Assembly (NCBI RefSeq): GCF_006438825.1 | Contig: NZ_RCZP01000003.1 | Coordinates: 124,001-188,000 of the forward strand | Direction: 5' to 3' | Length of the DNA stretch: 64,000 nucleotides | Origin: Muricoccus nepalensis | GTDB lineage: Bacteria > Pseudomonadota > Alphaproteobacteria > Acetobacterales > Acetobacteraceae | Part shown: one piece after another, positions 1 through 64,000 of the stretch | Position numbering within the stretch: the first letter of the stretch is position 1 | How the letters are laid out: each line of letters starts with the position of its first letter | The notes under the pieces: model-generated | Seen by the model: only the letters and a program-made list of their open reading frames with translations | Told to the model about the DNA's origin: nothing | Database searches by the model: none | Translations under genes and position numbers: made by a program

Positions 1-428
1 CGGGCGTCGAGACCTCGATGCGGCTGATGCTTACGCTGGTGAATCAGGGCAGGCTGACGCTCGAGCAGTACGTTCGGATGGCCGGCGCCGCGCCGGCGCG
101 CGCCTTCGGCCTCTACCCGCGCAAGGGCGTCGTGCAGCCCGGCGCGGACGCGGACCTCGCCGTGGTCGACCTCTCGGCGGAGGGGGAGATCCGGGGGGCG
201 GAGCTGCACTCGCTCCGCAGCCGCTTCACGCCCTTCGAGGGGATGCGGACCACCGGCGCGCCGGTCGCCACCATCGTGCGCGGCCGCGTGGTGATGCGGG
301 ACGGCGTCGTGGCCGAGGCCGCGGGCTGGGGACGGATGGAGCGGCCCGACATGCCCGCCCCCGCCCCCCGCAACCTCGCCACGACGACGGCGGCTATTCT
401 GCGGCCCGGCGCGATGCCGTTCGGCTGA
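1..428 (+). CDS. Amidohydrolase / dihydroorotase-like protein, C-terminal part (5' truncated by window)
   Basis: The reading frame is already open at the window edge (first full codon at base 3, reading GVETSMRLML), so this is the C-terminal ~141 residues of a larger enzyme. The GVETS motif, the 'LEQYVRMAGAAPARAFGLYPRKG' type stretch and the closing 'GADADLAVVDL' turn are characteristic of cyclic amidohydrolases (dihydroorotase/hydantoinase/allantoinase superfamily), where this part closes the barrel and forms the small beta-sandwich domain. The metal-binding HxH motif would lie upstream and cannot be seen, so substrate is undetermined. Its last 35 bases overlap the end of the convergent molybdoenzyme gene. 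Confidence 0.85.
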   Translation, partial: GVETSMRLMLTLVNQGRLTLEQYVRMAGAAPARAFGLYPRKGVVQPGADADLAVVDLSAEGEIRGAELHSLRSRFTPFEGMRTTGAPVATIVRGRVVMRDGVVAEAAGWGRMERPDMPAPAPRNLATTTAAILRPGAMPFG

Positions 429-2733
429 GGGCCATCGCCCGCCACACCTTCTCCGCGGTGAGCGGCATGTCGATGTGGTCCACGCCGAGCGCGTCGCAGA
501 CGGCGGAGACGATGGCCGGCGGCGCCCCGCAGGCGCCCCCCTCCCCCGCGCCCTTCACGCCGAGGTCGTTGGTGGGGGTGGGCACGACGTTGAGCGCGAG
601 GTCGAAGCCGCAGGCGTCGCCCGCGCGCGGCAGGGCGTAGTCCTGGAAGGTGCTCGTCAGGAACTGGCCGCTCTCCGCGTCGTAGCGCGCCTCCTCCATC
701 AGGGCCTGGCCGATGCCCGTCATGATGCCGCCGTGCATCTGGCCGTGGACGAGGAGCGGGTTGATGACGTTGCCGACGTCGTCCACGGCGGCGTAGCGCG
801 CGAGCGTCACCTGCCCCGTCTCGGGGTCCACCTCCACCTCCGCCACGTGGCAGCCGTTCGGGAAGTTGCACTCGGTGTCTCGGGTGTAGGTGAGGAGCTC
901 GTCGAGGCCGGGCGTCTCGCCCTCCGGCAGCCGGGCGGGGTCGTGCGCGGCGGCGATCACGCGCGGCCAGTCGACGCCGATGTCGGTGCCCGCGACGCGG
1001 AAGCGGCCTTCGGCCAGCTCCACGTCCCCCGGGGCGGCCTCGAGCAGGTGGGCGGCGATGCGCCGGGCCTTCTCCGCCACCGCGTTGCTCGCGCGGAGCA
1101 CCGCGACGCCCCCCATCTGGGAGGAGCGGGAGCCGCCGGTGCCGCTGCCGGCGGGGAGCTCGTCGCTGTCGCCCTGCACGAAGTCCATGGCGTCGGGATC
1201 GAGGCCCAGGCGCTCGGCCACGATCTGCAGGAAGGCGGTCTCGTGGCCCTGGCCGTGGCTGAAGGTGCCGACGCGAAGCTCCACCCTCCCCGAAGGCGTG
1301 ATCCGGAGCCGGACGGTCTCGCTCGTCAGCCCGCCCGAGGCCTCGATGAAGTAGCCGAGCCCGATGCCGCGCAGCCGCCCCGCCGCGCGCGAGGCCGCGC
1401 GGCGCACCGGGAAGCCGTCCCAGTCGGCCAGCCGCAGCGCCATGGCCTGGGTGCCCGCGAAGTCGCCGGAATCGATGAGGTTCCCGGCCGCGTTCCGGAA
1501 GGGCATGGCCTCTTGTCGGATGTAGTTGCGACGGCGGATCTCGTCCCGCCCGATCCCCAGCGCCTCGGCGGCGCGGTCGAAGAGGCGCTCCATGATGTAG
1601 GCCGTCTCCGGGCGGCCGGCGCCGCGGAAGGCGTCGGTCGGCACGGTGTTGGTGAAGACGCAGCGCACCTGGTTGTTGATGGCGGTGCAGTCGTAGACCG
1701 TGCCCATGACGCGGGCGCCGCCCGTGGTGGGCACGCGCGGCCCCATGTCCATGAGGTAGGCGCCCATGCTGGCGACGGTGCGGATGCGGACGGCGAGGCA
1801 CTTGCCCCCCTCGTCGAGCGCCATCTCGGCCGTCGTCACCTGGTCGCGCCCGTGCGGGTCGGACTGGAAGGTCTCGGTCCGCCCGGCGAGCCACTTCACG
1901 GGCCGGCCGAGGCGGCGCGCGGCCCAGAGGACGAGGGCGTTCTCCGGCATCAGCTTGCCGCGGGCCCCGAAGCCGCCGCCGACATCGGGCGAGACGACGC
2001 GGAGCCCGGCGGGCGGCACCTTGAGGGCGAGCTTGGCGAGGTTGTCGCGCAGGCGATGGGTGCCCTGGCTCGGGCCGTGGAGGAGGTAGCGACCGCTTTC
2101 GGCATCCCACTCGCCGATGGCGACGCGGGGCTCCATGGGGTTGGCGACCATCCGGTTGTTGACGAGCGAGACCGAGACGGTCCGGCGCGCCGCGGCACAG
2201 GCGGCGTCGACCTCGGCCGCGCGGCCGCTGTCCCAGAGGACGCAGAGGTTGTCGGCCCGCCCCTCCCAGATCACGGGGGCGCCCGGCGCGGCGGCGGCGG
2301 CGGTGTCGGTCACCGCGGGGAGCGGCTCGTACTCCACCTCCACCAGCTCCGCGGCGTCGAGCGCCCCCTGGCGGGTCTCGGCGACGACGAGGGCGACGGG
2401 ATCGCCGACGTAGCGGACGCGCTCCGTCTGCAGGATGTCCCGGCCGGGGTCGAAGAGCGGCGCGTCGCGGCCGGGGACGTCGAAGAGGGTGGCGAGGCGG
2501 CCCAGCCCGTCCGCCGCGGCGTCATGCCCGGTGAGGATGCCGATCACCCCCGGCAGGGCCGCCGCCGCCCTGGTCTCGATCCCGAGGATCCGGGCATGGG
2601 CGTGGGGGGAGCGCAGGACGACCGCGTGGGCACAGCCGGGCGGGTCGATGTCGTCGGTGTAGCGGCCCCGGCCCGTCAGCAGGCGGACATCCTCGCGCCG
2701 GCGCACCGGCTGGCCGATCCCGTTCTTTTCCAT
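394..2733 (-). CDS. Xanthine dehydrogenase/CO dehydrogenase-family molybdopterin-binding large subunit
   Basis: A 779-residue protein of the CoxL/XdhB large-subunit family, which carries the molybdenum-cytosine-dinucleotide site of hydroxylases and aldehyde oxidoreductases. It starts MEKNGIGQPVRRREDVRLL, the usual N-terminus of this family. It contains the AFRGAGR loop typical of form II CoxL-type enzymes (not the CODH form I AYXCSFR) and the C-terminal GVKGAGEGG motif with the catalytic glutamate. Substrate cannot be assigned. No FAD or 2Fe-2S subunit gene lies next to it in this window, so partners must be elsewhere or upstream. Length is normal for the family. Confidence 0.92.
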   Translation of the reverse strand: MEKNGIGQPVRRREDVRLLTGRGRYTDDIDPPGCAHAVVLRSPHAHARILGIETRAAAALPGVIGILTGHDAAADGLGRLATLFDVPGRDAPLFDPGRDILQTERVRYVGDPVALVVAETRQGALDAAELVEVEYEPLPAVTDTAAAAAPGAPVIWEGRADNLCVLWDSGRAAEVDAACAAARRTVSVSLVNNRMVANPMEPRVAIGEWDAESGRYLLHGPSQGTHRLRDNLAKLALKVPPAGLRVVSPDVGGGFGARGKLMPENALVLWAARRLGRPVKWLAGRTETFQSDPHGRDQVTTAEMALDEGGKCLAVRIRTVASMGAYLMDMGPRVPTTGGARVMGTVYDCTAINNQVRCVFTNTVPTDAFRGAGRPETAYIMERLFDRAAEALGIGRDEIRRRNYIRQEAMPFRNAAGNLIDSGDFAGTQAMALRLADWDGFPVRRAASRAAGRLRGIGLGYFIEASGGLTSETVRLRITPSGRVELRVGTFSHGQGHETAFLQIVAERLGLDPDAMDFVQGDSDELPAGSGTGGSRSSQMGGVAVLRASNAVAEKARRIAAHLLEAAPGDVELAEGRFRVAGTDIGVDWPRVIAAAHDPARLPEGETPGLDELLTYTRDTECNFPNGCHVAEVEVDPETGQVTLARYAAVDDVGNVINPLLVHGQMHGGIMTGIGQALMEEARYDAESGQFLTSTFQDYALPRAGDACGFDLALNVVPTPTNDLGVKGAGEGGACGAPPAIVSAVCDALGVDHIDMPLTAEKVWRAMALSRTASRRAAE

Positions 2734-2806
2734 GGTCCGCTCCCCGTTCCCGGCGGGGAGTATAGGGGCTGCGGCCGCCGCGGGTAGGCGGCGGCCGCGG
2801 GCGTCG

Positions 2807-3220
2807 CTAGCGCGCGACCTCCTCGGCCGAGATGCCGAAGGCGGCGACGCCCTCGGAGAGGTAGTCCCCGAAGAGCTCCATGTTGGTCAGGTATTCGGCC
2901 GCCGTGCCGCCCTCGTTCCGCTCCTTGGCGAGGCGGAGTGCCTCGGCCCATTCGGAGGCGTCGTGGTCGCCGCGGCCGATCCAGGTGAGGGCGATGAGCG
3001 AGGCCTGCTCGTCCTCGTTCAGCTCGTCAATCAGCCCCTTGAGGGTGTCGGCGATGGCGTCCGGGTCGTTGTCGTCGAGGTTCTCCTCGTCCTGGACGTC
3101 CTCGTTGTCCTGCTCCTCCTCCAACTCTCCCATCGCGCGGGCGGCATCGATGATGCCGACGACGGTGGCGAGGCTGATTCCGAGGTCCATCTCGTCATCG
3201 GGGGCTGGACGATCGCTCAT
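2807..3220 (-). CDS. DUF3775-like conserved hypothetical protein
   Basis: A 137-residue acidic protein. The N-terminal third has a strongly acidic Asp/Glu-rich linker (ELEEEQDNEDVQDEE). The C-terminal part (LIDELNEDEQASLIALTWIGRG and the following AEALRLAKER helices) resembles the DUF3775 domain found in alphaproteobacteria. No enzymatic motif, signal peptide or membrane segment is visible. It is preceded on the same strand by another small hydrophilic protein. Function unknown. Confidence 0.8.
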   Translation of the reverse strand: MSDRPAPDDEMDLGISLATVVGIIDAARAMGELEEEQDNEDVQDEENLDDNDPDAIADTLKGLIDELNEDEQASLIALTWIGRGDHDASEWAEALRLAKERNEGGTAAEYLTNMELFGDYLSEGVAAFGISAEEVAR

Positions 3221-3330
3221 GGGTGGCGCTTCCCGGCTGGGGTTCGTGGGGGCCGGCGGCGCCGCGCGGCGAACGGGCCCCTTCCGGGGCCGGCCGCCGG
3301 GCGGGCGCCGCCGGGACTGTTCCTCGGCGG

Positions 3331-3606
3331 CTATTCCTCGGGGCGCTCGATCATCCGGCGCCCGCGGATCGGCGAGATGTCCACGGGACCGCCGAGCGCC
3401 TGCGCCAGCTCCGAGCGGTCGCCCGCCTGGAACTCGCCGGGCGAGACCGGCTCGGCCGCGGTGCCGGAGGCCGGGTCATCGCCGCGCTCATCCGCCATGC
3501 GCCCGTGGGCCTGGCGGTGGGCGAGGGGGTTGTCCTGGATCGGGTTCTCGTGGGTGACGCTCGTGTCCGGCGTCGGGTCGCGCTCGCGATCGGTCTTGTC
3601 GCTCAT
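3331..3606 (-). CDS. Small hydrophilic hypothetical protein (91 aa)
   Basis: A 91-residue, highly charged, probably disordered protein beginning MSDKTDRERDPTPD and ending RGRRMIERPEE. The start is chosen because AAAGGAAC, a good ribosome binding site, lies about 8 bases upstream; the longer reading frame runs back through the divergent SDR gene and is not believable. No recognised domain. It lies upstream of the DUF3775-like gene on the same strand (110-bp gap) and could be co-transcribed with it. Confidence 0.65.
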   Translation of the reverse strand: MSDKTDRERDPTPDTSVTHENPIQDNPLAHRQAHGRMADERGDDPASGTAAEPVSPGEFQAGDRSELAQALGGPVDISPIRGRRMIERPEE

Positions 3607-3754
3607 GGCGGCGTTCCTTTCTGTCAGGCTTGGCCTGTCAGGCCTGGAACGCGACCTTTTCGGCAGGGTTGCCCGCGGCGGCCGGGGGGCGGCCGGCCTT
3701 GCCAGCGCGGCCGGCGCCCCCCAGGCTCCGTGCCTCACAACGGGGGGAAGGTCC

Positions 3755-4495
3755 ATGGCGGATCGGTTCGCGGTCGTCACCGGCGCGGGGCAAGGAATCG
3801 GGCGGGCGGCCGCCCAGGCGCTGCTGGCGGAGGGATGGCACGTCGCCGTCCTCGGCCGCCGGATGGCGCCGCTGGAGGAGACGATCGCCGGCCACGACCG
3901 GGGCGTCGCCTTCACGGCGGACGTGGGCGACCGGCCGCAGGTGGAGGCCGCCTTCGCGCGGGTGAAGGAGCGCTTCGGGCGCCTGGACGTGCTGTTCAAC
4001 AACGCCGGGCGCGGCGCGCCGGCCGTGGACTTCGACGAGCTCTCCCCCGAAGACTGGGAGGGGGTCGTCGCCGCCAACCTCAACGGCACCTTCTTCTGCG
4101 CCCAGGCGGCCTACCGGATCATGCGGAACCAGTCCCCCCAGGGCGGCCGGATCATCAACAACGGCTCGATCAGCGCCCACGCGCCGCGGCCGGGGGCGGC
4201 GGCCTACACCGCCACGAAGCACGCGGTCACGGGCCTGACGAAGCAGATCGCCCTCGACGGGCGCAAGCACGACATCACGGCGAGCCAGATCGACATCGGC
4301 AACGCCGCGACGCCGATGACCGAGCGGATGACCAAGGGCGTGCTCCAGCCGGACGGCTCGACCATGGTGGAGCCGCGGATAGACGTCGCCCATGTCGGGC
4401 GGGCGGTGGCGCACATGGCCTCGCTGCCGCTGGAGGCGAACATCCCCTTCATGACGATCATGGCGACCAAGATGCCCTTCCTCGGCCGCGGCTGA
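3755..4495 (+). CDS. SDR-family NAD(P)-dependent oxidoreductase
   Basis: A 246-residue classical short-chain dehydrogenase/reductase. It has the cofactor motif TGAGQGIG (residues 9-16), the structural NNAG motif (N82), and the catalytic YTATK (Y151, K155) with an upstream serine in NNGSISAH. The start follows a purine-rich ribosome binding site (GGGGGGAAG). Substrate is not predictable from the sequence. The gene stands alone between divergent hypotheticals and glgX. Confidence 0.93.
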   Translation: MADRFAVVTGAGQGIGRAAAQALLAEGWHVAVLGRRMAPLEETIAGHDRGVAFTADVGDRPQVEAAFARVKERFGRLDVLFNNAGRGAPAVDFDELSPEDWEGVVAANLNGTFFCAQAAYRIMRNQSPQGGRIINNGSISAHAPRPGAAAYTATKHAVTGLTKQIALDGRKHDITASQIDIGNAATPMTERMTKGVLQPDGSTMVEPRIDVAHVGRAVAHMASLPLEANIPFMTIMATKMPFLGRG

Positions 4496-4615
4496 GGGCG
4501 GCGCGGCCGGCCCGGGGAAACCCGGGCCCCGTCCCGTGGTTCAAGGAAGGGGGACGGCGCTCGGCCGGACGAGGACAGTCCCCCCTCCCCTCCCGCACAG
4601 GTTCAGCCGCTCCCC

Positions 4616-6880
4616 ATGCCCGACAGCACGCCGACGATCGGCCGCGCCAACATCGCCACCGCCCAGAACGGGCGCCAGCAGCGGATCAGCGAGGGCCGGC
4701 CGTTTCCCCTCGGCGCCACCTGGGACGGGCTGGGCGTCAACTTCGCCCTCTTCTCCGCCAACGCCACGAAGGTGGAGATCTGCCTCTTCGACGCCACCGG
4801 CGAGAACGAGCTCGAGCGCGTCACGATGCCCGAATACACCGACGAGGTGTTCCACGTTTACCTGCCCGACGCGCGCCCCGGCACCGTCTACGGCTACCGC
4901 GTGCACGGCCCCTACGACCCCGCGAACGGGCACCGCTTCAACGCCAACAAGCTCCTCCTCGACCCCTACTCCAAGGGAACGGTCGGCGAGCTGAACTGGC
5001 ACCCCTCCCATTTCGGCTACGTGATGGAGAGCGGCGACGACACCACCTTCGACGAGCGCGATAGCGCGCCCTACACGCCCAAGTGCCGGGTGGTGGACCC
5101 CGCCTTCACCTGGGGCAACGACCGCCCGCCCAACGTGCCCTGGGGCGAGACCATCTTCTACGAGACCCATGTGAAGGGCTTCACCAAGCTGCACCCCGCC
5201 GTGCCGGAGCCGCTGCGCGGCACCTACGCGGGGCTCGGGCAGAAGGAGGTCGTGGACTACATCCGCGCGCTCGGCGTCACCTCGGTGGAGCTCCTGCCCG
5301 TCCACGGCTTCGTGCAGGACCAGCACCTCACCGACAACGGCCTTGCGAACTACTGGGGCTACAACACGATCTCCTTCTTCGCGCCGGAGCTGCGCTACTC
5401 CGCCACGGGCTCGCTGAGCGAGTTCAAGGAGATGGTGGCCCGGCTGCACGCGGCCAACCTCGAGGTCATCCTCGACGTCGTCTACAACCACACGGCCGAG
5501 GGCAACGAGCGCGGGCCCACCCTGTCCTTCAAGGGCATCGACAACGCCTCCTACTACCGGCTCATGCCCGACGAGAAGCGCTACTACATCAACGAGACCG
5601 GCACTGGGAACACGGTGAACCTCTCGCACCCTCGCGTGCTGCAGATGGTCACGGACAGCCTGCGCTACTGGGTGCAGGAGATGCACGTCGACGGGTTCCG
5701 CTTCGACCTCGCGACCATCCTCGGCCGCGAGCCCTACGGCTTCGACGAGGGCGGCGGCTTCCTCGATAGCTGCCGGCAGGACCCGATCCTCTCCTCGGTG
5801 AAGCTCATCGCCGAGCCCTGGGACATCGGTCCCGGCGGCTACCAGGTCGGCGGCTTCCCGCCGGGCTGGGCGGAGTGGAACGACAAGTTCCGCGACACCG
5901 TCCGCGAGTACTGGAAGGGCAGCGAGGGCAAGCTGCCCGGCCTGGCCACCCGCCTCACCGCCTCCGGTGACGCCTTCAACAAGCGCGGCCGGCGCCCCTG
6001 GTCCTCGGTGAACTTCGTCACCGCGCATGACGGCTTCTGCCTGCACGACCTCGTCAGCTACAACGAGAAGCACAACGAGGCGAATGGCGAAAGCAACCGG
6101 GACGGCCACTCCGACAACCAGTCCTGGAACTGCGGCGCCGAGGGGCCGACCGAGGATCCTGCCATCAACGCGCTGCGCGAGCGCCAGAAGCGGAACTTCC
6201 TGGCGACGCTGATGCTCTCCCAGGGCACGCCGCTGCTTCTGGCGGGGGACGAGCTGTCCCGCTCGCAGTCCGGCAACAACAACACCTACTGCCAGGACAA
6301 CGAGCTGAACTGGATCGACTGGGCGAACATCCCCGAGGACGGGCAGTCCCTGATCGAGTTCACGCGCAAGATCATCGCGCTCCGCAAGGCCCTGCCCATC
6401 CTCCGCCGCGGCCGCTTCCTCACGGGGCGCCACAACGAGGAGCTGGACGTCCTCGACGTCGACTGGATCTCCCCGGACGGCCAGCCGATGCGACCGGAGC
6501 AGTGGGACGATCCCAGCGCGAAGTGCCTCGGCATGCTGCTGGACGGGCGCGCCCGCGCCACGGGCATCCACCGCCCGGCGATGGACACCAGCGCGCTGCT
6601 GGTGCTGAACGCGCACCACGACGTCGTCTCCTTCACCCTACCGGAGGTGGCGGGCGGCGCGGCCTGGCACTGCCTGATGGACACGAACCACCCCTCGGGC
6701 GTCGAGGTGGAGACCTTCCAGATGGGCGACACCTACCTGGCGACGGGGCGTTCGTCCCTGCTCTTCACCCTGGAACTCGGCGAGGGGCAGTCCATCGCCC
6801 TGCGGCAGGCGACGCAGGCGCTGCAGGAGTTGCAGGAGACGCCCTTCGAGCCGCCCACGCAGGATGGGTCCCCGAAATAG
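4616..6880 (+). CDS. glgX: Glycogen debranching enzyme GlgX
   Basis: A 754-residue GH13 isoamylase-type enzyme that removes alpha-1,6 side chains from phosphorylase-limited glycogen in the cytoplasm. An N-terminal CBM48-like domain (GATWDGLGVNFALFSANA) is followed by the TIM barrel. The four conserved regions are visible: DVVYNH, GFRFDLA with nucleophile D364, IAEPWD with acid/base E400, and TAHDGF with D472. Length is slightly above the E. coli enzyme but normal for GlgX/TreX. No other glycogen genes are in the window. It ends before a bidirectional-looking hairpin shared with the convergent gene. Confidence 0.97.
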   Translation: MPDSTPTIGRANIATAQNGRQQRISEGRPFPLGATWDGLGVNFALFSANATKVEICLFDATGENELERVTMPEYTDEVFHVYLPDARPGTVYGYRVHGPYDPANGHRFNANKLLLDPYSKGTVGELNWHPSHFGYVMESGDDTTFDERDSAPYTPKCRVVDPAFTWGNDRPPNVPWGETIFYETHVKGFTKLHPAVPEPLRGTYAGLGQKEVVDYIRALGVTSVELLPVHGFVQDQHLTDNGLANYWGYNTISFFAPELRYSATGSLSEFKEMVARLHAANLEVILDVVYNHTAEGNERGPTLSFKGIDNASYYRLMPDEKRYYINETGTGNTVNLSHPRVLQMVTDSLRYWVQEMHVDGFRFDLATILGREPYGFDEGGGFLDSCRQDPILSSVKLIAEPWDIGPGGYQVGGFPPGWAEWNDKFRDTVREYWKGSEGKLPGLATRLTASGDAFNKRGRRPWSSVNFVTAHDGFCLHDLVSYNEKHNEANGESNRDGHSDNQSWNCGAEGPTEDPAINALRERQKRNFLATLMLSQGTPLLLAGDELSRSQSGNNNTYCQDNELNWIDWANIPEDGQSLIEFTRKIIALRKALPILRRGRFLTGRHNEELDVLDVDWISPDGQPMRPEQWDDPSAKCLGMLLDGRARATGIHRPAMDTSALLVLNAHHDVVSFTLPEVAGGAAWHCLMDTNHPSGVEVETFQMGDTYLATGRSSLLFTLELGEGQSIALRQATQALQELQETPFEPPTQDGSPK

Positions 6881-6907
6881 GGGGCACGGCGCGCCATCCG
6901 CACGAAA

Positions 6908-6938
6908 AAGGGGAGGTTCCCGGGCGGGACCTCCCCTT
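6908..6938 (-). terminator. Intrinsic terminator between convergent glgX and polyprenyl synthetase
   Basis: A perfect 10-bp stem (AAGGGGAGGT / ACCTCCCCTT) with an 11-nt loop. Read on the minus strand it is followed by TTTTT (bases 6905-6909), so it fits a rho-independent terminator for the polyprenyl synthetase gene. It may also slow plus-strand readthrough from glgX. Confidence 0.75.
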
Positions 6939-6958
6939 CTCCTTGCCGCGGCGGCCGC

Positions 6959-7957
6959 TCAGCGGGCGCGGGCGATGCAGAACTCCACGATCCCCGCCAG
7001 CGCGCGGCGCTCCGGGCAGTCCGGGAAGATCGAGAGCGCCGCGAGCGCGCGGGCGCCGTAGTCGCGGGCGCGGCGGATGGTCGCGTCCAGCGTGCCGCGG
7101 GACTGCATGAGGGCGATGGCGCGGTCGAGGTCCCCCTCGGCTTGGTCGCGGTCCTCCAGCACCCGGCGCCAGAAGCCGCGCTCGGCCTCGTCGGCCGCGC
7201 CGAAGGCGAGGAGGACCGGCAAGGTGATCTTTCCCTCGCGGAAGTCGTCGCCCACCGTCTTGCCGAGCGCCGCCTGGCTCGCGGAGTAGTCCAGCGCGTC
7301 GTCCACGAGCTGGAAGGCGACGCCGAGGCAGTGGCCGTATTCCCGCAGCGCCTCCGCTTCCACCGGCGGGCGGTCGGCCACCACCGCGCCGATCTCGGTC
7401 GCCGCGGCGAAGAGGGCGGCGGTCTTGCCCTCGATCACCTGGAGGTACTGCTCCTCGGTGGTGCCGGTGTCGTTCTGGGTGACGAGCTGGAGGACCTCGC
7501 CCTCCGCGATCGTGGCCGAGGCGGTCGCGAGGATGTCCAGCACGCGGAGCGACCCGTCCGCCACCATCACCTGGAAGGCGCGCGCGAAGAGGAAGTCGCC
7601 GACCAGCACGCTCGGCTTGTTGCCGAAGACCGCGTTCGCGCTCGGCGCCCCGCGGCGCAGCGCGCTCTCGTCCACGACGTCGTCGTGGAGAAGGGTCGCC
7701 GTGTGGATGAACTCGACGCAGGCGGCGAGCGCGACGTGGCGCTGCCCCCGGTGCCCGCACATCCGCGCGGCGGCGAGCGTGAGAAGCGGGCGGATCCGCT
7801 TTCCCCCGGCCGCGACAAGGTGCGCGGCAAGCTGCGGGATGAGCGCGACGGGGCTCTGCATCCGCTCGACGATGAGCCGGTTGCAGGCCTCGAGATCGGT
7901 GCGGACGAGATCGGTGAGGACCTCCAGCGCGTGTTCGGGATCGGGCGCGGGGTGCAT
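6959..7957 (-). CDS. Polyprenyl diphosphate synthase (octa-/decaprenyl type)
   Basis: A trans-isoprenyl diphosphate synthase that elongates farnesyl diphosphate with IPP to the long side chain of ubiquinone. The first aspartate-rich motif is LLHDDVVDE and the second QLVDDALDY; GGKRIRPLL is the IPP-binding region. With the ATG start the protein has 332 residues. A GTG at 8011 in the same frame would add 18 residues (beginning SATTAPDPG) and is a real alternative, because neither start has a strong ribosome binding site. It is divergent from the small DUF2007 gene. Confidence 0.93.
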   Translation of the reverse strand: MHPAPDPEHALEVLTDLVRTDLEACNRLIVERMQSPVALIPQLAAHLVAAGGKRIRPLLTLAAARMCGHRGQRHVALAACVEFIHTATLLHDDVVDESALRRGAPSANAVFGNKPSVLVGDFLFARAFQVMVADGSLRVLDILATASATIAEGEVLQLVTQNDTGTTEEQYLQVIEGKTAALFAAATEIGAVVADRPPVEAEALREYGHCLGVAFQLVDDALDYSASQAALGKTVGDDFREGKITLPVLLAFGAADEAERGFWRRVLEDRDQAEGDLDRAIALMQSRGTLDATIRRARDYGARALAALSIFPDCPERRALAGIVEFCIARAR

Positions 7958-8121
7958 GCTAGGGGCTCGAACAAGGGGCGCGCCTGGATCAGGCGCGGTG
8001 GTGGCGCTCACGCGGGCATTGACCTGTCCATGGGGGGCGGCACCATAGCCACGGGGTGGACCGGCAGCAACCGGCCCCCCAGAGGGTGGTGACGAAGCCG
8101 CGAATACGAAGGGGGCGAGGG

Positions 8122-8340
8122 ATGATCCGCGTGCTGCTGTCGGAGGGCGACCCGATCCGGCTCGGCTTCCTCCAGGCCCTGCTGCGGGACGGCGGCCTGC
8201 GCCCCCTCCTGCTGGACAGCCACATGAGCGCCGTCGAGGGCCGGATCGGCGCCTTCCCGCAGCGCCTCGCCGTCCCTGAGGAGGAGGCCGCCGCCGCCGA
8301 GTCCCTGCTGCGCGAGGCCGGGGAGTGGCGACTGGGCTGA
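8122..8340 (+). CDS. DUF2007-family small protein
   Basis: A 72-residue protein (MIRVLLSEGDPIRLGFLQALL) matching the short DUF2007 family, which shares a fold with ACT-like or putative signal-transducing small domains. The start was chosen at the ATG after GGCGAGGG; a longer frame back to 8056 would run over the promoter region. Its 3' end overlaps the next gene by 16 bases, so the two are very likely translationally coupled. Role unknown; linkage to a tRNA methyltransferase-like gene is common in alphaproteobacteria. Confidence 0.85.
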   Translation: MIRVLLSEGDPIRLGFLQALLRDGGLRPLLLDSHMSAVEGRIGAFPQRLAVPEEEAAAAESLLREAGEWRLG

Positions 8341-9077
8341 GCGGGGCCGGGCCCGTCCAGGCGCTGCTCGGCGGGCGGGTGCGGCTCCGCCAGCCGGCGA
8401 CAGGGCTGGGCGCGGGGCTGGACGCCGTGATGCTCGCGGCCTCCGTCGAGGCCCCGGCCGGCGGGGTGGTGCTCGACGCCGGCTGCGGGGCGGGCGCGGT
8501 CTTCCTCTGCGTCCTGGCGCGCCTCCCGGGGGTCCGCGCCGTCGCCGTGGAGCGCGACCCGGAACTGGCCGCCCTGGCGCGCGGCAACGCCGCGATGAAC
8601 GGCTGGTCCGACCGGGTCGAGGTGATCGAGGGCGACGTCGCGGAGGGAGCGCTCCGGGAAGGCCTGCCGCCCTGCGCGGCGGCGGTCAGCAACCCCCCCT
8701 ACTGGTCCGGCGGATCCCGGCCCCCGGCCCGGCTGCGCGCCGGCGCGACCCACGCGGGGGATCTCGGGCTCGACGCCTGGGCCTCCCTTCTCGCGGCCGC
8801 GCTCGGGCGGGGCGGTCGGGCGTCGATGGTGCTGCCCGCGGCCCGGCTGGAGGAGGGGCTGGTGGCGCTCCGCCGGGCGGGCCTCGGCGGCACCGAGGTG
8901 ATGCCGCTCTGGCAGCGGCAGGGCCGGGCGGCCAAGCGGGTGCTGCTCCGGGCGGCCCGGACGCCCCGGGCGCCCAACCGGCTCCTCCCGGGGCTCGTGC
9001 TGCACGGGGAGGCCGGCTGGACCCCGGCGGCCGACGCCGTGCTGCGGGGCGCCGCCCTCGGCTGGGCGGCCGGCTAG
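8325..9077 (+). CDS. tRNA1(Val) (adenine-N6)-methyltransferase-like protein (TrmN6/YfiC family)
   Basis: A 250-residue class I SAM-dependent methyltransferase starting at GTG inside the end of the DUF2007 gene. SAM-binding motif I is VVLDAGCGAGAV; motif IV is SNPPYW, the NPPY signature of N6-adenine methyltransferases. Family resemblance is to TrmN6/YfiC, which modifies A37 of tRNA-Val; the exact target is inferred. No membrane segment. Confidence 0.9.
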   Translation: MATGLSGAGPVQALLGGRVRLRQPATGLGAGLDAVMLAASVEAPAGGVVLDAGCGAGAVFLCVLARLPGVRAVAVERDPELAALARGNAAMNGWSDRVEVIEGDVAEGALREGLPPCAAAVSNPPYWSGGSRPPARLRAGATHAGDLGLDAWASLLAAALGRGGRASMVLPAARLEEGLVALRRAGLGGTEVMPLWQRQGRAAKRVLLRAARTPRAPNRLLPGLVLHGEAGWTPAADAVLRGAALGWAAG

Positions 9078-9343
9078 TCCTCGGGGTGGCGGAGGTGCCA
9101 GAGCCGTTCGTGCGCGGCCACGAAGCTCTCGATCGTCTTGCGCCGGTTCTGGCCCGGATGGACCTCCCGCCGGGCGACCATGGTCTCGAGGATCCCGAGC
9201 AGTTGGTCGGCTACCTCGAAGTCGCGCTGGTCGCAGGCCTGGTGGAAGGCGATGAGGATCTTGTCGGTCAGGCGCCGCGTGTAGCGGGGAACCGGGGCGC
9301 CCCGCCCCTCGGTCCCGTCCTCGCCCGTGTCCTGCCCCGGCAT
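9074..9343 (-). CDS. Conserved hypothetical protein (89 aa)
   Basis: An 89-residue soluble protein with predicted helices (TDKILIAFHQACDQRDFEVA, then LLGILETMVARRE). The ATG follows AGGGGAAGG. No recognised catalytic motif; the helical pattern is TPR-like but too short to be sure. It converges on the methyltransferase gene, overlapping it by 4 bases, and lies downstream of nrdB beyond a hairpin. Confidence 0.7.
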   Translation of the reverse strand: MPGQDTGEDGTEGRGAPVPRYTRRLTDKILIAFHQACDQRDFEVADQLLGILETMVARREVHPGQNRRKTIESFVAAHERLWHLRHPED

Positions 9344-9452
9344 GCGCTGAAGAACCTTCCCCTCGTTCCGGCGACCGTATGATAAAAACCTCCAGCGCCG
9401 GCCGCCATAGCCAGGTTGAAGGCCACGCCGAAGGTGATCGGCCGGCAGAGAG

Positions 9453-9484
9453 ACGGCGCCCGTTGCTCTCGCAACGGGCGCCGT
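9453..9484 (-). terminator. Hairpin downstream of nrdB
   Basis: A perfect 14-bp inverted repeat with a TCTC tetraloop, beginning 22 bases after the nrdB stop codon. There is no T-run on either strand, so it is either a rho-assisted terminator or an mRNA-stabilising 3' hairpin. Confidence 0.6.
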
Positions 9485-9506
9485 TCCGCAGGACAGGCCG
9501 GCCGGG

Positions 9507-10571
9507 TCAGCGGCGCGCGTCTTCCCCAAGCAGGATCGCGCCCTCGGGCTGAGGGGAGCCAAAGGTCTGGTCGGCGAAGGCTTCCTCCCAGGTGCCCTCG
9601 GTCGAGGCGCGGGAGTACTCGGTCGAGCGGTTCTCGAAGAAGTTCGTGTGCTCGACGGCGTTGAGCATCTCGTCAAGCCAGGGAAGCGGGTTCTTCTCGA
9701 TGTGGTAGAGCGGGTCGAGGCCGAGCTGCTGCAGCCGGCGGTCGGCGATGAAGCGGATGTACTCCTTCGTGTCGGCGGCATTCAGCCCATCCACGCCGCC
9801 CATGCTGAAGGCGAGGTCGATGAAGGCGTCCTCGTGGTCCACGATGGTCGCGCAGATGTGGTAGAGATCGCGCCGCAGCTCCTCCGTCCAGATTTCCGGG
9901 TTCTCCTGCACGAAGGTGCGGAAAAGGCGGATGACCGAGAGGCAGTGGAGCGTCTCATCGCGCACGGACCAGGAGACGATCTGGCCCATCCCCTTCATCT
10001 TGTTGTGGCGCGGGAAGTTCATGAGGATGGCGAAGGAGGCGAAGAGCTGCAGCCCCTCCGTGAACGCGCCGAAGGCGGCGAGCGTCTTCGCGATCTCGGT
10101 CTTATTCTCGACCGAGAAGTTCTGCATGTAGTCGTACTTGTCCTTCATCTCCTTGTACTTGAGGAAGGCCGAGTACTCCAGCTCCGGCATCCCGATGGTG
10201 TCGAGGAGATGGCTGTAGGCGGCGATGTGGATCGTCTCGATGTTGCTGAAGGCAGACAGCATCATCAGCACTTCCGTCGGCTTGAAGACCTGGGAGTAGT
10301 GCTTCATGTAGCAGTTGTTCACCTCGACGTCGGCCTGGGTGAAGAAGCGGAAGATCTGCGTCAGCAGGTTCTTCTCGGCCGGGGTGACGTTGCGCTGCCA
10401 GTCCTTCACGTCGTCCGCCATCGGCACCTCCTCGGGCAGCCAATGGACGCGCTGCTGCGTCAGCCAGGCGTCGTAGGCCCAGGGGTAGCGGAAGGGCTTG
10501 TAGACGGGGTTGGCGGTCAGCAGGTCGAAGCGGACGGGAAGCTCGTCGCGGGAGATGGCGCCGTCGGGCAT
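9507..10571 (-). CDS. nrdB: Ribonucleoside-diphosphate reductase class Ia, beta subunit (R2)
   Basis: A 354-residue radical-generating subunit of aerobic ribonucleotide reductase. The dinuclear metal ligands and radical tyrosine are all present: D81, E112, H115, E172, E206 and H209, with Y119 in HIAAYSH equivalent to E. coli Y122. So it should form a tyrosyl radical and not be of the radical-free or Mn/Fe type. The start MPDGAISRDEL was chosen because upstream residues in the open frame are low-complexity. There is no ATP-cone at the N-terminus. It follows nrdA on the same strand (162-bp gap). Confidence 0.97.
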   Translation of the reverse strand: MPDGAISRDELPVRFDLLTANPVYKPFRYPWAYDAWLTQQRVHWLPEEVPMADDVKDWQRNVTPAEKNLLTQIFRFFTQADVEVNNCYMKHYSQVFKPTEVLMMLSAFSNIETIHIAAYSHLLDTIGMPELEYSAFLKYKEMKDKYDYMQNFSVENKTEIAKTLAAFGAFTEGLQLFASFAILMNFPRHNKMKGMGQIVSWSVRDETLHCLSVIRLFRTFVQENPEIWTEELRRDLYHICATIVDHEDAFIDLAFSMGGVDGLNAADTKEYIRFIADRRLQQLGLDPLYHIEKNPLPWLDEMLNAVEHTNFFENRSTEYSRASTEGTWEEAFADQTFGSPQPEGAILLGEDARR

Positions 10572-10689
10572 GGGAGCGGTTCCTCGGAAAGATAGCCGAT
10601 AGGGCGGTGAGGATGTCGGGAAAGGGCCACGGCGGGCATCGCGCCCGCCGCTGGCCAAGGCTATTGCGCCGGAACGCGCGGCGATCCCT

Positions 10690-10712
10690 CCGGCGGCGTC
10701 GGGCGCCGCCGG
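10690..10712 (-). terminator. Hairpin between nrdA and nrdB
   Basis: A perfect 9-bp stem (CCGGCGGCG / CGCCGCCGG) with a 5-nt loop, 21 bases after the nrdA stop. No T-run follows, so it may be a partial terminator or processing element that sets the nrdA:nrdB ratio. Confidence 0.45.
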
Positions 10713-10733
10713 TGCCGGATCAGCCCGGCGGCC

Positions 10734-12584
10734 TCATTGGCAGGCGAGGCATTCCTCGTAGTTGGTGCTCTCGGCGGGGGCGGCGGCAACGGGCAGCGGC
10801 AGCACGGCGTCCACCGCATAGCCGAGCTTCGGCTGCACCGCCACCTTCTCGCTGATCGTGTCCGCGCGCTGGATCGACAGGCTGCGGCAGTAGTAGAGCG
10901 TCTTAACGCCCTTCTTCCAGGCCTGGTAGTGGATCTGGTGAAGGTCCCGCTTGTGGATGTTGGCGGGCAGGAAGACGTTCAGCGACTGCGCCTGGCAGAT
11001 ATAGGGCGTGCGGTCGGCCGCGTGCTCGATCACCCAGCGCTGGTCGAGCTCGAAGGCCGTCTTGAAGACGTCCCTCTCCTGCTGCGTCAGGAAGTCGAGG
11101 TTCTGCACCGAGCCCTTGTTCACGGTGATCGAGGTCCAGGTCTCCTCGTCGTCGCGCCCGTGCTTCGCCAGGACCTTCTGGAGATAGGGGTTGCGGACGA
11201 TGTAGGAGCCCGAGAGCGTCTTGTGGTTGTAGACATTGGCCGCGATCGGCTCGATCCCGGGGCTCGCGCCGCCGCAGATGATGCTGATGCTCGCCGTCGG
11301 CGCGATCGCCATCTTGTTCGAGAAGCGCTCCATGATGCCGTACTCGGCGGCATCCGGGCAGGGACCGCGCTCGGCGGCGAGCTCGCGCGAGGCGGCGTCG
11401 GCCTGGGCGCGGATGTGCCGGAACATCTTCATGTTCCAGACCTTCGCGATCACGCTCTCGAAGGGCACGCTCTGCGCCTGTAGGAAGGAGTGGAAGCCCA
11501 TCACGCCGAGCCCGACCGAGCGCTCGCGCATGGCGCTGTACTTCGCCTTCGCCATGGTGTCGGGCGCGGTCTCGATGAAGGACTGCAGCACGTTGTCGAG
11601 GAAGCGCATCACGTCCGGGATGAAGCGCGGCTCGTCCTTCCACTCGAACCAGGTCTCGCAGTTGAGCGAGGAGAGGCAGCAGACCGCCGTGCGGTCGCGC
11701 CCGTGGTGGTCCCGCCCCGTCGGCAGCGTGATCTCGGAGCAGAGGTTGGAAGTCTTCACCTCAAGCCCGGCGAGCTTGTGGTGCTCGGGGCGCGCGCGGT
11801 TCACGTGGTCGGCGAAGATGAGGTAGGGCTCGCCCGTCTCGATCCGCGCGGTCAGGATGCGGATCCAGAGCGCGCGCGCCGACACCTTGCGCACGAGGGC
11901 GCCGTCCTTCGGGCTGGTGAAGGCCCACTCCTCGTCGGCCTCGACCGCGCGCATGAAGGCGTCGGAGACGAGGATGCCGTGGTGGAGGTTGAGCGCCTTC
12001 CGGTTCGGGTCGCCCCCTGTCGGGCGGCGGATCTCGACGAACTCCTCGACCTCGGGATGCGAGATCGGGAGATAAACGGCGGCCGAGCCGCGGCGGAGCG
12101 AGCCCTGGGAGATGGCGAGCGTCAGGCTGTCCATCACGCGGATGAAGGGCACCACGCCCGAGGTCTTGCCGTTCAGCCCGACCTTCTCGCCGATGGAGCG
12201 CAGGTTGCCCCAGTAGGAGCCGATGCCGCCGCCCTTGGAGGCGAGCGCCACGTTCTCGTTCCACAGCCCCACGATGGCGTCGAGACTGTCGTCGGCCTCG
12301 TTCAGGAAGCACGAGATCGGCAGACCGCGCTTCGTGCCGCCGTTCGACAGAACGGGCGTCGCCGGCATGAACCAGAGTCGCGAGATGTAGTCGTAGATGC
12401 GTTGCGCGTGCGCGGCGTCGTCGCCATAGGCGCTGGCCACGCGGGCAAAGAGGTCCTGGTAGGACTCGCCCGGCAACAGGTAGCGGTCGCTCAGCGTGGC
12501 CTTGCCGAACGCGGTGAGCAGGTCGTCGCGCGAGCGGTCGACCTGAACCTGGCCGTGGCCCTCGAGCTGGATGGCATCGAACAT
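10734..12584 (-). CDS. nrdA: Ribonucleoside-diphosphate reductase class Ia, alpha subunit (R1), without ATP-cone
   Basis: A 616-residue catalytic subunit that reduces NDPs to dNDPs. Active-site cysteines are present: C92 in GLPISCFLNE, the thiyl cysteine in TSNLCSEI, and the C-terminal shuttle pair C612/C615 in ECLACQ. The protein begins directly at the region that follows the ATP-cone in longer relatives (E. coli R1 is 761 residues), so the N-terminal allosteric activity domain is absent. The start MFDAIQLEGHG was chosen over an upstream ATG that adds non-conserved sequence. A possible NrdR box lies about 90 bases upstream. Confidence 0.96.
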   Translation of the reverse strand: MFDAIQLEGHGQVQVDRSRDDLLTAFGKATLSDRYLLPGESYQDLFARVASAYGDDAAHAQRIYDYISRLWFMPATPVLSNGGTKRGLPISCFLNEADDSLDAIVGLWNENVALASKGGGIGSYWGNLRSIGEKVGLNGKTSGVVPFIRVMDSLTLAISQGSLRRGSAAVYLPISHPEVEEFVEIRRPTGGDPNRKALNLHHGILVSDAFMRAVEADEEWAFTSPKDGALVRKVSARALWIRILTARIETGEPYLIFADHVNRARPEHHKLAGLEVKTSNLCSEITLPTGRDHHGRDRTAVCCLSSLNCETWFEWKDEPRFIPDVMRFLDNVLQSFIETAPDTMAKAKYSAMRERSVGLGVMGFHSFLQAQSVPFESVIAKVWNMKMFRHIRAQADAASRELAAERGPCPDAAEYGIMERFSNKMAIAPTASISIICGGASPGIEPIAANVYNHKTLSGSYIVRNPYLQKVLAKHGRDDEETWTSITVNKGSVQNLDFLTQQERDVFKTAFELDQRWVIEHAADRTPYICQAQSLNVFLPANIHKRDLHQIHYQAWKKGVKTLYYCRSLSIQRADTISEKVAVQPKLGYAVDAVLPLPVAAAPAESTNYEECLACQ

Positions 12585-12670
12585 CGAACGAACCCCTAAT
12601 TTCCCCCGCGCCGGAGGATGCCTCCTGTAGGGCGGCCCGCACAAGATGTCGGGCCTCGCGGAGAGAACGA

Positions 12671-12686
12671 ACCCTATATCTGGGGG
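12671..12686 (-). promoter_or_regulatory. Candidate NrdR box upstream of nrdA
   Basis: The 16-mer ACCCTATATCTGGGGG (plus strand) matches 11 of 16 positions of the NrdR consensus ACACWATATATWGTGT, including the central ATAT core. NrdR boxes normally come in pairs about three helical turns apart; I could not find a convincing second copy, so confidence is modest. Confidence 0.4.
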
Positions 12687-12845
12687 TTTCCCGTTGCAAC
12701 GAGGACACGGTCCGGGGGTTGCGGGGATACGACTCGCGCAATTTCAGCGAGTCGTAAGACGATGTTCATCGTTTCGCGCGGCAGAAAAATTTTTGTGAGA
12801 CGGGCCGTCCCCGTGATCCCCGCAATCCACAGCCCGCGGCGCATG

Positions 12846-12879
12846 AAAAAGGGCCGGGGAGGCGCGCTCCCCGGCCCTT
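12846..12879 (-). terminator. Intrinsic terminator of the aapJ-like gene
   Basis: A perfect 12-bp GC-rich stem (AAGGGCCGGGGA / TCCCCGGCCCTT) with a 7-nt loop, followed on the minus strand by TTTTT. It lies 24 bases past the stop of the aapJ-like gene: a textbook rho-independent terminator. Confidence 0.9.
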
Positions 12880-12903
12880 GCGCCGCCCGGTGCGGCCGCG
12901 GCG

Positions 12904-13923
12904 TCAGCGCATCGGCGGCGCGTATTGCAGGCCGCCCTGCGTCCAGAGGCTGTTGATCCCCCGCGGGATGCCGATCGGCGTGATGTTGCGCTCCCACACC
13001 TCGCTGAAGTTCCCCACCTGGCGGACGATCTGCACCGCGAAGTCGTTGTTCAGGCCGAGCTGCTTCCCGAGGTCGCCGCTCCGCCCCATGAAGCGCTGCA
13101 CGTCCGGGTTCCCGCTGTCGTTGAAGGTCGCGAGGTTGGTGCTGTTGATGCCCATCTCCTCGGCGTTGACCATGGCGAAGTGGCTCCAGCGCACGACGTC
13201 GAAGAACTTCCAGTCGCCCTTCCGCACGACGGGGCCGAGCGGCTCCTTCGAGATGATCTCGGGCAGGAGGAGGTACTGCTCGGCGTTCGGCCCCTGGCTT
13301 GCGCGGAAGGAGGCGAGGGAGGAGGCGTCGTTGGTGTAGACGTCGCAGCGCCCGGCGATGAAGGCGGCGCGCAGCTCCTCGATGTTGTCGATGATGACGG
13401 GCGTGAAGCGGATGCGGTTGGCGCGGAAGTAGTCGGCCATGTTCAGCTCGGTCGTGGTGCCCGGCTGCACGCAGACCGTCGCGCCGTCGAGCGCGCGGGC
13501 GGTGGTCACGCCCGAGGCGCGCTTCACCATGAATCCCTGGCCGTCGTAGAAGTTCACGCCGGCGAAGGCGAGGCCGAGCGCCGCCTCGCGCCCGAGCGTC
13601 CAGGTCGTGGAGCGGACGAGAAGGTCGATCTCGCCGGACTGCAGCATGGTGAAGCGCTGCTGCGTGCTGGCGGGGATGAAGCGCACCTTCGTTGCATCGC
13701 CCAGAACGGCGGCGGCAACGGCGCGGCAGGAATCGACGTCGATCCCGCGCCACTCGCCGCGGCTGTCGGGAATCGAGAAGCCGGCGGTCGACGGCGCGAC
13801 GCCGCAGGTGAGCATCCCGCGCGCGCGGATGGCGGCGACGGTGTCGGCGGGTTGTTGGGCCAGGGCCGGAAGGGCCGAGGCCGCGGCGGCGAGAAGCCCG
13901 GCGGCAAGAGTGGCGAGACGCAT
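12904..13923 (-). CDS. aapJ: General L-amino-acid ABC transporter substrate-binding protein, AapJ-like
   Basis: A 339-residue periplasmic binding protein with an Ala/Leu-rich signal peptide (cleavage probably after ALPALA). It is of the AapJ/BztA family: the DTVAAIRARGMLTCGV start of the mature protein and the WTLGREAALGLAFAG, YDGQGFMV and GINSLWTQGG blocks fit. AapJ delivers polar amino acids to the AapQMP importer, but no permease or ATPase gene is adjacent, so this copy is an orphan in the window. GGAGG precedes the ATG. Confidence 0.92.
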   Translation of the reverse strand: MRLATLAAGLLAAAASALPALAQQPADTVAAIRARGMLTCGVAPSTAGFSIPDSRGEWRGIDVDSCRAVAAAVLGDATKVRFIPASTQQRFTMLQSGEIDLLVRSTTWTLGREAALGLAFAGVNFYDGQGFMVKRASGVTTARALDGATVCVQPGTTTELNMADYFRANRIRFTPVIIDNIEELRAAFIAGRCDVYTNDASSLASFRASQGPNAEQYLLLPEIISKEPLGPVVRKGDWKFFDVVRWSHFAMVNAEEMGINSTNLATFNDSGNPDVQRFMGRSGDLGKQLGLNNDFAVQIVRQVGNFSEVWERNITPIGIPRGINSLWTQGGLQYAPPMR

Positions 13924-14103
13924 CCTGGAAACCTCCGCGAGGAACCGCCCGGGCTTCCTTGCCGGTTGCGGGTTCGACGGCGAAGCTTCCCTGGCTGGCG
14001 CGGGGCCCGCAAGAGCGGGCCGGGCGCGGATTTCAGCGCGCGAGGCGCCGCGCTGCCGCGGGCTTGGGCAGCCTGGCGCCCGCTTGGGCGGCCGCGCCCC
14101 GCC

Positions 14104-15708
14104 CTACTCCCACTCGATCGTCCCGGGCGGCTTGCTCGTGACGTCGTAGGTCACGCGGTTGATGCCGCGCACCTCGTTCACGATCCGATTCGCGACCCGG
14201 CTGAGGAAGGCGACGTCGAAGGGGTAGACGTCGGCCGTCATGCCGTCGACGCCGGTCACGGCGCGCAGGGCGCAAGCCTGCTCGTAGGTGCGCCCGTCCC
14301 CCATGACGCCGACGGTGCGGACGGGCAGCAACACGACGAAGGCCTGCCAGATCGCGTCGTAGAGGCCGGCGGCGCGGATCTCCTCGAGGAAGATAGCGTC
14401 GGCCTTCTGCAGGATGGCGACGCGCTCGGGCGTCACCTCGCCGGGGATGCGGATGGCCAGGCCCGGCCCCGGGAAGGGGTGGCGCCCGACGATCGCCTCG
14501 GGCACGCCGAGCTCCCGGCCGAGCGCCCGGACCTCGTCCTTGAACAGCTCGCGCAGCGGCTCCACCAGGCGCATGCGCATGCCCTCGGGCAGGCCGCCCA
14601 CGTTGTGGTGGGACTTGATGGTGACGGAGGGGCCGCCGGTCGCGGAGACGCTCTCGATCACGTCGGGGTAGAGGGTGCCCTGGGCGAGGAAGTCGGCGCC
14701 GCCGATCTTCGCCTGCTCCTCCTCGAAGACCTCGATGAACAGCCGCCCGATGGTCTTGCGCTTCAGCTCGGGGTCCGTCACGCCCGCCAGCGCGCCGAGG
14801 AAGAGGTCCGAGGCGTCGCGGTGGACGAGCTTGATGTTGAAGCGGTCGCGGAAGGTCGAGACCACCTGCTCCGCCTCGCCGCCCCGCAGCAGGCCGTGGT
14901 CGACGAAGATGCAGGTGAGCTGGTCGCCGATGGCCTCGTGCAGGAGCACGGCGGCGACGGAGGAATCGACGCCGCCCGAGAGGCCGCAGACGACGCGGCC
15001 GCCGCCGACCTTCGCGCGGATCCGGGCGATCTCCTCGGCGCGGAAGGCGCCCATCGTCCAGTCGCCGCGCGCCCCGCAGACGAGGCGGGAGAAGTTGCGG
15101 AGGAGCTGGGCGCCGTGCGGGGTGTGGACCACCTCCGGGTGGAACATCGTGCCGTAGAAGCGCCGGGCGTCGTCGGCGATGACGGCGAAGGGCGCGCCCT
15201 CGCTGCGGGCGACGACGCGGAAGCCCGGCGGCAGCTCCGTGATGCGGTCGCCGTGGCTCATCCAGACCTGCTCGCGCGCGCCGGGGGACCAGACGCCCTG
15301 GGTGATCGCGCACTCGCCGGTCACGTCGACGAAGGCGCGGCCGAACTCGCGGTGGTCGCCCGTCTCGACCCGCCCCCCGAGCTGGGTGGCCAGCGTCTGC
15401 TGGCCGTAGCAGATGCCCATGATCGGCAGGCCCATGCCGAAAATCGCCGGCGCCGGGCGCGGGCTCTCGCCGTGCGTCACGCTGGCCGGGCCGCCGGAGA
15501 GGATGATGCCCTGGGGGTCGAAGGCGCGGATGCGGGCCTCGTCGGCCGTGTAGGGCCAGACCTCGCAGTAGACGCCGTCCTCGCGCAGGCGGCGCGCGAT
15601 GAGCTGGGTCACCTGGCTGCCGAAGTCGAGGATGAGCAGGCGCTGGTGGCGCTCGCTGCCAGGGAGAAGGGCCGTGGGCTCGGAGGTCGTGTCGGGCATG
15701 GCGGCCAT
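14104..15708 (-). CDS. guaA: GMP synthase (glutamine-hydrolysing)
   Basis: A 534-residue two-domain enzyme converting XMP to GMP. The N-terminal class I amidotransferase has the nucleophile elbow GICYGQQ and the HPEV histidine; the ATP-pyrophosphatase domain has the P-loop [11 protein letters not shown]; the C-terminal dimerisation domain ends in the conserved KPPGTIEWE. In-frame starts at 15714 (GTG), 15708 and 15699 (ATG) are all close; 15708 is taken. It is the last gene of a run that begins with guaB, 21 bases after the GNAT gene. Confidence 0.97.
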
Positions 15709-15729
15709 CACCACAGAATGGCCGCCGCT

Positions 15730-16305
15730 TCAACCCTTCCCTTGGCCCTCGCCCGGGCAGGGGCCCCCGCGATACGCGGCGGTGGCCTCCATGAGGAGGT
15801 CGATCGGGTTCCAGAGCACGGCGGTCTGCTCCACCGGGCGGCCGCCGACCGAGATGCTCTCGCGCCCGACGAGGCGCCCTCCGAGACGTCGGTAGAACCA
15901 ACCGGCGCCGTTGGCCGAGAGGACCCACAGCATCGCGGAGCCGCAGCCGATGACCGACAGGTGCGCCGCGGCCGCCCGCATCAGGCGCCGGCCGATGCCC
16001 TGGTCCTGCCAGTCCGGGAGGATATAGAGCGTCTCGATCTCGCCGTCGGCGATGCCCAGGCGCCGCGCGCGCCCGGCGGTGGCGAAGCCGACCGCCGTTC
16101 CGTCGGGGCTGCAGGCGACGAAGGTCGCCTCCCCCCCGCCGCGGCGGAGCATGGAGCGAAGGTAGCCGGCCCCGATCCGCCGCTGGTCGAGGCCCGCGAG
16201 GTAGGCGTCCGGCAGGATGCCGGGGTAGCTGTCCTGCCAGGTCACGCGGTGGATGGCGCCGATGGCCGCGGCGTCGTCGGGCCGGGCGCGCCTGATCTGG
16301 ATCAT
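15730..16305 (-). CDS. GNAT-family N-acetyltransferase
   Basis: A 191-residue acetyltransferase. The acetyl-CoA-binding motif A is seen in IETLYILPDWQDQGIGRRLM (Q/RxxGxG/A form), preceded by the usual IRRARPDDAAAI N-terminal beta1-alpha1. Acceptor substrate unknown. It is sandwiched between rsmB-like and guaA genes with short gaps (34 and 21 bases), so it is probably co-transcribed with them. GAGAGGGGG precedes the start. Confidence 0.9.
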   Translation of the reverse strand: MIQIRRARPDDAAAIGAIHRVTWQDSYPGILPDAYLAGLDQRRIGAGYLRSMLRRGGGEATFVACSPDGTAVGFATAGRARRLGIADGEIETLYILPDWQDQGIGRRLMRAAAAHLSVIGCGSAMLWVLSANGAGWFYRRLGGRLVGRESISVGGRPVEQTAVLWNPIDLLMEATAAYRGGPCPGEGQGKG

Positions 16306-16339
16306 CCCCCTCTCCCGATCATGGCCGGCGCGTTGCGGC

Positions 16340-17643
16340 CTAGGGACGGCGTTGCAGCACGGCGGCGAAGAAGCCGTCCGTGCCGTGGCTGTGGGGCGCG
16401 AGCGCCATGTAGGGGCCCTCCCCCGGGGGGGAGCCCGCCATGCCCGCCTCCGCCCAGGCCTCGGCCAGGGGCAGCGCCGCGAAGTCGGCGTGGCTGTCCA
16501 GGAAGCCCCTCACCTGCTCGTCGTCCTCCCCGGGAAGCACCGAGCAGGTAGCGTAGATCAGCTTTCCGCCGGGGCGCACCAAGGAGGCGGCCCGATCGAG
16601 GATGGCGCGCTGCTTCGTGATCAGCTCCTCGAGGTCGCGAGGGCTCGTGCGGAGCCTCGCGTCCGGGTTGCGTCGCCAGGTGCCGGTGCCCGTGCAGGGC
16701 GCGTCGACGAGGACGCGGTCGAAGGTGGCGGCGCGGCGCTTCACCCAGCGGTCCCCGGCCTCCAAGAGGTGCGTCTCCGCGTTGTCCACCCCGGCCCGGC
16801 GGAGACGCTTCGTCGCGCCGGCGAGGCGAGGGACGGAGACGTCCAGCGCCGCGATACGGCCCCGGTTGCCCATGGTCGCGGCCATGGCCAGCGTCTTGCC
16901 CGCGGCCCCCGCGCAGTAGTCGGCGACCTTCATCCCCGGCCGGGCGTCGGCGAGGAGGGCGATGAGCTGGCTGCCCTCGTCCTGGATCTCGACCATGCCC
17001 TCCTCGAAGGCCCGCGTGGCGAGGACCGGGCGGCGGTCGGCAACGCGGAGGCCCCAGGGGGAGAAGGGCGTCGGCGCCGTGGGAATGCCCTCCGCCGCCA
17101 GGGCCGCCGCCGCGGCCTCGCGCGTGGTGCGGAGGAGGTTCACCCGGAGGTCGAGCGGCGCCGTGCCCTCCAGCCCCGCCGCCGCCGCGGGCAGCGCCTC
17201 CCCGAAGCGGGCGCGGAGCCCCTCCAGCGCCCAGTCCGGCACGTTGAGCCGCGTGGCCTCGTCCATGCGGGGGTGGTGCAGCGGCCGGCCCTCGAGCTTC
17301 GCGAGGAACCGGCGCTCCTCGGGGGTCAGCGGGCGCTCGGCGTACTGCCCGCCGGTGAAGGCCGCCTCCACGCCGGCCAGGCTGCCGCCCTCGGCGAGGA
17401 TCATGTGCGCGGCCATGAGGAGGCGCCCCGTGGGGGCGGCGCCGACATGATCGAGGTGCCAGTCGAGCCGGGCGCGCTCCCGCACCACGCCCCAGGCGCG
17501 GTCTGCGACGGCGCGGCGGTCGCCGCCGCCAATGAAGCGGCGGGCGCGGAAGAAGTCGTTGGCGACCGCGTCGGCGGGCCGGCGGGGGGCGGATTCCAGC
17601 GCGTCCAGCAGGGCGATGGCGGCGGAGATGCGGGCGAGCGGGG

Positions 17644-17647
<4 letters not shown>
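16340..17647 (-). CDS. rsmB: RsmB-like RNA (cytosine-C5)-methyltransferase
   Basis: A 435-residue protein with an N-terminal NusB-like RNA-binding part followed by a Sun/RsmB methyltransferase domain. SAM motif VADYCAGAAGKTLA, and the two catalytic cysteines of m5C RNA methyltransferases in DAPCTGTGTW and YATCSVLPGED. The family methylates C967 of 16S rRNA. The start is a TTG overlapping the stop of the upstream dehalogenase gene (TTGA); the encoded TPLARISAAIALLDAL matches the usual N-terminus. Translational coupling is likely. Confidence 0.92.
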
Positions 17648-20495
<2,848 letters not shown>

Positions 20496-20569
20496 TGGCT
20501 GGGGAACCTGGATTCGAACCAAGACTGCCCGAGTCAGAGTCGGGAGTTCTACCGTTAAACTATTCCCCA
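20496..20569 (-). tRNA. tRNA-Gln (anticodon CTG)
   Basis: On the minus strand the 74-nt cloverleaf starts TGGGGAA and its acceptor partner TTCCCCA is followed by discriminator G and an encoded CCA. The anticodon stem CCCGA/TCGGG holds the loop CTCTGAC, giving anticodon CTG. The T-arm has the GGTTCGAATCC core. The weak-looking 5' T and G-rich acceptor are typical of tRNA-Gln. Confidence 0.95.
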
Positions 20570-20764
20570 ACGGCAGGCGCCCGGCCCTATAGCCTTGCCC
20601 CGCCCGCCGCGCAAGCCCGTCAGGCCTTTCGCCTGCGCCAAGGAGCGTGAGCCATCGTGCGAGCGGAAGACCCCCTCCGGCTCACGGCCCCCCGCCACCG
20701 CCGGCCCGTGGAATCCGGCCTTGCTCCGTCCTATTTATGGGTGGAGGATAGCAAATCCAGTACC

Positions 20765-21835
20765 ATGCAAACCCGGAACGCCCCTGATCCGCCGGGCGGC
20801 AGGCGGGGGGAGGCTCCCCCGGTGTCGCCGATCGCCAGCCCGCCGCAGGCTTCCGCGGGCGCGCCGCTCTACGCCGCGCTCGATCTCGGCACGAACAACT
20901 GCCGCCTCCTCGTGGCCAGCCCGTCCGGGCCCGGGGGGTTCCGGGTGCTGGACAGCTTCAGCCGCATCATCCGCCTCGGCGAGGGGCTCAGCGCGACCGG
21001 CGCGCTGTCCGACGCCGCGATGAACCGGGCGGAGGCGGCGCTGGAGGCCTGCGGCCAGAAGCTTGCTCGCCGCCCGGTCCAGGTCGTGAACGCCGTCGCC
21101 ACCGAGGCCTGCCGGCGGGCCAGCAACGGCCCCGGCTTCATGCGCCGGGCCGAGCGCGCGCTCGGCGCCCCAATCCGCGTCATCCCGGCGCGGGAGGAGG
21201 CGGAGCTCGCGATGGAGTCCTGCGCCCCTCTTCTGCGCGAGGAGGACCGTCGGGCGCTGCTCTTCGACATCGGCGGCGGGTCGACCGAGGTCGCCTGGGT
21301 CCGCACCGACGGGCCGGAGGCGCCGCGCCTCATCGGCACCATCTCCATCCCCCTCGGCGTCGTGACGCTGATGGAGCGGGACGGGGCGGCCTGCTTCTCC
21401 GAGGAGGGCTTCGACCGGGTGGTGCAGGAGGTCGCGGCGAAGTTCGAGGCCTTCGACGGGGTGCACCGCATCCGCCAGGAAATGCGCGCCGGCGGCGTGC
21501 GGCTGATGGGCACCTCCGGCACCGTCACCACCCTCGCCGGCATCGCCCTCGACCTTCCCCGCTACAGCCGCGCGGCCGTCGACGGGCACGAGCTCGAGAT
21601 GGGCTGCGCCGACAAGGCGCTGGAGACGCTTCGCCTCATGGGCCGGGCGGGGCTGGCCGCGCATCCCTGCATCGGGCCGGAGAGGGTTGATTTCGTCCTT
21701 CCCGGCTGCGCCATCTACGCGGCCATCCGGCAGGTCTGGCCCGCGGCCCGCATCACCGTCTGCGACCGCGGCCTCCGCGAAGGCCTGCTTCTCCGGGCCA
21801 TGCGGGCCCGCCGTCGCAACCGGCGCGGCGGCTGA
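20765..21835 (+). CDS. Ppx/GppA phosphatase family protein
   Basis: A 356-residue ASKHA-fold phosphatase acting on polyphosphate or pppGpp. Phosphate-1 motif ALDLGTNNCRLLV, phosphate-2 FDIGGGSTEVAWV and the adenosine-type GTSGTVTTLAGIAL are all present. The length covers the catalytic domains I-II only, without the C-terminal HD-like extension of longer exopolyphosphatases. The start MQTRNAPD was chosen because earlier in-frame sequence is not conserved-looking. It lies 32 bases upstream of rlmE, a common alphaproteobacterial pair. Confidence 0.93.
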   Translation: MQTRNAPDPPGGRRGEAPPVSPIASPPQASAGAPLYAALDLGTNNCRLLVASPSGPGGFRVLDSFSRIIRLGEGLSATGALSDAAMNRAEAALEACGQKLARRPVQVVNAVATEACRRASNGPGFMRRAERALGAPIRVIPAREEAELAMESCAPLLREEDRRALLFDIGGGSTEVAWVRTDGPEAPRLIGTISIPLGVVTLMERDGAACFSEEGFDRVVQEVAAKFEAFDGVHRIRQEMRAGGVRLMGTSGTVTTLAGIALDLPRYSRAAVDGHELEMGCADKALETLRLMGRAGLAAHPCIGPERVDFVLPGCAIYAAIRQVWPAARITVCDRGLREGLLLRAMRARRRNRRGG

Positions 21836-21867
21836 CCGGGCCCGCGCCGCCCCTCAAGGAATCCCTC

Positions 21868-22566
21868 GTGACCGAACCCCATGGGCCGGGCGGCCAGCGC
21901 AGCACCACCACGCGGCTGCGCACCGCCAAGGGCCGCACCACCGCCAGCCAGAAGTGGCTCGAGCGGCAGCTGAACGACCCCTATGTGAAGGCCGCCAAGG
22001 CTGCCGGCTGGCGGTCCCGCGCCGCCTTCAAGATCCTGGAGCTGGACGAGCGCTTCAAGCTCTTCCATCCCACCCAGCGCATCGTCGACCTCGGCGCCGC
22101 ACCCGGCGGCTGGACGCAGGTGGCGCTGCGCCGCATCGGGGACCGGGGCAAAGTGGTGGCCCTCGACATCCTGCCGATGGAGCCGATCACCGGGGCCATC
22201 ACCCTGCAGGGCGACTTCCAGGAGGAGGCGACGGAGCGCGCCGTGCTCGACGCCCTGGCCGGGCAGGCGGACCTCGTGATGTCGGACATCGCCCCGAACA
22301 CCACCGGGCATAACGCCACCGACCACCTCCGCATCCTCGCCCTCGTGGATCTGGCGGCGGACTTCGCCCGGCGGGTGCTGGCCCCCGGCGGTGCCTTCGT
22401 CGCCAAGGTCTTCCAGGGCGGCACGGAGCGCGAGCTGCTCACCGGGCTGAAGCAGGACTACGCGAGCGTCCGCCACGCCAAGCCGCCGGCCAGCCGCAAG
22501 GACAGCTCGGAGATGTACGTCGTCGCCCAGGGCTTCCGCGGCGGGGCCTCGGCACGCAATCGCTAG
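21868..22566 (+). CDS. rlmE: 23S rRNA (uridine-2'-O)-methyltransferase RlmE
   Basis: A 232-residue FtsJ/RrmJ enzyme that methylates U2552 in the A-loop of 23S rRNA during late 50S assembly. SAM motif VDLGAAPGGWTQ; the K-D-K-E catalytic residues are found in RSRAAFKILELDE, MSDIAPNTTGH, FVAKVFQGG and SSEMYVVA. It starts at GTG after AAGGA, directly behind the Ppx/GppA gene. A basic N-terminal extension (RTAKGRTTASQ) probably helps RNA binding. Confidence 0.96.
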   Translation: MTEPHGPGGQRSTTTRLRTAKGRTTASQKWLERQLNDPYVKAAKAAGWRSRAAFKILELDERFKLFHPTQRIVDLGAAPGGWTQVALRRIGDRGKVVALDILPMEPITGAITLQGDFQEEATERAVLDALAGQADLVMSDIAPNTTGHNATDHLRILALVDLAADFARRVLAPGGAFVAKVFQGGTERELLTGLKQDYASVRHAKPPASRKDSSEMYVVAQGFRGGASARNR

Positions 22567-22851
22567 GTCTACGGACGCTGTGGTGCGCCACAGGACGGTG
22601 GCGGCGCGGGTCGGGCGGTGGCGGTTGCCTCCGCCCCCTGCCCTTCCGCCTCGCCCTCCGCATCGTCCGGGGTGAGCACGACGCCGGGCGCTGGCCTGAG
22701 GGAGAGTTGCTGAAGCCAGGTGCTTGGTTTTGCCCGCGCCCCGTTGATAGGAACAGCAGACCGCCCTGGCGGCTCACAAACACCCGCCGTTGAATGGGTC
22801 GCCACCCCGCGTGCTAGCGTCCGCCACAACGACGAAGCGGAGGACACGGCC

Positions 22852-23868
22852 ATGACAGGTGACACACCGAACGCACCCGGGCGCCGCAGCATCCTGGGTG
22901 CCGCGGCAGGCCTCGCCGCCGGACCCGCCCTGGCCCAGGCTCCGGCACCGGCTCCGGCCCCCGCCTCGAACTGGCCGAGCCGCCCCATCCGCTGGATCCT
23001 CGGCTTCGCGCCCGGTGGCGCCGGCGACATCACCGCCCGCCTCATGGCACCGCGCCTGCAGGCCCTTCTTGGACAGCCGGTGTTGATCGAGAACCGCCCG
23101 AGCGCCGGCGGCATCGTCGCGGCGGAGGCCGTCGCGCGCAGCGCGCCGGACGGCCACACGCTGCTGCTCGTCACGAGCACCTCCTCGACCGCGGTCGCCT
23201 TCTACAGGACCCTCCCCTTCGACACGGAGCGCGACTTCGCGCCGGTCGGGCTGATCTCCACCTTCGGCCACGTCCTGCTGACCGGGCCGAACGCGCCCTA
23301 CCGCAACCTGACCGACGTGATCGCCGCGGCCCGGGCGCGGCCCGGTTCCGTCAACATCGCCTCCATCGGCGTCGGCACCGCGCAGCACCTCTCGGCCGAG
23401 CTGTTCCGGGTGATGTCGGGCATCGAGACGGTGACGGTCACCTACCGCAGCACCCCGGACCTGCTGAACGCCGTGGCGGCGGGGGAGGTGCAGCTCGCCT
23501 TCGAGACCCTGCCCCCCGTGGTCGGGCAGCTCGGGCCCGGGGCGCGGATGCGGGCGCTGGCGATCTCCTCCGCCGCGCGCTTCCCCGGCCTGCCGGACGT
23601 GCCGACGGCCGAGGAGGCTGGATTGCCGGGTTACCTCGCGGGCTCCTGGAACGGGGTCCAGGCGCCCGCGCGGACGCCGCCGGAGATCGTGGCCCGCCTC
23701 AACGCCGCCATCAACCAGGTGGTGGCCGAGCCGGAGATCCGCGCACGGCTTCTCGAGATGGGGCTGCAGCCCAGCGCGGGCGCGCCGGACGCCCTGCAGG
23801 CCCGGCTGCTCGGCGACATTGCGCTCTGGAACCGCGTCGTGGCGGAGGCGAAGATCGAGCGGCAGTAG
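22852..23868 (+). CDS. TctC-family (Bug) tripartite tricarboxylate transporter binding protein
   Basis: A 338-residue periplasmic binding protein. The N-terminus has a twin-arginine-type leader (PGRRSILGAAAGLAAGPALAQ) followed by an Ala/Pro linker. Hallmarks of the Bug fold are PIRWILGFAPGGAGD, GQPVLIENRPSAGG and the DGHTLLL block. The start at 22852 places the leader correctly; the longer frame begins in the promoter region. No TctA/TctB membrane genes are nearby. Ligand unknown (carboxylates are usual). Confidence 0.93.
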   Translation: MTGDTPNAPGRRSILGAAAGLAAGPALAQAPAPAPAPASNWPSRPIRWILGFAPGGAGDITARLMAPRLQALLGQPVLIENRPSAGGIVAAEAVARSAPDGHTLLLVTSTSSTAVAFYRTLPFDTERDFAPVGLISTFGHVLLTGPNAPYRNLTDVIAAARARPGSVNIASIGVGTAQHLSAELFRVMSGIETVTVTYRSTPDLLNAVAAGEVQLAFETLPPVVGQLGPGARMRALAISSAARFPGLPDVPTAEEAGLPGYLAGSWNGVQAPARTPPEIVARLNAAINQVVAEPEIRARLLEMGLQPSAGAPDALQARLLGDIALWNRVVAEAKIERQ

Positions 23869-23909
23869 CGCCGGCAAGCGGGGCGCGGAGAAGGCCTCGG
23901 CCCCTCCCC

Positions 23910-24758
23910 TCAGGCGACCGGGCCGGTGCCGCGCACGGTCACCGGCATGCCGCGCAACTCCTCGACGAAGCCCGCCAGCCGGCCGGCGATGGCCGCCACC
24001 ATGGCGCGACCTTTCTCGGCGCTCGCGAGGGAGTCGTCGCCGTCCACCCCCTGGCGCGCCTCGGTGCGCGCGCGGAACTCCTCGGGCGTGTGCGGCAGGA
24101 AGACGCTGTCCCCGTCCAGCCGCCGGTCCAGCGAGCCGTGCCCGCGCCGGGGCGGGCTGGCCAGATCGGGAACCGGGGCGGGCACGAAGCCGCCCGGCGC
24201 CTTCGCGAGGTCGGTGAACTGGGGCCAGTAGGCCATGACCATGGAGATCTCGGTCTCTCCCGCGTGCCCGATGGTGCCCGGCGCGCCCTCGCAGAGCGCC
24301 GCCACCGCCTCCCGCGCCAGGAGGCCGCAATCCGCCACGGCGACCGCCGCCCCCGTGGCCACGCGAAGCTTCACCGCCGCGATCTCCAGCGGCGGCAGGT
24401 TCGCAACCCGGTTGCCGTTGACGAAGACGACCCGCTTGAAGCCCGAGTGCAGGAGGGAGTGGGCGATGTCGGTCGCGACGGCGGTCAGCGTCTCCGCCCG
24501 CAGCCCGATCGCGCCGGGATAGGCCATGTGCCCGCTCGACCAGCCGAAGTGCAGCGGCGGCGTCACGAGGCAGCCGGAGCGGCGGGCGGTCTCCTCGGCG
24601 ACGACGATCGCCCAGCCGGTGTCGAGCAGCATCGGCGCGAAATGCCCGTGCTGCTCCGTCGCCCCGATCGGCACGAGGGCGACGTCGTCGCGGCGCAGGT
24701 GCTCGTCCACCTCGTTCCACGACATCTCGTGCATCCAGACGCTCGCTGTCCGCGGCAT
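23910..24758 (-). CDS. Creatininase-family protein (metal-dependent amidohydrolase)
   Basis: A 282-residue member of the creatininase/MftE family. The metal-binding motifs are visible: PIGATEQHGHFAPMLLD near residue 33 (Glu and His ligands), FVNGNR and GHAGETEISMVMA. Family members hydrolyse creatinine or related cyclic amides, or cleave peptides in cofactor pathways. It converges on a TctC gene, a pairing that suggests uptake and hydrolysis of one compound, but this is inference. Confidence 0.9.
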   Translation of the reverse strand: MPRTASVWMHEMSWNEVDEHLRRDDVALVPIGATEQHGHFAPMLLDTGWAIVVAEETARRSGCLVTPPLHFGWSSGHMAYPGAIGLRAETLTAVATDIAHSLLHSGFKRVVFVNGNRVANLPPLEIAAVKLRVATGAAVAVADCGLLAREAVAALCEGAPGTIGHAGETEISMVMAYWPQFTDLAKAPGGFVPAPVPDLASPPRRGHGSLDRRLDGDSVFLPHTPEEFRARTEARQGVDGDDSLASAEKGRAMVAAIAGRLAGFVEELRGMPVTVRGTGPVA

Positions 24759-25135
24759 GGCTCTCTCCGTGTTCCTCCCCTCGACGATGCCGGGATCCGT
24801 TGAAGGCCGGAAGAGGAGCGCGAGGCGCGTGTCACCGACGCGGCCGTGTCGGCCCGTGCCCCGCTGTGCGGATCCTCAGAACTCCTGTGTATCGACCATC
24901 AACCACCCGTTGCGACAGGGAGCCGCGCGTGGTTGGCTGGTTCGGTGGCGGGCTGCCTGAGGGTCTTTCCATCCTTGTCGGACGCGAGTACGCCCTCCGC
25001 CGAGCACGGACGAGCGTGGTGCACCCGCTGCCGCGTTGACGCCAGGCGGCAACCACGTCCGTTCCGGCGGATCCTCCCTCGGCGCTGGCGCCTCTCGTGA
25101 CTTATCCATGAGCCTTCTTGTTCGTAAGGTCTTCC
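24759..25135. other. Intergenic region between divergent creatininase and GH2 genes
   Basis: About 375 bases with promoters for two divergent genes; I see no gene, no clear operator and no repeat. Base composition is a little less GC-biased than the flanking genes. Confidence 0.4.
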
Positions 25136-27001
25136 ATGCTGGACGCAATCGTCGATCAGGCAGTGGCCGAGCACCCTCAAGCGCAGTTCCGGCGGCCCGG
25201 GTGGACCGATCTCCGGGGCCCTTGGGGCTTTGCCTTCGACGACGAGGATCGCGGCATCCAGGAGGGATGGCCAGGACGCACCGATGTCTTCGCCCGGGAA
25301 ATCCTCGTTCCCTTTCCACCGGAATCCCAGGCCAGCGGCATCCAGGAGCGAGGCTACCATCCCGTCGTCTGGTACCGCCGCGTGTTCGAGCTCCCCACGG
25401 CCGAGCGGACGCCACGACTTCACCTGACCTTCGGTGCCGTGGACTACGAGGCCCAGGTCTGGATCAACGGCCATTTCGCCGGACGCCACGAGGGAGGGCA
25501 CACCCCCTTCACCCTCGACATCACCGCCTGGCTGTCGCCCGGGACCGAACAGGTCATCGTCGTGCGCGCCCACGACGACCCGCTGGACCTGACCCAGCCG
25601 CGCGGGAAGCAGTACTGGGAGCTCGAGCCGGCGGAGATCTGGTATCACCGCACCACGGGCATCTGGCAGCCGGTCTGGCTGGAACCCTTGGGCGAAGCCT
25701 TCGTCGATTCCGTCCGGTGGACGGCCGATCCGGATCGCTTCGCCGTCGGGATGCGCTTGCGGGTGGGCGGTCGCGCCGCCAAGGCGACGCATCTCCGCCT
25801 CCGCCTGTCCCTGCGCCGGCAGCCGCTGGTGGAGGACATCTACGCGCTGGATGGGGCGCTCCTGGACCGGGAAGTGGTCCTGCCACGGCGCATGCACCGG
25901 GTCTCCGCGGTGTGCTGGGCGCCGCACCATCCCCATCTGATCGACGCCTCGATGGAGTTGCTGGCGGCCGACGGCTCCGTCCTCGACCAGGTCGAGAGCT
26001 ATTTCGGCCTGCGCCGCATCGAGGCGGTGGACGGCCGGCTGCTGCTGAACGGCGCGCCCCTGTTCCTGCGCCTCGTCCTGTCCCAGAACTACTGGCCCCA
26101 GTCACACCTGGCGCCGCCGAGCGACGAGGCCATCCAACGGGAGGTGGAGCTCGTCAAGGAACTTGGCTTCAACGGCGTGCGCATTCACCAGAAGGTCGAG
26201 GACCCGCGGTTCCTCTACTGGTGCGATCGCCTGGGCGTGCTCGTCTGGGGCGAGGCGGCCAACGCCTTCCAGTTCGACGAACGCGCCGCCGAGCGCCTGT
26301 GCCGCGAGTGGACCGAGGCCGTGCGGCGCGACTTCAACCACCCTTGCATCATTACCTGGGTGCCGTTGAACGAGAGCTGGGGCGTGCCGGACCTGGAGCA
26401 CGACCCGGCCCAGCGTGCCTACGTGAGGGCGTTGTACCACCTGACGAAGACCCTGGACACGACACGCCCCGTGATTGGCAACGATGGCTGGCAGAACGCC
26501 GTCGGCGACATCTTCGGCGTGCACGACTACGCCATGGATGCGGTCAAGCTGACCGAGCGCTACGGCTCGGCCGAGGCGCTCCGGCGCACCTTCGAGGCGA
26601 TCCGCCCGGCGCATAACCGCCTCCTCGTGGACGGCCAGACCTTCGAGCAGCAGCCGGTCGTGGTCAGCGAGTTCGGAGGCCTTAGCATCAAGCCGGGCGC
26701 GGGGGAGAACTGGCATGGCTACGCCACGACGAACGACGCGCAGGAGCTGCTCGTTCTCTACGAGGCGCTGGTTGGAGCCTTGCTGGACAGCACCGGGATC
26801 GCGGGCTTCTGCTACACGCAGTTGACCGACACCGAGCAGGAGACCAACGGTCTGCTGACCGCCGCGCGCAAGCCCAAGCTGGACATCCCGACCATCCGGG
26901 CGATCAACTCCCGCCCGGCCAAGTCCGTCCCCAGCGAGATCCTGGACGCCATCTTCCAGCACGAGGTCGAACGGCGGCGTAAGAGCCGGACGGAGGAATA
27001 G
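25136..27001 (+). CDS. Glycoside hydrolase family 2 protein (beta-galactosidase/glucuronidase-like)
   Basis: A 621-residue GH2 enzyme. The N-terminal jelly-roll sugar-binding domain (LRGPWGFAFDD to WINGHFAGRHEGGHTPF) is followed by an Ig-like domain and a TIM barrel. The acid/base glutamate is E413 in VPLNESWG and the nucleophile E512 in VVSEFGGL. The start is the ATG after GTAAGG; a TTG 18 bases upstream is in frame. No signal peptide, so it is cytoplasmic. No sugar transporter or regulator is adjacent; sugar specificity cannot be told. Confidence 0.93.
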   Translation: MLDAIVDQAVAEHPQAQFRRPGWTDLRGPWGFAFDDEDRGIQEGWPGRTDVFAREILVPFPPESQASGIQERGYHPVVWYRRVFELPTAERTPRLHLTFGAVDYEAQVWINGHFAGRHEGGHTPFTLDITAWLSPGTEQVIVVRAHDDPLDLTQPRGKQYWELEPAEIWYHRTTGIWQPVWLEPLGEAFVDSVRWTADPDRFAVGMRLRVGGRAAKATHLRLRLSLRRQPLVEDIYALDGALLDREVVLPRRMHRVSAVCWAPHHPHLIDASMELLAADGSVLDQVESYFGLRRIEAVDGRLLLNGAPLFLRLVLSQNYWPQSHLAPPSDEAIQREVELVKELGFNGVRIHQKVEDPRFLYWCDRLGVLVWGEAANAFQFDERAAERLCREWTEAVRRDFNHPCIITWVPLNESWGVPDLEHDPAQRAYVRALYHLTKTLDTTRPVIGNDGWQNAVGDIFGVHDYAMDAVKLTERYGSAEALRRTFEAIRPAHNRLLVDGQTFEQQPVVVSEFGGLSIKPGAGENWHGYATTNDAQELLVLYEALVGALLDSTGIAGFCYTQLTDTEQETNGLLTAARKPKLDIPTIRAINSRPAKSVPSEILDAIFQHEVERRRKSRTEE

Positions 27002-27109
27002 CCCCGCGGCGGCGGTCGCTTCGATGAGGTGGCGGGCATCAACCCTGGCACTGCTGCTCCGGATCGAAACGGCCAGCTGACCCGTTCGGAAAAGCCTCGT
27101 GCCGCGCCC

Positions 27110-27631
27110 CTAACGCGGGGTCGCCCGGCGCCAGGACGTCTGAAGCGTCATGCCACTCGGCGTGCGCGGGTTGCTGAACTGCAGCTCGTTCACGGTGAGA
27201 GAGGTGATGATCCGCCGCTGCGATGGCCCAAGCAGGTTCGCGTAGGTGCTGCCCTCGAGTGTGATGGACAGGGAACGGTTCGTCTCGTCCACCGCGTAGG
27301 TGCCGTAGTAGGCGATGGAGTCCCGCACGACCGTCATTGCTTCCTCGGGCGTGGCCCGCGCCCGGTCGCTGGCCGCGAGACGGGGTAGCTCCGCCCGGGA
27401 CTGGAAAAGGCTGAAATGGCCGTCACGGGTGAAGATCATCACCCCCTTCGGGCCGGGCCCGAACGGCTCGCCCCGCGTGCCGTCGTCCGCCTGGCTGACG
27501 ACCGAGACGAGCACCCAGGTGCCGACGATACCCTCCGTGATCGGCCCACCCTGCGCGAGGGCCGGCGCGCCTCCGCCCAATAGGGCGAGCAGCGCCGCCA
27601 GCGAAAGACCAAGTGCGTTCCGGCGCAGCAT
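27110..27631 (-). CDS. Secreted lipocalin-like domain protein
   Basis: A 173-residue exported protein. A signal peptide (MLRRNALGLSLAALLALLGG, ending APALAQ) is followed by a lipocalin-like beta-barrel domain (GTWVLVSVVSQADDGTRGEPFG, then GVMIFTRDGHFSLF and YYGTYAVDETNRSLSI). The start was set at the ATG with GGAGG five bases upstream; an ATG 12 bases further up is possible. Ligand unknown. Its 5' end is overlapped by the extended 3' end of the LysR gene on the same strand. Confidence 0.88.
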   Translation of the reverse strand: MLRRNALGLSLAALLALLGGGAPALAQGGPITEGIVGTWVLVSVVSQADDGTRGEPFGPGPKGVMIFTRDGHFSLFQSRAELPRLAASDRARATPEEAMTVVRDSIAYYGTYAVDETNRSLSITLEGSTYANLLGPSQRRIITSLTVNELQFSNPRTPSGMTLQTSWRRATPR

Positions 27632-28686
27632 CTGGTCCTCCATGACCTGGACGGGGTTGAAACCGCGCGGGCCCTCCCCGCGTCCGTCGCAACCCTGTCG
27701 CGGAAGCCCACCGCACGTCCATCGGAACAAGGCGCGTCCGCCGGAGGACCCCGTCTCAGGCCTGGGCAGCCCCGTGCGGCGCGTCGTCGTCCCCGCGCCG
27801 CGCGCCGGACCAGGGCGACGAAGTGCCGGACCGCGGCCGAGGGATCGTCGCGCCGCGCCATGATGCCGAGGAAGGCGCGCGGCCCGTCGGCGCCTTCCAG
27901 CTCCCGGTAGGTCACGCCCTCGAGCGCCATGCGCTGCATTGAGGCCGGCACGAGGGTCACGCCGAAGCCCGTGGCCACGAGGCTCAGCGCGGTGGTGATC
28001 CGCGGCGCCTCCTGGCCGAGGCGGGGGACGAAGCCCGCCCGCAGGCAGGCCGCCACCATGGCCTCGTAGAGGGCCGGCCCGGTGTCGCGGGCGTAGGCGA
28101 TGAACGTCTCCTCCGCGAGGGCGCGGACCGGGACCGCGCGGCCGTCGTCCCGCGCCAGCGCATGCCCGCTCGGCAGCGCGGCGACCATCGGCTCCTCGCG
28201 CAGCGGGTGCACGGCAAGGCCCTCCGGCGCGGCGATGGAGGCGCGGAGGAAGGCCACGTCCACCTGCCCGCCGCGGAGCCGCTCCAGCGTCTCCGTCCGC
28301 AGGCTCTCCTCCATCGCGAGCGAGACGAGGGGATAGGCGTCGCGGAAGGCGCGGATCACCGTCGGCACGAAGGGGTGGAAGGGCGCCGTCGGCGGGACCG
28401 AGAGCCGCAGGTGCCCTTGCTCCCCCCGGGCCGCGCGCTTCGCCGCCTCGACGCCCTCCGCCGCGCGCGCGAGGCACGCCCGCGCGTGGCCGAGGAAGGC
28501 GCGGCCCGCCTCGGTCAGCTCGACGCCCCGTGGCAGCCGCCGGAACAGCGCGGCCCCGAGCTCGCGCTCGAGCGCCCGGATCTGGTGGCTGAGCGGCGGC
28601 TGCTGGATGCCCAGGCGCTCGGCCGCCCGCGTGATGTGCCCCTCCTCGGCAACGGCGACGAAGTAGCGGAGGTGGCGCAGCTCCAT
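27439..28686 (-). CDS. LysR-family regulator with unusual C-terminal extension
   Basis: A LysR-type regulator: winged-helix N-terminus (MELRHLRYFVAVAEEGHITR, DNA-binding helix IQQPPLSHQIRALE) and a substrate-binding domain ending near AVRHFVALVRR at about residue 300. The frame does not stop there but runs on for ~115 arginine- and proline-rich residues, the last ~190 bases overlapping the lipocalin-like gene. This looks like loss of the original stop codon by a small indel; the true product may be either 415 residues or a shorter form. It is divergent from a TctC gene and likely controls it. Confidence 0.85.
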   Translation of the reverse strand: MELRHLRYFVAVAEEGHITRAAERLGIQQPPLSHQIRALERELGAALFRRLPRGVELTEAGRAFLGHARACLARAAEGVEAAKRAARGEQGHLRLSVPPTAPFHPFVPTVIRAFRDAYPLVSLAMEESLRTETLERLRGGQVDVAFLRASIAAPEGLAVHPLREEPMVAALPSGHALARDDGRAVPVRALAEETFIAYARDTGPALYEAMVAACLRAGFVPRLGQEAPRITTALSLVATGFGVTLVPASMQRMALEGVTYRELEGADGPRAFLGIMARRDDPSAAVRHFVALVRRAARGRRRAARGCPGLRRGPPADAPCSDGRAVGFRDRVATDAGRARAVSTPSRSWRTRCCAGTHLVFRWRRCSPYWAEARRPSRRVGRSRRVSSAPGCSSRSSARRTTARGASRSGPARRG

Positions 28687-28689
28687 GGC

Positions 28690-28704
28690 ATACCCGGCGT
28701 GTAT
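28690..28704. promoter_or_regulatory. LysR-type operator (T-N11-A dyad) between LysR and TctC genes
   Basis: ATACCCGGCGTGTAT has perfect ATAC/GTAT arms and the T-N11-A spacing of LysR operators. It lies four bases upstream of the lysR start codon and about 140 bases upstream of the divergent tctC start, fitting autoregulation plus control of the transporter gene. Confidence 0.55.
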
Positions 28705-28843
28705 GGGTTTCGGGGCGGACCGATTGTGGCCCGTCTGCTTCGCCGGCGCTATCGAGGGCGTCGGGCCTGTCCGGCGCCCCGGCCCGGCTACCATTGCCAA
28801 CCCCATGGAACAGAAGGCGCTGGGGAACAGGAGAAGAGACACG

Positions 28844-29821
28844 ATGACGCTGCTCCGTCGTACCGTCCTCACGGGTGCAACCGTCGCCTGCGCCCTCTCG
28901 CTCCGCCGCGCCGCTCGTGCCGAGGCCTACCCGTCCCGTCCCGTGCGCCTGGTCACCGGCTTCGCTCCCGGCGGCCCGATGGACATCGTGGCGCGCATCC
29001 TCGGCGCCGCGCTCGCGCCGCGGCTCGGCCAGCCGGTCCTCGTCGAGAACCGCCCGGGCGCCGGCGGCAACCTCGCCACGGAGGCGGTGGCGAAGGCCGC
29101 GCCCGACGGGCACGCGCTTCTCCTCTGCGGCCCGGTGAACGTCATCAACGCCGCCCTCTACGAGCGCCTGCCCTTCGACTTCGCCCGCGACATCGCGCCC
29201 GTCGCGGGGCTGGTGCGGGTGCCGCTCGTGATGCTGGTGCACCCCTCCGTTCCCGCCGCCACGGTCCCGGCGTTCATCGCCCACGCAAGGTCGGCGCCCC
29301 GGCCGCTCGCGATGGCCTCGGCGGGCAACGGCACGCCGCAGCACGTGGCGGGCGAGCTGTTCAAGATGATGGCCGGCGTCGACCTGCTGCACGTGCCCTA
29401 CCGGGGATCGGGGCCGGCGCTGACGGACCTGCTCGGCGGCGGGGCCGCCCAGGTGATGTTCGACGCGGTGCCGTCCGCTATCGGCCACGTCCGCGCGGGA
29501 GGCCTGCGCGCCCTCGCCGTCACGACGGCAGCGCGGGCCGACGCCCTGCCGGACACGCCGGTGCTGGCCGACACCCTGCCCGGCTACGAGGCGAGCTCCT
29601 GGTACGGCATCGGCGCGCCGCGGGGCACGCCCGTGGCGATCGTCGAGCGCCTGAACGAGGCGATCAACGCCGCCCTCGCCGATCCCGGGGTGCTCGCGCG
29701 CTTCGCCGATCTCGGCGCAACGCCGATGCCCGGCCCATCGGCCGACCTCGCCGCGCTCCTCGCCCACGAGGGCGAGAAGTGGGGGCGGGTCGTGCGCACG
29801 GCCAGCGTGAGGGTGAATTGA
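28844..29821 (+). CDS. TctC-family (Bug) binding protein
   Basis: A 325-residue periplasmic binding protein with an N-terminal export signal (MTLLRRTVLTGATVACALSL, RRAARA). It has the Bug signatures PVRLVTGFAPGGPMD, GQPVLVENRPGAGGN and HVPYRGSGPALTDLLGG. The ATG at 28844 follows CAGGAGAAGAG; the longer frame would overlap the LysR start. It is divergent from the LysR gene with a LysR-type operator between them. No membrane subunits nearby. Confidence 0.93.
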   Translation: MTLLRRTVLTGATVACALSLRRAARAEAYPSRPVRLVTGFAPGGPMDIVARILGAALAPRLGQPVLVENRPGAGGNLATEAVAKAAPDGHALLLCGPVNVINAALYERLPFDFARDIAPVAGLVRVPLVMLVHPSVPAATVPAFIAHARSAPRPLAMASAGNGTPQHVAGELFKMMAGVDLLHVPYRGSGPALTDLLGGGAAQVMFDAVPSAIGHVRAGGLRALAVTTAARADALPDTPVLADTLPGYEASSWYGIGAPRGTPVAIVERLNEAINAALADPGVLARFADLGATPMPGPSADLAALLAHEGEKWGRVVRTASVRVN

Positions 29822-29971
29822 TGCTCGCCCGAGCCTAGCCGTCGCCCCACGGCGCACGCTTGGGGAGGGACGCCGCGCGGGGCCAGCCGCGGCGCGCGGC
29901 TCAGCGGCGAATCCTCGCACCCGAGCCACCTTCCCTTCCTGGAGAGCCTGGCGCCTCGCCGCACGTTCGGG

Positions 29972-29987
29972 ATTTACCGCAATTTAC
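29972..29987 (+). promoter_or_regulatory. TTTAC tandem-repeat operator, copy 1 (upstream of VOC-1)
   Basis: ATTTACCGCAATTTAC: two TTTAC half-sites exactly 10 bp apart. The motif ends 23 bases before TAAGCG, the position of a -10 element in the other two copies, and 58 bases before the VOC-1 start codon. Same sequence, orientation and spacing occur upstream of two other operons. Confidence 0.7.
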
Positions 29988-30045
29988 GCCGGCGGCCAGG
30001 GAGGTGTTGGTAAGCGATCGTGGCAAGGTCACTCAGGAGAGTTCT

Positions 30046-30543
30046 GTGGAGTACCACCCGCTTCCGGTCACGCATGTCGGCCTCACGGTCACGGACATCG
30101 AAGCAGCGACGGCATGGTATGCAAAGGTGCTATGCTGCCGGCACATCATCGGGCCGCTCCACATCACGGATGATGGGAGCCAGATGTGGAAGGTCTTCCG
30201 AGGCATCTTCGGGGAGCGCTTCCAGGAAGGCTATGTTTGCCACCTGGCGACCGCGAACGGTGTCGGGATCGAGTTGTTCCAGTTCGTCACGCCACGGTCC
30301 GAACCAGCGGAGAACAACTTCGCGTACTGGAAGACCGGCGTGTTTCACTTCTGCCTCGTTGACCCGGAGATCGAGGCCCTCGCCAAGCGGATCGCCGACG
30401 CGGGCGGGAAGCAGCGGTCTGACGTGTGGACGCTCTTCGAGGGCGAGGCGTTCAAGGCCGTCTACTGCGAGGATCCTTGGGGCAATCTGATCGAGGTCTA
30501 CAGCCATTCCACCGAGTTGATGTACGCGAACCGCGGCAAATAG
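30046..30543 (+). CDS. VOC-family protein 1 (glyoxalase/dioxygenase-like)
   Basis: A 165-residue vicinal-oxygen-chelate protein with one pair of beta-alpha-beta-beta-beta units. Putative metal ligands: His in VTHVGLTVTD, His in GVFHFCLVD and Glu in PWGNLIEVYSH. The start is the GTG with AGGAGA five bases upstream; a longer frame reaching back to 29860 crosses the operator and is rejected. Reaction unknown: the family includes glyoxalases, extradiol dioxygenases and resistance proteins. Its promoter carries the TTTAC tandem repeat shared with VOC-2 and pao. Composition is less GC-biased than the core genes. Confidence 0.88.
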   Translation: MEYHPLPVTHVGLTVTDIEAATAWYAKVLCCRHIIGPLHITDDGSQMWKVFRGIFGERFQEGYVCHLATANGVGIELFQFVTPRSEPAENNFAYWKTGVFHFCLVDPEIEALAKRIADAGGKQRSDVWTLFEGEAFKAVYCEDPWGNLIEVYSHSTELMYANRGK

Positions 30544-30723
30544 GGCGACGATTCAGCCTTCTCGGTCGCTGGACAACACGGGGCGGCGTTCTGCTCGACA
30601 ACGCTTCGGAAGAGCGGGCCTGTGCGTAGGGGGCGCTCCATTACTGACCGACGACAGGCCGTCAGGGCAGAAATGGAGCGATGGGCCGTTGCTCATCCCC
30701 CGCGATGCGGGCTCGGCTTGAGC

Positions 30724-31611
30724 TTACGCCGCCATCTCCTCAAGCTCAGCCATCAGTGTCTGGATAAAGGCCGTGGCGAGCTGCGGGAGCGCGCGGCCGT
30801 CCGGTGTCATCAACGTCACCGGCAGCATGATCGAAGGGGCAAACGGCCGCCAGCCCACCCCTGGCAGGCCGATATGCCGGATGAAGCCGTCGACGATCGC
30901 GACCCCCGCGCCGGCGAGAACATGGCACACCGCCGACATGCTCATCGTGATCTGGAGTGCAACGTCGCGCGAAAACCCCGCTGACGCGAAGGCCTGATCC
31001 AGAACCTGCCCGAAGTAGGTGTCCGATCCATAGGACACGAGAGGATGAGGCGCGACGTCGGCCGGCTGCACGACGCGGCGGCGCAGCACCGGGTGGCCTT
31101 CCGGCGCGATGAGGATCATTCGCGGGCCAGGCAGCGTTCGCACGGCCAGGCCCGGCTTTGGAACCGGCGACAAGCAGAGGCCCAGGTCGGCTTGGCCGGA
31201 AAGCACCGCATCCGCGGTCTCGCGGGCGGGGAGCAGGTGGGACGCCATGCGCACCATCGGATGCCGCCGCTCGAAGGCGGCGACTGCCCTGGGCACCAGC
31301 GTGATGGACAGCGACGAGGACGCAGCGACGCGCACCAGTCCAGCCCCGCCGGACCGGACCTCGCCCGTCAGGCGGGCGAAGGCGGCGACCTCGTTCACGA
31401 TGCGCTCGGCGTCCGGTAGCAGGCGTTGCGCCTCCGGCGTCGGCAACAGCCGCCCTTTGACCGTGTGGAACAACCGGAAGCCTGTCTGGCGTTCTGCCAG
31501 CCGCAGGGCCTTGCTCACGGCCGGTTGCGAAACCCCGAGGAACGCGGCGGCGCCGGTCACGCTCCGCATCCGCATCACGGCATGGAAGATTTCGATCTGA
31601 CGAGCGTTCAT
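30724..31611 (-). CDS. LysR-family transcriptional regulator
   Basis: A 295-residue LysR-type regulator with the helix-turn-helix in MNARQIEIFHAVMRMRSVTG and VSQPAVSKALRLAE, and a complete effector domain of normal length. ATG 31611 matches the usual family start; the alternative ATG at 31626 lies inside a palindrome that is better read as the operator. It faces a decayed hydantoinase gene, so its original target may be lost. Confidence 0.93.
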   Translation of the reverse strand: MNARQIEIFHAVMRMRSVTGAAAFLGVSQPAVSKALRLAERQTGFRLFHTVKGRLLPTPEAQRLLPDAERIVNEVAAFARLTGEVRSGGAGLVRVAASSSLSITLVPRAVAAFERRHPMVRMASHLLPARETADAVLSGQADLGLCLSPVPKPGLAVRTLPGPRMILIAPEGHPVLRRRVVQPADVAPHPLVSYGSDTYFGQVLDQAFASAGFSRDVALQITMSMSAVCHVLAGAGVAIVDGFIRHIGLPGVGWRPFAPSIMLPVTLMTPDGRALPQLATAFIQTLMAELEEMAA

Positions 31612-31623
31612 GGCGGAAGGGAG

Positions 31624-31640
31624 CATAACCGACGGTTATG
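31624..31640. promoter_or_regulatory. LysR-type operator upstream of the LysR gene
   Basis: CATAACCGACGGTTATG is a perfect palindrome (7-bp arms, 3-bp centre) with the T-N11-A spacing inside ATAACC-N3-GGTTAT. It sits 13 bases upstream of the lysR start and about 100 bases from the divergent hydantoinase remnant, so it fits an autoregulatory LysR site. Confidence 0.65.
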
Positions 31641-31737
31641 ACCCTTGCACGCGTCTGACGTGGCACGGTCCAGCGGGCGCCGGCTACTGCTCTCGTGCCG
31701 CGGCATTGACCGCGCGGCTTGAGACGGAAGTCACCCC

Positions 31738-31947
31738 ATGAGCTCTTGTGTAGGCGCCGACATCAACGAAGCCTTCATCGGCCTTTGCCTCTGGAACGAG
31801 AACACGGCGGAGCTGAGCACCCTGGCAACGCGAGGAGCGGAGTTGCTGCGCGGCCGCCGCAGCCTGAAGGAACGCCAAGGGGCAGAGCCGTCAAAGACCA
31901 CCCTCGCCGTCCAAGGCACGACGGCCGGCATCAACACCGCGATTCAG
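31738..31947 (+). pseudogene. Remnant of an N-methylhydantoinase A / oxoprolinase gene (hyuA N-terminus)
   Basis: The ~70 residues from MSSCVGADINEAFIGLCLWN to QGTTAGINTAIQ resemble the phosphate-binding start of hydantoinase A proteins (GVDIGGTFTDLVL ... VVHGTTVGTNALIE). Key glycines of the GGTFTD loop are replaced (NEAFIG), the middle is shortened, and similarity stops abruptly before a Cys/Arg-rich non-conserved tail that reads to 32154. A LysR gene divergent from hyuA is a common arrangement, so this looks like the decayed end of a deleted operon. Confidence 0.55.
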
Positions 31948-32167
31948 TGTCCAAAGTGCTACCGTTCCGATGTCTCGAGCGACTTGGAAGGGGGGCGCCG
32001 CGGGTGCGGGCCTCCGGTGCGCATGCGGACTGACGGGCAGGGTGGCGCCGCGCCCCACGCCGAGGCCGGAACGCCCGCGCCGCCGCGTCCCATGCCCACG
32101 CGGCGCGCCCAGACAGCCGCTCGGCCAGGCGCCGCGACCAGCGCCGCCGGCTAGGGCGGGGCATCTC

Positions 32168-35083
32168 ATGGACATCCCGCTGCGCGGATCCGACCAGGAG
32201 GCATCCTTCGCCTTCGGCCCTTTCCTGCTGCTGCCGCGTCGCCAGTTGCTGCTCGCCGAGGGCCACCCCGTCCGCCTTGGCGGGCGGGCCTTCGAGCTTC
32301 TGCGGGTGATGGTCGAGCGCCCGGGCGAGCTGGTGACCAGTGAGGAGCTGATCGCCGCGGTCTGGCCTCGGCTGCACGTTCACGACGGCAACCTGAAGGT
32401 GACCGTCGCGAGCCTGCGCCGTGCCCTCGGCGACTATCCCGAGGCGCCGCGCTTCGTCGCCACCGTGGCCCGGCGCGGCTACCGGTTCGTCGCGCCCGTC
32501 ACGGCCGGCGGCGCGCCCGCCCTTCCCCATCGCCTTGCCACGCCGCTTCCTGCCCTGAGCGCGCTGCCCCGCTCGCACCGCATCATCGGCCGCGCGCAGG
32601 AGGCCTCCGCCCTTCGGCGGCTGCTCGACGATGAAAGAGGGGTCACGATCGTCGGGCCAGGCGGCGTGGGGAAGACGGCGCTGGCCATCGAGGTGGCGCA
32701 CGCCATCGGCCCGTCCTACCCGGGGGGCGTGCACTTTGTCGATCTGTCGCCCGTCGACGATCCGGTCTCGCTTCCGGCGGTGCTGCTCCAGGCGCTGGGA
32801 TTGCCGGGCAACCCGGCCGACGCCCTCGCGAAGGTCCTCCAGCAGCTCCGCGCGGCGCCCACGCTGCTGCTGCTCGACAACTGCGAGCATCTGCAGCCCG
32901 CGGTGGCCATCTTCGCCGCCAAGTTCCTCGCCGGACGCGGCGCCTCGCGCCTGGTGGCCACCAGCCGGTTTCCGCTCGGCGCCCTCTCGGAGAGAGCGTT
33001 CACCGTCGAGCCGCTTCGCTACCCGGCCGGGGGCGAGGCGCCGGACTTGCGCCAAGCGCTGAGGTTCCCGGCCGTCGAGATGCTGGTCGGCCGCGCGGCG
33101 GACCTGACAGGCTATCGCTTCGTGGAGGAGGACTGCGCCGTCATCGCGCGGATCTGCCGGACGCTGGACGGGCTTCCGCTCGCGCTCGAGCTGGCCGCCG
33201 CGCAACTGGGCGTCCAGGGGCCGGACCGCCTGAGCGACACGCTCGACACCCAGCTCACCGTTCTCCGCCACTCGGACGGCGCGGTGCACTCCCGCCAGCG
33301 AACGCTGCAGGCCACCATGGACTGGAGCTACGGGCTGCTGTCCCGCGAGGAGGCGGCCCAGTTTCGGCTTGTCTCCGTCTTTCCCGACAGCTTCGACCAG
33401 GAGGACGCCGTGGCCGTGGCCGCCGCCACCGGCCTGGACGCGGCGGCCGTGGCCCGCTGCCTCGGCAGCCTCCTCGCCAAGTCGCTGCTGACGACGCTGA
33501 CGACGCTGACGGGGCCGGCGGGGCTCCGCTTCCGGCTGCTGCACACCACGCGGCTCTACGCGGGCGAGCGGCGCCGGCGGGACCCGCAGGATGCCCTGAT
33601 CCAGCGGTCCCACCTGCGCCGGGTGCTCGCCCTGTTCGAGCAGTCCGAGCGCGAATGGAGCTGGCGCGAGAGCGGTGAATGGGTGGCGCGTCACAGGGAC
33701 CGGCTGCCCGACCTTCGCGCCGCGCTGTCCTGGGCCCTGGACGCGGGGAAGGAGCCCGGCCTCGGGGTTCGTCTCGCGGCGGCGGCGCTCCCCCTCTGGT
33801 TCGAGCTCTCGGCCCTGGCGGAAGCCCGCCGCTGGACCGACGCGGCGCTCGGCCACGCGCGGGCCGCGCCCTGCGACGGGCTGGCCCTGGCCAAGCTCGC
33901 CGACTTTCGGGCCTGGGTCATGGTCTACGAGGCCAGGCCGATGCACGAGGTCGAGGACGCCTGGCTCGTCGCGCTTCAGGCCGCGGAGCGCGCGCGACAG
34001 GCCGGCCAGCATCTCCGGGCGCTCGCGGCCCTCGCGCTCTACCTGATCCAGACCGGGCGCATCCGCCAGGGACTCACCCGCCTGGAGGAGTTCAGGGCGC
34101 TGTCCGCCACCATGGGGAACCCCTCGGTCCTGCCGGAGGGCGAGCGCGCCCTGGCCCTGGCCAAGGCCTATCGTGGCGATCTGCTCGGGAGCCGGGAAAT
34201 CCTCGACCGGCTGGCGGCGGCGCACGCGCTGCCCGACCGGCGCTCGCGCATGGCGGGCTTTCAGGTTGATCGCTCCATCGGCATCGGCAGCTACCGGTCC
34301 CTGGTCCTGTGGCTGACAGGCAGCCCCGACCGGGCGGCATCCACCGCGCGAGCGGCCGTCGAGGCGGCCGGCACCCTGGGCCACCTCGTGTCGCAGTCCA
34401 ACGCGCTCGGCCTGGCCGCGCTGCCCGTGGCACTGTGCCGCGGGGATGCGGCGGCGCTCGGGCGCGACACGGCGAGGCTGCGCGAGAACCTCGAGGTAGA
34501 GCACCTCGCCATCTGGGTTCCGGTGGAGCGCTTCCACGCGGCGGCCCTGGCGGAGATGCGGGACGAAGCCGGGGCGATCGACGCTTTAAGGGCGGCGGTC
34601 CGGGACCTGCTGCAGTCCGGCTACGGCGCGCGCATCGGACTGTCGCTCAGCGTCCTGGCCGAGGCGCTCGCCCGCCGGCAGCGGTTGGACGAGGCCAAGG
34701 CCACCCTCGAGGAGGCCTTCCGGCAGCAGGACCGGCAGGACCAGTGGTGGTGCCGACCCGAACTGCGGCGGATCGAGGCCGCCATCCATCGGGGCCGCGG
34801 GCAGCACCGACGCGCCGACACCCTTCTCCGCGACGCGATCGAGGAGGCCCGATCCATGGGCGCCACTGCCTTCGAGCTGCGGGCCGCGAACGACCTGGCG
34901 GCCCACGCCATCGACCAAGGGCGGTCGGCCGCCGCGACGGCCCTGCTCCTTCCCGTCTACCGACGTTTTACCGAGGGCTTCACGACGCGCGACCTTGCCG
35001 AAGCCGGTCGCCTCCTGGCCCGGGCCGGGGACGCCCGCCCGGGCCCTCCGGTCCCGCGCTTCCCCGCCGGCCAGGAGGAATGA
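32168..35083 (+). CDS. OmpR-type winged-helix / ATPase (AAA-STAND) transcriptional regulator with helical repeats
   Basis: A 971-residue regulator. Residues ~12-115 form an OmpR/PhoB-like winged helix (VRLGGRAFELLRVMVERPGE, SLRRALGD, ATVARRGYRFVAPV). A P-loop ATPase of the AfsR/NACHT type follows (Walker A GPGGVGKTAL, Walker B-like TLLLLDNCEHL), then a long all-helical TPR-like C-terminal half (repeated AEALA/ARR helices). It belongs to the CadC/AfsR-like one-protein regulators that combine effector sensing, ATP-driven switching and DNA binding. No membrane segment. Gene position amid three operons carrying a tandem-repeat operator makes it the candidate activator (inference). Confidence 0.9.
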   Translation: MDIPLRGSDQEASFAFGPFLLLPRRQLLLAEGHPVRLGGRAFELLRVMVERPGELVTSEELIAAVWPRLHVHDGNLKVTVASLRRALGDYPEAPRFVATVARRGYRFVAPVTAGGAPALPHRLATPLPALSALPRSHRIIGRAQEASALRRLLDDERGVTIVGPGGVGKTALAIEVAHAIGPSYPGGVHFVDLSPVDDPVSLPAVLLQALGLPGNPADALAKVLQQLRAAPTLLLLDNCEHLQPAVAIFAAKFLAGRGASRLVATSRFPLGALSERAFTVEPLRYPAGGEAPDLRQALRFPAVEMLVGRAADLTGYRFVEEDCAVIARICRTLDGLPLALELAAAQLGVQGPDRLSDTLDTQLTVLRHSDGAVHSRQRTLQATMDWSYGLLSREEAAQFRLVSVFPDSFDQEDAVAVAAATGLDAAAVARCLGSLLAKSLLTTLTTLTGPAGLRFRLLHTTRLYAGERRRRDPQDALIQRSHLRRVLALFEQSEREWSWRESGEWVARHRDRLPDLRAALSWALDAGKEPGLGVRLAAAALPLWFELSALAEARRWTDAALGHARAAPCDGLALAKLADFRAWVMVYEARPMHEVEDAWLVALQAAERARQAGQHLRALAALALYLIQTGRIRQGLTRLEEFRALSATMGNPSVLPEGERALALAKAYRGDLLGSREILDRLAAAHALPDRRSRMAGFQVDRSIGIGSYRSLVLWLTGSPDRAASTARAAVEAAGTLGHLVSQSNALGLAALPVALCRGDAAALGRDTARLRENLEVEHLAIWVPVERFHAAALAEMRDEAGAIDALRAAVRDLLQSGYGARIGLSLSVLAEALARRQRLDEAKATLEEAFRQQDRQDQWWCRPELRRIEAAIHRGRGQHRRADTLLRDAIEEARSMGATAFELRAANDLAAHAIDQGRSAAATALLLPVYRRFTEGFTTRDLAEAGRLLARAGDARPGPPVPRFPAGQEE

Positions 35084-35112
35084 ACCACGGCGCCCGGATC
35101 GTGCCGGGCGCG

Positions 35113-35685
35113 TCAGCCTCCGCCGAGCGCACCCTCGGGCGGCGGCGGGTAGCGAACCACGTCCACCCGCATCTGCTGGTCACGCAGCCGCCACACGCGG
35201 GTCAGGCGGCGCGTGAGGGGCGAGATCGCCCAGATCAGCGCGACCGAGACGGCTCCGGAGGTCAGCGCGAGCCGGATTGCCCAGGGGAGCGTTGGGGCCA
35301 CCCGGTCGAGCAAGGCGCTCAGGGCCAGCAGCAGCGGGTAGGTGAGGACCCAGGTCGAGGCGAGCACCTTCCACTTCGGCCCGGAGCCATCGCTGGGCAC
35401 CGTCATCCGGACGATCGGCTCGCCGATGACGCAGAGCTCGCGCAGCGAATCGCGCTCCAGGGCCGCCACCATGCGCCGGTGGGCCGGCGAAGCCCTCCAG
35501 CGCCGCAGGTCCTCCTCGCCGGCGAACTGCGAGACCAGGAAGCTGAGCCCGTCGCCCTGCTGGATCAGCAGCGTTCCGACGTGGTGCGCTTCCTGGCCCG
35601 CCTCGAAGAAGGCGCGCTCGATGTCGCCGGCAATCGCGGCCTCCTGGCCACCCCGGGAGATGAGGGAGGTGACGGTCGTCAGCAC
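35113..35685 (-). CDS. Antibiotic-biosynthesis-monooxygenase-like protein with C-terminal membrane segments
   Basis: A 190-residue protein. The first ~95 residues look like an ABM ferredoxin-fold domain (FLVSQFAGEEDLRRWRASPAHR is the typical strand-helix), followed by two hydrophobic helices (WVLTYPLLLALSALLD and ALTSGAVSVALIWAI) and a basic tail. The start is GTG, 20 bases past the stop of VOC-2, so the two form an operon. ABM proteins oxidise quinone-like substrates or bind small ligands; the membrane-anchored form is a known but uncharacterised architecture. Confidence 0.8.
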   Translation of the reverse strand: MLTTVTSLISRGGQEAAIAGDIERAFFEAGQEAHHVGTLLIQQGDGLSFLVSQFAGEEDLRRWRASPAHRRMVAALERDSLRELCVIGEPIVRMTVPSDGSGPKWKVLASTWVLTYPLLLALSALLDRVAPTLPWAIRLALTSGAVSVALIWAISPLTRRLTRVWRLRDQQMRVDVVRYPPPPEGALGGG

Positions 35686-35704
35686 GCGGGAGACCTTCCC
35701 GGCA

Positions 35705-36493
35705 TCACGGCGCCATCTTCGCCAAGTGCCGCTCCTTGGCCTCGAGGAAGGTCCGCTTGACCGGGTCCAGCGCCTGGACGAACTCCAGCTGCTCGCCCTC
35801 CGGCCCCTTGCAGTAGATCAGCGACCACCCATCGGATTGGCCCTCGCGGATCTTGTTCGTGTTCGCGCTCACCGGGGCGCCGCGGCGCGCCTCCTCGGTG
35901 CGGGTCGTGATGACCCGGTTGGCCCGGACCTGCGTCATGCCCCGGTGCGCGCTCTCCGCCTCCAGGTCCGCGATGAAGCGGTCGAAGTCCACGTCGTCGC
36001 GAACATGAAAGCAAATGTGCATTGAGCGGGGGTAGGCCGGGCTCATCCGGTCGCGCGGCTCGGCGAAGCTACGGCCCTCGCCCTCGGGCTGGTCGGCGTT
36101 CCGGTACTGGAGGAGCTCGATGACGACGTTGTCGAACTGCACGAAGCGGACGTCGAGGCGCTGCGCCCCGCCGGCGAGGTCGGGCACGCCGATGGTCGCC
36201 GGCACGATGCCTTGCGCGGCGGCCCGGATCTCCTCGTCCGTCAGCAGCGTGTTGTGGATCGCCTCGCCCTGGAAGTCCCCGTCGCGCATCACCTCCGTGC
36301 CGCCGAGGACCTCCGTGTAGAACTCGAAGGCCCGGTTCATGTTCTGGACGGTGACGCCGAAGTGCTGCACGCCCTGCAAGCGGAAGCCCAGCGGCGCGCG
36401 GTCACGCGACGGCGCCGCGCCCGCCCCCTCCGCGCCGCTTGGACCGCGCGGGGTGATCGGGCGGGCGTGAGAGGGGATCGGCATGGACTTCAT
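35705..36493 (-). CDS. VOC-family protein 2 (glyoxalase/dioxygenase-like)
   Basis: A ~262-residue VOC protein with two modules: the first begins GVQHFGVTVQNMNRAFEFYTEVLGG, the second has MHICFHVRDDVDFDRFI and ends with EGEQLEFVQA. Candidate metal ligands are His in QHFGVTV, His in HICFHV and Glu in QLEFVQ. Starts at 36514, 36493 and 36484 are all possible; the open frame back to 36586 would cross the tandem-repeat operator and is rejected. The ~45 N-terminal residues are low-complexity. It is co-transcribed with the ABM-like gene. Confidence 0.87.
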   Translation of the reverse strand: MKSMPIPSHARPITPRGPSGAEGAGAAPSRDRAPLGFRLQGVQHFGVTVQNMNRAFEFYTEVLGGTEVMRDGDFQGEAIHNTLLTDEEIRAAAQGIVPATIGVPDLAGGAQRLDVRFVQFDNVVIELLQYRNADQPEGEGRSFAEPRDRMSPAYPRSMHICFHVRDDVDFDRFIADLEAESAHRGMTQVRANRVITTRTEEARRGAPVSANTNKIREGQSDGWSLIYCKGPEGEQLEFVQALDPVKRTFLEAKERHLAKMAP

Positions 36494-36561
36494 CCTGATC
36501 GGCTGGCGCCCCATCGGGGCGGCGGTGTGACGTGCATAGCCGTCCAACCGGATCGAGGGGC

Positions 36562-36577
36562 GTAAAATGGGGTAAAT
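36562..36577 (-). promoter_or_regulatory. TTTAC tandem-repeat operator, copy 2 (upstream of VOC-2/ABM operon)
   Basis: Gene-sense sequence ATTTACCCCATTTTAC (minus strand): TTTAC half-sites 10 bp apart. It is followed after exactly 23 bases by TATGCA, a plausible -10, and lies 68 bases before the VOC-2 start at 36493. Confidence 0.7.
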
Positions 36578-36646
36578 GCGCTTCATGGCGGCTCGCCCCG
36601 CGCGTTAGCCTTCCGGAGACCGCATCCGGGGCAGAACGAGAACAAG

Positions 36647-37264
36647 GTGAGACGCGGAACCGACAGCGGCTATCACCGCGCCGAGGCCTTCAGCGACGCT
36701 GTGATCGCGATCAGCGTCACGCTCATGGCCTACGAGCTCCTGGGAACGACGGGGGCAGAAACGAGTGATCCCCTGGGCGCGCTGAGGGCGGCCTGGCCCT
36801 CCTTCCTGGCCCTCGCAATGAGCTTCCTCGTGGTTGGCCAGATGTGGATTGTGCACCACAACCTTTGGCGCTTCGTGCGGGAGGTCGACCAGGGCATGCT
36901 CCTGCTCAACCTCGCCCTGCTGTTCTTCGTCGCCGTGCTACCCGTCGCGGCAAAGTTGCTGGCGGCCCATCTCAACGGCCCGCTGGCGCCGCTGCGCGTT
37001 GCCGCCGGGCTCTACGCCGCGGTCGCGCTCGGGCAGGCCCTGCTCTTCAACGCGGCGCTGCGCTGGGCCTGGTCGAAGCGCCTCTTCGACATGGGCCCCG
37101 AGCGCTACGCAGCCTTCCGCCGGCATTTTCTCATCGGGCCGGCCATCTACCTCGTCGCGTTCCTGCTGAACTTCGCCTCGCCCTATCTGAGCATCGCCTC
37201 CTATCTTGCGGTGCCCGTCGCCTACCTGGGCTTCGGCTTCGGCCGCGCGAAAGACGAGCCCTAG
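36647..37264 (+). CDS. TMEM175-family (DUF1211) integral membrane protein, putative potassium channel
   Basis: A 205-residue membrane protein with six hydrophobic segments. The first helix carries the family signature FSDAVIAISVTLMAYEL (FSDGVFAI-like), which lines the pore of bacterial TMEM175 K+ channels; the substitution of Gly by Ala and Phe by Ile is within variation. Starts at GTG. It is divergent from VOC-2 and shares the intergenic region holding operator copy 2. Convergent with the pao operon. Confidence 0.9.
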   Translation: MRRGTDSGYHRAEAFSDAVIAISVTLMAYELLGTTGAETSDPLGALRAAWPSFLALAMSFLVVGQMWIVHHNLWRFVREVDQGMLLLNLALLFFVAVLPVAAKLLAAHLNGPLAPLRVAAGLYAAVALGQALLFNAALRWAWSKRLFDMGPERYAAFRRHFLIGPAIYLVAFLLNFASPYLSIASYLAVPVAYLGFGFGRAKDEP

Positions 37265-37274
37265 GCGGATCCGC

Positions 37275-39500
37275 TCAGAGCAACGCGAGGGCCGGCAGCG
37301 CGTGCAGGTGCTTCTCCAGGGTGATGGGATAGTCGCGCACCCGCAGCCCCGTCGCGTTGTAGACCGCGTTGGCGATCGCCGGCGCCGCCCCGCAGAGGCC
37401 GAGCTCGCCGATGCCCTTGGCCTTCATCGGGGAGGCCAGCGCGTCCGGATGATCGAGAAGGACGACGTCCAGGTGCGGGATGTCGGCGTGGACGGGCACC
37501 TCGTAGCCGGCCATGTCGTGGTTCACAAAGAAGCCACGCCGGGGGTCAACCGCCAGCTCCTCGATCAGCGCCGCCCCGAGCCCCATGGTCATCCCGCCGA
37601 TCACCTGGCTACGGGCCGTGGCCGGGTTGAGGATGCGGCCGACGTCGCAGACGCAGAGCATGCGGCGGAGCCGGACCTCGCCGGTGAAGGCATCGACGCC
37701 CACCTCTGCGAACTGGGCGGCGAAGGTGGATTGCTGGTAGCGCTTCTCGAGGTCGCCGAACTCGATGCTGTCCTCGCCGGTGAGCCCGCCCCCGCGGGCC
37801 GCCTCCTGCAAGGGCACGACCTCGTTCCCCGACCGGACGGTGCCCCCGATGAACTCGCACCGGTCCCGCGGAAAGCCCAGGCGATCCGCGATCGCATCCC
37901 TCAGGGCAACGCAGGCGGCGAACACCCCGGAGGTCGCGTTGGCCGCGCCCCATTGCCCGCCTGAGCCCGCGGCGCGGGGGAAGTTGGAGTCGCCCAGCCG
38001 CACCTCGACCTCGGCCGCCGTGAGGCCCAGCATCTCCGCCGCGGTCTGCGCCACGATGGTGTAGGTGCCCGTGCCGATATCGGTCATGTCGGTCTCCACG
38101 ATCAGGCCGCCTGACGCCTCCAGGCGCACCCGCGCCCCCGACCTCATGGCGATCGCGTTGCGGATGCCGCTGGCAACGCCCATCCCGACCAGCCACCGTC
38201 CCTCGCGCCTCTCCCCGGGGCGGGATCTCCGGGCCGACCAGCCGAAGCGGGCGGCACCGGTCCGGAGACATTCGACGAGATGGCGCTCGGAGAAGGGCCG
38301 GCTCGGGTTGTGCGGATCCACACGCGTGTCGTTCAGGACGCGGAATTCGACCGGATCCATGCCGAGCTTCTCGGCCATCTCGTCCATGGCCACCTCCAGC
38401 GCCATCAGCCCGGGCGCCTCGCCCGGCGCACGCATGAAGTTGCTCTCTGGCAGATCCATGGCGGCAAGCGTCATGCCGATCTCACGATTTGGCGCGGCGT
38501 AGAGGATCTTGGTCTGCGATGTCGCCATCTCCGCGCCCCCGAGCGGCAGGTTGCCGCTCAGGCCGCGGTGGGAAATCCCGGTCAGGACCCCGTCGGCACG
38601 GGCCGCCAGGCGCACGCGCTGGATCGTCGCTGAGCGATGGGTGCCGTTGTTGAAGATCAGCGCGCGCTGAAGCGCGAGCTTCACGGGCCGGCCCGCCGCC
38701 TTCGCCGCAAGGGCGGCCAGCACGACGTCGCTGCGGATGAAGAGCTTGGCGCCGAAGCCGCCACCGATATAAGGCGATACCACGCGAACCTTGTCCTGGC
38801 CCATCGACAAGGCCCTGGGCAGGTCGCGGATCGCCCAGTTGACCATCTGGTTCGCGGTCCACACGGTCAGGCGGTCTCCCTCCCATGCGGCCACCGTCGC
38901 GTGGGGCTCCATCTGCGCGTGGCTCTCATGCGGCGTCGTGTAGGTGCTGTCGATAGTGACCGCCGCCTGCTGGAACGCGGCCTCGAAGTCACCGACACGG
39001 TCAACATCTGGCGCGTCGGGACCGCCGTTCTCCCTGTCCGGCGCGGGCTTCGCGTTCCCGGCCTCGGCCGCGAGTACGAAGCGCCCGTCCTCCCTCTCGT
39101 AATCAACCTTCAGCAGCCGGGACGCGGCGCGGGCCTGCTCGAAGGTCTCCGCCACGACGACGGCGATCGCCTGATGGTAGTGCTCGATCATGTCACCACC
39201 GAAGAGCATGGCGGCGGAGAGGTCCGCGCGCGAGAGGGGAGCGTGGTCCAGCGTGGTCACAACGGCCAGAACGCCCGGCGCCGCGCGGGTGGCCGCCGCG
39301 TCAATCGCGCGCACGCGGCCCTTCGCCACGCCCGCGCCGAGGACGAATCCATAGGCCGGGTTGGTGACCGCGTCGTTCCGTTCGAAGGCATAGCGCGCCG
39401 CGCCGCTGACCTTCAGGGGGCCGTCGATGCGAAGCACGGGACGGCCGACGACGGTCCCGTTGTCGATCGGGTTGCCGGCGGCGGGCTGATCAAACAGCAT
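37275..39500 (-). CDS. paoC: PaoC-like molybdenum aldehyde oxidoreductase large subunit
   Basis: A 741-residue Moco-binding subunit closely resembling E. coli PaoC/YagR (732 residues): start [76 protein letters not shown], and the catalytic-glutamate motif [10 protein letters not shown]. PaoC oxidises aromatic aldehydes to acids at a molybdenum-cytosine-dinucleotide site. Its start overlaps the end of the paoB-like gene by 11 bases. Third gene of the operon. Confidence 0.95.
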
Positions 39501-40455
39501 CGGTTGTCCCCTTCGCTTCGGCGAGGACGGAGGCGAGCGCTCGCGCGGCCAGCGGGATCTTGAACGCGTTCTGCTCGGTGGGCGTGGCACCGGCGAAGGC
39601 GATGGAGACCACCGTCTCCGCCCCTTCGGCAAGGGCGTTCTCCGCCTTCTCCACTCGCCACGGCTTCGGCGCGACACCGCCAAAGGCGATGCGGCCCGTG
39701 CCGTCCTCCTGGATCACCGCGGCGACGGAAACGAGCGCGAACGCATAGGAGGCGCGGTCGCGAACCTTGCGGTAGATCTGCGTGCCGCCGATCGGCGGCG
39801 GCAGGAGCACGGCGGTGATCAGCTCATCGGGCGCCAACGCGGTCTCGATCTCCGGGGTGTCACCGGGAAGGCGGTGGAAATCGGCCACCGGGAGCGTCCG
39901 CGTCCGGCCGGCCGCGTCGACCGTCTCGACGGATGCGTCCAGCAGGCGCAGCGCGACAACGAGATCGCCGGGGTAGGTCGCGATGCAGGATGCACTGGTT
40001 CCGATCACCGCCAGCCCGCGCGAGACACCGCTCAGCGCCGAGCAGCCCGACCCGGGCAGGCGCTTATTGCAGGCTTGGTCAGTATCGTAGAAGTACGGGC
40101 AGCGGTTACGTTGCAGGAGGTTGCCAGCGGTGCTCGCCTTGTTGCGCAACTGTCCCGTCGCGCCCGACACGATTGCCCGGCTGATCACGCCGTAACCCCG
40201 CTTGATCCTACCGTGCGCGGCAAGGTCGGTGTTGGTCACCAGCGCTCCGATGCGCAGACCGCCGTCGGCGGTCTCCTCAATGCGGGAGAGATCGAGGTCG
40301 CGTATGTCGACGAGGTGGGACGGAACCTCGATCTCCAGCTTCATCAAGTCGAGCAGATTGGTCCCGCCCGCGATAAGCTTGGCGCTGGGCACCTGCGCCA
40401 GCGCCGCCGTGGCCTCCGCCATCGTGCCGGCGCGCTGGTAGGTGAAGGCCTTCAT
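39490..40455 (-). CDS. paoB: PaoB-like FAD/[4Fe-4S] subunit of aldehyde oxidoreductase
   Basis: A 321-residue FAD-binding subunit. FAD motifs [14 protein letters not shown] and TAGNLLQR are present, and so is the extra cysteine-rich insertion CPYF...[12 protein letters not shown] that binds a [4Fe-4S] cluster in E. coli PaoB/YagS, distinguishing this family from ordinary XDH medium subunits. Start ATG overlaps the stop of paoA by 4 bases (ATGA), so translation is coupled. Confidence 0.94.
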
Positions 40456-41021
40456 CGCGCTTCTCCGACGAACTGGGTGATGGCGTCCTGGATGTTGGAG
40501 TAGGCGCCGCAACGACAGATATTGCCGCTCATTCGCTCGCGCATCTCGGCCGGTGTCGGGCTTACGGAGGTTTCGAGCTCCGCCGTCACATGGCTGGGCA
40601 CCCCACGGCGCAGCTCATCCAGGGCTCCCAGCGCCGAGCAGATCTGGCCAGGCGTGCAGTAGCCGCATTGAAAGCCGTCGTGCTCCAGGAAGCATTGCTG
40701 AAGAGGATGCAGATCGGCCGCGGTCCCAATGCCCTCGATTGTCGTCACCTCGTCGCCGACGTGCATGACGGCGAGGCTCAGGCAGGAGTTGATCCGGGTT
40801 CCATTCACAAGCACGGTGCAAGCACCGCACTGGCCCTGGTCGCAGCCCTTCTTCGTGCCCGTCAGGTCCAGGTGCTCCCGGAGGAAGTCCAGCAGCGTCG
40901 TCCGAAGATCGCCATCGAAGGCTCGTCCCTCCCCGTTCACCATGATCGCTCCCGCCTGTGCTCCGCTCTGGCATCGCGGCGAGGACGTCGGTTGGCCCGG
41001 CTTGACGGTCCGATCCTGCAC
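40452..41021 (-). CDS. paoA: PaoA-like [2Fe-2S] subunit of aldehyde oxidoreductase
   Basis: A 189-residue iron-sulfur subunit. The plant-type [2Fe-2S] site is in [16 protein letters not shown] and the second cluster in CGYCTPGQ and GNICRCGAY. It starts at GTG with GAGGAGGA upstream. Unlike E. coli PaoA (229 residues, Tat-exported), there is no twin-arginine leader, so the complex should be cytoplasmic. No paoD maturation chaperone gene is adjacent. First gene of the operon and downstream of operator copy 3. Confidence 0.94.
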
Positions 41022-41057
41022 GGGATGTCCTCCTCGACTGTTCTGCGTTTCACCCGA

Positions 41058-41102
41058 ATTGTAGCGTTGCGGGGATCATGGCCGAGGTAAAATGCGGTAA
41101 AT
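41058..41102 (-). promoter_or_regulatory. TTTAC tandem-repeat operator, copy 3, and -10 of the pao operon
   Basis: Gene-sense ATTTACCGCATTTTAC (41087-41102) followed after exactly 23 bases by TACAAT (41058-41063), a 5/6 match to the -10 consensus. The hexamer at the -35 position (CTCGGC) does not resemble TTGACA, so the promoter should need an activator bound at the repeat. Predicted transcription start is about 30 bases before the paoA GTG. Confidence 0.7.
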
Positions 41103-41314
41103 GGTTCCAGGGCTGCTTCTTCGTGTTGGCGAAATCACTGGTCTCAACTCGGGCAAGCGAACGTCACGCGTAGGCACAGTTGCATTTGAGTTATGTTCGT
41201 AGCCACGCGGCAACTCGCCAAGCCTTCCCGAGCAATGGGCCTGCGACCGCATCGGGTTTGACAAGTGCACGACGGGCTTTGAAGGTTGGAGGAACCGGAA
41301 CGGAGGGGGCCAAG

Positions 41315-42229
41315 ATGGAGCGGGTCGGGTTTGTTGGTCTCGGACGGATGGGGCGGCCGATGGCGGCTAACCTACGCCGCAAGCAGTTCGCTCTTTCGGT
41401 CTTCGACACGGTCCCTTCGGCCACAGAAGCACTTGAGGAACTGGGGGCAAGCCGAGCCCGCTCACGAGCCGATCTGGCCCGGACTTCCTCCGTCGTGCTG
41501 ACGATGTTGCCGGGTCCTCGGGAAGTGCGCGAGGTCGTGCTCGGTCCAGACGGCCTGCTGACGCATCTCCATCCGGGATCGCTGGTTATCGATAGCTCCA
41601 CGGTCGACCCCGCGACAAGCGACGCGCTGGCATCAGCTTGCGCGGAACGAGGCGTTGGTTTCGTGGACGCGCCAGTCGGGCGTCTGGCAAGCCATGCGGA
41701 GCGCGGCGAGAGTCTCTTCATGGTGGGGGCAAGCGACGCTGATTTCGCCCGGGCTCACCCGCTCCTCGCGGCGATGGGAAGCACCATCCATCACTGTGGA
41801 CCGCCAGGCAGCGGCACCCGCATGAAGCTGGTGAACAATCATCTCGCCGTCCTGCTTTGCACGATCAATGCCGAGGCCCTCGCCTTGTCGACGCGCTTCG
41901 GGCTCGATCTGGAACGAACGCTTGAGGTGCTGCACGGGACCACCGCCACGAACGGCCAGCTGAAGGTAAACTGGCCTCAGAAGGTCCTTGCTGGTGACAC
42001 GAGTCGCGGCTTTGCGATCGACCTGGCTCACAAGGATCTCACTCTCATCGTCGACGCCGGCAACGCGGAGCGCGTGCCGCTGCCCATGGCAGCGGCGGGA
42101 CGGGAAACGCTCTCCTCCGCACGGGCGCGCGGCTTTGGGGGAAAGGATTTCTCGGCCTTGCTCGACGCGCAGTGCGACCTCTCCGCCTTGCCGCCGCCCA
42201 GATTGAAGGCTGGCACACCGCCCGGCTGA
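41315..42229 (+). CDS. 3-hydroxyisobutyrate-dehydrogenase-family reductase, YihU-like (sulfolactaldehyde reductase type)
   Basis: A 304-residue NAD(P)-dependent beta-hydroxyacid dehydrogenase. Rossmann motif GFVGLGRMGRPMA at the N-terminus, substrate motif DAPVGR (not DAPVSGG), catalytic lysine in TRMKLVNNHLA and a C-terminal block GTTATNG...KVLAGDTSRGFAIDLAHKDL that closely follows E. coli YihU, the NADH-dependent 3-sulfolactaldehyde reductase. Start ATG follows GGAGGGGG. It precedes sulfopyruvate-decarboxylase genes, supporting a role with small sulfonated aldehydes; succinic semialdehyde is another possible substrate. Confidence 0.88.
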   Translation: MERVGFVGLGRMGRPMAANLRRKQFALSVFDTVPSATEALEELGASRARSRADLARTSSVVLTMLPGPREVREVVLGPDGLLTHLHPGSLVIDSSTVDPATSDALASACAERGVGFVDAPVGRLASHAERGESLFMVGASDADFARAHPLLAAMGSTIHHCGPPGSGTRMKLVNNHLAVLLCTINAEALALSTRFGLDLERTLEVLHGTTATNGQLKVNWPQKVLAGDTSRGFAIDLAHKDLTLIVDAGNAERVPLPMAAAGRETLSSARARGFGGKDFSALLDAQCDLSALPPPRLKAGTPPG

Positions 42230-42337
42230 GGGTGGGATCCGACTTGGCGTCATCGGCTTGCCCACTGCTTGATGGCGGACGCCAAGCAGAGGCGACCCAA
42301 CCACCGCCCAGAAGATAAAGAAGGCCAGGCATTGACG

Positions 42338-42889
42338 ATGACCGCAGCCACTGAATCCGAAAAGCTGGAGAAGGCCCACCTATCCTGGCCAGGCGAGATC
42401 TACAACGTTCTTCGCAACCTGGAAGTGACCATTGCCGCCTATGTCCCCGACGGGGGCCATGCCGAGTTGATCCAGAGGTTGCACGACGATCCTGCGGTCA
42501 CGGCGGTACCGCTGACGACCGAAGAGGAGGGAGTTGCCCTGGTCAGCGGCGCCTGGATGGGCGGAAAGCGGGGCGTGCTGCTGATGCAATCCAGCGGCGT
42601 TGGCAACTGCGTAAACATGCTCTCGCTCGTGAAGATCTGCCGCTTCCCGCTGCTCACCCTCGTGACCATGCGCGGTGAATGGGGTGAGTTTAACCCGTGG
42701 CAGGTTCCCATGGGATCGGCGACGCAAGAGGCGCTTGAAATCATGGACGTCAAGGTCTTCCGGACATCGGTCCCATCCGACGTGGCACCCACGGTGGAGG
42801 CGGCAGGGCAGATGGCGTTCCTCGGTGGAACACCCGCAGCGGTCCTCCTGTCCCAAAGACTGATTGGCGCCAAGGTTTTCGCGAAATGA
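42338..42889 (+). CDS. comD: Sulfopyruvate decarboxylase alpha subunit-like (ComD)
   Basis: A 183-residue protein equal to the N-terminal pyrimidine-binding half of ThDP-dependent 2-oxoacid decarboxylases. The conserved glutamate that activates ThDP is in PLTTEEEGVALVSGAWMGG. Split alpha/beta subunits of this size are typical of sulfopyruvate decarboxylase ComDE; phosphonopyruvate decarboxylase is the close alternative. Start ATG 42338 is chosen because the ~20 residues before it in the frame are not conserved. It overlaps comE by 4 bases. Confidence 0.85.
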   Translation: MTAATESEKLEKAHLSWPGEIYNVLRNLEVTIAAYVPDGGHAELIQRLHDDPAVTAVPLTTEEEGVALVSGAWMGGKRGVLLMQSSGVGNCVNMLSLVKICRFPLLTLVTMRGEWGEFNPWQVPMGSATQEALEIMDVKVFRTSVPSDVAPTVEAAGQMAFLGGTPAAVLLSQRLIGAKVFAK

Positions 42890-43494
42890 CCTACTCGAAC
42901 ACGGCGCGGACTGCTCCGCTCGACCGCCGGGCGGCCGTGCTCGGTATCGTCGAGGGCCGCCGAGACCTTCTTGCGGTCGCAAGCCTTGGCTCACCCACCT
43001 ATGATCTGGCAGCGGCCGGCGACCACGAGCGGAATTTCTACCTTTGGGGAGCAATGGGTGGCGCCGCAACCTTCGGGCTTGGCTTGGCCCTCGCCCAGCC
43101 CGAGGTGCCGGTCCTCGTTCTCCTCGGCGATGGAGAGTGCCTGATGGGCTTGGGCGCCCTGGCGACCATCGCCGTCCAGCGCCCCTCCAACCTGTCGATT
43201 GTTGTCCTCGACAACGGCCTTTACGGCGAGACGGGTGCGCAGCGGAGCCACACGTCGGGTGGCTTGACCAAGCTGGACCAGGTTGCGCGGGCTTGCGGGA
43301 TTTCCGAAACGATGTGCGTGGAAACGGAGGCACAGGTCAGGGAACTGGCGGAGAGGGTCAACCACCGTGGCGCAGGACCGCTGGTGGCCGTCGTCCGGAT
43401 CAATGGTGAGGAGCAGCCCCGCTGCCTTCCCTCCCGTGACGGGGTGGCGTTGAAGACACGGATGCGCCACGCGCTCGGGCTGGAATCGATGTGA
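42886..43494 (+). CDS. comE: Sulfopyruvate decarboxylase beta subunit-like (ComE)
   Basis: A 202-residue protein equal to the C-terminal ThDP-binding half of the enzyme. The cofactor motif GDGECLMGLGALATIA with the later NGLYGETGAQ is the GDG-X(n)-N diphosphate/Mg2+ motif. Start ATG overlaps the comD stop (ATGA). Together with ComD it would convert sulfopyruvate to sulfoacetaldehyde and CO2. The exact acid (sulfopyruvate, phosphonopyruvate or another 3-substituted pyruvate) is inferred from subunit architecture and neighbours. Confidence 0.85.
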   Translation: MTYSNTARTAPLDRRAAVLGIVEGRRDLLAVASLGSPTYDLAAAGDHERNFYLWGAMGGAATFGLGLALAQPEVPVLVLLGDGECLMGLGALATIAVQRPSNLSIVVLDNGLYGETGAQRSHTSGGLTKLDQVARACGISETMCVETEAQVRELAERVNHRGAGPLVAVVRINGEEQPRCLPSRDGVALKTRMRHALGLESM

Positions 43495-43770
43495 GGATGC
43501 GTCCGCCAGGATCCTGACGGGCTGAGTTCGCGCTGGTATCTTAGGCACGCTCCGCTGGTGGATGCGAAATTCCCATCCACCGCGAATGGTTCCTGGCGAA
43601 TACAATCCTTTCGGTTCGGGCAGCGGCCGCTCGCCCGTAGCCCGGGTGCCGACGACGGCGATGCGTGCGCAGACGCGGCAGCGAAGAAGGACTGAACGGC
43701 GATTCGCTTGCGCGGGCAAGGTTTCCGTTTTCTACTCTAATCCAAGAAGAGTTCGAAGAAAGGAAGCGCT

Positions 43771-44859
43771 ATGGACCGCCGCATGCTGCTCGGGAGCTCG
43801 GCCGCTCTTCTACCTTCTGCACTTGCCGCGCCCGCCGTTGCTCAATCGCTCCCAGAAATCCGCTGGCGGCTGACGTCCTCTTTCCCAAAAAGTCTCGACC
43901 TCCTGTCCTCGGCGCCCGAGAGCGCTGCGCGGCGAATCGCGGCGCTAACGGACAACCGCTTCCAGATCCGCATCTTCGCCGCGGGCGAGATCGTGGGTGG
44001 GCTACAGGCGCTCGACGCCGTGCAGACGGGAACGGTGGAGGCTGCGTTCACGGCGCCCTACTACTATGTCGGTAAGGACCCGACCTTTGCCTTCTTCTCC
44101 GTGCTGCCTTTCGGCCTTACGCAGCGACAGATGACCGCCTGGCTCCGGCATGGCGGGGGTCTCGATCTGGCGAATGAGCTTTTCAGGGGATACAACGTCA
44201 TTGGTTTTCCGACCGGCGACACCGGCGCTCAGATGGGCGGTTGGTTCCGCAAGGAAATCCGCACCCCCGACGACTTCAAAGGCCTGAAGTTTCGGGTGGC
44301 TGGCCTGGCGGGCGAGGTTTTCGCGCGCATGGGGGCCGTGCCGATCCAGATCGCGGCCGGTGATATCTATCCATCCCTGGAGCGCGGCACGCTGGATGCG
44401 GTGGAATTCGTGGGCCCGCACGACGACGAGCGGCTCGGCTTCGCACGTGTCGCGCCTTACTACTACTATCCCGGCTTTTTTGAACCGAGCGCACGCCTGT
44501 TCACGATGGTGAACCTTCGTGCGTGGGAGGGCTTGCCGGAGCAGTACAAGCAAGCCTTCCAAGTCGCTTGCCTTGAACAAGAATCAGAATTGACCAGCCG
44601 GTATGACCATTCCAATCCACAGGCGCTCCGCCGCCTCGTGGCGGCAGGAACGCAGCTACGCGCCTATCCACGGCCCGTTCTTGAGGCCGCCTGGCGCTCG
44701 GCCAATGCTGTCTTCGAGGACGTTTCGCAGCGGAACGAAGGATTTCGAAAGGTTCTGGAATCCTATCGTCGGTACCGCGACGACGAGTTTACCTGGTTCC
44801 GAGTAGCCGAGAACTCTTACGACAACTTCGCCTTTACGGCGGCGCAGGTGGTGCGTTGA
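43771..44859 (+). CDS. TRAP transporter substrate-binding protein, TakP-like (DctP family)
   Basis: A 362-residue periplasmic binding protein with a signal peptide (RRMLLGSSAALLPSALAAPA, cleaved near VAQ). The sequence follows the 2-oxoacid-binding TakP type: FQIRIFAAGEIVGGLQALDAVQ, YYYVGKDPTFAF, GAQMGGWFRKEIR, GLKFRVAGLAGEV and YYYYPGF. TakP-type proteins bind pyruvate-like acids as dimers. No DctQ/DctM membrane genes follow, so it is an orphan here. A 276-base gap separates it from comE. Confidence 0.92.
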   Translation: MDRRMLLGSSAALLPSALAAPAVAQSLPEIRWRLTSSFPKSLDLLSSAPESAARRIAALTDNRFQIRIFAAGEIVGGLQALDAVQTGTVEAAFTAPYYYVGKDPTFAFFSVLPFGLTQRQMTAWLRHGGGLDLANELFRGYNVIGFPTGDTGAQMGGWFRKEIRTPDDFKGLKFRVAGLAGEVFARMGAVPIQIAAGDIYPSLERGTLDAVEFVGPHDDERLGFARVAPYYYYPGFFEPSARLFTMVNLRAWEGLPEQYKQAFQVACLEQESELTSRYDHSNPQALRRLVAAGTQLRAYPRPVLEAAWRSANAVFEDVSQRNEGFRKVLESYRRYRDDEFTWFRVAENSYDNFAFTAAQVVR

Positions 44860-45326
44860 GTGGCCTTGGATAGCGGTCGCCCAATGGATCAGTTGCGGAT
44901 AGACGGTCACGAGGAATGAATCTCAGTAGCCGATGAGGTGTTGGCTAAACCGTACAAGACAGGTTCCAGCCGCCAGCATCGTATCCCGAAGCAGCAGCCC
45001 CGGGGTACGAATTGGTCCTTCTACGAGGCAGGTTTGTGCGCCAGCGGCATCTCACCGCACGCTTCGCGGAGTAAGCCATCAAGTCACAGGGCATGACACA
45101 TTCCGCCACACCCTTCATCGCAACGAGCAACGCCGCTTCGTCGTGGCGGGATATGGCGCAGGCGTCAGGAGTTGGCATTATGAACGTGGCGGCTATCCCC
45201 CACCAAGTCTGCATTCCGACCCGCTCCACCTCACCCTTCCAGCGATCCATTAACAAGATGCATGCCTTGGCTGTCGCGCGGGAGGCGGGTAGGTGGTGGT
45301 GACATCGTTGGACTCAAACCCCTGTT
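44860..45326. other. Intergenic region with short non-conserved open frames
   Basis: About 470 bases after the TRAP protein gene. Two overlapping ~100-residue frames exist on opposite strands (near 44933-45256), but neither shows a recognisable domain, ribosome binding site or codon pattern like the neighbours. Possibly decayed coding DNA. Confidence 0.35.
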
Positions 45327-45869
45327 TCAGGCCTGAGGGTCGACCCAACCCTCCGACGCGGCGATAGGCCGCACAAGATCGCCCATACTCCGGCGCCCGC
45401 TCGCGCGCCGGATGACGGAGAGCTGTCCGCGTGCTTCAAGGATCGCGAAGCGAACCTCGCCGAGGTCTTCGAGACCCTGGCGGCGCAGGAGGGCGTGGAG
45501 GTCGGCGCGCGTCAGCCCGCAGGCGGCGAGGTCACGCTCCCGTACTTGAGCATCCACGACGAGGAGCCTGGGGGCCGGGTCCAGAAGGTGGCCGACAGAG
45601 GGCGAGGCGTGCAGGCGGGTGACGCACCAGTGGCCGGCGAGCACGGCCGCCAGCGTCGCAACGCCGGTGAGGTAGCTTGCGTCGTGCGCGTTCGGGATGC
45701 GGCCGACGATCGCGCCCACCGCGACCGCGGCGACGAAGTCGAAGGGCGACAGGTCAGCGAGGGTGCGGCGCGAACTGAAGCGCAGCCCGATGACGGCGCT
45801 GAGGTAGAGCAGCAACGCCTTGAGGGCGATCCAGCCCAACTCGTCCGCGCCGCCCAGCAGATGTTCCAT
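45327..45869 (-). CDS. DUF421 (YetF-type) membrane protein
   Basis: A 180-residue protein with three N-terminal hydrophobic helices (WIALKALLLYLSAVIGL, FDFVAAVAVGAIVGRI, LTGVATLAAVLAGHW) followed by the cytoplasmic YetF-like domain (LLVVDAQVRERDLAACGLT, DLHALLRRQGLEDLGEVRFAILEARGQLSV). This is the standard DUF421 layout. The start at MEHLLGG follows GGAGGGG and fits; upstream frame residues are rejected. Function unknown; relatives are linked to spore and stress envelopes. Confidence 0.9.
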   Translation of the reverse strand: MEHLLGGADELGWIALKALLLYLSAVIGLRFSSRRTLADLSPFDFVAAVAVGAIVGRIPNAHDASYLTGVATLAAVLAGHWCVTRLHASPSVGHLLDPAPRLLVVDAQVRERDLAACGLTRADLHALLRRQGLEDLGEVRFAILEARGQLSVIRRASGRRSMGDLVRPIAASEGWVDPQA

Positions 45870-46080
45870 CGCAACCCCTCCGTTCCACTTGGCGGCGCCC
45901 GGCCGAAGGTGAGCAGCCCCGGCGGGCTGCCCACGCTGTCCTCCTTCTGACAACGTCGCCCACCCCTGGACGGCTCTCCTTACCGGGGTTCTCTCACCTG
46001 AGAGCCCGAGGTCGTGAGCCGTGCCGCGCGCTGGTACACCCTGCTGTCGCTCGATGCCGGACGCGACATCCCTTATCCTG

Positions 46081-46098
46081 CTGAACGCCGGCGTTCAG
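46081..46098. promoter_or_regulatory. Perfect 18-bp palindrome upstream of TctC gene
   Basis: CTGAACGCCGGCGTTCAG is a perfect 18-bp inverted repeat with no spacer, 61 bases upstream of the tctC start. An operator for a dimeric repressor is the likely role; no regulator gene is adjacent. Confidence 0.45.
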
Positions 46099-46159
46099 CC
46101 TTTGGCTCCCCGTCGCTCGAGCCTTCACCGCCATTGGAAGCAGGAAGGACCTTCAACAA

Positions 46160-47146
46160 ATGCAGCGTCGCACCTTCGTCGGACGTGCCCTGGGAGCACC
46201 CCTCCTCGCCGCGGCTGGGTTGCCCCAGGCGGTTTCAGCGCAGCAGTCCTCCCTTCCAGCCACCATCGCGCTCGTGGTGGGCGCCTCCCCCGGCGGCACG
46301 ACGGATACTCTTGCCCGCGATGTCTCGGAGGTGCTGCGCGAGAAGCTCGGGCGCACCATCGCGGTGGAGAACCGCGCGGGCGCCGGTGGGAACGTGGCGG
46401 CCCAGTACGTCGCACGCTCGGCCCCCGATGGGGGAACGCTGCTGGTCGCCTTCACGAGCCACACCCTGAACGCCGCCATCATGCGCCAGGTACCCTACCG
46501 GCCGATCGAGGACTTCACCCCGGTCGCGCTGCTCGCCCAGCTGAGCGCCGCCGTGCTGGTGGTCGGCCCGAGCGTGCGGGAGGGAGACCTGGCTGGCTTT
46601 GTCGCGGCCGCGCGCGCCCAACCGGACCGGTACAGCTTCGCCATCGGCGGCGTCGGCAGCTCGCTGCACATGCAGACCGTGCTGTTCCGTTCGGCGCTCG
46701 GCCTGTCGGGCCCGGAAGTGCCGTTCCGCGGGACGGCGCCGGCGCTCGTGGACGTCGTCGCCGGGCATGTCGACGCGATGTTCGCGCCCCTGGATGTCGC
46801 CGGCCCGCTGCTGAGCGACGGAAAGGTCCGAGCGCTCGCCGTCACCTCGCGAAGCCGACTACCCTCCCGGCCCGACCTTCCGTCCCTGTCGGAGGCGGCC
46901 CCGCAGGTTCAGACGGCGGCGGCCTGGTTCGGCGTGCTCGGGCCCGCGGGCATGCCTCTCCCGGTCGTCGCCACCCTGAACGAGGCCATCCGCGCGGCGC
47001 TTCGCACGCCCCGGATCGTCGAGCGGATCGTGCACGCCGGCGGCGAGGTGCCCGACCTCACCCCGGCGCAGTTCGGCGAGTTCCTCGAGCGCGACCTTGC
47101 GCTCTGGATCGAGACCGCCCGGACGGGGAAGGTGGAGATCCAGTAG
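46160..47146 (+). CDS. TctC-family (Bug) binding protein
   Basis: A 328-residue periplasmic binding protein. The leader (MQRRTFVGRALGAPLLAAAG) is twin-arginine-like. Bug signatures: ALVVGASPGGTTDTLARDV, GRTIAVENRAGAGGN and PFRGTAPALVDVVAGHVD. Stands alone between divergent DUF421 and the convergent metalloprotease; no transport membrane genes. Ligand unknown. Confidence 0.93.
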   Translation: MQRRTFVGRALGAPLLAAAGLPQAVSAQQSSLPATIALVVGASPGGTTDTLARDVSEVLREKLGRTIAVENRAGAGGNVAAQYVARSAPDGGTLLVAFTSHTLNAAIMRQVPYRPIEDFTPVALLAQLSAAVLVVGPSVREGDLAGFVAAARAQPDRYSFAIGGVGSSLHMQTVLFRSALGLSGPEVPFRGTAPALVDVVAGHVDAMFAPLDVAGPLLSDGKVRALAVTSRSRLPSRPDLPSLSEAAPQVQTAAAWFGVLGPAGMPLPVVATLNEAIRAALRTPRIVERIVHAGGEVPDLTPAQFGEFLERDLALWIETARTGKVEIQ

Positions 47147-47280
47147 GGCCGTGCAATGGCCGGCCGTGTGTCGTCAGGTTGCCGAACAGGGCCGCGCCGA
47201 TCGCCGGCCGACGCCTCCCTCAGGGATGACCGGCTCATCGACGCTCCGCCCCCCCTTCCGCGCGGCCCTGCTACGGGAAA

Positions 47281-47303
47281 GGGCTGCCCACGACGGGCAG
47301 CCC
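47281..47303. terminator. Hairpin downstream of TctC gene
   Basis: Perfect 9-bp stem GGGCTGCCC / GGGCAGCCC with a 5-nt loop in the convergent gap; no T-run. Confidence 0.45.
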
Positions 47304-47318
47304 TCCCAACCCGGCAAG

Positions 47319-47347
47319 GCCGGGTTCCCGTCCCGTGGGAACCCGGC
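47319..47347. terminator. Hairpin downstream of metalloprotease gene
   Basis: Perfect 11-bp stem (GCCGGGTTCCC / GGGAACCCGGC) with a 7-nt loop, 8 bases beyond the protease stop codon on the minus strand. With the neighbouring hairpin it forms a tandem structure separating the convergent genes. Confidence 0.5.
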
Positions 47348-47355
47348 CCGCTCGC

Positions 47356-49641
47356 TCAGTGCGGACGGCACTCCTGGCAGGTCCTCGCCCGCGTCATCGG
47401 CGCCCGCGCGAGGTGGAGCTGGTAGAGCTGGTCCCCTGCCGCGATCCGCCCCGTGCTGCCGTTATTGTCCAGCATCTGCCAGCCCGGGCAGGAATTCCCG
47501 CTGCACGCCACACCGGTGTGGCGCCAGATCCGGCCCGTGTTGTGCACCTGGTAGAGCTGGTTGCCCGAGGCCACCAGGTTGATGGTTGCCGGGTTGTTGT
47601 CGAGCATCTGCCAGCCCGGGCAGGCGTTCCCGTTGCAGGCCGCGCCCGTGAAGCGCCAGATCCGGCCCGTGTTGTGCAGCTGGTAGAGGCTGCCCCCCGC
47701 GGCCACGATGCCGACCGTCGCGCCGTTGTTGTCGAGCATCTGCCAACCAGGGCAGGAGTTCCCGCTGCAGGCCGCGCCCGTGAAGCGCCAGATCCGCCCG
47801 CTGTCGTGAAGCTGGTAGAGCTGCGCGCCGTCGGCCACGATGCCGACCGTGGCGCCGTTGTTGTCCAGCATTTGCCAGCCCGGGCAGGAGTTCCCGTTGC
47901 AGGCCGTGCCCGTGAAGCGCCAGATCCGGCCCGTGTTGTGCAGCTGGTAGAGCTGGCCGCCGCCGGCGGCGAGCGCGACCGTCGCGCCGTTGTTGTCGAG
48001 CATCTGCCAGCCCGGGCAGGAGTTCCCGCTGCAGGGCGCCCCGGTGTGGCGCCAGATCCGCCCGCTGTCGTGCAGCTGGTAGAGCTGCCCGCCATCGGCC
48101 ACGATGCCGACCGTGGCCCCGTTGTTGTCGAGCATCTGCCAGCCCGGGCAGGAGTTTCCGCTGCAAGGCGTCCCGGTGTGACGCCAGATGCGGCCGCTGT
48201 TGTGGAGTTGGTAGAGGTTCCCGGCGGAGGCCGCCAGCCGGACCGTCGCCGCGTTGTTGTCGAGAAGCTGCCAGCCCGGGCAGGAATTACCGCTGCAGGC
48301 CGTCCCGGTGTAGCGCCATACGAACCCTGCGGTCGAGGCCGGCGGGCGGTTCCGGAAGGCGGCGACGGTGGCCGCCGTCCCGTTCAGCACGCGCGCGTTG
48401 TCGTTCGTCGCCGCAGTGCCCATCGGCGTGCCGCCGTAGCTGACGTTCGGGTTGGACCAGTACTGCAGCCGCGTGCAGCCACCCGGGCAGGCATAGGCCA
48501 TGATCGTGCGCCAGGCGGGCGACGGCGAGCGGTGCTGGAAGCCGTGGCCGTAGGCGTAGGGCGTCGCGGTGCTGTCGTTCGCCTCGTCGTGCCGGGCGCC
48601 CTGCAAGTGCCCGATCTCGTGCGCGAAGGAGTAGTAGCCGGTCGCGCAGTCGTAGTGGACGATCGCGAAGGCGGTGTTCGCGTTCGCCATGATGGCGTCG
48701 GCGAGGCCGCAATAGTCGGTCTTGTTGATGATCAGCACGGCCACGTCCGCCCCGACGTTGTTGCGCCGCGCGTTCACGCCCGCGTTCCCGGCGAAGTCGG
48801 CCAGGATCGTGTCGAAGCTGTTCGTCCCCTCCGTGTAGGCGTGCTGGAAGCTGTCGACCAGGTTGAGGCGGAGGTTGATACCGCTGTTCTGGTAGGACTG
48901 GTTCGCCTCCGCCACCGCGAGCTGGACGGTCGCGACGATGTCGCTGACGGCGGCGGCGGCGGAGGGTGTGTAGGCGACGAGGACGTCGATGACGGCCGGC
49001 GCGTCGGCCCGCTGCGTGTCCTGCTGTGCCGGCGCCGGCGCCGGGATGTCGCCGCGCTGCTGCCGCTGCTGGAAGCTCGGCGGGTGCTCGGGCGGGAAGC
49101 GCGACTCATCGATCTTGATGAGCGCGTGCACGCCGCCGCCGACGGGCTCGATCCGGTAGAGGCTGGCGCCGTCGTTGATCGTCCCGGTGACGTCCCCGTT
49201 GCGCACGACGAAGGTCGCCTGGCCGGGAACGCCGGGCGACCCGGCGGACCAGGTGAAGTCGGCACCGCCGCCCTCGCCCTGGCGGCGGCTGGACAGCGTG
49301 AGCGTCCGGGCGTCCGGCAGCGTCAGCCGCGCGTCGCCGCCGCGGAGCGCCTCCGGATCGATGCGGACAAGGTTGAGCGACTGCGTGGTCCGGCGCTGGC
49401 GAAGCTGGTCGATCCGCTGGGTCTGCGCGGGCGTCGCGTCGGTGAGCTGGTTCGCGGGCACGGGCGTGAAGAGCTCCCGTGGCTGCGCGAGGGCCGCGCC
49501 CGCCGGAAGCAGCCAGGCCGCCAGCAGAAGCAGCCCCCACAGGGGCGTGCGCCGTGCGGCTCGTCGGAACGGCGGGGCGGTCCGGCCCGTGGGCGAGACC
49601 CGCGCCGCGTGGCGGTGGTCGTCATGCGAGAGCAAACGCAT
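47356..49641 (-). CDS. Secreted M12B (reprolysin-like) metalloprotease with seven 44-residue C-terminal repeats
   Basis: A 761-residue exported protein. Signal peptide (LWGLLLLAAWLLPAGAALAQ near residue 50, after a basic stretch), a ~180-residue pro-region, then a zinc metalloprotease domain with the extended motif HEIGHLQGARHD at about residues 341-352 (HExxHxxGxxH). From residue 439 to the end run seven tandem repeats of 44 residues (GRIWRxTGxxCxGNxCPGWQ then xLDNNxATxxxxAxGxxLYQLH), each with two cysteines. Seven such units suggest a beta-propeller for binding a surface or polysaccharide. AGGAGGAGG precedes the start. Confidence 0.92.
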   Translation of the reverse strand: MRLLSHDDHRHAARVSPTGRTAPPFRRAARRTPLWGLLLLAAWLLPAGAALAQPRELFTPVPANQLTDATPAQTQRIDQLRQRRTTQSLNLVRIDPEALRGGDARLTLPDARTLTLSSRRQGEGGGADFTWSAGSPGVPGQATFVVRNGDVTGTINDGASLYRIEPVGGGVHALIKIDESRFPPEHPPSFQQRQQRGDIPAPAPAQQDTQRADAPAVIDVLVAYTPSAAAAVSDIVATVQLAVAEANQSYQNSGINLRLNLVDSFQHAYTEGTNSFDTILADFAGNAGVNARRNNVGADVAVLIINKTDYCGLADAIMANANTAFAIVHYDCATGYYSFAHEIGHLQGARHDEANDSTATPYAYGHGFQHRSPSPAWRTIMAYACPGGCTRLQYWSNPNVSYGGTPMGTAATNDNARVLNGTAATVAAFRNRPPASTAGFVWRYTGTACSGNSCPGWQLLDNNAATVRLAASAGNLYQLHNSGRIWRHTGTPCSGNSCPGWQMLDNNGATVGIVADGGQLYQLHDSGRIWRHTGAPCSGNSCPGWQMLDNNGATVALAAGGGQLYQLHNTGRIWRFTGTACNGNSCPGWQMLDNNGATVGIVADGAQLYQLHDSGRIWRFTGAACSGNSCPGWQMLDNNGATVGIVAAGGSLYQLHNTGRIWRFTGAACNGNACPGWQMLDNNPATINLVASGNQLYQVHNTGRIWRHTGVACSGNSCPGWQMLDNNGSTGRIAAGDQLYQLHLARAPMTRARTCQECRPH
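47413..48327 (-). repeat. Seven tandem 132-bp coding repeats in the metalloprotease gene
   Basis: Seven in-frame units of 132 bp (the last slightly shorter at 123 bp) encoding the 44-residue C-terminal repeat. Sequence similarity between units is high also at DNA level (long shared runs around the CCAGCCCGGGCAGGA segment), so the array could expand or contract by recombination. Confidence 0.9.
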
Positions 49642-49951
49642 CCTTGCCTCCTCCTGGGTTTTCCCGAGGAACGCACGGCGCCGACTTTGCCGGACGAGCC
49701 GGCCGTCGCTTCCCTCAGGGTGTCAACGCCATCCTGTCATCGGTGCGAACCGTCCTTCCCGCGCTTGCCGAATGCCGGCACGCGGAGGCTAGCACGGCCC
49801 GGAGCGAGGGTTTCAGGAAAGGAGGGCTCCGGGATGTTACCAAAGTCACGGGACCGAGCCGGCGGTCGTCGAACCGCACGCCCGCGCGGCAGCGCGCGCC
49901 GGACACCCCCCGACCAGGTGGCCAGGCCGGTGCCCCCCGGGGCGGGCGGGC
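49642..49951. other. Intergenic region between metalloprotease and cytochrome genes
   Basis: About 310 bases. It should hold the metalloprotease promoter; no small gene, strong hairpin or operator was recognised. Confidence 0.4.
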
Positions 49952-50347
49952 CTAGTTCGTCAGGAAGGGATTGGCGGGACCGCGCCGCCGCGGCTCCTGC
50001 GGCGGGAACGCGCCGGCGAGATAGTCGACGATCAGCCGGCGCTCGTCGCCTTCCAGGGGCGGCATGCCGTGGCGTTCCGTCATCCAGTCCATCAGCTCGT
50101 CCCAGCGGTCCCGGGACAGGCGAGAGCGGCGGATGACCGCGGTGCCGTGGCAGGCGGTGCAGCGGTAGAAGGTGTCCTCGCGGCCATGCCCGTCCGGCAG
50201 GGCCTCGGGCGCCTCCGCCACCGGGTCGGTCGCGGCCGGCGGCGGCTGCGCGGCTGGGGAACCGCCCGGCAGCACCAACAGCGCGAGCGTCGCCGCGACG
50301 GCGGCGTTTCCCAAAGCCCGGCGGGAAGGACGGAACACCCCCCTCAC
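49952..50347 (-). CDS. c-type cytochrome subunit (SorB-like)
   Basis: A 131-residue periplasmic monohaem cytochrome. Signal sequence around RALGNAAVAATLALLVLP, haem attachment motif CTACH, and a distal methionine candidate in RHGMPPLEGDE. The start is GTG overlapping the stop of the upstream molybdoenzyme gene (GTGA), so the two are coupled and the cytochrome is the likely electron acceptor of the enzyme. Shorter than most SorB proteins by little. Confidence 0.87.
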   Translation of the reverse strand: MRGVFRPSRRALGNAAVAATLALLVLPGGSPAAQPPPAATDPVAEAPEALPDGHGREDTFYRCTACHGTAVIRRSRLSRDRWDELMDWMTERHGMPPLEGDERRLIVDYLAGAFPPQEPRRRGPANPFLTN

Positions 50348-51666
50348 CCGACCAGGATCGCCGCGCGGCTGATCGCGTTGCTGCCGTAGCCCTGCGGGTT
50401 CCAGTTGGCGGCGACGTGCGGCTGCATCATGCCGTCGCTGTCCGTGGCGCGGTACCAGACCTCGAAATAGCCGTCCGAGGGCAGGCTCACGCGCCCGGAC
50501 CAGCGCTGCCAGGCGTGGCGGTTCGGCGGCCCGTCCGTCCGCATTTCCTGCCAAGTCGTGCCGAAGTCGACGGAGGCGTGCACCGCCCGCACGGTCCTGT
50601 CGCCGGCCCAGGCCTGCCCGCGAAGGTCCAGCCCTCGCGTGCCGGCCGGAAGGCGCGTCCCGTTCGCCAGGTTCGTCAGCACCGAGCGCACGGGCATGGA
50701 TTCGAGGTCGCGAAAGCCGCTCCCGTCGTTGCGGCTCCCGGGCACGATGGGGGCCACGGGCACGCGGTAGCTCGTCCCGCCCATGCCCTGCCCGTCATGC
50801 GGCCGGTCCCGGACCAGGACGCGCGTCAGCCACTTCTGGCTGAGCGACCCCGGCCAGCCCGGGGTCACGAGACGCAGCGGCGCGCCGTGGATGAGCGGGA
50901 TGGGCTGACCGTTCATACGGATCGCGACCAGCGTGTCCTCGTCCAGCGCCTTCTCCAGCCGCATCCCGCGGCTGATCGCCTGCCGCTCCGGGTCGCCCGA
51001 GAGATGCGGGTCCGCGCCGAAATGGCCCGTGAACTTCCCGCTCTCCTTCACCCCCGCGGCCTGCAGCAGGTCGCGCAGCCGCACGCCGGTCCACTCGGCG
51101 CAGGAGACGGCACCGTTACCCCACTGGTTGCCGCGGGTCTCCGGCGAGAAGAACGACCGGCCGTTGCCGCCGCACTCCAGCTGCAGGCGCCGCGTCACGA
51201 GCGGGAAGCGGCCGCTCCCGAGCTCGCCCACCGTCAGCTCAAGCGGCGTGTTCACCTCGCCGTCGAGGCGGAACCTCCAGCGCTGCGGATCGGCGGGCGC
51301 CTCCGGCACCTGGCCGTTGTTGCGGACGAACATCCGCTCCGCCGGGGTGACGTCGTCGTCGAGCAGCGTCTCCGGCGTCTCCGCGTTCAGCGGCCGCTCG
51401 CCCTGCAGGATCAGCGGCGCCTTGCCCTCGAGCTTGACCATGCGGGGCGCGTCGCCCACGGCCGCCGGCTGCGCGAGCGCCGCGGGCAGCAGCCCCGCCG
51501 GCAGGTGGCGGCCGAAGGGGATGGCGGCGCCGAGCGCGGCGCCCAGGGAGGCGAGGGCGGCGCCCTTCAGCGCCCCGCGGCGGCCCCAGAGGAGCGCGTC
51601 GGACCGCTCCGGGTCGTCCTGGTAGAGCTCGCGCAGCGAACGCTCGGGCCGGCCGATGAAGGGCAT
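50344..51666 (-). CDS. Sulfite dehydrogenase / sulfite oxidase-family molybdoenzyme (SorA/SoxC-like)
   Basis: A 440-residue periplasmic Moco enzyme. A twin-arginine leader (WGRRGALKGAALASLG...ALAQ) is followed by the oxidoreductase Mo-binding fold with the molybdenum-ligating cysteine in LQLECGGNGRS, and the C-terminal dimerisation domain (RTVRAVHASVDFGTTW). SorA oxidises sulfite to sulfate and passes electrons to cytochrome c; SoxC does the sulfane step in the Sox complex. The adjacent monohaem cytochrome favours SorAB, since SoxD is a dihaem protein and no other sox genes are here. Confidence 0.88.
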   Translation of the reverse strand: MPFIGRPERSLRELYQDDPERSDALLWGRRGALKGAALASLGAALGAAIPFGRHLPAGLLPAALAQPAAVGDAPRMVKLEGKAPLILQGERPLNAETPETLLDDDVTPAERMFVRNNGQVPEAPADPQRWRFRLDGEVNTPLELTVGELGSGRFPLVTRRLQLECGGNGRSFFSPETRGNQWGNGAVSCAEWTGVRLRDLLQAAGVKESGKFTGHFGADPHLSGDPERQAISRGMRLEKALDEDTLVAIRMNGQPIPLIHGAPLRLVTPGWPGSLSQKWLTRVLVRDRPHDGQGMGGTSYRVPVAPIVPGSRNDGSGFRDLESMPVRSVLTNLANGTRLPAGTRGLDLRGQAWAGDRTVRAVHASVDFGTTWQEMRTDGPPNRHAWQRWSGRVSLPSDGYFEVWYRATDSDGMMQPHVAANWNPQGYGSNAISRAAILVG

Positions 51667-51820
51667 GGGCGCTCTGTCTCCTCTGCTTGTCTCGTTCGCC
51701 GGGTCGGGGCCGGGCATGGGCGTGGCGCGCGCGAAACAGGCGGCGCCTCGCGGGTGGAGCCTAGGCACGGCGTCCCGCGGTGCCAAGCCGGGCGCCCGGC
51801 CTGGCACCGGGGGGCAGGAT

Positions 51821-53047
51821 TCAGGGACTGACGGCCACCGCCGCCGGCCGGCCCCGCAGCCGGACGACAATCCAGGCCGCGATGGCCAGGTTGAGCAGGT
51901 TCCAGCCCATGCCGTTCACCACCGCCCAGCGGTAGCTGAGCGTCGCGTCGAAGATCGCGCCCGAGAGCCAGCCGCCCAGCCCCATGCCGGCCAGCGTCGC
52001 GGACAGCACGAGGCTGACCCGCAGCCCGGCCTGGGCCGAGGGGAAGAACTGCCGGACCATGACCGCGTAGCTTGGCACGATGCCGCCCTGGAAGAGGCCG
52101 AAGACCGCGGAGAGGACGTAGAGCGCCGCAAGGCTGTCGAAGCGGAGGAACAGCGCCAGCGCCACCGCCTGCAGCCCCGAGCCGAGCAGCAGCATGACCG
52201 GCGCGCCGACCCGGTCGGTGATGGCGCCCGAGACGAGGCGGCTGACGACGCCGAAGCCGAGCATGAGCGACAGCATCTCCGCCCCGCGCGCCGGGCCGTA
52301 GCCGAGGTCGGTGCAGTAGGCCACGATGTGCACCTGCGGCATCGCCATCGCCACGCAGCAGGCGACGCCCGCCAGCATCAGCAGCGCCTGCAGCGCGTTC
52401 GGCGAGAGCCCGAGCCGCACCAGTCCGTCGGTCGCCCGCCCGTTGCCGCCGGCGGATTGCACCGGCGGCCGCCGCCGCAGGGCGAGCGCCAGCGGCAGCA
52501 TGGTGACCACGCAGAACAGCCCGATGCCGACATGCGTCGCGCGCCAGCCATGGGCCGCGATGAAGTGCTGGAGGATCGGCGGCCAGACGGCGCCGGCGAA
52601 GTAGTTGCCGCTGGCGCAGAGCGCCACCGCGATGCCCCGCCGCCGCGTGAACCAGAAGGAGGTGTCCGCCACCAGCGGTCCGAAGACCGCGCAGCTGCCC
52701 AGCCCCCCGACCAGGAGCGCGTAGAGGATCCCGAACTGCCGGAGGTCGGAGACGAAGGCCGTGGCGACGTAGCCGGCGCCCAGCGCCAGCGCGCCGATCA
52801 CCACTGGCACCACGACGCCGAAGCGGTCCGCCAGCCGCCCCATGCCCACGCCGCCCACCATGAAGGCGAGCATGGTGAGGGTGTAGGGCAGCGAGGCGTC
52901 GGCGCGCGCCACGCCGAACTCCGCCTGGAGCGCCGGAAGCGCGACCACGATGGACCAGAGCCCGATCCCGCCGATCGTCGCCAGGAGCACCGCCGCCACC
53001 AGGCGCCACCAGGCATAGGACGAGTCCGCCACGCTTTCCTTCGGCAC
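51821..53047 (-). CDS. Major facilitator superfamily transporter
   Basis: A 408-residue MFS protein with 12 predicted transmembrane helices. The loop 2-3 motif GMGRLADRFG is the MFS signature, and a second copy-like motif SGAITDRVG occurs in the C-terminal half. Start GTG (VPKESVADSS) follows GGAGAGAGG. It is of the OFA/monocarboxylate-like type. It lies 74 bases downstream of the penicillin acylase-family gene, suggesting it exports or imports the hydrolase substrate or product. Confidence 0.9.
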   Translation of the reverse strand: MPKESVADSSYAWWRLVAAVLLATIGGIGLWSIVVALPALQAEFGVARADASLPYTLTMLAFMVGGVGMGRLADRFGVVVPVVIGALALGAGYVATAFVSDLRQFGILYALLVGGLGSCAVFGPLVADTSFWFTRRRGIAVALCASGNYFAGAVWPPILQHFIAAHGWRATHVGIGLFCVVTMLPLALALRRRPPVQSAGGNGRATDGLVRLGLSPNALQALLMLAGVACCVAMAMPQVHIVAYCTDLGYGPARGAEMLSLMLGFGVVSRLVSGAITDRVGAPVMLLLGSGLQAVALALFLRFDSLAALYVLSAVFGLFQGGIVPSYAVMVRQFFPSAQAGLRVSLVLSATLAGMGLGGWLSGAIFDATLSYRWAVVNGMGWNLLNLAIAAWIVVRLRGRPAAVAVSP

Positions 53048-53121
53048 CCTCTCTCCTTCCCGTCTCCGCCCCGCGGCTTCCGCGACGGGCACCCGCGCGG
53101 CCCGCGCCGCCCGGCCCGCCG

Positions 53122-55551
53122 TCAGCCCGGAACCAGCGCGATGCGCCGCTCGGCCGCGCCCTCCACGGCGGGGCGGCTGTAGAGCATCGGCACGTAGCCG
53201 CCCGTGCGCCAGGCCTCGAACAGGTCGCGGTAGTGCGGCGTCGAGGGATCCCCGGACTGGCCGGGCGTGTTGACCACGCGGCTGTTGTCCCAGGCGCCGA
53301 CGTCCACGACCATCCGGAAGGAGGCCCCGGCCGTCAGCCGGAAGCTGCCCGGCGCGTAGGTCGCGGCGGAGACCGTGAAGCCGCTGCCCGCCTTGGGCAT
53401 GGGCCCGACCCGGAAGCGAGCGCGCGTCGCCTCGTCCATCCAGGCGGCCATCGGGTGGTCGAACTGCACGGTGTGCACGCGCCCCCAGGCCCAGGCGTTC
53501 CGGTCGGCCCCCATCCGCGCCGCGGCATCGGCCAGGGCGGCGCGCAGGCTCTCCGCGAGGATGGCGTCGCGGCGCCCCGGCGGATCGGCGCCCAGCCGGG
53601 CGTCCGGCCTCTCCATCAGCTCCACCGCCGTGCGCACGTCGCCGGCGCCGACCACCGCCCGCAGCGGCTCGGGCACGGCCGCGGCCACGATGGCGGGGCG
53701 GAGGTGGCGCGTGGACCAGAGCTCCATCAGCGCGCCCTGCGGGCTCTCCTCGGTCAGGCGCCCGTCCCAGGCGCCGATCCAGGCGATCGCGTCCCGCAGG
53801 GCCGGGTCCTCCGTCCGCAGGCCGGCCAGCACCCGCTGGAGGCGGAGCCCGTGCTGGGAGACGACATCCATCTGCAACGCCTGCGCGTCCTCCACCCGCA
53901 GCCGCGGCGTGGCGGCCAGAACCTCCCGCGACCGCTCGAAGCGCGAGCGGTCCGACCATTCCCGGCCGATCAGCGCGGCCGGGTAGCCCTCGGGCAGGTT
54001 GTTCTCGTTGGAGGTGTTCACGAAGCCGGCCGGCGGGTTGACCGACGCCGGCATCTCGGAGCGGTCCAGGAAACCGTCCCACTCGTAGCGCCCGTCCCCC
54101 GGCACGGGCAGCAGCCCGTCCCAGTTCGGGCGCCGCGGCATCAGCCCGCCCGGCACCCAGGCGATGGTGCCGGCGGTATCGGCGTAGACCTGGTTCTCCG
54201 AGGGCGCGCCCCAGCGGTCCATGGCGCCGAGGAACTCGTCGACGTTGCGCGCCCTCGTGTAGTCCAGGCCGCCGAAATAGGGCGCCGTGCCGGGCTCCAG
54301 CCACACGCTGCGCACCGCCCAGGCCCGGTTGCGGTCCGCCTGCTCGAGCACGACGGGTCCGTGGCGCGTGAACTTCAGCGTCACCTCCCGCGGCGCCTCG
54401 CCGCGCACGGGAATGGCCTCGCGGACGACGCGCATCGACTCGTTCCGGCCGCGGTAGCGGTAGGTGCCCGGGTCGGCCGCGTCGGTCTCGTAGAAGAGGA
54501 GGTCCTCCTGGTCCATGGCGAAGATCGTCAGCCCGAAGGCGACCGTGCCGTTGTGCCCGATCGAGATCCCCGGCAGCGCCGGCTCCCCCGCGCCGATCAC
54601 GTCCATCCCGGGCGCCGTGAGGTGAACCACGTAGCGCAGCGAGGGGGTACCGTGCGCCCGGTGCGGGTCGTTCGCGAGCAGCGGCCGGCCCGTCGCCGTG
54701 CGGCTCGCCGCCACGACCCAGTTGTTGGAGCCGATGGTGGAGAGTTCGTAGGGCTCGGCCTCGCCGAGGCGCCGCTCCCCCTCGCCGCCCGCGTCCGCCC
54801 GGCGCTCGGCCGAGGTGAAGGGCACGTTCCGCGTCGCCAGCTCGAAGACGTCGAGCACGTTCGCGGGCACGGCGCAGGGGTCCAGACCCTCCGGCACCAC
54901 CGGCGCCGGGTCCGGCGGGTCCAGGCGCTGGCGGATCGTGTCCGTCGCGGCGTCCGCGCCGCACAGGACCTGGGCGCGCCGCAGCTCCGACTGCACGTTG
55001 CGCGTCAGCCCGTGGGAGCGGATGCGGACGACGTCCTCCGGCGCCCACTCGCCGGGCTCGTAGCCGAACTGGCGGAACTCCGCCGGCAGGCGCGCAGGAT
55101 CGGCCCTGGCCCAGCGGATATAGGCGTTCACCCCCTCCGCGAAGCGCGTCGCCGCCCGGCGCGCGCCGTTGCCGTAGGAGAGCCATTCCGTCCGCATGTC
55201 GCCGCGGTAGAGGAACAGCCGCGCCGCCCGGTCCTGCTCGACATAGGCCGGGCCGAAGGCCTCGCTGACCAGGCCGAGGCCGCGCCGGCGCCAAAGGTCG
55301 ATCTGCCAGAGGCGGTCGCGCGCCGCGTTGAAGCCCTGCGCGAAGTAGGCGTCGTCCTGGCTGGCGGCGGTGATGTGCGGGATGCCCCAGCGGTCCACGA
55401 GGATCTCGGCGGCGGAGCGCAGCCCAGGAACGGCGACGCGCTCCTCCGCGACCGCCGCCGGCGCGGCGGCGGGCAGCGCCTGCGCGAGGGCCGGCAGCGG
55501 CGCGGCGAGGAGAAGCGCCGTCGCCAGGCGCGCGCGTGCCGTGGGCCTCAT
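53122..55551 (-). CDS. Penicillin acylase family protein (Ntn hydrolase)
   Basis: An 809-residue secreted Ntn-hydrolase. Signal peptide (RLATALLLAAPLPALAQA), alpha chain starting VDRWGIPHI, and the self-processing serine in STIGSNNWVV, which becomes the beta-chain N-terminus after autocleavage. The beta chain has the conserved NDPHR and NNLPEGYPA elements. Family members hydrolyse amides such as penicillin G, acyl-homoserine lactones or acylated aromatics. It is downstream of the aromatic gene cluster and two TctC genes, so an amide of an aromatic acid is a reasonable guess. Confidence 0.93.
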   Translation of the reverse strand: MRPTARARLATALLLAAPLPALAQALPAAAPAAVAEERVAVPGLRSAAEILVDRWGIPHITAASQDDAYFAQGFNAARDRLWQIDLWRRRGLGLVSEAFGPAYVEQDRAARLFLYRGDMRTEWLSYGNGARRAATRFAEGVNAYIRWARADPARLPAEFRQFGYEPGEWAPEDVVRIRSHGLTRNVQSELRRAQVLCGADAATDTIRQRLDPPDPAPVVPEGLDPCAVPANVLDVFELATRNVPFTSAERRADAGGEGERRLGEAEPYELSTIGSNNWVVAASRTATGRPLLANDPHRAHGTPSLRYVVHLTAPGMDVIGAGEPALPGISIGHNGTVAFGLTIFAMDQEDLLFYETDAADPGTYRYRGRNESMRVVREAIPVRGEAPREVTLKFTRHGPVVLEQADRNRAWAVRSVWLEPGTAPYFGGLDYTRARNVDEFLGAMDRWGAPSENQVYADTAGTIAWVPGGLMPRRPNWDGLLPVPGDGRYEWDGFLDRSEMPASVNPPAGFVNTSNENNLPEGYPAALIGREWSDRSRFERSREVLAATPRLRVEDAQALQMDVVSQHGLRLQRVLAGLRTEDPALRDAIAWIGAWDGRLTEESPQGALMELWSTRHLRPAIVAAAVPEPLRAVVGAGDVRTAVELMERPDARLGADPPGRRDAILAESLRAALADAAARMGADRNAWAWGRVHTVQFDHPMAAWMDEATRARFRVGPMPKAGSGFTVSAATYAPGSFRLTAGASFRMVVDVGAWDNSRVVNTPGQSGDPSTPHYRDLFEAWRTGGYVPMLYSRPAVEGAAERRIALVPG

Positions 55552-55702
55552 CGTTTCCTCCGGTTTTGTTGGACGAAGCCTAGGCCACCTTCCCGCCGCC
55601 CGTCACCCTCCGCCCCGGTTGGTCGCGCTCCCGCAACCGTCCGGCCCTTCCAGGCGCGGGGACCGGCGCCTCTCGTCCCGCGCCAGCGCCGCCCCCGATG
55701 GC

Positions 55703-56656
55703 CTAGGGCGCGAGGCCGATCTCGCGGAGGAAGCTGGCCGCGCTGCGATACTCCTCCTCCAGCCGCGTCCCGAAGGCGGCCGCGCCGAGCGGCGGCGCGA
55801 TCTGCCCGGTGCGCGCGGCCATCTCGCGGTACCCCGCGCTCCGCACCGCCTCCAGGCAGGCGCCCTCCAGCCGCTGCAGGAGGGCCGTGGGCACGCCGCG
55901 CGGCGCCATGATGCCGCCGAAGCCTCGCCACTCCACGGGCTGGCCGAGCTCCTTGAGCGTCGGCACCTCGGGCAGCGCCGGCTGCCGCTCGTCGGCGACG
56001 ACCGCCAGCACGCGCAGGTCGGTCCCCCGCACCGTGGCGAAGGTCGACATGGAGAAGGCCAGGGCGCCCGACTGCGTGTCGAGGATCATCTGCGGCGAGT
56101 TGCGGTAGGGCACGTGGGTCATGCGCAGCCCGTTGCGGCGCGACAGCTCGAGCGCGACGAGGTTGCCGACCGTGCCCGGCCCCGCGTCGCCCCAGGAGAG
56201 CGCGTCCGGCCGTGCCCGCGCCGCCGCGACGAGGTCGGGAAGCGCGCGGAAAGGCGAGCTCGCCGGGACGGCGACGACGAAGATGTTCTCGAAGGTCTGG
56301 CAGACCGGCTCCAGCGCGCCCCAGGCGTAAGGCAGGCCGCGCACGAGGAAGGGCAGCGTCGTCACCATGCCCGAGGGACCGAAGTAGAGCGTCGCCCCGT
56401 CCGGCTTCGCCGCCGCCGTCGCCGCCGCGCCGACCGCGCCGCCGCCGCCGTCGCGGTTCAGCACCACCACGGAGGCGCCGCCGCCCAGCGACGCGCGCAG
56501 CGCCTCCGCGAAGGGCCGGGCCATGATGTCCACGACGCTGCCGGCGGAGAAGGGGACGATGAGCGTCACGGCCCGCGGCACGCCCTCCTGCGCCCGCGCC
56601 GCGCGGGCGGCGAACGCGGCCATCCCGGCGATGCCGAGGGTCCTGCGCGTGATCAT
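55703..56656 (-). CDS. TctC-family (Bug) binding protein
   Basis: A 317-residue periplasmic binding protein with the leader [22 protein letters not shown]. Bug signature TLIVPFSAGSVVDIMARPF with the following VVLNRDGGGGAVG; HVPYRNSPQMILD in the hinge. Start ATG follows GGGAGGAGAC. It is one of two tandem tctC genes at the end of the aromatic cluster; GC-rich and clearly divergent from its neighbour. Confidence 0.92.
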   Translation of the reverse strand: MITRRTLGIAGMAAFAARAARAQEGVPRAVTLIVPFSAGSVVDIMARPFAEALRASLGGGASVVVLNRDGGGGAVGAAATAAAKPDGATLYFGPSGMVTTLPFLVRGLPYAWGALEPVCQTFENIFVVAVPASSPFRALPDLVAAARARPDALSWGDAGPGTVGNLVALELSRRNGLRMTHVPYRNSPQMILDTQSGALAFSMSTFATVRGTDLRVLAVVADERQPALPEVPTLKELGQPVEWRGFGGIMAPRGVPTALLQRLEGACLEAVRSAGYREMAARTGQIAPPLGAAAFGTRLEEEYRSAASFLREIGLAP

Positions 56657-56700
56657 GCCTGTCTCCTCCCCAAGGCCCCTCGCGGGGCGCTCCGTTCCGG

Positions 56701-57648
56701 TCATCGGGCCGGCTCGATGGCCCGCAGAAGCTCCGCCTTCTCCGCGACGTCCCGCGCCAGCCGCGCGGCGAAGGCGGCGGCGCCGGCGTGGTAGGCGTCC
56801 GGCTGCAGCGCCCGCCGGGCGGCCGCGCGGTAGCCCTCCTCCGCGGCCACCGCCGCGCAGGCGGCCTCCAGCAGCGCGACACGCTCCGCCGGCGTGCCCG
56901 CGGGCGCCATCAGCCCGCCGAAGCTGGTGGGGGCGACGTCGAAGCCCTGCTCCGCCGCGGTCGGCACCTCCGGGAAGGCGGGGTTGCGCGCCGTGTCGAA
57001 GACGGCGAGCAGTCGCATGTCCGTGCGCCCGGAGGCGGAGCCGAGCACGATGGCCGCGAAGTCGATCCGCCCGGCCAGCGCGTCCGTCATGACGGCGCCG
57101 TCGCCGCGGTAGGGCACGTGCGTCATCTCGATCCTTGCCGCGCGCGCCCATTGCAGGATCGCGAGGTGCGGGATGGAGGCGATGCCGAGCGAGCCGTAGG
57201 TCACGGCCCCCGGCGCGGCCCGGGCCGCGGCGACGAGGTCCGCCAGGCCGCGCAGCGGCGAATCCGCCCGCACCGCGATCGCCTGGGCGTTGGCGAACAT
57301 CTGGCAGACCGGGCGGAGCGAGTCCGGCCGCAAGCCCGAGTTGGGCTGGGTCACCGGCAGCACCGACAGCACGAGGGCCGGCACGAAGGCCAGCGTGTAC
57401 CCGTCCGCCGCCGCGCGGGCGACGCCGAGCGTGCCGACCGCCCCCGCCGCGCCGTCCCGGTTCACGACCACCACGGGCTGGCCGAGCCGCGCCTGCAGCC
57501 CCGCCGCCAGGGCGCGCGCCATGAGGTCCGTGGCGCCCCCGGCCGGGTAGGGGTTCACCACCTGGAGCGGGCGGGAGGGAAAGGCCTCCTGCGCGCAGGC
57601 CAGGTGCGGCGCCGCCAGCATCGCGGCAAGGGCGCGTCGTCCGATCAT
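56701..57648 (-). CDS. TctC-family (Bug) binding protein
   Basis: A 315-residue periplasmic binding protein with leader MIGRRALAAMLAAPHLACAQ. Bug motifs LQVVNPYPAGGATDLMA, GQPVVVVNRDGAAGAVG and HVPYRGDGAVMTDALAG. The start follows GGGGAGAAGG; the frame extends 30 bases further up but without conservation. It lies 34 bases downstream of the extradiol dioxygenase gene, so it is probably the uptake component for the aromatic substrate. Confidence 0.92.
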   Translation of the reverse strand: MIGRRALAAMLAAPHLACAQEAFPSRPLQVVNPYPAGGATDLMARALAAGLQARLGQPVVVVNRDGAAGAVGTLGVARAAADGYTLAFVPALVLSVLPVTQPNSGLRPDSLRPVCQMFANAQAIAVRADSPLRGLADLVAAARAAPGAVTYGSLGIASIPHLAILQWARAARIEMTHVPYRGDGAVMTDALAGRIDFAAIVLGSASGRTDMRLLAVFDTARNPAFPEVPTAAEQGFDVAPTSFGGLMAPAGTPAERVALLEAACAAVAAEEGYRAAARRALQPDAYHAGAAAFAARLARDVAEKAELLRAIEPAR

Positions 57649-57682
57649 CCTTCTCCCCGTCCCGTCACGCGGTCCCACGTTC

Positions 57683-58666
57683 CTACTCCTGCGCGATCAC
57701 GGCGTCGGCCCAGGCGCAGCCCGAGCTGAAGGGGCCGGGCCTCGGGTCCGGCGCGCGCACGCCGCGGCGGGCGGCGTCCATCGCGATCTCGCGCATCCGC
57801 GCCCGCCCCTCCTCCGGCAGGTGGAAGCGCTCGTGCCCCCAGAGGGTCGGGCCGTCGAAGGTCTCGTGCGCCCGCCAGGTCGCCGGGTCGATCACGCGCG
57901 CCCCCCAGCCGTACTCGACGAAGAAGCCGGACGGCGTGGTGGCGTAGAAGGAGGTCATGTGGTCGTTGGTGTGGCGGCCCAGCCCGAAGGCCAGCCGCCC
58001 CTCCTCCGTGCGCGCGAGGTCGTGCCCCTGCCCCACGTCGTCGAGCGCGCCGAGCTCCACCATGAAGTGGTGCAGGCCAGAGCGGCCGGAGCCCACCATC
58101 GCGAAGGAATGGTGCCGCCCGTTCATGTGGAAGAAGTAGAGGGGGTAGGGATGGCGCGACCAGTCCGTCACGGCGAAGCCGAGCACGTCGCGATAGAAGG
58201 GGATGAGCGCGTCCGCGTCCGCCACGTGCAACACCGCGTGGCCCATGCCGAGCGGCCCCGTGCGGAACCCCGTGATCGCGCGGCCGGGCACGAAGGGGCC
58301 GTCCGCCCGCACGGGGCCGTGGAAGGCCTCCAGCCGCGTGCCCTGCGGGTCCTGGAAGAGGATGAGGTCCGCCACCTGCCGCTCGGCGGCCAGCGCGCGC
58401 GACCCGCGCGCGACAGGCGTGCCCGCCGCCTCCAGCCGTGCCGCTAGGGCGTCGAGGGCCGCGGCGTCCTCCACCTCCCACCCGATCGTCGCGGGGGCGG
58501 CGCGGTCCGAGACGAGGAGGCGCTGGCTCCGGTCGTCCATGCGGAAGGCCCGCAGGCCGCCGCCGCGGTCCACGGCCTGCATGCCCAGCAGGCGCGTCGC
58601 GAAGTCGTCCCAGTCCGCGAGCCGGTCCGAGCCGATCACCATGTAGCCGAGCGACTGGATCGCCAT
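57683..58666 (-). CDS. Extradiol ring-cleavage dioxygenase (VOC/BphC type)
   Basis: A 327-residue two-domain extradiol dioxygenase cleaving catechol-type rings next to the hydroxyls (meta cleavage). The iron ligands in the C-terminal domain are His in GMGHAVLHVAD, His in SGLHHFMVE and Glu in GFFVEYGWG. N-terminal domain begins SLGYMVIGSDRLADWDDFA. It is preceded two bases upstream by the FAH gene, with its ribosome binding site inside that gene. Substrate could be a 2,3-dihydroxy-aromatic acid. Confidence 0.93.
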   Translation of the reverse strand: MAIQSLGYMVIGSDRLADWDDFATRLLGMQAVDRGGGLRAFRMDDRSQRLLVSDRAAPATIGWEVEDAAALDALAARLEAAGTPVARGSRALAAERQVADLILFQDPQGTRLEAFHGPVRADGPFVPGRAITGFRTGPLGMGHAVLHVADADALIPFYRDVLGFAVTDWSRHPYPLYFFHMNGRHHSFAMVGSGRSGLHHFMVELGALDDVGQGHDLARTEEGRLAFGLGRHTNDHMTSFYATTPSGFFVEYGWGARVIDPATWRAHETFDGPTLWGHERFHLPEEGRARMREIAMDAARRGVRAPDPRPGPFSSGCAWADAVIAQE

Positions 58667-58668
58667 GG

Positions 58669-59517
58669 CTAGGCCTCCTGAACGACGGGGTTGCGCAGGA
58701 CGCCGATGCCGGAGATCTCCACCTCCGCCACGTCCCCCGGCTTCATCCAGAGCGGCGGGTTCCGCTTGGCGCCCACGCCGCCCGGCGTACCGGAGACGAT
58801 GACGTCGCCCGGGAGCAGCGGCAGGATCGTGGAGATGTAGGCGATGAGGCGCGGCACGCCGGTGATCATCAGGTCGGTGGTCGTGCGCTGCACCACCTGC
58901 CCGTTCAGCCGCGTCTCCAGCGTCAGCGTGGAGGGGTCGGGGATCTCGTCCGACGTCACCAGCCAGGGCCCGAAGGCGCCGGTGCCCGCGAAGGTCTTGC
59001 CCGCAAGGAACTGGGTCGTGTGCATCTGCCAGTCCCGCACGCTTCCCTCGTTGTAGCAGGCGTAGCCCGCCACGTGCGCCAGCGCGTCGCCCTCCACGAC
59101 GTGCCGCCCGGCCGTCCCGATCACGACGGCGAGCTCGCCCTCGTAGTCGAAGCGCTCGGAGACCCTCGGCCGCACCAGCGGCTGCCCGTGCCCGACCTGG
59201 CTGCCGGCGAAGCGCGCGAAGAGGGCGGGCTCCGGCGTCTCGGTGCGGCCGGTCTCGGCGACGTGGTCGCGGTAGTTCAGGCCGACGCAGATGATCTTGT
59301 CGGGATCGGGGATCACCGGGAGCAGGCGCAGCCCGGCGAGCGGGCGCCGCGGGGCGCTCGCCGCGGCGTGGCGCGCCTCCTTCAGCAGCCCCGCCGCCAG
59401 GAGGCCGCGCAACCCCGCGGCGCGCCCGGCGAAGGCCCCCGTCAGGTCGGCCACCGCGTCGCCCTCGACCAGGCCGAAGCCCGCGCCCCCCTCCGCCTCG
59501 AAGGATACCAGCCTCAT
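58669..59517 (-). CDS. Fumarylacetoacetate hydrolase family protein
   Basis: A 282-residue FAH-superfamily enzyme, which splits or isomerises the ring-fission product (hydrolase, hydratase or decarboxylase activity). The signature IICVGLNYRDH, FDYEGELAVVIG with the metal-binding Glu pair, and VSGTPGGVGAKRNPP are all present. In a meta-cleavage context it would hydrolyse or hydrate the muconic-type product of the dioxygenase. It ends 2 bases before the dioxygenase start. Confidence 0.94.
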   Translation of the reverse strand: MRLVSFEAEGGAGFGLVEGDAVADLTGAFAGRAAGLRGLLAAGLLKEARHAAASAPRRPLAGLRLLPVIPDPDKIICVGLNYRDHVAETGRTETPEPALFARFAGSQVGHGQPLVRPRVSERFDYEGELAVVIGTAGRHVVEGDALAHVAGYACYNEGSVRDWQMHTTQFLAGKTFAGTGAFGPWLVTSDEIPDPSTLTLETRLNGQVVQRTTTDLMITGVPRLIAYISTILPLLPGDVIVSGTPGGVGAKRNPPLWMKPGDVAEVEISGIGVLRNPVVQEA

Positions 59518-59541
59518 CTCGTCGTCCTTCCCGTCATCGCG

Positions 59542-61017
59542 TCACAGCGCCTCGGCCAGCGCGCGCATCTCCGCGGCGTCGCGGGCCGCGCCCAGGACGT
59601 GGCGGTCGGGCCGCAGCAGCACCGCCTGAGCCCCGGCCTCGTCCAGCATCGCGCCGACCGAGGGCGCGGGATCGGCGACCAGCACGGCGCCGTGCGCCGA
59701 GAGCCGGTCCAAGAGTTCGTTCGGCAGGGCGGCCGCGAAGCCCGCCCGCATCACCGCCGCGAAGCGCAGCCCCACCCGGTCGTCGAGGAGCGTCCCGTCC
59801 GAGAGGCGCGGCTGGGACAGCAGGCGCCCGGCCGGCCCCGCCCAGCCGGCGGCCGGGCCCGGGCCGAGCGCCGGGCGCACCGGCGCCAGCCGCGCCGTCG
59901 CCTCGCCGCGCAGCACCGCCGCGGGAACCACCGCCTCCATCGCCGTCGTGTTGATCAACCCGCCGATCCGAACGGCCTCGCGGATATAGCCCTCCACATG
60001 CGGCGCGCGCTCGCTGCCATAGCTGTCCAGCAGCGCCTCGGGCACGCGGCCCCGCAGGACCTGAGCGAGCTTCCAGGCGAGGTTGGCGGCGTCGCGGATG
60101 CCCGCGCACATGCCCTGGCCGAGGAAGGGCGGCGTCTGGTGCGCGGCATCCCCCGCGAGCAGGAGGCGTCCCTCGCGCCAGCGCCGGGCGACGGTGCTGT
60201 GGAAGGTGTAGACCGCGGATCGCTCGATCGTCGCGTCCTCCGGCGTGATCCAACGCGACAGCAACGGCCAGGCTCCCTCCGGCCGCGCGAGCGCCGAGAG
60301 GTCGTCCCCGGGCCGGAGCGAGATCTCCCAGCGGCGCCGGTCGCCGGTGCCCCGCACGTAGGTCGCGGGGCGGTCCGGGTCGCAGTGCTGCACCGTGTGG
60401 TCGCCAAGGTCCGGGCGCGGCCGGCGGAGCAGCGCGTCCAGCACCAGCCAGCGCTCGTGGAAGCCGAGATCCTCCATCGGCGCGCCGATCCAGCGGCGCA
60501 CGAGGGAACGGGCGCCGTCGCAGCCCACGACGTAGCGCGCCCGGGCCCGTCCGATCCGGCCGTTCGACAGGTCCTCGAAGCGCAGCCCGACGGCCTCCGC
60601 GCCCGGCTCCAGCGCGAAGACCTCCGTGCGGCTCCGCAGCGCGACCGAGGGCCAGCGCCCCGCGCCCCGGCGGAGCACCGCCTCCAGGTCCGGCTGGTGG
60701 AAGCGGTAGGAGACGTTCCAGCCCTGCGGGCCGACATCGGGGGAGCGCGACCAGTCCAGCAGCAGCCGCCCCTGCCCGTCCACGAAGCGCGTGCCGGGGG
60801 AGACGTGGGTGACCGGCAGGATCGCCTCCGCCAGCCCCATGGACTGGAAGATGCGCATCACCTCGTCGTCGAAGTGGACGGCGCGCGGCAGGTGGTAGGC
60901 GGCGGCCTCGCGCTCGAGCACCAGCGCGCGCAGGCCACTCGCGCCGAGCAGGTTCGCCAGCGCCGCGCCCACGGGCCCGTAGCCGACGATGGCGACGTCC
61001 CAGGTTTCCTCGCTCAC
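59542..61017 (-). CDS. FAD-dependent aromatic hydroxylase (MhpA-like)
   Basis: A 491-residue class A flavin monooxygenase. Rossmann motif VAIVGYGPVGAALANLLG, the DG motif RYVVGCDGARSLVR, and GDAAHQTPPFLGQGMCAGIRD that contacts FAD ribitol. Resembles 3-(3-hydroxyphenyl)propionate hydroxylase MhpA, which makes a 2,3-diol for ring cleavage. It starts at GTG overlapping the NTF2-like gene stop (GTGA). C-terminal thioredoxin-like part is present. Confidence 0.92.
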   Translation of the reverse strand: MSEETWDVAIVGYGPVGAALANLLGASGLRALVLEREAAAYHLPRAVHFDDEVMRIFQSMGLAEAILPVTHVSPGTRFVDGQGRLLLDWSRSPDVGPQGWNVSYRFHQPDLEAVLRRGAGRWPSVALRSRTEVFALEPGAEAVGLRFEDLSNGRIGRARARYVVGCDGARSLVRRWIGAPMEDLGFHERWLVLDALLRRPRPDLGDHTVQHCDPDRPATYVRGTGDRRRWEISLRPGDDLSALARPEGAWPLLSRWITPEDATIERSAVYTFHSTVARRWREGRLLLAGDAAHQTPPFLGQGMCAGIRDAANLAWKLAQVLRGRVPEALLDSYGSERAPHVEGYIREAVRIGGLINTTAMEAVVPAAVLRGEATARLAPVRPALGPGPAAGWAGPAGRLLSQPRLSDGTLLDDRVGLRFAAVMRAGFAAALPNELLDRLSAHGAVLVADPAPSVGAMLDEAGAQAVLLRPDRHVLGAARDAAEMRALAEAL

Positions 61018-61646
61018 CCCCCGGCCTCCAGCCAGGCCCGGCCGCCGGCGCGCAGCGCCGCCTCGCCCTCGCTCCCCGGCCCCGGCAGGTCCGCCGGCAC
61101 CGTCCGCCCGGCGCGGCGCAGGCGCCAGGCGAGGAAGCGGTGGCCCGGCGCGTCCCCGGCATCGGGCGCCGGCGCGACGCCGCCGGGCAGGGCCGGCACC
61201 ATCCAGTCGTGGTCGTAGATCGCGTCCCGCCGCAGGACGCGCCAGGCGCCGTCGCCCCGCCGCTCCACCCGGTCCAGGAAGCGCATGGTGGTCTGCCCGA
61301 TCATCTCGGCGCCGTCGACGGGCCCGCGCATGCCGAGGAGCACGTCGGTCTCGACCAGCGCGCGGTCGCCGTCCAGCGCCGCGCGGCTGCCGCACATCAC
61401 GTGCTTGGAGAAGGCGGCGCCGCGCCGCGCGCGGAGGGTCTCCACGAAATCGGCGAAGGGGCCGTCGAACCAGCTCACGGCGATGCGGCCGTCCGGCTGG
61501 AAGGTGGCGGCCAGCGCGTCCCAGTCGCCGGAATCGCGCGCGAAGCCCCAGGCCTCGATCAAGCGGCGGATGGCGGCACGGTCCGCCTCCTCGGCGGCGC
61601 TGCCGGGACGGCCGGGATGCGCCCCTATTGGGAAAGCCCCGCTCAT
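61014..61646 (-). CDS. NTF2-like (SnoaL-type) protein of the aromatic cluster
   Basis: A 210-residue protein with an NTF2-like fold: ADRAAIRRLIEAWGFARDSGDWDALAATF is the typical first helix pair, followed by the beta-sheet with DVLLGMRG. Such proteins in aromatic clusters act as isomerases, small hydroxylase partners or scaffold proteins; the tail of ~45 residues is unusually Pro/Gly/Ala-rich. First gene of the aromatic operon, coupled to the hydroxylase gene by a 4-base overlap. Confidence 0.83.
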   Translation of the reverse strand: MSGAFPIGAHPGRPGSAAEEADRAAIRRLIEAWGFARDSGDWDALAATFQPDGRIAVSWFDGPFADFVETLRARRGAAFSKHVMCGSRAALDGDRALVETDVLLGMRGPVDGAEMIGQTTMRFLDRVERRGDGAWRVLRRDAIYDHDWMVPALPGGVAPAPDAGDAPGHRFLAWRLRRAGRTVPADLPGPGSEGEAALRAGGRAWLEAGG

Positions 61647-61801
61647 CCGGGAAGGCCCCTCGCCGCCCGCCGCTCCACCGGTTCCGCCACCGCGGCGACC
61701 TCGCGCCGACGCCTCCTCCGCATGCCCGCTTCCCCCGTGGCTCTCCGGCCGCCGCGAAGCCTAGAGGGGCGCGGAGCGGGCCGCGAGCGGGATGGTGGAA
61801 G

Positions 61802-61818
61802 TGTCCGCCCGGTGGACA
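61802..61818. promoter_or_regulatory. Candidate IclR-type operator
   Basis: TGTCCGCCCGGTGGACA is a 17-bp inverted repeat with seven of eight pairs. It sits two bases past the iclR stop and ~155 bases upstream of the operon's first gene, consistent with an IclR-family operator controlling the cluster. Assignment is by position and symmetry only. Confidence 0.4.
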
Positions 61819-61819
61819 G

Positions 61820-62593
61820 CTACCCCTCGCCGCGGGCCAGCCGGTGCTCGATCAGGCGGGCGGTCTCCAGCAGGGGCTCGAGGCACTGGCGGATGCCCTC
61901 CTCCCGGCCGATCACGCGGGCCATCCAGATCACGTTGATGCACCCCAGCACGCGGCCGCCGTGACGGATCGGCACGCCGATGGAGCCGGTATGCGGCCAG
62001 GGCGCCCCGCCCTGCCGCACCGCGTAGCCCCGGCGCCGCGTGGCCGCGAGGAGGCGGGAGACGCGGGCCGGGTCGCGCGCCGGGGCGTCCGCCGGGTCGT
62101 CCGATCCCGCCAGCAGGCGGAGGATCCCCTCCCGCTCGGCGGCCGGCGCGTGGGCGAGATAGGCGAGCCCCACCGTGCTCGCGAGCGGCGGCAGGCGCCG
62201 CCCGACCATCCCGTGGTCAATCGAGAGCGGCGCGATGCGGTGGGTCGTGTCCCGGATGATCATGCGCGTGCCCTCCAGCGTCGCCACGTCCGAGGGCCAG
62301 AGGATGCGCGCGGTCAGCGCCGTCAGGGCGGGCTTGGCGACAGTGGAGATCCACTGCTCATCCTCGAAGCCCTCGGAGAGCTCCCGGACCCGGAGGCGCA
62401 GCAGGAAGCGGTCCTCCGAGGCGCCGCGGGCCACGTAGCCGTCTTCCAGCAGGGTCTGCATGACGCGGTACACCGTCGCGCGCGAGAGCCCCGTCTCCCG
62501 CGCCAGCATCAGCACGCTGGCCGGTCCGAGGCGGTTCAGCGCCGCTAGGACGTCCAGGCCCCGCGACAGGGCGCGGATCGGCTTGGGCTGCAT
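61820..62593 (-). CDS. IclR-family transcriptional regulator, MhpR-like
   Basis: A 257-residue IclR regulator. The N-terminal winged helix (ALSRGLDVLAALNRLG, LARETGLSRATVYRVMQ) is followed by an effector domain with blocks (LSEGFEDEQWIS, TTHRIAPLSI, MVGRRLPPL) closely similar to E. coli MhpR, the activator of the 3-hydroxyphenylpropionate meta-pathway. It should sense a phenylpropionate-like aromatic and activate the divergently-spaced operon lying directly downstream on the same strand. Confidence 0.92.
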   Translation of the reverse strand: MQPKPIRALSRGLDVLAALNRLGPASVLMLARETGLSRATVYRVMQTLLEDGYVARGASEDRFLLRLRVRELSEGFEDEQWISTVAKPALTALTARILWPSDVATLEGTRMIIRDTTHRIAPLSIDHGMVGRRLPPLASTVGLAYLAHAPAAEREGILRLLAGSDDPADAPARDPARVSRLLAATRRRGYAVRQGGAPWPHTGSIGVPIRHGGRVLGCINVIWMARVIGREEGIRQCLEPLLETARLIEHRLARGEG

Positions 62594-62945
62594 CGCAGGA
62601 CCGGCTCAGCCGGGCAATGGCCGGGGCGGCCCGGGAGGCCGCCCCGCTCCGCCGGCGGCACCGCCGTCCGTCACAAGACCGGGGCCGAACGCGTCAGCTT
62701 CTGACAACAGCATCCTCCGGCGCGCGGCCTCGTCAGGCAGGACGGGCGACGCCCGCGCCGGGGATCACCAGCGAATCCGGCCCGACGGTCAAGGGCCGGG
62801 CCGAGGCGAGGCGCGCCGGCGCCCGGGCACCCGCCGGCCCCGCGCGGCGCCGGCCGGAACGCCGCTTCCGCCCTTCCGCGGGATCGCCCCTTGATCCCTG
62901 GCCCAGGGAGGGTCGTATCTGGGCACGGCAGCAGGAGCCTGGACC
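62594..62945. other. Intergenic region between iclR and the P-type ATPase gene
   Basis: About 350 bases with the divergent promoters of both genes. It contains a 9-bp GC hairpin (62623-62631 with 62637-62645) of unclear role, and a MerR-type promoter near its end. Open frames on both strands are non-conserved. Confidence 0.5.
62891..62921 (+). promoter_or_regulatory. MerR-type promoter of the P-type ATPase gene
   Basis: TTGATC (-35) and TATCTG (-10) are separated by 19 bases, the long spacer typical of MerR-family promoters. Inside the spacer lies the perfect palindrome CCCTGGCCCAGGG (62896-62908). Predicted transcription start is about 17 bases before the gene's start codon. ZntR, CueR or CadR type control by metal is inferred. 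Confidence 0.55.
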
Positions 62946-64000
62946 ATGGACGGTGTGCGGGACGGGGGCGGCGAGGCGCGGCGCGTGTCATGGCGCGTCG
63001 AGGGCATGGACTGCGCCTCCTGCGTCGCCAAGGTGGAGAAGGCCGTGAGCCGGCTGCCCGGGATCACGGACGTCTCCGTCAACCTGATGGCGGAGCGGCT
63101 CGGCGCCACGCTCTCCCCGGGCGGGGCGACGCGGGAGGCCGTCGAGGGCCAGATCGCGGCGGTGGGCTACCGGGCCACGCGCCTCGAGGGGGCGGCCGAC
63201 GCGGCCACCACCGGCGCCCGCGCGGCCCACGACCACGCGGCCCACGACCACTCGCACGACCACGCGGGCCACGATCACCACGACCACGCGCATGATGGCT
63301 ATCACGCGCACGGCGATCACGCGCAGGGCGGTGCCTTCGGCCATTCCCACGCCGACCACGACGACCCGGCCGACGCGACCAGGCCCTGGTACGCGACAGG
63401 CAAGGCCCGGCTCGTCTGGCTCCTAGGCGCCCTGGTCCTCGGCGCCTACGCCCTGTCCCTCGTCCTTCCGGCCCGGCTGACCGACCCGCTCTTCCTCGTC
63501 GCCACGCTCGTCGCCCTCGTGCCCTTCGGCCGCCGCGCCGTCGCCCTGGCCCGGGCCGGGACGCCCTTCTCCATCGAGACCCTGATGGTGACCGCCGCCG
63601 CCGGCGCCGCCGTCATCGGCGCCGCGGAGGAGGCGGCCGTCGTCGTCCTTCTCTTCGCGCTCGGCGAATTGCTGGAGAACGTGGCGGCCGGGCGCGCCCG
63701 AGCGGGCATCCGGGCGCTGGCCAGCCTCATGCCGCGGACGGCGCAGCGCCTGCGCCCCGACGGCACGGCCGAGGAGGTGCCCTCCGACCGCCTCGCCGTC
63801 GGCGACCTCGTCCTCGTCCGGCCCGGCGACCGCGTCCCCTGCGACGGCGCCATCGAGGAGGGCCAGTCCTCCCTCGACGAGAGCCCCGTGACCGGCGAGA
63901 GCATCCCCGTCCCCCGCGGCCCCGGCGAGGCCGTCGTCGCGGGCTCGATCAACGCCGACGGCGCGCTGCGCGTGCGGGTCACGCGCGGCGCGGCGGACAA
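62946..64000 (+). CDS. Heavy-metal translocating P-type ATPase, Zn/Cd/Pb type (3' end cut by window)
   Basis: Reads from an ATG (AGGAG upstream) to the window end, at least 351 residues. An N-terminal HMA domain with GMDCASC (metal-binding CxxC) is followed by a long linker with about 20 histidines in 60 residues, the first membrane helices and the actuator motif SPVTGES. The phosphorylation DKTGT site lies beyond the window. HMA plus His-rich linker fits Zn2+/Cd2+/Co2+ exporters of the ZntA/CadA type. Confidence 0.93.
   Translation, partial: MDGVRDGGGEARRVSWRVEGMDCASCVAKVEKAVSRLPGITDVSVNLMAERLGATLSPGGATREAVEGQIAAVGYRATRLEGAADAATTGARAAHDHAAHDHSHDHAGHDHHDHAHDGYHAHGDHAQGGAFGHSHADHDDPADATRPWYATGKARLVWLLGALVLGAYALSLVLPARLTDPLFLVATLVALVPFGRRAVALARAGTPFSIETLMVTAAAGAAVIGAAEEAAVVVLLFALGELLENVAAGRARAGIRALASLMPRTAQRLRPDGTAEEVPSDRLAVGDLVLVRPGDRVPCDGAIEEGQSSLDESPVTGESIPVPRGPGEAVVAGSINADGALRVRVTRGAAD

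Follow-up and report, generated by a model that had tools for sequence, protein, structure and literature searches.

We propose, at a probability of roughly 0.75, that the direct repeat GTAAA-N5-GTAAA is the operator of a predicted winged-helix/STAND ATPase encoded at positions 32168 to 35083, which would act as an AfsR-like activator without a BTA domain and switch on aldehyde and electrophile detoxification. The sites, their rarity, their spacing, and their co-travel with a clade of related regulators are direct observations; binding, activation, ATP control, and the inducer are what we infer from the genome sequences.

Three exact copies of the repeat are concentrated within 11 kb

The original prediction described three 16-mers with half-sites 10 bp apart in the window (i.e., the whole 64-kb stretch of DNA that was analyzed), and all three proved to be present as described. 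In gene sense they read ATTTACCGCAATTTAC (29972 to 29987, forward strand, before VOC-1), ATTTACCCCATTTTAC (36562 to 36577, reverse strand, before VOC-2), and ATTTACCGCATTTTAC (41087 to 41102, reverse strand, before paoABC). Read on the opposite strand, they are GTAAATTGCGGTAAAT, GTAAAATGGGGTAAAT, and GTAAAATGCGGTAAAT, each of the form GTAAA-N5-GTAAA. With up to three mismatches allowed, they are the only matches in the window, compared with a mean of 0.03 in shuffled sequence. Counting both strands, the window contains the word GTAAA 13 times, and half-sites of the three copies account for six of the occurrences.

The exact GTAAA-N5-GTAAA pattern was found three times in the 6.53-Mb genome, in every case inside these 11 kb. 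A genome-wide scan for the 16-mer that tolerated two mismatches returned the same three sites and a single two-mismatch match on another contig (reversed-pattern control, 0). When the spacer was varied from 1 to 14 bases, the genome contained 13 matches versus 11 for the reversed control, and the three with N5 were exactly these sites. What is striking is the local concentration of the word, and genome-wide over-representation is absent. We rejected a genome-wide regulon since the exact sites number only three and are all local; their confinement to 11 kb points to a local regulon. Elsewhere in the genome, 11 one-mismatch sites were detected, 7 outside and 4 inside genes as called by a crude script, and a few of them could be weak further sites.

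That the copies arose by chance, or by copying of a promoter fragment, is hardly credible. There are, admittedly, three copies only, and elsewhere the word is no more common than its reversed control. However, three or more matches were reached in 0 of 100 shuffles of the window that kept the same dinucleotides, and exact sites recur at the regulator starts of relatives (see below), in agreement with the earlier judgment that random recurrence is improbable. In addition, the 40-base flanks of the three copies are 22 to 38% identical, which is nothing beyond chance, so the copies do not stem from recent duplication.

The claim that all three copies are intergenic holds under later start codons but not under the longest open frames, in which VOC-1 (from TTG 29860) would cover site 1 and VOC-2 (from ATG 36586) would cover site 2. 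We adopted the later starts; by eye, a Shine-Dalgarno-like stretch precedes those of VOC-1 and paoA.

The operons downstream encode putative aldehyde- and electrophile-handling proteins

Site 1 precedes the gene for VOC-1, a glyoxalase-fold protein (30046 to 30543, forward strand; Pfam Glyoxalase, 1.5e-12). Site 2 precedes a second glyoxalase-fold protein recognized by Pfam, VOC-2 (35705 to 36493, reverse strand), and its partner (35113 to 35685, reverse strand), in which hydrophobic stretches can be seen by eye. Site 3 precedes an aldehyde oxidoreductase operon on the reverse strand, comprising paoA for the 2Fe-2S subunit (40452 to 41021; NCBIfam PaoA at 286.9 bits, below the cut-off of 322), paoB for the FAD subunit (39490 to 40455), and paoC for the molybdenum subunit (37275 to 39500; NCBIfam PaoC above cut-off). 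The handling of aldehydes and other electrophiles would be the common theme of these targets.

The VOC-2 partner had been called an ABM-like membrane protein. This label is weak, since the Pfam ABM match lies below cut-off (E = 0.027); a true ABM gene does, however, follow a 71%-identical VOC-2 at a related locus (L169, see below). The partner was matched in 1 of 249 family genomes, namely its own. The broader proposal, that VOC-1, VOC-2 with its partner, and paoABC share an operator, is supported by our computations, given the three exact local sites in 6.5 Mb and the recurrence of the site beside related genes in distant relatives. The system it describes is local, with a candidate regulator inside it.

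A predicted winged-helix/STAND-type ATPase is encoded between the sites

The proposed cognate regulator is a 971-aa protein (32168 to 35083, forward strand) with an OmpR-type winged helix followed by an AAA/NB-ARC-like (STAND-type) core. The gene went unnamed in the original prediction though it is located between the sites. In Pfam searches, Trans_reg_C (residues 32 to 107, 2.6e-16) and AAA_22 (156 to 246) scored above cut-off and NB-ARC below it, and a receiver domain was looked for and not found. The regulator of a relative, L113, additionally carries TPR_2 above cut-off, with TPR_12 and nSTAND1 below.

The solved chains nearest to the N terminus of the window regulator belong to CadC, ToxR, and OmpR-type proteins. 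CadC is the best match of this domain among both the solved chains and NCBIfam (where it falls below cut-off), and ToxR chains come next. CadC and ToxR are one-component regulators and membrane proteins; in the window regulator, unlike in these, an ATPase region follows the winged helix.

The stretch from 24 to 48 kb contains no additional match at up to two mismatches. The regulator gene is thus without a site of its own, and its self-regulation by way of this operator is unlikely. The position of relatives' sites at regulator starts suggests self-regulation there, unlike in the window.

A LysR protein is also encoded in the cluster (30724 to 31611), and its location makes it a conceivable reader of the sites. 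We consider this very improbable, since the site is a direct repeat rather than the dyad that LysR proteins usually bind, and tblastn (E ≤ 1e-4) detected no match to this protein in five loci of the regulator clade described next, although two of these loci, L086 and L170, by eye contain LysR-like genes of other kinds.

The site recurs at the loci of related regulators

Homologues of the regulator were matched in 48 of 397 family genomes (E ≤ 1e-60), 31 of 395 order genomes (E ≤ 1e-90), and 11 of 385 class genomes (four-row profile, E ≤ 1e-120). The draws overlap, each of the three includes the own genome, and scoring covered the two best candidates of a genome; the counts are therefore lower bounds. 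In the own genome, a loose first look gave 26 paralogue candidates. Among 14 same-genus genomes, the regulator was matched in 4 at E ≤ 1e-60, with 34 to 39% identity.

We examined the neighborhoods of 62 homologues, mostly best-scoring ones, on 54 loci (930,251 bases, with the window left out). All six exact sites fell in a zone that extends from 300 bp upstream to 40 bp downstream of an estimated regulator start and makes up 2.2% of these bases. They represent four independent loci: L112/L113 (near-copies), L088, L174, and L179, where two overlapping sites lie next to or across the estimated start codon. With up to one mismatch, 8 of 20 sites lay at a regulator start, and ten other spacings placed 0 to 2 in the zone. 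As controls, other words were tested at N5. TAAAG, which shares bases with the GTAAA sites, lay at regulator starts in 4 of 9 cases, AAATG in 2 of 9, GAAAT in 1 of 14, and seven others in none.

Genome-wide scans of G426, G459, and G461 found a single exact copy per genome, always at the regulator; G358 has none, and its site carries one mismatch. Allowing up to one mismatch, five genomes contained 14, 4, 7, 7, and 7 matches versus 23, 21, 15, 52, and 29 for the reversed controls. The relaxed pattern GTWAA-N5-GTAAA had 2, 4, 2, and 7 matches in G858, G837, G674, and G098 (reversed controls, 7, 10, 4, and 7), of which 1, 1, 1, and 2, respectively, were inside the regulator locus. As these counts are below or like those of the controls, it is location and not number that argues for function; how specific the site is varies between genomes, from strong to moderate. 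Of 100 relatives searched, 59 had a match to the 16-mer at no more than two mismatches, in numbers that by eye resemble the reversed control, and among the matches listed the only exact 16-mers were those of the window.

A 10-bp periodicity was sought in the upstream regions of homologues. At lag 10, 7 of 46 regions scored at least 10, compared with 1 to 3 at each of eight other lags, where one region counted at every lag is a run of N; this is suggestive only.

A regulator clade travels with the site and with related genes

In a quick tree of the 62 regulators, with SH-aLRT values as support in place of a bootstrap, the window regulator joined those of L169 and L170 (47 and 46% identity; support, 100), followed by L086, L112, and L113 (SH-aLRT, 99). 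The same-genus homologues placed in the tree (L104 and L118, from two of the 4 genomes) fell outside this clade. Every one of the six clade loci contains the site, either in exact form or with one mismatch. Each of their regulators has NLKV in its recognition helix, a motif missing in the 44 other homologues of that comparison. On the next branch, L171 has NLKV and lacks the site at up to one mismatch, and exact sites also accompany the regulators of L088, L174, and L179, which fall outside the NLKV clade. Given these exceptions, there is no one-to-one match between recognition helix and half-site.

The neighbor genes in the clade resemble those in the window. At L086, a one-mismatch site lies between the regulator gene and a paoABC operon that is 75 to 82% identical to that of the window. 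At L112/L113, an exact site separates the regulator gene from a divergent DJ-1 gene, part of a DJ-1/FAD-ferredoxin pair, and a one-mismatch site lies by an alpha/beta hydrolase gene; L112 has another one-mismatch site at an aldo/keto reductase (AKR) gene. L169 has a one-mismatch site and the gene row hydrolase-AKR-VOC2-ABM-regulator, the VOC2 of which is the 71%-identical protein mentioned above. The sense of this site is opposite to that of the row; a divergent AraC-type gene is also present, and a molybdenum hydroxylase is found farther off. At L170, a one-mismatch site lies past the end of the regulator gene, adjoined by alcohol dehydrogenase (ADH) and DJ-1 genes. More than one operon is thus found under one operator in the window and at L112/L113. 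Comparison with the promoters of relatives, as suggested in the original prediction, showed the site recurring beside related genes, partly with the promoter spacing considered below.

Promoter geometry is consistent with activation

Each copy in the window is followed by 23 bases and then a TA-starting hexamer, just as had been reported. These putative -10 elements are TAAGCG (30011 to 30016, forward strand), TATGCA (36533 to 36538, reverse strand), and TACAAT (41058 to 41063, reverse strand) for copies 1, 2, and 3, respectively. The distances from site to start codon, 58 bases (GTG 30046), 68 bases (ATG 36493), and 65 bases (GTG 41021), likewise agree with the range given before. A consensus -35 element is absent at the expected position in all three promoters, and the -10 hexamers are mostly poor.

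Eleven promoters from the window and its relatives were drawn, taking for each site the gene on the side towards which it reads TTTAC-N5-TTTAC or a variant, so site orientation in this set is partly by construction; at L169, the row with VOC2 is located on the opposite side. The set leaves aside the sites of L088, L174, and L179, and dropping two near-duplicate L112 promoters reduced it to nine. Over 9 × 58 downstream positions, TA occurred nine times, five times at offset 23 and once at offset 24. Thus, six of nine target promoters have TA at offset 23 or 24, a number that was reached in 1 of 20,000 shuffles; the 23-base rule was, however, first found on the window's own three promoters. Among the six relatives' promoters, the spacing was kept in three (L113 DJ-1, 24; L113 hydrolase, 23; L170 ADH, 23) and TA was missing at the expected offset in three (L086, L112 AKR, and the AraC side of L169).

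If TA starts the -10 element, the operator would cover about -50 to -36, adjoining the -35 position. Two regulator subunits may occupy the half-sites, which are one helical turn apart, next to each other in a head-to-tail arrangement. Most likely the regulator is an activator that would recruit RNA polymerase to otherwise weak promoters, because the site abuts a -35 position without a consensus. The ATPase and the C-terminal part would restrain it until an inducer binds, probably a reactive aldehyde, another electrophile, or its precursor, as judged from the targets: PaoABC and two glyoxalase-fold proteins in the window, and DJ-1, AKR, ADH, ABM, and hydrolases in relatives.

The STAND regulator might instead repress from these sites until the inducer appears, as a protein bound next to the -35 position could block polymerase, and position alone fits both modes. 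We regard repression as unlikely, since promoters with a poor -35 and, mostly, a poor -10 hexamer would seem to require assistance, and since AfsR, which is partly similar in architecture, activates.

Comparison with CpxR and AfsR

The motif had been described as part of a probably undescribed regulon. The word itself is not new, as on the other strand it is the published CpxR box; what is new is its likely reader, the STAND regulator. The CpxR box is reported as GTAAA-N5-6-GTAAA in E. coli and Pseudomonas, and these reports describe many sites and targets for E. coli CpxR and an action independent of orientation (PMC9600279, PMC5063474). The present system is like CpxR in its GTAAA-N5-GTAAA direct repeat with half-sites about one helical turn apart and in its OmpR-type winged-helix reader, which is predicted here. 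It differs from the CpxR regulon in having three local sites, a putative STAND-type ATPase as candidate regulator, and targets resembling aldehyde and electrophile enzymes. The hallmark box is present in three exact copies, but neither the spread over many genes nor a CpxR reader is apparent from sequence.

A CpxR-like two-component response regulator as the reader would account for the identity of the word with the box, which CpxR reads whatever its orientation, and a search of the own genome with E. coli CpxR gave 16 matches (E ≤ 1e-20; the best, 43% identical). We nevertheless judge this quite improbable. None of the 16 genes shares a contig stretch with the exact sites, which are three and local where E. 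coli has many, and exact sites accompany the STAND regulator across families. Moreover, the recognition helix of CpxR differs from that of the window regulator.

AfsR, a large SARP regulator of Streptomyces, provides a further comparison. Its description (PMC10936776) reports NOD and TPR domains that inhibit until ATP binds, a BTA domain, an operator of 11-bp direct repeats centered at -29.5, and activation. As far as AfsR is described there, the two share an N-terminal OmpR-type DNA-binding domain, a nucleotide-binding core (putatively STAND-type in the window regulator), a direct-repeat operator, and a weak promoter. Unlike AfsR, the window regulator has little room between the winged helix (which ends at 107) and the ATPase (which begins at 139 to 156), and a BTA domain was not found by Pfam at E = 0.001. 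The repeats are 10 bp here, with a center at about -43 if TA starts the -10 element, and the targets in the window are not antibiotic genes.

Implications

A literature search on such STAND regulators in Proteobacteria, or on a GTAAA operator, returned nothing fitting except AfsR/SARP. We tentatively raise the possibility, which we hold at clearly less than even odds, of an alphaproteobacterial STAND branch that this search did not bring up, with perhaps dozens of paralogues per genome, each of which would read a 10-bp-phased direct repeat of its own, several of them controlling small local sets of aldehyde- or electrophile-detoxification operons, GTAAA being the first such word. In genomes of this kind, even a perfect CpxR box does not necessarily imply CpxR. 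For a group of ATPase regulators on which the search found no study, a specific operator is now proposed together with its promoter geometry and its targets, which makes their inducers and mechanism directly testable.

Genes and repeats around the regulator

Operator copy 2 (36562..36577, minus strand), which precedes VOC-2, is also upstream of a TMEM175-type potassium channel gene (36647-37264, plus strand), in the opposite sense, since that gene diverges from VOC-2. Likewise divergent from paoA, the first gene of the paoABC aldehyde oxidoreductase, are genes on the plus strand (41315-44859) that encode a dehydrogenase and two split TPP-enzyme subunits; next in line is a DctP transporter protein. 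The closest family for the dehydrogenase is sulfolactaldehyde reductase, with a score below the NCBIfam cut-off.

Directly 5' of the regulator gene, a short open frame occupies 31738-32154 (plus strand). It had no Pfam match at a threshold of 0.001, its beginning is similar to a hydantoinase-type N-terminus, and it may be the remnant of a gene. The cluster also includes a LysR gene (30724-31611, minus strand), for which tblastn found no match in the five loci whose regulators group with that of the window.

In the relative's locus L088, three GTAA(A/G) half-sites follow one another in 10-bp steps (11602-11626) immediately ahead of the regulator homologue, and this locus also has a more distant paoABC. 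By eye, several 10-bp-phased repeats were also seen before the homologues' own genes in L096 (3087), L116 (6937), L091 (11426), and L119 (7612), where the repeated words differ (GTGAG, GTTAG, CTTAA).
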